A DNA stretch of 14,597 bases from Thermoplasmata archaeon (GTDB lineage: Archaea > Thermoplasmatota > Thermoplasmata > UBA10834): contig JALOTO010000019.1 in the NCBI GenBank assembly GCA_025457845.1, positions 1 to 14,597 of the forward strand. Reading direction: 5' to 3'. The notes beneath the pieces are model-generated. The model was not told the origin of the DNA. It saw nothing but the letters and a program-made list of their open reading frames with translations, and ran no database searches. Each line of letters opens with the position of its first letter. The stretch's first letter is position 1. Positions 1 to 14,597 of this stretch are shown in pieces. The position numbers and the translations under genes are program-made.

Positions 1-248
1 TGGCGGCCTACGGGGCGTCCCTGCTGCTGCCGTCGGAGGTGTTCGGTTACGACGAATGGGTGTTCCTGCTCGTCATCTTCTTGGTGGTCGGGGCCATAGT
101 CCACGCCATCTTCCATTTCCTGGAGGACATGCTCACGATCGCGACGCTCGTGGTCGGGTGGAAGCCGACGATGGTCGTCGTCGGCATAGTCGCGACAGTG
201 GAGGGCGCCCTCCTGCTGATGGACAGCTCACTCTCGACCCTTCTGTGA
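1..248 (+). CDS. C-terminal part of an integral membrane protein (5'-truncated)
   Basis: The reading frame is open from base 3, so the gene starts upstream of the window; the GTG at base 39 is internal and should not be taken as the start. About 81 residues are visible. After a short stretch reading LLLPSEVFGYDEW there are two strongly hydrophobic segments, one ending near HAIFHFLEDM and one around the sequence MVVVGIVATVEGALLLM, so the product ends with two membrane-spanning helices. I do not recognise the family and no catalytic motif is visible. The stop codon (246-248) sits inside a perfect hairpin at 239-253. The last 21 bp overlap the 3' end of the convergent glycosylase gene. Confidence 0.7.
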   Translation, partial: AAYGASLLLPSEVFGYDEWVFLLVIFLVVGAIVHAIFHFLEDMLTIATLVVGWKPTMVVVGIVATVEGALLLMDSSLSTLL

Positions 249-1088
249 GAAGGCGCAGGCGCTCCCCGAGGCGAGCCCGCGCTCGTTCATGTACATGTAC
301 TCCTGGGCATAGCCTGCGAACGGCCCGAACCGCTCCGAGGCGAACTCGTGCAGGCTCCGGTAGGACCCCTCCTGGCCATAGAGCCGCTTGAGCGCCCGTT
401 CCATCCAGACATCGATGGGGAACGCCTCCAGCCTCCCGAAGCCGAAGAGCGAGACGCAGTCGGCGACCTTGTCCCCCACGCCTGGAAGCGCCTTCAGCTC
501 CTCCCTGAGGCGCGCGTTGCCCATCCGGCTCATACGGTCGAGGGCGTCCGCGTCGACGCACTCGCAGATGCCCTTGACGTGGTCAGCCCTGTAACCCAGA
601 CCGAGGCCGCGGAGGTCGCGGGCCGACGCCTTGGAGAGCCGCGCATGGTCCGGGAACGCGTGGACCCCTGGGGCGATGCGTTCCCCGTACTCGGCCGCCA
701 GCGAGCCTATCATCTTGGAGATCCTCGGTATGTTGGCGTAGGTTGCGAGGGCGAAGCTGACGAGGCACTCCCATTCGTCCATCTTGACGATCCTCAGCCC
801 CCGCAGGCCCCGTATCCCGCCGCGGAGGACCTTGTCCCTGGAGAGAGCGCGCTGGATCCGCCCGATGTCATCGCACGCCCTGAGGTGCGTGGCGACCGCC
901 TCGGCCGCCCCTCTCCCGCCAGGGTCGGCCGAGACGATGAGGGAGTCGCGCCCCATCCTCAGGGCCACGACCCTTCTGTCAAGCGGCCCGCTCCACGATC
1001 CGTCGTCCGCGCGGCGCCATCTGAAGGTCTGCCCGCAGCCCAGGGTCAGGTCGAGGTCCAGCGGGTCGATTTCGATCTCGAGGTCCAT
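228..1088 (-). CDS. ogg: 8-oxoguanine DNA glycosylase/AP lyase, OGG1 type
   Basis: This is a base-excision repair enzyme that removes 8-oxoguanine and nicks the abasic site (family knowledge). The 286 residues carry the OGG1 signatures in order: an N-terminal GCGQTFRWRR stretch (residues 17-26, compare SGQSFRW in human OGG1), the segment NIPRISKMI (119-127, compare NIARITGM), and the helix-hairpin-helix/GPD motif LPGVGDKVADC (201-211) followed by PIDVWM (224-229). The catalytic lysine is K207 and the catalytic aspartate is D226, 19 residues apart as in human OGG1 (K249/D268); C211 matches the pocket cysteine C253. The N-terminal domain shows this is the full OGG1 type rather than the short AGOG or Ogg2 type. 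The ATG start lies 21 bp after the upstream kinase-family gene, with a GAGGAG ribosome site just after that gene's stop, so the two are probably one operon. Confidence 0.93.
   Translation of the reverse strand: MDLEIEIDPLDLDLTLGCGQTFRWRRADDGSWSGPLDRRVVALRMGRDSLIVSADPGGRGAAEAVATHLRACDDIGRIQRALSRDKVLRGGIRGLRGLRIVKMDEWECLVSFALATYANIPRISKMIGSLAAEYGERIAPGVHAFPDHARLSKASARDLRGLGLGYRADHVKGICECVDADALDRMSRMGNARLREELKALPGVGDKVADCVSLFGFGRLEAFPIDVWMERALKRLYGQEGSYRSLHEFASERFGPFAGYAQEYMYMNERGLASGSACAFSQKGRE
239..253 (+). terminator. Hairpin spanning the stop codon of the membrane protein gene
   Basis: CCTTCT-GTG-AGAAGG is a perfect 6-bp inverted repeat with a 3-nt loop, containing the TGA stop (246-248). 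The stop of the convergent ogg gene (228-230) lies just outside it. It resembles the stop-codon hairpins at 3462 and 6880. Confidence 0.35.
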
Positions 1089-1109
1089 CGTGCGGTCAGC
1101 CTCTCCTCA

Positions 1110-1592
1110 TCAGCGCTTGTATCCTATCATCCGCAAGAACTTCTTCCTGTCCTCGACGTCCTTCGGGGTCTCGACGCCTTTCGGCTTCTCGCCGTCTATG
1201 ACCCCGATGATCCCACGTCCATCCTCGGTCTCGGCGACGATGACGGCGAGAGGGTTCGCAGTCGCGCAGAATACAGTGCAGACCTCGTGCACCGCCTTGA
1301 TCGCGTTCAGGACGTTGATGGGGTACGAGTCCTTCAGGAAGGCGACGAAAGTGTGGCCCGCCCCGATGCTCATCGCGGTCCTGGAAGCCGCCTCCTTCAG
1401 GCCGTCGTCGTTGCCCTCGACCCGGACGAGACATGGTCCCGAGGCCTCGCAGAACGCGACCCCGAACTTCGCTTGAGGGACCGACCCGACTATCGCCTCG
1501 TAGAGGTCCTCGGCGGTCTTGATGAAATGGCTCTGACCTATGATGACGTTGGCGTTCTCAGGCGTGTCGACCTTCACCGTCTTGATTTCCAT
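1110..1592 (-). CDS. Adenosine-specific kinase family protein (Adenosine_kin)
   Basis: The 160-residue protein matches the small archaeal/thermophile family annotated as adenosine-specific kinase (Pfam Adenosine_kin). Family hallmarks seen are FCEASGPCLVRVEGND (47-62), IGAGHTFVAFL (76-86), SYPINVLNAIK (89-99), CATANPLAVIVAETEDGRG (109-127) and VIDGEKPKGVE (131-141), ending in RKKFLRMIGYKR. Length is typical and the gene looks intact. The enzymatic label rests on structural work on one member and the physiological role is uncertain. It starts with ATG; a GGGGGA tract a few bases upstream may be a weak ribosome site. It is the first gene of a pair with ogg and is divergent from the zinc-ribbon gene at 1755. 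A function in nucleoside salvage together with base repair would be inference only. Confidence 0.88.
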   Translation of the reverse strand: MEIKTVKVDTPENANVIIGQSHFIKTAEDLYEAIVGSVPQAKFGVAFCEASGPCLVRVEGNDDGLKEAASRTAMSIGAGHTFVAFLKDSYPINVLNAIKAVHEVCTVFCATANPLAVIVAETEDGRGIIGVIDGEKPKGVETPKDVEDRKKFLRMIGYKR

Positions 1593-1697
1593 CTCTGTCC
1601 CCCGACTCTCAACAACCGCCGTGTGGAAAAACGTTTGCCCTGCCCTTCTGGCACGCCCTCCACGATATCGTTATCAGGACGAGAAATCAAAACGGTT

Positions 1698-1707
1698 AAC
1701 TATTTAT
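1698..1707 (+). promoter_or_regulatory. Possible TATA box for the zinc-ribbon/helical-repeat gene
   Basis: An AT-rich stretch (AACTATTTAT) stands out in a GC-rich background in the 162-bp divergent gap between the adenosine_kin gene and the zinc-ribbon gene. A start about 25 bp downstream (near 1728-1732) would leave a leader of about 25 nt that includes the GGAGG ribosome site at 1741-1745. The match to the archaeal TATA consensus is only moderate. No convincing box was found for the leftward adenosine_kin gene. Confidence 0.4.
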
Positions 1708-1754
1708 CCAGGCATACCGTAAAGTGAGCCCGACATAATAGGAGGCACTGCCAC

Positions 1755-3473
1755 TTGCCAGATTCTAGCGGAGAGAAGCTCTGTCCGATTTGCGATTCTC
1801 CGCTTCAGCCCGGTTCGAAGAAGTGCGGGTTCTGCGGTACTGACCTGACCATCTTCGACATCGAGGTAGAGCCCGTCAAGAAGGCCGCGACCCCGCCCTC
1901 CGCGCCGAGCAGGGAGAGGATCGAGTCGCGTGTCGACGAGATAATGTCACGTCCGTCCCGCCCGTCGGGGATAAGGGACGTCTCCAAAGCACCGGCCCCG
2001 GCCCCGAAGCCGGCTCCCGAGCCCGTCCCCGAGGTCAAGCCGGAACCGGTCAAGGAGCCGGAACCCGCCCCCGTGGTGAAGGAACCGACGGCCGAGACGC
2101 CATCAGTGGAGATGTTCGAATGCCCGGAGTGCGGCGGCAAGGTCGAGGTCACCGCGAGCTCGTGCCCCAAGTGCGGCGTCCTGTTCGCCGAGGAGGGCGC
2201 GGACATGTTCCAGTGCCCAGCGTGCAACACGCTGGTCAATGTCGATGCGAAGGCGTGCCCCGGCTGCGGTGCTGTCTTCGTGGAATCAGAGGAGGCGGCC
2301 CAGGCGGAGTCAGCCTCGGCCGTCGCCGAGGCCGAACCGAAGCAGGTCGAGGCGCCTCAGCCCGTCCAGGCCCAGATCGAGGCCCCAGTCGCCGAGGTCG
2401 AGGAGGAGCCCGTCGAGGCGCGCGCCCCCAAGGCCGCGAAGGCGGACGAGGCCGCCGAGAAGAAGGGGCTGCTCGGGGGTTTCTTCAAGCGCAAGAAGAA
2501 GGAGGAGCCCGAGAAGATCCCGGAACCGGAGCCGAAGAAGGCCGTCGAGGAGGAGCCGGAAGAGGAATCATCGATACCAGGGATCCACGCTCCTGATGTC
2601 ATACCCCCGGTGAGGAAGCTCGCCCCCAAGGTCGAGCCCAAGCCTGAGCCGCGCCCCGTCCCGACGATGGAAGTGCGCGCGCCCGCGCAGCCCGCGCCCG
2701 CGATAGACGCGAAGGACAAGGGCAAGGAGCTGGCGCGGATGGTCGCGGAGATGAAGCCTCTTCTCGCGCTCGCAATGGAGAAGGAGGTCGACATCTCCGA
2801 GCCGAAGCACCTGATCGACGACGCGGCGGTGGCCGGCAGGGAAAGGCACCTGGACACCGCGATAGACCTGGTGCGGCAATCGAAGGTCATGCTCATGAAC
2901 AAGCTCGAGGTGCAGCTCACGGCGATGCTCGGCGTGCTGCGCGAGGAGCTCAAGGTCGCTTCGTCCCTCGGAGGGGACGTCTCGCGGCCAACCACGTATC
3001 TGCAGGAGACGGAGAAGGCGAAGGCCGCGGGTGACGTCGAGGCGGCGTTCGTCTACGCGGAGAAGGTCCAGAAGGACCTCCAGCCCATCACGGGCCGCTA
3101 CAACGAGTCCAAGAAGAAGATCGCCGCCCTGAAGGGGCTCATCGCGGACTGCGAGGTCTTCATCGTGGACACCAGGGAGGCACGCGGGCTCCTGGTCGAG
3201 GCCGGCAACGCGTTCGAGTCCAACGACTACGGCGAGGTCGAGACCCTGGTCCGCACCGCCGAGGAGAAGCTCTACAAGTCCATCCCGAACAGGATGGCCG
3301 ACGAGATCAACAAGGCCAAGGAGCTCCTCCGCGAGGCCAAGATGAGGAACGTCAACATCACGCCCATGATCACGACCCTGAAGTCGGTCATCAACCTCAT
3401 GAAGGCCGGGGACTACAGGCAGGCGATGAAGGAGATGCGGGACTTCAAGGAAGCCGTCCGCAGGTCGGCATAG
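1755..3473 (+). CDS. Three-zinc-ribbon protein with Pro/Glu-rich linker and C-terminal helical repeats
   Basis: The start is TTG at 1755, supported by GGAGG at 1741-1745 with a 9-nt spacer. The 572-residue protein has no signal peptide or membrane helix. It carries three CxxC...CxxC zinc ribbons: C10/C13/C24/C27, C123/C126/C137/C140 and C154/C157/C168/C171. Between and after them are low-complexity Pro/Glu/Lys/Ala linkers (about 75-115 and 178-315) with a very basic patch FFKRKKK near 243-249. The C-terminal part (about 320-572) is all-helical and looks like about four degenerate repeats of 45-55 residues, each ending in a pattern like LxxAxxxxxxGDYxxAxxxVRxAEE. I cannot name a function; the layout suggests a cytosolic scaffold or partner-binding protein. 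It converges with the DnaA-like gene, 6 bp away, and shares a stop-codon hairpin with it. Confidence 0.85.
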   Translation: MPDSSGEKLCPICDSPLQPGSKKCGFCGTDLTIFDIEVEPVKKAATPPSAPSRERIESRVDEIMSRPSRPSGIRDVSKAPAPAPKPAPEPVPEVKPEPVKEPEPAPVVKEPTAETPSVEMFECPECGGKVEVTASSCPKCGVLFAEEGADMFQCPACNTLVNVDAKACPGCGAVFVESEEAAQAESASAVAEAEPKQVEAPQPVQAQIEAPVAEVEEEPVEARAPKAAKADEAAEKKGLLGGFFKRKKKEEPEKIPEPEPKKAVEEEPEEESSIPGIHAPDVIPPVRKLAPKVEPKPEPRPVPTMEVRAPAQPAPAIDAKDKGKELARMVAEMKPLLALAMEKEVDISEPKHLIDDAAVAGRERHLDTAIDLVRQSKVMLMNKLEVQLTAMLGVLREELKVASSLGGDVSRPTTYLQETEKAKAAGDVEAAFVYAEKVQKDLQPITGRYNESKKKIAALKGLIADCEVFIVDTREARGLLVEAGNAFESNDYGEVETLVRTAEEKLYKSIPNRMADEINKAKELLREAKMRNVNITPMITTLKSVINLMKAGDYRQAMKEMRDFKEAVRRSA

Positions 3474-3480
3474 CCGACCT
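3462..3480. terminator. Stop-codon hairpin between convergent genes
   Basis: This is a perfect 8-bp inverted repeat, AGGTCGGC / GCCGACCT, with a 3-nt loop. The TAG stop of the zinc-ribbon gene (3471-3473) runs across the loop and right arm, and the right arm ends on the first base of the reverse-complement stop of the DnaA-like gene (3480-3482). A second overlapping inverted repeat (ACCTCA/TGAGGT, 3477-3490) is mutually exclusive with it. There is no T-tract, so a role as bidirectional terminator or 3'-end block is inferred. Confidence 0.4.
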
Positions 3481-5693
3481 CATGTGAGGTTCAGTACCTC
3501 CATCTCCCTCTCCAGGATCGATATCTCCTGCTGCTTCAGCGTCTCGGGGCTCACCGAGATCGCGAGGATGCACTTCGATTCCGAGACCTCGTCTATGAGG
3601 CTCCTGATGAACCTCAGGACCGCCTCGAAGTTGGTGCTGCTTATCAGGTACTGGATGCCGTCCAGGACCACCATCCCCTGCTTGGGGTCGGCGATGAACT
3701 CCTGGATCTTGTGGACCATCATCTCCAGGGACGGCGGGACCGTGGTCTCCTGGGAGCTGTCCCTGTCCGTCAGCCAGAGTATCTCCGGCTGCTCCTGGAA
3801 CTCCTCCCTGACCCGCTTCGGGTTCATCCTGGTGATGACCAGCCCCCTGAACTCCTCCTTCATCTTCCTCGACAGGAGGACGTTGCTGTAGGTGGGCTTC
3901 TCCTCCTCGATCAGGTAGCAGTGCCCAGGCTGGACCTTGACCTCCTTCATGATCTCCTTGCGGGTCTCCTGGACCGGGGCCAGCGGCTTCAGTATGTCCG
4001 AGACCAGGGCGAGGTCGACCTCCAGCTTCATTATGGTCGCGAACGCGGAGATCTTGTTCAGGGTGCTCTCGAGCTCGCGGACGCTGTTGGTGACCCTCTC
4101 CGCGATGTAGGCGACGATCTCGTCCGACATCCTCAGCTTCTTCTCCGCCGCCTTCGCCTTGAGTATCCTCACCCGCGTGTCGAGGTCCGGCGGCTGGATG
4201 TCGGCGGTTAGCCCCTTCTGTATCCTCGAGCTCAGCCTCTCGCTGAAGGCGGGGATCTGCGCGGGGACCCTGTCGCTTGCGAATGCCACCTGCTTGCCCG
4301 AATCGATCAGGCTGTCGATGACGTTGACCATCTCGTTCTGCGCGGCCTCGCTGGCCGCCAGGAACTGCAGGTCGTCGACGAGCAGGACGTCGGCCTTCTT
4401 CAGGTCCTCCCTTATCCTCCTCGTCAGGTCGCTGCCCTTCGCCTGGTCGAAGGCCTCGACAAGCCGGTCCGAGGGGACGTAGAGTATCTTGAGCGACGGG
4501 CTCGTCTGCCTGAGCTTGTTCCCGATGCTGACCAACAGGTGGGTCTTGCCCAGGCCGGACCCGCCGAATATGAGGAGCGGGTTGTACGTCTTGCCCGGTC
4601 CCTCGGAGACCGCGACCGCGGCGGCCACTGGGAACTTCGAGTTCGGCCCGACCACGAAGCTCTGGAAGGTCATGTCTGGCTGGAGCGGCTTCGTGAAGGT
4701 CATGGCGGGGATCTCCTCGGCGGAACACTTCGGGCAGCTCCCCTTCGGGTCTAGCTTCCCCCCGCACCTCGGGCAGCCAGCCTGGGCCGGCGCTCCCTCG
4801 GCCTCCGCCGCGGTCCCGGTCTGGTACTTGAGTATGAGGTCGTAGACGTCGGCCGCCTTCTCCTCGCGCTTCTTCTTCTCCATCTCGGCCTTGATCGACT
4901 CCTCCTCGGCCTTCCGCTTCTGGACCTTGCGGCGGATCTTCTCCTGCAGGAACTCGATGTCCGATTCTATCTCCGCGATCCTGGAGCGGTCGTCGAGCTT
5001 GGCCCGGATCTCGTTTATCTCGGGCTCATGCCCGAGTATCGGGAAGTTGTTGAGTATGGCCTCGAACTGCTTCAGCCGGTCGACGTCCTTGTCGAATATG
5101 GCCAGCTCCTTGGTGAGGGCCGGGGCCCCCTTCTTCTGGGCCTCAAGGAGCGTGTCGACCTTGAACCCCTTCCTGCGCCACTGCTCGATCCTCTCGGAGC
5201 CAGGGTCGGTCGGCCTCTCCTCGTCCTCAGCCTCCGGCGGCGGTGGCGGCTCGGGGGCCTGCGTCGCTGGCGCAGCGGCGGGCGCCGGCACCCTGGCAAC
5301 GGGCCCCTTCGCGGCGACAGTCCGCGGGCCTGCGATCCAGGAGTCGGGGAACCGCCTCTCGAACTCCTCGCTCGAGACGCGGCTGTGGAGTTCGATGCTC
5401 GAGCCCTTGTCCTGGGAGTCCTCGAGTATGAACCTGAGGGACTTCTCCCCGGTGTAGATCCTCCTGAGCTCCCTCGGCTTGGACTTCTCGAACTCGTAGA
5501 TCGCCATCACGGGGGTGCCCTGCTCGACCACTATGTAGCCCATCGAGCTCATGATGTCCTTCTCTAGAGTGACGCGGACGTAGCCCGAGAAACTGTATTG
5601 CTTGAGGTCCGCGAGGATCGCCTTGAGAGAATCAGGTCCGCCCTTCGCGGTCCTGACTACGATGCCCTCCGGGATGCGCAGGTCCGTGACCAT
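3480..5693 (-). CDS. DnaA-type AAA+ ATPase fused to DUF835, with zinc ribbon and coiled coil
   Basis: The 737-residue protein has several parts. (1) Residues 1-105 form a small alpha/beta domain I cannot name with confidence. (2) A Pro/Ala linker follows (about 125-160). (3) A charged helical/coiled-coil region spans about 200-285. (4) A zinc ribbon has C307/C310/C320/C323. (5) A bacterial DnaA domain III-like AAA+ module spans about 341-560: TFQSFVVGPNSKF (342-354), NPLLIFGGSGLGKTHLL with Walker A GGSGLGKT (377-384), Walker B VLLVDDLQFL (436-445), sensor 1 ASDR (472-475), ERLSSRIQKGLTADIQPPDL with the arginine finger at R490, and sensor 2 NSVRELESTLNKI (R539). (6) DUF835 spans about 585-735. 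DnaA domain IV, the DnaA-box-binding helix-turn-helix, is absent and DUF835 occupies its place. All ATPase residues look intact, so ATP-dependent assembly is likely; the role is unknown. The ATG start has GGGAGA 6 nt upstream. Confidence 0.87.
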   Translation of the reverse strand: MVTDLRIPEGIVVRTAKGGPDSLKAILADLKQYSFSGYVRVTLEKDIMSSMGYIVVEQGTPVMAIYEFEKSKPRELRRIYTGEKSLRFILEDSQDKGSSIELHSRVSSEEFERRFPDSWIAGPRTVAAKGPVARVPAPAAAPATQAPEPPPPPEAEDEERPTDPGSERIEQWRRKGFKVDTLLEAQKKGAPALTKELAIFDKDVDRLKQFEAILNNFPILGHEPEINEIRAKLDDRSRIAEIESDIEFLQEKIRRKVQKRKAEEESIKAEMEKKKREEKAADVYDLILKYQTGTAAEAEGAPAQAGCPRCGGKLDPKGSCPKCSAEEIPAMTFTKPLQPDMTFQSFVVGPNSKFPVAAAVAVSEGPGKTYNPLLIFGGSGLGKTHLLVSIGNKLRQTSPSLKILYVPSDRLVEAFDQAKGSDLTRRIREDLKKADVLLVDDLQFLAASEAAQNEMVNVIDSLIDSGKQVAFASDRVPAQIPAFSERLSSRIQKGLTADIQPPDLDTRVRILKAKAAEKKLRMSDEIVAYIAERVTNSVRELESTLNKISAFATIMKLEVDLALVSDILKPLAPVQETRKEIMKEVKVQPGHCYLIEEEKPTYSNVLLSRKMKEEFRGLVITRMNPKRVREEFQEQPEILWLTDRDSSQETTVPPSLEMMVHKIQEFIADPKQGMVVLDGIQYLISSTNFEAVLRFIRSLIDEVSESKCILAISVSPETLKQQEISILEREMEVLNLT

Positions 5694-5726
5694 CTCTGGT
5701 CTCCCGTGTATGAAAGGGGCATTAGG

Positions 5727-5736
5727 TAGAAAAAGC
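5727..5736 (-). promoter_or_regulatory. Possible TATA box for the DnaA-like gene
   Basis: Read on the minus strand this is CTTTTTCTAC, 34-43 bp upstream of the ATG at 5693. A start about 25 bp downstream would give a short leader that just includes the GGGAGA ribosome site (5700-5705). The consensus match is weak; position is the main support. Confidence 0.35.
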
Positions 5737-5795
5737 CTCTCGCCATGGCCACGCCGCCTGGACCGTCAATCGTCCGACCGAGCCACGGTCAAAAG

Positions 5796-5804
5796 GCTTA
5801 ACTA
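5796..5804 (+). promoter_or_regulatory. Possible TATA box for tRNA-Thr
   Basis: The AT-rich GCTTAACTA, preceded by the purine/A run CAAAAG (a plausible BRE), lies about 30 bp upstream of the first tRNA base (5833). This predicts transcription starting a few bases before the mature 5' end, the usual archaeal tRNA arrangement. Confidence 0.5.
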
Positions 5805-5832
5805 GGGCGACAATCTTCCCAACAACCCCGAT

Positions 5833-5926
5833 GCCACTGTAGCTCAGCGGCAGCGCCTACACGGCGCCGCGAAAGAGCGGCGGTTTCGTAAACCGCAGGT
5901 CGGGGGTTCAAAACCCTCCAGTGGCT
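5833..5926 (+). tRNA. tRNA-Thr (anticodon CGT) interrupted by a 22-nt insert in the D arm
   Basis: The acceptor stem GCCACTG (5833-5839) pairs perfectly with CAGTGGC (5919-5925). The discriminator is T5926 and no CCA is encoded. The anticodon arm is GCGGT TTCGTAA ACCGC (5880-5896) with anticodon CGT at 5887-5889, reading the Thr codon ACG. The variable loop is AGGTC and the T arm is GGGGG TTCAAAA CCCTC (one G-U pair). The D arm starts normally as GCTC AGCGGCA (5842-5852), but its partner strand GAGC appears only at 5875-5878, after 22 extra bases. With 5853-5874 removed the result is a standard 72-nt tRNA with a perfect D stem, so the insert is most simply a non-canonical intron between positions 21 and 22 (the join can slide by one base either way). 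U73 and the GCC/GGC stem fit archaeal tRNA-Thr. Confidence 0.88.
5853..5874 (+). other. 22-nt insert (putative non-canonical tRNA intron) in tRNA-Thr
   Basis: The 22 bases split the D stem of tRNA-Thr. They can fold as a 5-bp hairpin, GCGCC-TACAC-GGCGC (5853-5867). The 3' end of the insert can alternatively pair with the following exon as CGCCGC-GAAAGA-GCGGCG (5865-5882), which places the predicted 3' junction in the loop. I could not build a clean bulge-helix-bulge motif at either of the three equivalent junctions (best case 3 of 4 central pairs), so removal by the archaeal splicing endonuclease is inferred rather than shown. Confidence 0.65.
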
Positions 5927-5962
5927 CATCATATTCTCACAGACGATTGCACCGCACCAAGG

Positions 5963-5970
5963 CTAATATG
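5963..5970 (+). promoter_or_regulatory. Possible TATA box for the Yip1-like gene
   Basis: CTAATATG lies 23-30 bp upstream of the ATG at 5993. Archaeal spacing would put transcription start on or next to that ATG. No Shine-Dalgarno sequence precedes the ATG, which agrees with a leaderless mRNA. Confidence 0.45.
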
Positions 5971-5992
5971 TACGCTGCCCCTTCCGACCGTC

Positions 5993-6883
5993 ATGGGCGA
6001 CGGGGCAGTCGTTTTCGTGCAGTCGGTCGCATGCCCGACATGCGGTTCCCGCTCCTCCGCCTATCTGAGGATGGTCTCCTCCACGGAGGGGGCCGCGGTC
6101 TGCCCGCGCTGCGGGAGGGAGTTCCGGCACCCGCTGCCACAACACTATGTCCCCCAGGTCCCGCCTGCGGGGCACGCAGCCCACCGCGGTCATGGGAGGG
6201 CGACTCACTATCCAGGACTGTACAGCAGGCCGAAGGAGCCGCCCCGGTTCGACCTCGGGGGCATGATGAGGACCGCCGCATTGCCCTCCGATGCTTTCCA
6301 GCGGCTGATGGTGAGGACGGACTTCAGCCATGCGATGGTCATAGTCATACTGATGACGCTCATCGGGACCGTCGTCGCGGGCGTGGTCTCCTGGGCCCTC
6401 CTCGAGGAGCTCGGTTACTACACCTCGAACAACCTGTGGTTGGCAGCAGGGGAGGCCCTCAACTTCGGCATCCAGATCATAACGTTCTTCGTCTTCTCAT
6501 TTTCCGCAGCGCTGATATCCAAAGGCATGTTCAGGGGCCGGGGCGACTACGCATCGACCGCGACTCTGATGGGCTACGCGTTCGTGTGGTTCACCGCGTT
6601 CTCGTTGGTGACATCCATCATCTTCAGCACGATCGTGGTCGACGTGATGTCTGAAGACAGCGGCGTCGTGACCGCGTCCATGCTCGCACTGGCCCTGCTG
6701 TTCCTCATCCTCTTGATCGGCCTCGTGTGGCTCCTATGGATGTCGGCCAGGGCGGTCAGCGTGGCGAACGACATCTCCCTGGGTGAGGGCATCCTGACGG
6801 TAATCATCGCGGCGCTCTTGACAGGGGCAGTGAGCTTCATCGTGGGCGTGTTCGTCACCCTGCCCATAGGGATCTCGCTGTGA
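5993..6883 (+). CDS. Zinc-ribbon, Yip1-like polytopic membrane protein
   Basis: I place the start at ATG 5993. The frame stays open upstream to a GTG at 5921, but that codon lies inside tRNA-Thr, and the TATA-like element at 5963 predicts transcription from about 5993. The 296-residue product starts with a zinc ribbon (C14/C17, C37/C40), then a His/Pro/Gly-rich cytosolic linker (about 45-85), then five hydrophobic helices at about 114-138, 155-177, 190-218, 227-252 and 266-292. This hydrophobicity pattern and the short amphipathic lead-in resemble archaeal Yip1 domain proteins, some of which carry an N-terminal zinc ribbon. Archaeal members have no established function. The assignment rests on architecture rather than a diagnostic motif. 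The stop codon forms one arm of a hairpin shared with thiC. Confidence 0.72.
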   Translation: MGDGAVVFVQSVACPTCGSRSSAYLRMVSSTEGAAVCPRCGREFRHPLPQHYVPQVPPAGHAAHRGHGRATHYPGLYSRPKEPPRFDLGGMMRTAALPSDAFQRLMVRTDFSHAMVIVILMTLIGTVVAGVVSWALLEELGYYTSNNLWLAAGEALNFGIQIITFFVFSFSAALISKGMFRGRGDYASTATLMGYAFVWFTAFSLVTSIIFSTIVVDVMSEDSGVVTASMLALALLFLILLIGLVWLLWMSARAVSVANDISLGEGILTVIIAALLTGAVSFIVGVFVTLPIGISL

Positions 6884-6896
6884 GCCGACGGCTCAC
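6880..6896. terminator. Stop-codon hairpin shared by the Yip1-like gene and thiC
   Basis: The perfect 7-bp inverted repeat GTGAGCC-GAC-GGCTCAC has a 3-nt loop. The left arm contains the TGA stop of the Yip1-like gene (6881-6883) and the right arm contains the TGA stop of thiC on the minus strand (6893-6895). It is symmetrical for both transcripts and has no T-tract. A terminator or 3'-end stabiliser role is inferred. Confidence 0.45.
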
Positions 6897-8158
6897 TCGT
6901 CGATGATCCGGTCGACCATCTTCATGGCGCAGAGGTCCCCGCACATGGAGCAGACCTCGGGGCTCCTGGGCTTCCTCTTCTTCCTGTACGCCCTCGCCCT
7001 GTCCGGGTCCATGCTCAGGTCGAACATCGTCTCCCAGTCGAACGCCTTCCTGGCGGAGGACATCCTCAGGTCCCAGTCCCTGTCCCTGCCACGCGCGAGG
7101 TCCGCGGCGTGGGCGGCGATCCTCGAGGCGATGACGCCCTCGCGGACGTCGTCGACGGTCGGCAGCGAGAGATGCTCCGAAGGGGTGACGTAGCAGAGGA
7201 AGTCCGCGCCGTGATAGGCCGCGATGGCCCCTCCGATGGCCCCGACGATGTGATCGTATCCGGCCCCTACATCGCACACCAGCGGCCCGAGGACGTAGAA
7301 CGGGGCGCCCCTGCATACGGCCTTCTCGATGCGCACGTTCGCCTCGATCTGGTTCATCGGGACATGCCCCGGCCCCTCGACCATGGCCTGCACTCCGGCG
7401 GCCCTGGCCCTCTCGACGAGCTTCCCGAGCACCATCAGCTCGTGCATCTGGGGTATGTCGGACGCGTCGGCCGTGCTCCCGGGCCGCAGCCCGTCTCCGA
7501 GGCTGAGCGCGAATCCGTGCTCCTTGGCGAGCTCGAGCAGGTAGTCGTACTCCGAGAAGAGCGGGTTCTCAGCGCCGTTGTGGTGCATCCACGCGACGAG
7601 GATCGCCCCGCCCCTGGAGACTACGCCGGTGACCCTCTTGTGCTTCTTGAGGGACTCCGCGGTCTCGACGGTGACGCCGCAATGGACGGTCATGAAATCT
7701 ATCCCGTCCTTGGCGTGCTCCTCGATCGACCTGAAGAGGTCATCGGAGGACATGCTCAGGACTCCTCCGGAGCCGGCCTTCCTGCACGCCGCCTCGTAGA
7801 TAGGGACGGTCCCGACCGGCACGGTCGATGCCTTCACGACCTTCCGGCGGACCGCCTTGGTGTCGCCCCCAGTGCTGAGGTCCATCACGGCGTCCGCCCC
7901 GTACCTGATGGCCACGCGCAGCTTCTCGAGCTCCTCGTCGACATCGGCATGGTCCTTGGAGGTCCCGATGTTGGCGTTGATCTTCACCCTCAGCCCTTCG
8001 CCTATTCCGCACGGGGCGAGCCTGGTGTGTCTCGGGTTCCGGGGGATAACGACCCTTCCTGAGGCGACGAGTCTGGCCAAGCGCTCGAGTTCGAGTCCTT
8101 CGGCCTTCGCAACCCCCTTCATTTCCTGTGGAAGTGCCCTGTTCCGTCTGCCAGCCAT
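6893..8158 (-). CDS. thiC: Phosphomethylpyrimidine synthase (ThiC)
   Basis: ThiC is a radical SAM enzyme that converts aminoimidazole ribotide to hydroxymethylpyrimidine phosphate in thiamine synthesis (family knowledge). Signatures in order are EMKGVAKAEG near the N-terminus, GRVVIPRNPRH, KINANIGTS, YGADAVMDLSTGGD, VGTVPIYEA, DFMTVHCGVT, SRGGAILVAWMHHNGAENP, SLGDGLRPGSTADASD, VEGPGHVPMNQI, VLGPLVCDVGAGYDHI, GADFLCYVTPSEHLSLP, and the C-terminal cluster motif CSMCGDLC (C403/C406/C410). The start is set at ATG 8158, giving 421 residues. The upstream GTG (8185) lies only a few bases past the TATA box at 8190-8197, before any possible transcription start. The leader is only about 10 nt, so it has no room for a TPP riboswitch, and none was seen further upstream. 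Confidence 0.95.
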   Translation of the reverse strand: MAGRRNRALPQEMKGVAKAEGLELERLARLVASGRVVIPRNPRHTRLAPCGIGEGLRVKINANIGTSKDHADVDEELEKLRVAIRYGADAVMDLSTGGDTKAVRRKVVKASTVPVGTVPIYEAACRKAGSGGVLSMSSDDLFRSIEEHAKDGIDFMTVHCGVTVETAESLKKHKRVTGVVSRGGAILVAWMHHNGAENPLFSEYDYLLELAKEHGFALSLGDGLRPGSTADASDIPQMHELMVLGKLVERARAAGVQAMVEGPGHVPMNQIEANVRIEKAVCRGAPFYVLGPLVCDVGAGYDHIVGAIGGAIAAYHGADFLCYVTPSEHLSLPTVDDVREGVIASRIAAHAADLARGRDRDWDLRMSSARKAFDWETMFDLSMDPDRARAYRKKRKPRSPEVCSMCGDLCAMKMVDRIIDE

Positions 8159-8189
8159 CGGATACCGTTTCCAATGAACGGTCACGCGG

Positions 8190-8197
8190 TATAAATC
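8190..8197 (-). promoter_or_regulatory. TATA box of thiC
   Basis: Read on the minus strand this is GATTTATA, a good archaeal TATA element. It predicts transcription start near 8168, about 10 nt before the ATG at 8158. It decides against the upstream GTG start at 8185. Confidence 0.6.
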
Positions 8198-8325
8198 CTT
8201 TCATCAGGCACGCGTCGGGCCAGAACAGAACATTCGCATCTGGTGCGTTACTGCGGATGAGCCCGTCTTCGACCACGGCTGCATGCCGCCGCACCCCCCC
8301 GTCCACCCCGTCGTCAAACGACGAT

Positions 8326-8339
8326 GTTTCCTGTGGAGA
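8326..8339 (-). other. ORB core element (exact match)
   Basis: The minus strand reads TCTCCACAGGAAAC, which fits all 12 fixed positions of the ORB core TNTCCANNGGAAAC. The G-string expected just after the core is missing (ATCGTCG follows), so this resembles a mini-ORB. Orc1/Cdc6 binding is inferred from motif similarity. Confidence 0.55.
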
Positions 8340-8363
8340 ACGCCATGCGCAGAACGGCACTTT

Positions 8364-8386
8364 CCTGCAGTGGAAACGAAGGGGGG
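8364..8386 (+). other. ORB element with G-string
   Basis: The segment GTGGAAACGAAGGGGGG (8370-8386) matches the 3' half of the ORB consensus including the G-string. The 5' half (CCTGCA) has two mismatches to the fixed bases. In total 15 of 17 fixed positions of the full ORB fit. It is inverted relative to the site at 8326-8339. Confidence 0.6.
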
Positions 8387-8419
8387 TTTTTGGGACGGCC
8401 AGATAGTACTCGCAAAGCC

Positions 8420-8428
8420 TTTAAATAT
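8420..8428 (+). promoter_or_regulatory. TATA box of the gyrB-gyrA operon
   Basis: TTTAAATAT is a near-ideal archaeal TATA box, preceded by GCAAAGCC as a possible BRE. Transcription start is expected near 8450, leaving a leader of roughly 85 nt before the gyrB ATG. That leader is long compared with the other genes here. Confidence 0.7.
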
Positions 8429-8444
8429 CACGGTTCCATTGAAG

Positions 8445-8460
8445 ATTCAGAACGCTGAAT
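8445..8460. promoter_or_regulatory. Inverted repeat at the predicted gyrB transcription start
   Basis: ATTCAG-AACG-CTGAAT is a perfect 6+6 inverted repeat centred about 28 bp downstream of the TATA centre, where initiation is expected. It could be an operator or a 5'-end RNA hairpin. No regulator is identified. Confidence 0.35.
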
Positions 8461-8530
8461 AAAACGCCGAAAACGCGGATGGGATGCAGCGCTCCAAGTC
8501 CACTAGAATCAGTGTGTTTCATAGGGTTGA

Positions 8531-10432
<1,902 letters not shown>

Positions 10433-10443
10433 GGTGGACGGGC

Positions 10444-13074
10444 ATGGCTGACGACAAGAACCCTGAGCAACACCCGCAGTCCCCGATCGCCGCGAGGCTC
10501 GTGCCGCGCCCCATCGAGACGGAGATGAAGAAGTCGTACATCGACTACGCCATGAGCGTCATCGTCGGGCGCGCGCTCCCCGACGTCAGCGACGGCCTCA
10601 AGCCGGTCCACAGGCGCATCCTGTTCGCCATGAACGAGATGGGCCTGCTCCACAACCGCCCTCAGAAGAAGTCGGCGAGGGTGGTCGGCGAGGTCCTGGG
10701 CAAGTATCACCCGCACGGCGACGTCGCCATCTACGACACGCTCGTCCGAATGGCCCAGGACTTCTCGATGCGCTACCCGCTGGTCGAGGGCCAGGGCAAC
10801 TTCGGCAGCATAGACGGGGACTCCGCAGCCGCCATGAGATACACCGAGTGCAGGCTCTCCTCGATATCCACTGAGATGCTCGACGACGTCGACGAGGAGA
10901 CGGTCGACTTCACGGACAACTTCGACGGGACCATGAAGGAGCCGCTCGTGCTCCCAGCCCGCCTCCCCAACCTGCTCGTCAACGGCTCGTCCGGCATCGC
11001 CGTCGGCATGGCCACGAACATACCGCCCCACAACCTGACCGAGGTCGTGGACGCGATCAGCCTCATGATCGACAGGCAGATCGCGGGCAAGGACGTCGAG
11101 CTCAGGGACCTCATGGAGGTCATCAAGGGGCCGGACTTCCCGACCGGAGGCATCATCTACGGGGCTCAGGGCATCGCGGAGGCGTACGCGTCCGGGAAGG
11201 GCCGCATCCGCATCCGCGCGCGCTACACGGTGGAGCATGACGAGGACACCGGGCGGGCGCAGGTCATCGTCACCGAGATCCCCTACATGGTCAACAAGAG
11301 CACCCTGGTCGAGGAGATCGCCCAGCTGGTCAAGGACAAGCGCATCGAGGGCATCTCGGACCTGAGGGACGAGAGCGACAAGGACGGCACCAGGATCCTG
11401 ATAGAACTCAAGCGCGACGCGATCGAGGACATAGTCCTCAACCAGCTCTTCGCCCACTCCCAGCTCCAGACGACCTTCGGCATCATCAACCTCGCGCTGG
11501 TCAACAACCAGCCCCGCGTGCTCAGCCTGAAGGAGATGCTGGAGTACCACATCGAGCACAGGTTCGATGTCGTTAAGAGGCGCACGCAGTACCGGCTGAG
11601 GGAGGCGGAGAAGCGCGCTCACATACTCGCGGGGCTCATGATCGCCCTGGACCACCTGGACGATGTCATCAAGATCATCAGGAAGGCCAAGACGAGGGAC
11701 GAGGCCCGGACAGGCCTGATGTCCAAGTACCTGCTCTCGGAGGAGCAGACGAAGGCCATCCTGGAGATGCAGCTCCAGAGGCTCACGGGCATGGAGATGC
11801 AGGCCGTCAGGGACGAGTTCGCCGCGACCCAGAAGCTCATCGAGGAGCTGCGCTCCATCCTGAAGGACGAGAAGAAGATCCTCGGGATCATCAAGGCCGA
11901 GGCCATCACGATACGGGACAAGTACGGGGATGAGAGGCGGACCCACATCGAGGCCCAGGGGGCCGACATGGACATCGAGGACCTCATCCCGGTCGAGGAC
12001 GTCGTGGTGATGATCAGCAACACCGGCTACATCAAGCGCCTCTCGCTCGACACCTACCAGTCGCAGAAGAGGGGCGGCGTCGGGCTCATGGGCATGGAGA
12101 CGAAGGAGGAGGACTACGTCGTCGACCTCTTCGTCACCTGCTCCCACGACTACATCATGTTCTTCACGAACAAGGGCAGGGTGTACTGGCTGAAGGCGTA
12201 CAGGATACCCGTCGGCGGGCGGCACGCGAAGGGCAAGCCCATCATCAACCTGCTCGAGGCCCTCGAGGAGGGCGAGCACGTCATGAGCACCAAGCCCGTC
12301 AAGCACTTCGAGGACGACCGGTACCTCGTCTTCTCCACCAGGCGCGGCCTGATCAAGAAGACCCGCCTGTCCGCGTACCAGCATGTCCGCCAGAGCGGCA
12401 TCATCGCCATCAAGCTCGAGGAGGGCGACGAGGTCATGGAGACGGCCATCACCGACGGCAGCAAGGAGGTCCTGCTGGCCACCAGGAAGGGCCTGGCGGC
12501 CAGGTTCCTGGAGACCGACGTCCGGCCAACGGGCAGGGCGACCTTCGGCGTCAGGGGCATAAGGCTGCAGAAGGGCGACGAGGTCGTCAGCATGGCCGTC
12601 GTGAACGAGCACGACCAGCTCCTGACCGTGACCGAGAACGGGTACGGCAAGCGCTCCCTAGTGAGCGACTACAGGAAGATACGCAGGGGCGGGAAGGGAG
12701 TCATCACGATCAAGACGGTCGAGAGGAACGGTAAGGTCGTCAGCGTGAAGGCCGCCACGGACGAGGACGAGCTCATAGTCACGAGCGTGCGCGGGATGGT
12801 CATACGCATGCCCGTGAGCGGCATAAGCGTGCTCGGGCGCGCGACGATGGGCGTGCGCATGATGCGCCTCAGGGAGAACGACAGGGTCACGGCTGTCGCG
12901 CGGCTGATCGGGCTGAGCGAGGAGGAGCGCGTCGTCGAGAGCGGCAGGACACTGACCACCTGCCCCCCTGAGAACGGGGACGCCGCCGAGAACGGCGACG
13001 GAGAGGGCGACGAAGAGGACGGCAAGGAGGAGACTGGCGGAGGGGAAGGGGACGACGAGGGCGACGAGACCTAG
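10444..13074 (+). CDS. gyrA: DNA gyrase subunit A
   Basis: This is the DNA-cleaving and wrapping subunit of gyrase. I start it at ATG 10444, with GAGGTGGA (10431-10438) overlapping the gyrB stop as ribosome site; an in-frame GTG at 10429 lies inside gyrB and is not needed. The 876 residues show [19 protein letters not shown] (30-48), [11 protein letters not shown] (50-60), [14 protein letters not shown] (87-100), and the catalytic tyrosine Y133 in [11 protein letters not shown]. The C-terminal beta-pinwheel contains the GyrA box QKRGGVG (541-547), which marks it as gyrase rather than topoisomerase IV. V94 occupies the E. coli Ser83 position, while D98 matches Asp87. The last ~37 residues are a Gly/Asp/Glu-rich acidic tail. 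The gene is separated from gyrB by only 11 bp, so the two form an operon. Confidence 0.97.
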
Positions 13075-13083
13075 ACGCCCTCG
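13056..13083 (+). terminator. Hairpin spanning the gyrA stop codon
   Basis: A perfect 8-bp inverted repeat, CGAGGGCG (13056-13063) and CGCCCTCG (13076-13083), encloses a 12-nt loop with the TAG stop (13072-13074). It is not followed by a T-tract. It marks the end of the gyrBA operon, before a separate promoter for the next gene. Confidence 0.35.
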
Positions 13084-13096
13084 GCTGGCCCAATGA

Positions 13097-13108
13097 ATCA
13101 CATGTGAT
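13097..13108. promoter_or_regulatory. 12-bp perfect palindrome upstream of the KaiC-like promoter
   Basis: ATCACATGTGAT is a perfect palindrome that ends 13-14 bp before the TATA-like element at 13122. Its position fits a dimeric regulator acting next to the BRE/TATA. No regulator is encoded nearby. Confidence 0.4.
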
Positions 13109-13121
13109 AACAGGCCCCAAA

Positions 13122-13130
13122 GCTTTATTT
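13122..13130 (+). promoter_or_regulatory. Possible TATA box for the KaiC-like gene
   Basis: GCTTTATTT, preceded by CCCCAAA, lies about 55-60 bp upstream of the TTG start. Transcription starting near 13150 would give a leader of about 30 nt that includes the AAGGAGGA ribosome site. Confidence 0.5.
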
Positions 13131-13182
13131 GGCGAAAGTCGATTGAAAACCTCGGACCCGTCCCCCCAAGGAGGAAGCCCAC

Positions 13183-13896
13183 TTGTTCAGAGATTCCATC
13201 CCAGGCCTGGAGAAGGTCTTCAAGAACGACGTCGCACGCCCCAAGGTAATCCTCGTGACCGGCCCGCCGGGCTCGATGAAGACGAGCTTCTGCTACTCGC
13301 TGATGTCCCACTACCTGAAGGACAAGAACGAGATAGGCCTGTACGCCACCCTCGAGGAGACGGTGGACAGCCACATCAAGAACATGGAGAGCATGGGCGT
13401 GAAGCTCTCCGCCAAGATGCAGATCTCCGACATGACCGACCTCAGGGACATGGACCAGATAGACGAGGTCGTCGGGGAGGACGTCTCGACGGACTACGTG
13501 CTGTTCATAGAGAAGATGATCCAGAGGTTCAGGCGCTCCCACGGGGACAAGTTCTCGATATTCGTCCTCGACTCGCTCGGCGCGCTCTACTCCCTGATGG
13601 AGAACCAGAAGGACATGCGCAAGAAGATGTTCTACTTCTTCAAGATGCTCAGGGACAACAACCTCACCACGTTCATTATCATGGAACGCTCTCTCAGCGG
13701 GGAGTCGCAGCTCCTCGGGAACGAGGGCTTCCTCGCGGACGGCATCATGATGCTCGGCCTCGACCGCCAGAGGGGGAAGCTGATGAGGTTCCTCCAGGTC
13801 GAGAAGATGAGGGCCTCCGAGCACAGCATGGAGCGCCATGCGATCGAGGTCGGCAAGAACGGCATCCAGGTCCTGGGTCCGCTCCTGAGCACCTGA
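13183..13896 (+). CDS. Single-domain KaiC-like RecA-family ATPase
   Basis: The start is TTG 13183, with a strong AAGGAGGA site (13168-13175) 7-8 nt upstream; the next in-frame ATG would remove the Walker A motif. The 237 residues form one RecA/KaiC fold: IPGLEKVF near the N-terminus, Walker A GPPGSMKT (27-34), paired acidic residues in ATLEET (E58/E59) at the KaiC catalytic position, Walker B FSIFVLDS (D130), and the C-terminal KMRASEHSMERHAIEV (208-223), which corresponds to the KMRG..HS....EI motif of KaiC. Only one domain is present, unlike the double-domain cyanobacterial KaiC, and no kaiA or kaiB is in view. Archaeal proteins of this type are implicated in signalling or complex assembly, but the role here is unknown. 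The coiled-coil gene 58 bp downstream may be co-transcribed. Confidence 0.87.
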   Translation: MFRDSIPGLEKVFKNDVARPKVILVTGPPGSMKTSFCYSLMSHYLKDKNEIGLYATLEETVDSHIKNMESMGVKLSAKMQISDMTDLRDMDQIDEVVGEDVSTDYVLFIEKMIQRFRRSHGDKFSIFVLDSLGALYSLMENQKDMRKKMFYFFKMLRDNNLTTFIIMERSLSGESQLLGNEGFLADGIMMLGLDRQRGKLMRFLQVEKMRASEHSMERHAIEVGKNGIQVLGPLLST

Positions 13897-13954
13897 GGGC
13901 GACGCCGCTCCCAAACCACTTGACGTGCAGACCAGTTACACAGAGTGATTGGAG

Positions 13955-14597
13955 ATGTCCGAGGAAAAGACACCCACGATCGAGAACATACTGACCAAGG
14001 CAGTCAACGAGCTCAAGGCGCAGGAGGCGGCCGCCCGCAAGAAGGAGCAGGACCTCCACGCCATGAAGGACGGGCTCGACAAGCAGAAGTCGGAGCTCGA
14101 CGCGCTCGAGCAGCGGCTCCGCGAGAAGGAGGACGCCCTGAGGCAGAAGGAGTCGTCCGTCGAGAACGCGGAGTCATCCCTGAAGGAACGCGAGGCCGCA
14201 GCGCAGAAGCGCGCCTCGGAGCTCGAATCCAGGGACGAGGAGCTGAGGAAGGCCGAGGCGGGGTCCCGGTCCGCGCTGGCCGCGGCCGAGGCCAGGGAGA
14301 ACGAGGCGGCCGAGCGGGCCAAGGCCGTCGACTCGCAGCTCGAGGAGATCGGCGCGAGGCGGAAGGCACTCCTCGACCGGGAGGAGGCGACCAAGAGGTC
14401 CGAGGACGAGCTCCAGAGGGTCATCGAGCAGATCTCGTCCAGGAGGGACGCCCTCATAGCGAGGGAGAAGGCCCTCGCCGAGGAGGAGGAGGCCCTCCGC
14501 AGGGACAGGGAGAAGGTGGCCGAGGACGCCAGACGGCTGCTGCAGCGGCAGCAGGAGGTCATGGCGGCGGCGGTCGCGGCGCCCAAGCGCGAGGAGG
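13955..14597 (+). CDS. Long coiled-coil protein (3'-truncated by the window edge)
   Basis: The frame is open from ATG 13955 to the end of the window, giving at least 214 residues beginning MSEEKTPTIENILTKAVNEL. From about residue 15 onward the sequence is almost entirely Glu/Lys/Arg/Ala/Leu heptads with hardly any Gly or Pro, a continuous long coiled coil; no globular domain is reached before the window ends, and its last residues (AAAVAAPKREE) may begin a linker. A GGAG abuts the ATG, too close to act as a normal ribosome site; a TTG at 13949 is an alternative start. It follows the KaiC-like gene on the same strand, so a shared transcript is plausible. SMC-like, structural or scaffold roles cannot be told apart from this fragment. 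Confidence 0.8.
   Translation, partial: MSEEKTPTIENILTKAVNELKAQEAAARKKEQDLHAMKDGLDKQKSELDALEQRLREKEDALRQKESSVENAESSLKEREAAAQKRASELESRDEELRKAEAGSRSALAAAEARENEAAERAKAVDSQLEEIGARRKALLDREEATKRSEDELQRVIEQISSRRDALIAREKALAEEEEALRRDREKVAEDARRLLQRQQEVMAAAVAAPKREE

Follow-up and report, generated by a model that had tools for sequence, protein, structure and literature searches.

DNA copying is started in bacteria by DnaA, and the usual account treats this protein and Orc1/Cdc6 as alternatives, the one bacterial and the other archaeal. In E. coli DnaA the arginine finger is R285, sensor 2 is R334, and the single-strand contact positions are V211, K243 and R245. Hda acts on DnaA, stimulating ATP hydrolysis by the initiator via the sliding clamp. 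No archaeal DnaA-type protein is described in the portions consulted of PMC11880632, PMC3984812, PMC9348778, PMC7776575, PMC4153887 and PMC4010727, or in the passages, retrieved on other terms, of PMC5847659 and PMC6992696. A passage of PMC5847659 labels DUF835 'iKaiC', and the literature searched, which was mostly without subscription papers and preprints, yielded no fusion of DUF835 with a DnaA core.

The window (the whole stretch of 14,597 nucleotides that was analysed) comes from a Thermoplasmatota archaeon and holds a gene in which these two domains are joined, with the following parts.

3480-5693, minus strand: DnaA-type AAA+/DUF835 protein gene (open reading frame, ATG start, 737 aa)
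5334-5693, minus strand: N-terminal alpha/beta domain, residues 1-120 (AF2, alignment conservation)
4818-5204, minus strand: helical/coiled-coil segment, residues 164-292 (AF2 helices)
4707-4787, minus strand: zinc ribbon, residues 303-329 (Cys 307/310/320/323)
3978-4691, minus strand: DnaA domain III-type AAA+ core, residues 335-572 (profile matches, structure comparison, residue alignment)
3492-3926, minus strand: DUF835 (PF05763), residues 590-734, a KaiC/FlaH-fold domain without P-loop

The analysis confirmed that 3480-5693 encodes a DnaA-type AAA+ core in one protein with an N-terminal domain, a coiled coil, a zinc ribbon and DUF835. At least 119 further homologues cover 99-100% of the query and are 66-96% identical to it, so this architecture is not due to chance. 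Both domains named in the sequence-only reading were recovered by Pfam. Bac_DnaA (PF00308) matched residues 337-497 (E 9.2e-49, 166.2 bits against a cut-off of 23, a value that other AAA+ proteins can pass, as three archaeal controls did), and DUF835 matched residues 600-731 (E 1.5e-28, 99.7 bits against a cut-off of 33.1). The NCBIfam DnaA model TIGR00362 gave 277.7 bits over residues 250-580, under its equivalog cut-off of 343.9, and the Hda model TIGR03420 gave 102.4, under its cut-off of 194.8. The full domain III motif set claimed from the letters was located: Walker A at 377-385 with K383, Walker B at 436-441 with D440/D441, box VII at 483-491 with R486 and the arginine finger R490, and sensor 2 R539. 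The ATP-binding, arginine-finger and sensor residues are thus shown by the sequence to be those of a working DnaA.

Could the core merely resemble DnaA, and belong instead to a helicase loader like DnaC/IstB or to some generic AAA+ protein? The IstB_IS21 family does reach 41.7 bits (AAA, 24.4), but this is much lower than the score of Bac_DnaA. A seed profile of seven DnaA/archaeal sequences, the window itself included, scored the window at 347 bits, E. coli Hda at 73 and DnaC at 30. The core superimposes on domain III of B. subtilis DnaA at TM 0.93, against 0.67-0.74 for Hda chains, and is 39% identical to domain III of B. subtilis and T. maritima DnaA. Pfam, NCBIfam, seed-profile and TM scores therefore agree in pointing to DnaA, as had been proposed, and away from Hda, DnaC and IstB, and a mere resemblance is very improbable. 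The origin of the core was examined in two trees. Bacterial DnaA rows for the trees came from phage/plasmid tblastn (13 of 54 plasmid matches used, 0 phage matches), and the archaeal rows were a chosen 35, window included. The first tree, from which one row was dropped (a Butyrivibrio plasmid fragment), placed its single Hda row, whose branch was very long (4.98), among the DnaAs, long branches having met. For the second, 12 of 54 cores were dropped (the Butyrivibrio fragment, DnaC, Hda, five of the split type described below, L024, L025, L029 and L030). One archaeal clade was not rejected (AU p 0.436) and the backbone was without resolution, so the idea of a transferred initiator ATPase is unsupported as to both direction and donor.

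Neither the domain IV helix-turn-helix (PF08299, Bac_DnaA_C) nor domain I (PF11638, DnaA_N) was matched by Pfam at E <= 1, the former in line with the absence already noted from the sequence. PF08299 was likewise unmatched in nine core proteins scanned at E <= 0.01 alongside a DUF835 partner, and lies outside the 25 commonest families of the 68 members of our first alignment (60 of 120 listed homologue proteins, P0001 included, plus 8 locus proteins; a second alignment held 34 of 44 proteins). The positions equivalent to V211, K243 and R245 are D416, S448 and A450, changed in the window's clade, the R245 position being variable among the bacterial DnaAs aligned too (Q, G). Public automatic annotation (NCBI/JGI) of these Thermoplasmatota MAG proteins reads 'DnaA/Hda family protein' or 'chromosomal replication initiator protein DnaA'; the predicted anatomy of the protein does not support the label of replication initiator.

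The place of domain IV is occupied by a linker and DUF835 (residues 573-737). The suggestion that DUF835 replaces the DNA-binding domain holds for position and not beyond it, since fold comparison shows DUF835 to have the KaiC/FlaH fold and elsewhere it occurs free of the core. By eye, no GxxxxGKT follows strand 592-596, where CYLIEEEKPT stands instead. The N-terminal domain was modelled well (AF2 pLDDT 88-96 in 10 of 12 ten-residue blocks), is conserved in the 68-row alignment and is present also in orthologues without the DnaA core. Pfam offered no family for it beyond DUF2226 at E 0.011, and the fold-search matches were taken up by DUF835. It is followed by AF2 helices at 164-174, 180-188, 190-215, 223-231 and 236-292, and then by Cys 307, 310, 320 and 323, which are almost invariant in the same alignment (Pfam DZR weak, E 0.068). 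Domain packing in the full-length AF2 model was not confident (pTM 0.45).

With a core of bacterial type and titled matches that are MAGs, bacterial contamination or misbinning has to be weighed; we consider its chance negligible. The core is fused in frame with DUF835, and the 17 related loci (15 genomes), which share their gene order as far as contigs reach, are all named Thermoplasmatota, Thermoplasmata or Euryarchaeota/euryarchaeote. Orc1/Cdc6 scored over cut-off in all nine related genomes, and in G001 (the genome of L013) and G002 (that of L002) the gene shares a single contig (1.7 and 2.0 Mb, respectively) with two Orc1/Cdc6 genes. The archaeal host assumed earlier is therefore borne out. 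Of 292 Thermoplasmatota genomes surveyed, 49 encode DnaA-type cores, and these come in several architectures (the scope being one phylum plus four archaeal controls).

In the window the gene belongs to a conserved block with thiC, gyrB, gyrA and a KaiC-family gene, and two ORB-like sites lie within it.

1755-3473, plus strand: zinc-ribbon and coiled-coil protein, convergent neighbour, its position kept in deep relatives too
6893-8185, minus strand: thiC, conserved as a neighbour, with one ORB-like site in its reading frame at the 5' end
8114-8133, minus strand: ORB-like site inside the 5' end of the thiC reading frame, G-run to the left, 2 mismatches
8365-8384, plus strand: ORB-like site upstream of gyrB, G-run to the right, 2 mismatches, aligned in thiC-gyrB regions of the window's type
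8537-10432, plus strand: gyrB (Pfam, conserved block)
10429-13074, plus strand: gyrA (Pfam, conserved block)
13183-13896, plus strand: KaiC-family ATPase gene downstream of gyrA (PF06745, E 1.3e-34), conserved in the block

Among the 17 loci a Yip1 match is absent in L009 and L015; some of the reading frames behind the trees and neighbourhoods were called with a simple gene finder and have uncertain start codons. The ORB pattern was built from the archaeal consensus given in Table 2 of PMC4153887, which quotes Pelve et al., and scanned at <= 5 mismatches over 13 loci of the window's type (L016 and L017, which also reach thiC-gyrB, being left out). It gave 34 matches, 31 of them at thiC-gyrB, against five for a reversed-pattern control. 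Both sites are present in 12 of the 13 loci; the gyrB-side sites of L010 and L013 have 5 mismatches and that of L012 fails. The thiC-side site might have been a by-product of a ThiC protein motif, but the residues there vary while the CCA, GAA and GGG codons are identical in 13/13 loci, and we rejected this explanation. In the thiC body these codons make up 35/217, 70/320 and 138/493. The identity was read from the scan letters, with the frame from translations (an automated motif search gave the codons in 6/13), and carries no probability because the loci are related. We predict that the sites at 8114 and 8365 are candidate Orc1/Cdc6 sites. Deeper relatives that carry the DnaA-like gene lack them at thiC-gyrB.

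Such sites, 2.4 kb from the gene and with outward-facing G-runs, raise the possibility that the protein is an auxiliary initiator or helicase-loading factor working there with Orc1/Cdc6. In L020-L022, which are deeper relatives, the single-strand contact positions are still occupied by hydrophobic and basic residues, and in four genomes with both on one contig the gene lies 44-47 kb from the best orc1. However, the protein has no duplex-DNA-binding domain, and the contact positions are those altered in the window's own clade. In addition, the DNA that separates the two sites shows no AT-richness, its GC content being 0.60 in the window and 0.50-0.60 across 11 loci, and ORB pairs were also found at the best orc1, where a search for repeats gave no lead. 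GC skew over part of G001 has its minimum near 750 kb, with orc1-1 at 793-794 kb and the DnaA-like gene at 838-840 kb, and cannot place an origin at thiC-gyrB. We therefore regard an initiator role of this kind as rather improbable.

In relatives of the gene its parts also occur apart. In the split type (L057-L061, five of five loci fetched for this) the core and the N-terminal/DUF835 part are in adjacent separate genes, L061 lacking an N-terminal match. In L062 a DUF835 gene adjoins the core gene. In L043-L047 the core is absent, and the N-terminal domain and DUF835 are kept between thiC and the zinc-ribbon gene (the thiC side of L045 being outside the matched stretch); Methanomassiliicoccales-type orthologues lack the core. 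These split genes, core-less orthologues and neighbouring DUF835 genes support the logic of a module. DUF835 is also carried on a tRNA synthetase in relatives. The split-type cores score just 60-76 bits on the seed profile, no improvement on the 73 of Hda, and in the rows shown the arginine finger is gone from them and from L024, L025, L029 and L030, so that part of the wider family cannot use DnaA-like stacking.

DnaA-type cores in Thermoplasmatota might instead have a different function, that of a signalling scaffold, a STAND-like receptor ATPase reporting to KaiC-family ATPases with no link to DNA, the place by gyrase being inherited synteny. One version of the core is preceded, by eye, by a signal peptide and transmembrane helix, with weak FnIII-like matches under Pfam cut-offs; in L132 this version is followed by KaiC and 7TM-DUF835 genes, and the close kin L133 has the KaiC gene with no DUF835 gene called. 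Other cores lie among apparently unrelated genes, and since those of L124-L126 are among housekeeping genes, neighbourhood may mean little. Moreover, the block includes thiC, for which we know of no tie to topology. Against this, the gene stays beside gyrase through divergence to 35-41% identity, and DUF835 genes, without a DnaA core, follow the second orc1/cdc6 in three of eight such loci read. We hold a receptor scaffold to be possible but unlikely.

Our preferred reading, tentative and a little short of an even chance, is that a DnaA-type AAA+ ATPase has been given a new task as a switch whose oligomerisation depends on ATP, one that belongs to a KaiC/DUF835 module in a gyrase/replication neighbourhood and does not act as an initiator. 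Since it has no DNA-binding part, and gyrase and predicted Orc1/Cdc6 sites lie nearby, the protein probably does not start replication itself but is a reused molecular switch. Its N-terminal domain, with the coiled coil, would gather subunits or a partner, ATP would drive DnaA-like stacking, and the P-loop-less, KaiC-fold DUF835 would pass the state to a partner. Judging from gene position, this is plausibly a KaiC/RecA-family ATPase, because such a gene recurs nearby: beside gyrA here, and adjoining the core gene in two other architectures (KaiC in L132; in L127 a Rad51-family gene beside the core-DUF835 gene, matched at the corresponding position of L129 by a 51% homologue). Given that, in this lineage, the block in which the module is fixed also holds gyrase and two ORB-like sites, the likeliest output would be regulation, through contact between proteins, of topology or of initiation, with Hda-like logic, and not origin melting. 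Of the re-use first suggested, a role other than initiation thus appears likeliest; an Hda-like mechanism is conjectural.

A bolder and quite unlikely extension is a system of two initiator types in Thermoplasmatota, in which Orc1/Cdc6 would start replication while the DnaA-type ATPase, with its inactive KaiC domain, would sense cell state and control Orc1/Cdc6 and gyrase at the thiC-gyrB sites, an archaeal counterpart of the Hda/datA brake tying supercoiling to initiation. More generally, members of an archaeal phylum keep Orc1/Cdc6 together with well-conserved DnaA-type cores, with no domain IV match in those scanned. From the family one can see what uses the DnaA engine may find once released from DNA binding. 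It also draws attention to a gyrase neighbourhood that is conserved and holds candidate Orc1/Cdc6 sites, and its core-minus and split-gene orthologues provide natural test material.

Compared with known systems, the 737-aa protein has the domain III fold and the catalytic and arginine-finger residues of bacterial DnaA. It differs in being without a domain I or IV match and under the TIGR00362 cut-off, in its added N-terminal, zinc-ribbon and DUF835 parts, and in that related genomes also hold Orc1/Cdc6. With Hda it shares a DnaA-type AAA+ core without domain IV, and Hda offers a model of regulatory re-use, but the match is weaker (102 vs 278 bits, TM 0.67-0.74 vs 0.93) and no full DnaA, the protein on which Hda acts, was seen here. 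It has the C-terminal PF05763 domain of the archaeal DUF835/inactive KaiC proteins, from which it is set apart by the fusion with a DnaA core.

The DnaA-like protein encoded in the window pairs a bacterial DnaA ATPase core with a DUF835 domain:

3480-5693, minus strand: DnaA-like ORF, 737 aa
residues 337-497: bacterial DnaA ATPase domain (Pfam, E 9.2e-49)
residues 600-731: DUF835 (Pfam, E 1.5e-28)

The protein scored 277.7 bits against the NCBIfam DnaA model (cut-off 343.9) and 102.4 bits against the Hda model. In a sequence search of solved structures the top chains were those of DnaA (B. subtilis, 197.7 bits; T. maritima, 177.6; A. aeolicus, 111.8), and Hda and helicase-loader chains reached at most 40.2 bits. 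An AF2 model (68-row alignment, mean pLDDT 85, pTM 0.45) matched domain III of B. subtilis DnaA with a TM of 0.93 (by target length), an rmsd of 1.8 and 39% identity; T. maritima DnaA gave 0.91 and Hda chains 0.67-0.74. Taken together, the profile scores, the best structural chains and the fold match show that the sequence-only reading was right to recognise DnaA motifs. Its claim that domain IV is absent was also borne out. A Pfam scan of nine core proteins gave no match to Bac_DnaA_C, nor to DnaA_N, at E <= 0.01. Among the best 120 of 7990 matches, according to a precomputed column, all ten archaeal-named ones were from Thermoplasmatota and lacked PF11638 and PF08299; bacterial-named matches had PF08299 and nearly always PF11638. 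Fifteen further matches of 599-685 aa in this set (P0212-P0226) lacked both, and any label they carried was DnaA only.

Bac_DnaA matched 49 of 292 Thermoplasmatota genomes at E <= 1e-10, a threshold at which the 10 named control genomes with a match were all bacterial and no match came from the four archaeal controls. At E <= 0.001 three of these four also matched, and weak Bac_DnaA matches are therefore meaningless. With the full protein as query, 146/292 genomes matched at E <= 0.001, many through DUF835 alone. The architectures below were assigned from translations, BLAST and Pfam, with coiled coils, signal peptide and membrane helix judged by eye.

Architectures of the core proteins, with the homologous loci (L numbers) concerned
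(a) window type
(b) L020-L023: gene order as in the window, deeper, 35-41% identity
(c) L024, L025: degenerate core
(d) L026, L027, L042: N-terminal domain, helical repeats, core, DUF835
(e) L028, L031, L032: long coiled coil, core, C-terminal zinc ribbons; no DUF835 match; N-terminal match present in longer stretches (L130, L131)
(f) L033-L036, L039: about 420 aa, coiled coil and core
(g) L037, L041: signal peptide, membrane helix, core; weak, below-cut-off FnIII-like matches in L037
(h) L038, L040
(i) L029, L030: coiled coil, core, DUF835
(j) split, L057-L061: core gene adjoins an N-terminal domain/DUF835 gene (N-terminal domain without match in L061)
(j) split, L062: core gene adjoins a DUF835 gene

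In L057-L061 the N-terminal domain/DUF835 genes run on into a lengthy C-terminal extension, less long in L061; the only one scanned with Pfam, that of L058, gave no match.

That the host is archaeal, as first proposed, holds: a back-translated pattern search placed 17/17 related loci in MAGs named Thermoplasmatota, Thermoplasmata or Euryarchaeota/euryarchaeote, and Orc1/Cdc6 (TIGR02928) scored above cut-off in all nine genomes tested, so that the usual archaeal initiator is present. Eight of the nine had two above-cut-off copies. The DnaA-like gene lay 44-47 kb from the best orc1 in all four genomes with both on one contig (G001, G002, G248, G271). A small DUF835 gene lies directly 3' of the second orc1/cdc6 in L048, L049 and L050 (G001, G257 and G002), and was not found there in five other genomes read (L051-L055). 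In L055 (3146-4965; G262) the second orc1/cdc6 is immediately preceded by a gene for a 227-aa KaiC-family protein.

The order KaiC, gyrA, gyrB, thiC, Yip1-like, DnaA-like, zinc-ribbon/coiled-coil, adenosine-specific kinase, OGG was found in all eight loci spanning the block (L001, L002, L005-L008, L010, L013), and contig-cut loci agree with it, except that L009 and L015 gave no match to Yip1. The order of gyrase, thiC, DnaA-like and zinc-ribbon genes is kept in L064, L065 and L067. It is kept too in L063, though its gene encodes the N-terminal domain and DUF835 only, as do those of L043-L047; relatives of this core-less gene, where named, are from a Methanomassiliicoccales archaeon or Euryarchaeota archaeon. 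In the core-less orthologues a brief 'YHREKS' stretch appears, from an alignment, to be a remnant of the linker; the zinc ribbon and core may thus plausibly have been lost, gain being the alternative. Long in-frame inserts, probably inteins, are present in gyrase subunits of L063-L065 and L067 (GyrA of L063, 1367 aa, and L065, 1246 aa; GyrB of L064, 1093 aa, and L067, 1072 aa).

KaiC/RecA-type genes recur near core genes, and KaiC adjoins gyrA in the block. In L132 (8451-11953; G027) a membrane-anchored core gene is followed by KaiC and a 7TM-DUF835 gene; with the weakly FnIII-like outside part of the core protein, this row looks like a receptor system. Its kin L133 has a KaiC gene and no DUF835 gene was seen there. 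In L127 the gene after the core-DUF835 gene is of the Rad51 family, and a 51% homologue occupies the same place in L129. Neighbours in L124-L126 (TPR, methyltransferase, TtuA-type, RDD, FMN-dehydrogenase-family and amino-acid-kinase-family genes) look like housekeeping genes. In L136 the core-DUF835 gene has a PheRS-type synthetase gene as neighbour, and L137 has a 77% homologue of the latter at the same position. Elsewhere, L056 (1082-5197; G001) encodes a 1371-aa class I tRNA synthetase with helix-hairpin-helix and C-terminal DUF835, which would be of Ile type judging from DUF5915; similar DUF835-matching ORFs of about 1350-1470 aa are listed in other Thermoplasmatota genomes. The window itself contains a tRNA gene:

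5833-5926, plus strand: tRNA gene (Rfam, 56.9 bits)

It is probably Thr-CGU, because its anticodon loop reads UUUCGUAA; it carries some two dozen inserted bases and was not called by ARAGORN. The GTG that opens the Yip1-like ORF, at 5921, falls within this tRNA gene, and a more internal ATG is probably the true start.

A pattern from the published archaeal ORB consensus, CTTCCAGTGGAAACGAAAGGGGT (Table 2 of PMC4153887), identified two sites in the thiC-gyrB region:

8114-8133, minus strand: ORB-like site, thiC side, G-run outward
8365-8384, plus strand: ORB-like site, gyrB side, G-run outward

Allowing up to 5 mismatches, 34 matches were obtained in 13 window-type loci, 31 of them at thiC-gyrB (including the window's site at 8114), versus 5 in all for the reversed pattern. 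Both sites occur in 12 of the 13 (L012 has the thiC-side site only), with 1-3 mismatches on the thiC side and 1-5 on the gyrB side, separated by 231 bp in the window and by 246-261 bp in 11 loci. When 14 genomes were searched throughout with at most 3 mismatches, a thiC-gyrB match was present in 7/7 window-type genomes (G001-G006 and G257, the last judged from its position beside L019); the deeper relatives G271, G183, G248, G219 and G089 had none there. ORB-like sites flank the upstream region of the best orc1 on both sides in G001, G257, G248, G219 and G271. Each genome had 2-9 real matches and 0-7 with the reversed control, which equalled or exceeded the real count in G006, G248, G219 and G259; a lone 3-mismatch match is therefore weightless. 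Since the DNA between the two sites is not AT-rich and GC skew places no origin at thiC-gyrB, we read them as candidate sites for Orc1/Cdc6 that would serve in regulation or titration at gyrB, or else as a second origin. In haloarchaea, according to a review (PMC4010727), ORB clusters titrate Cdc6 in a way likened to datA. In the window (about 8398-8408) and the aligned loci, a short GCCAGATRGTA-like element stands between the ORB-like site and the TATA-like box of gyrB; it is also recognisable in the deep relatives L063, L064, L065 (partial) and L067.

Judged by residues, the DnaA-type ATPase/oligomerisation site is intact. No known DNA-binding domain was matched in the DnaA-like protein, and a role as initiator or loader appears improbable. 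The protein has a KaiC-fold domain without P-loop, and linkage of its gene to gyrase is conserved. A pure signalling role is conceivable but doubtful; we tentatively favour an ATP-driven switch that would report to a partner, the likeliest candidates being a KaiC-family ATPase and the proteins of the gyrase/Orc1 neighbourhood.

On a seed profile of seven sequences, window included, the window scored 347 bits, bacterial DnaAs 206-391 (a 281-aa Butyrivibrio fragment, set apart, 152), E. coli Hda 73 and DnaC 30; split-type archaeal cores, at 60-76 bits, did no better than Hda. Long branches met in a first core tree (53 rows), and the rows concerned were left out of a second (42 rows). Here the window type and L020-L022 form one group (support 95/87), the window type sits on a long stem (1.03), the backbone is open, and the AU test does not reject the 26 archaeal rows as a single clade (p 0.436). 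One or more transfers from bacteria would be the simple reading.

These proteins already bear automatic annotations, for instance 'DnaA/Hda family protein', so the DnaA resemblance is visible in databases. Within the portion of the open-licence PMC literature covered, no paper describing DnaA-type proteins of this kind was found, and a term count in the main text of PMC9348778, on gyrase in archaea, gave no mention of DnaA or KaiC. Compared with known systems, the core has the fold of bacterial DnaA and scores below the NCBIfam DnaA cut-off, and Hda is the weaker match both by profile and by TM.
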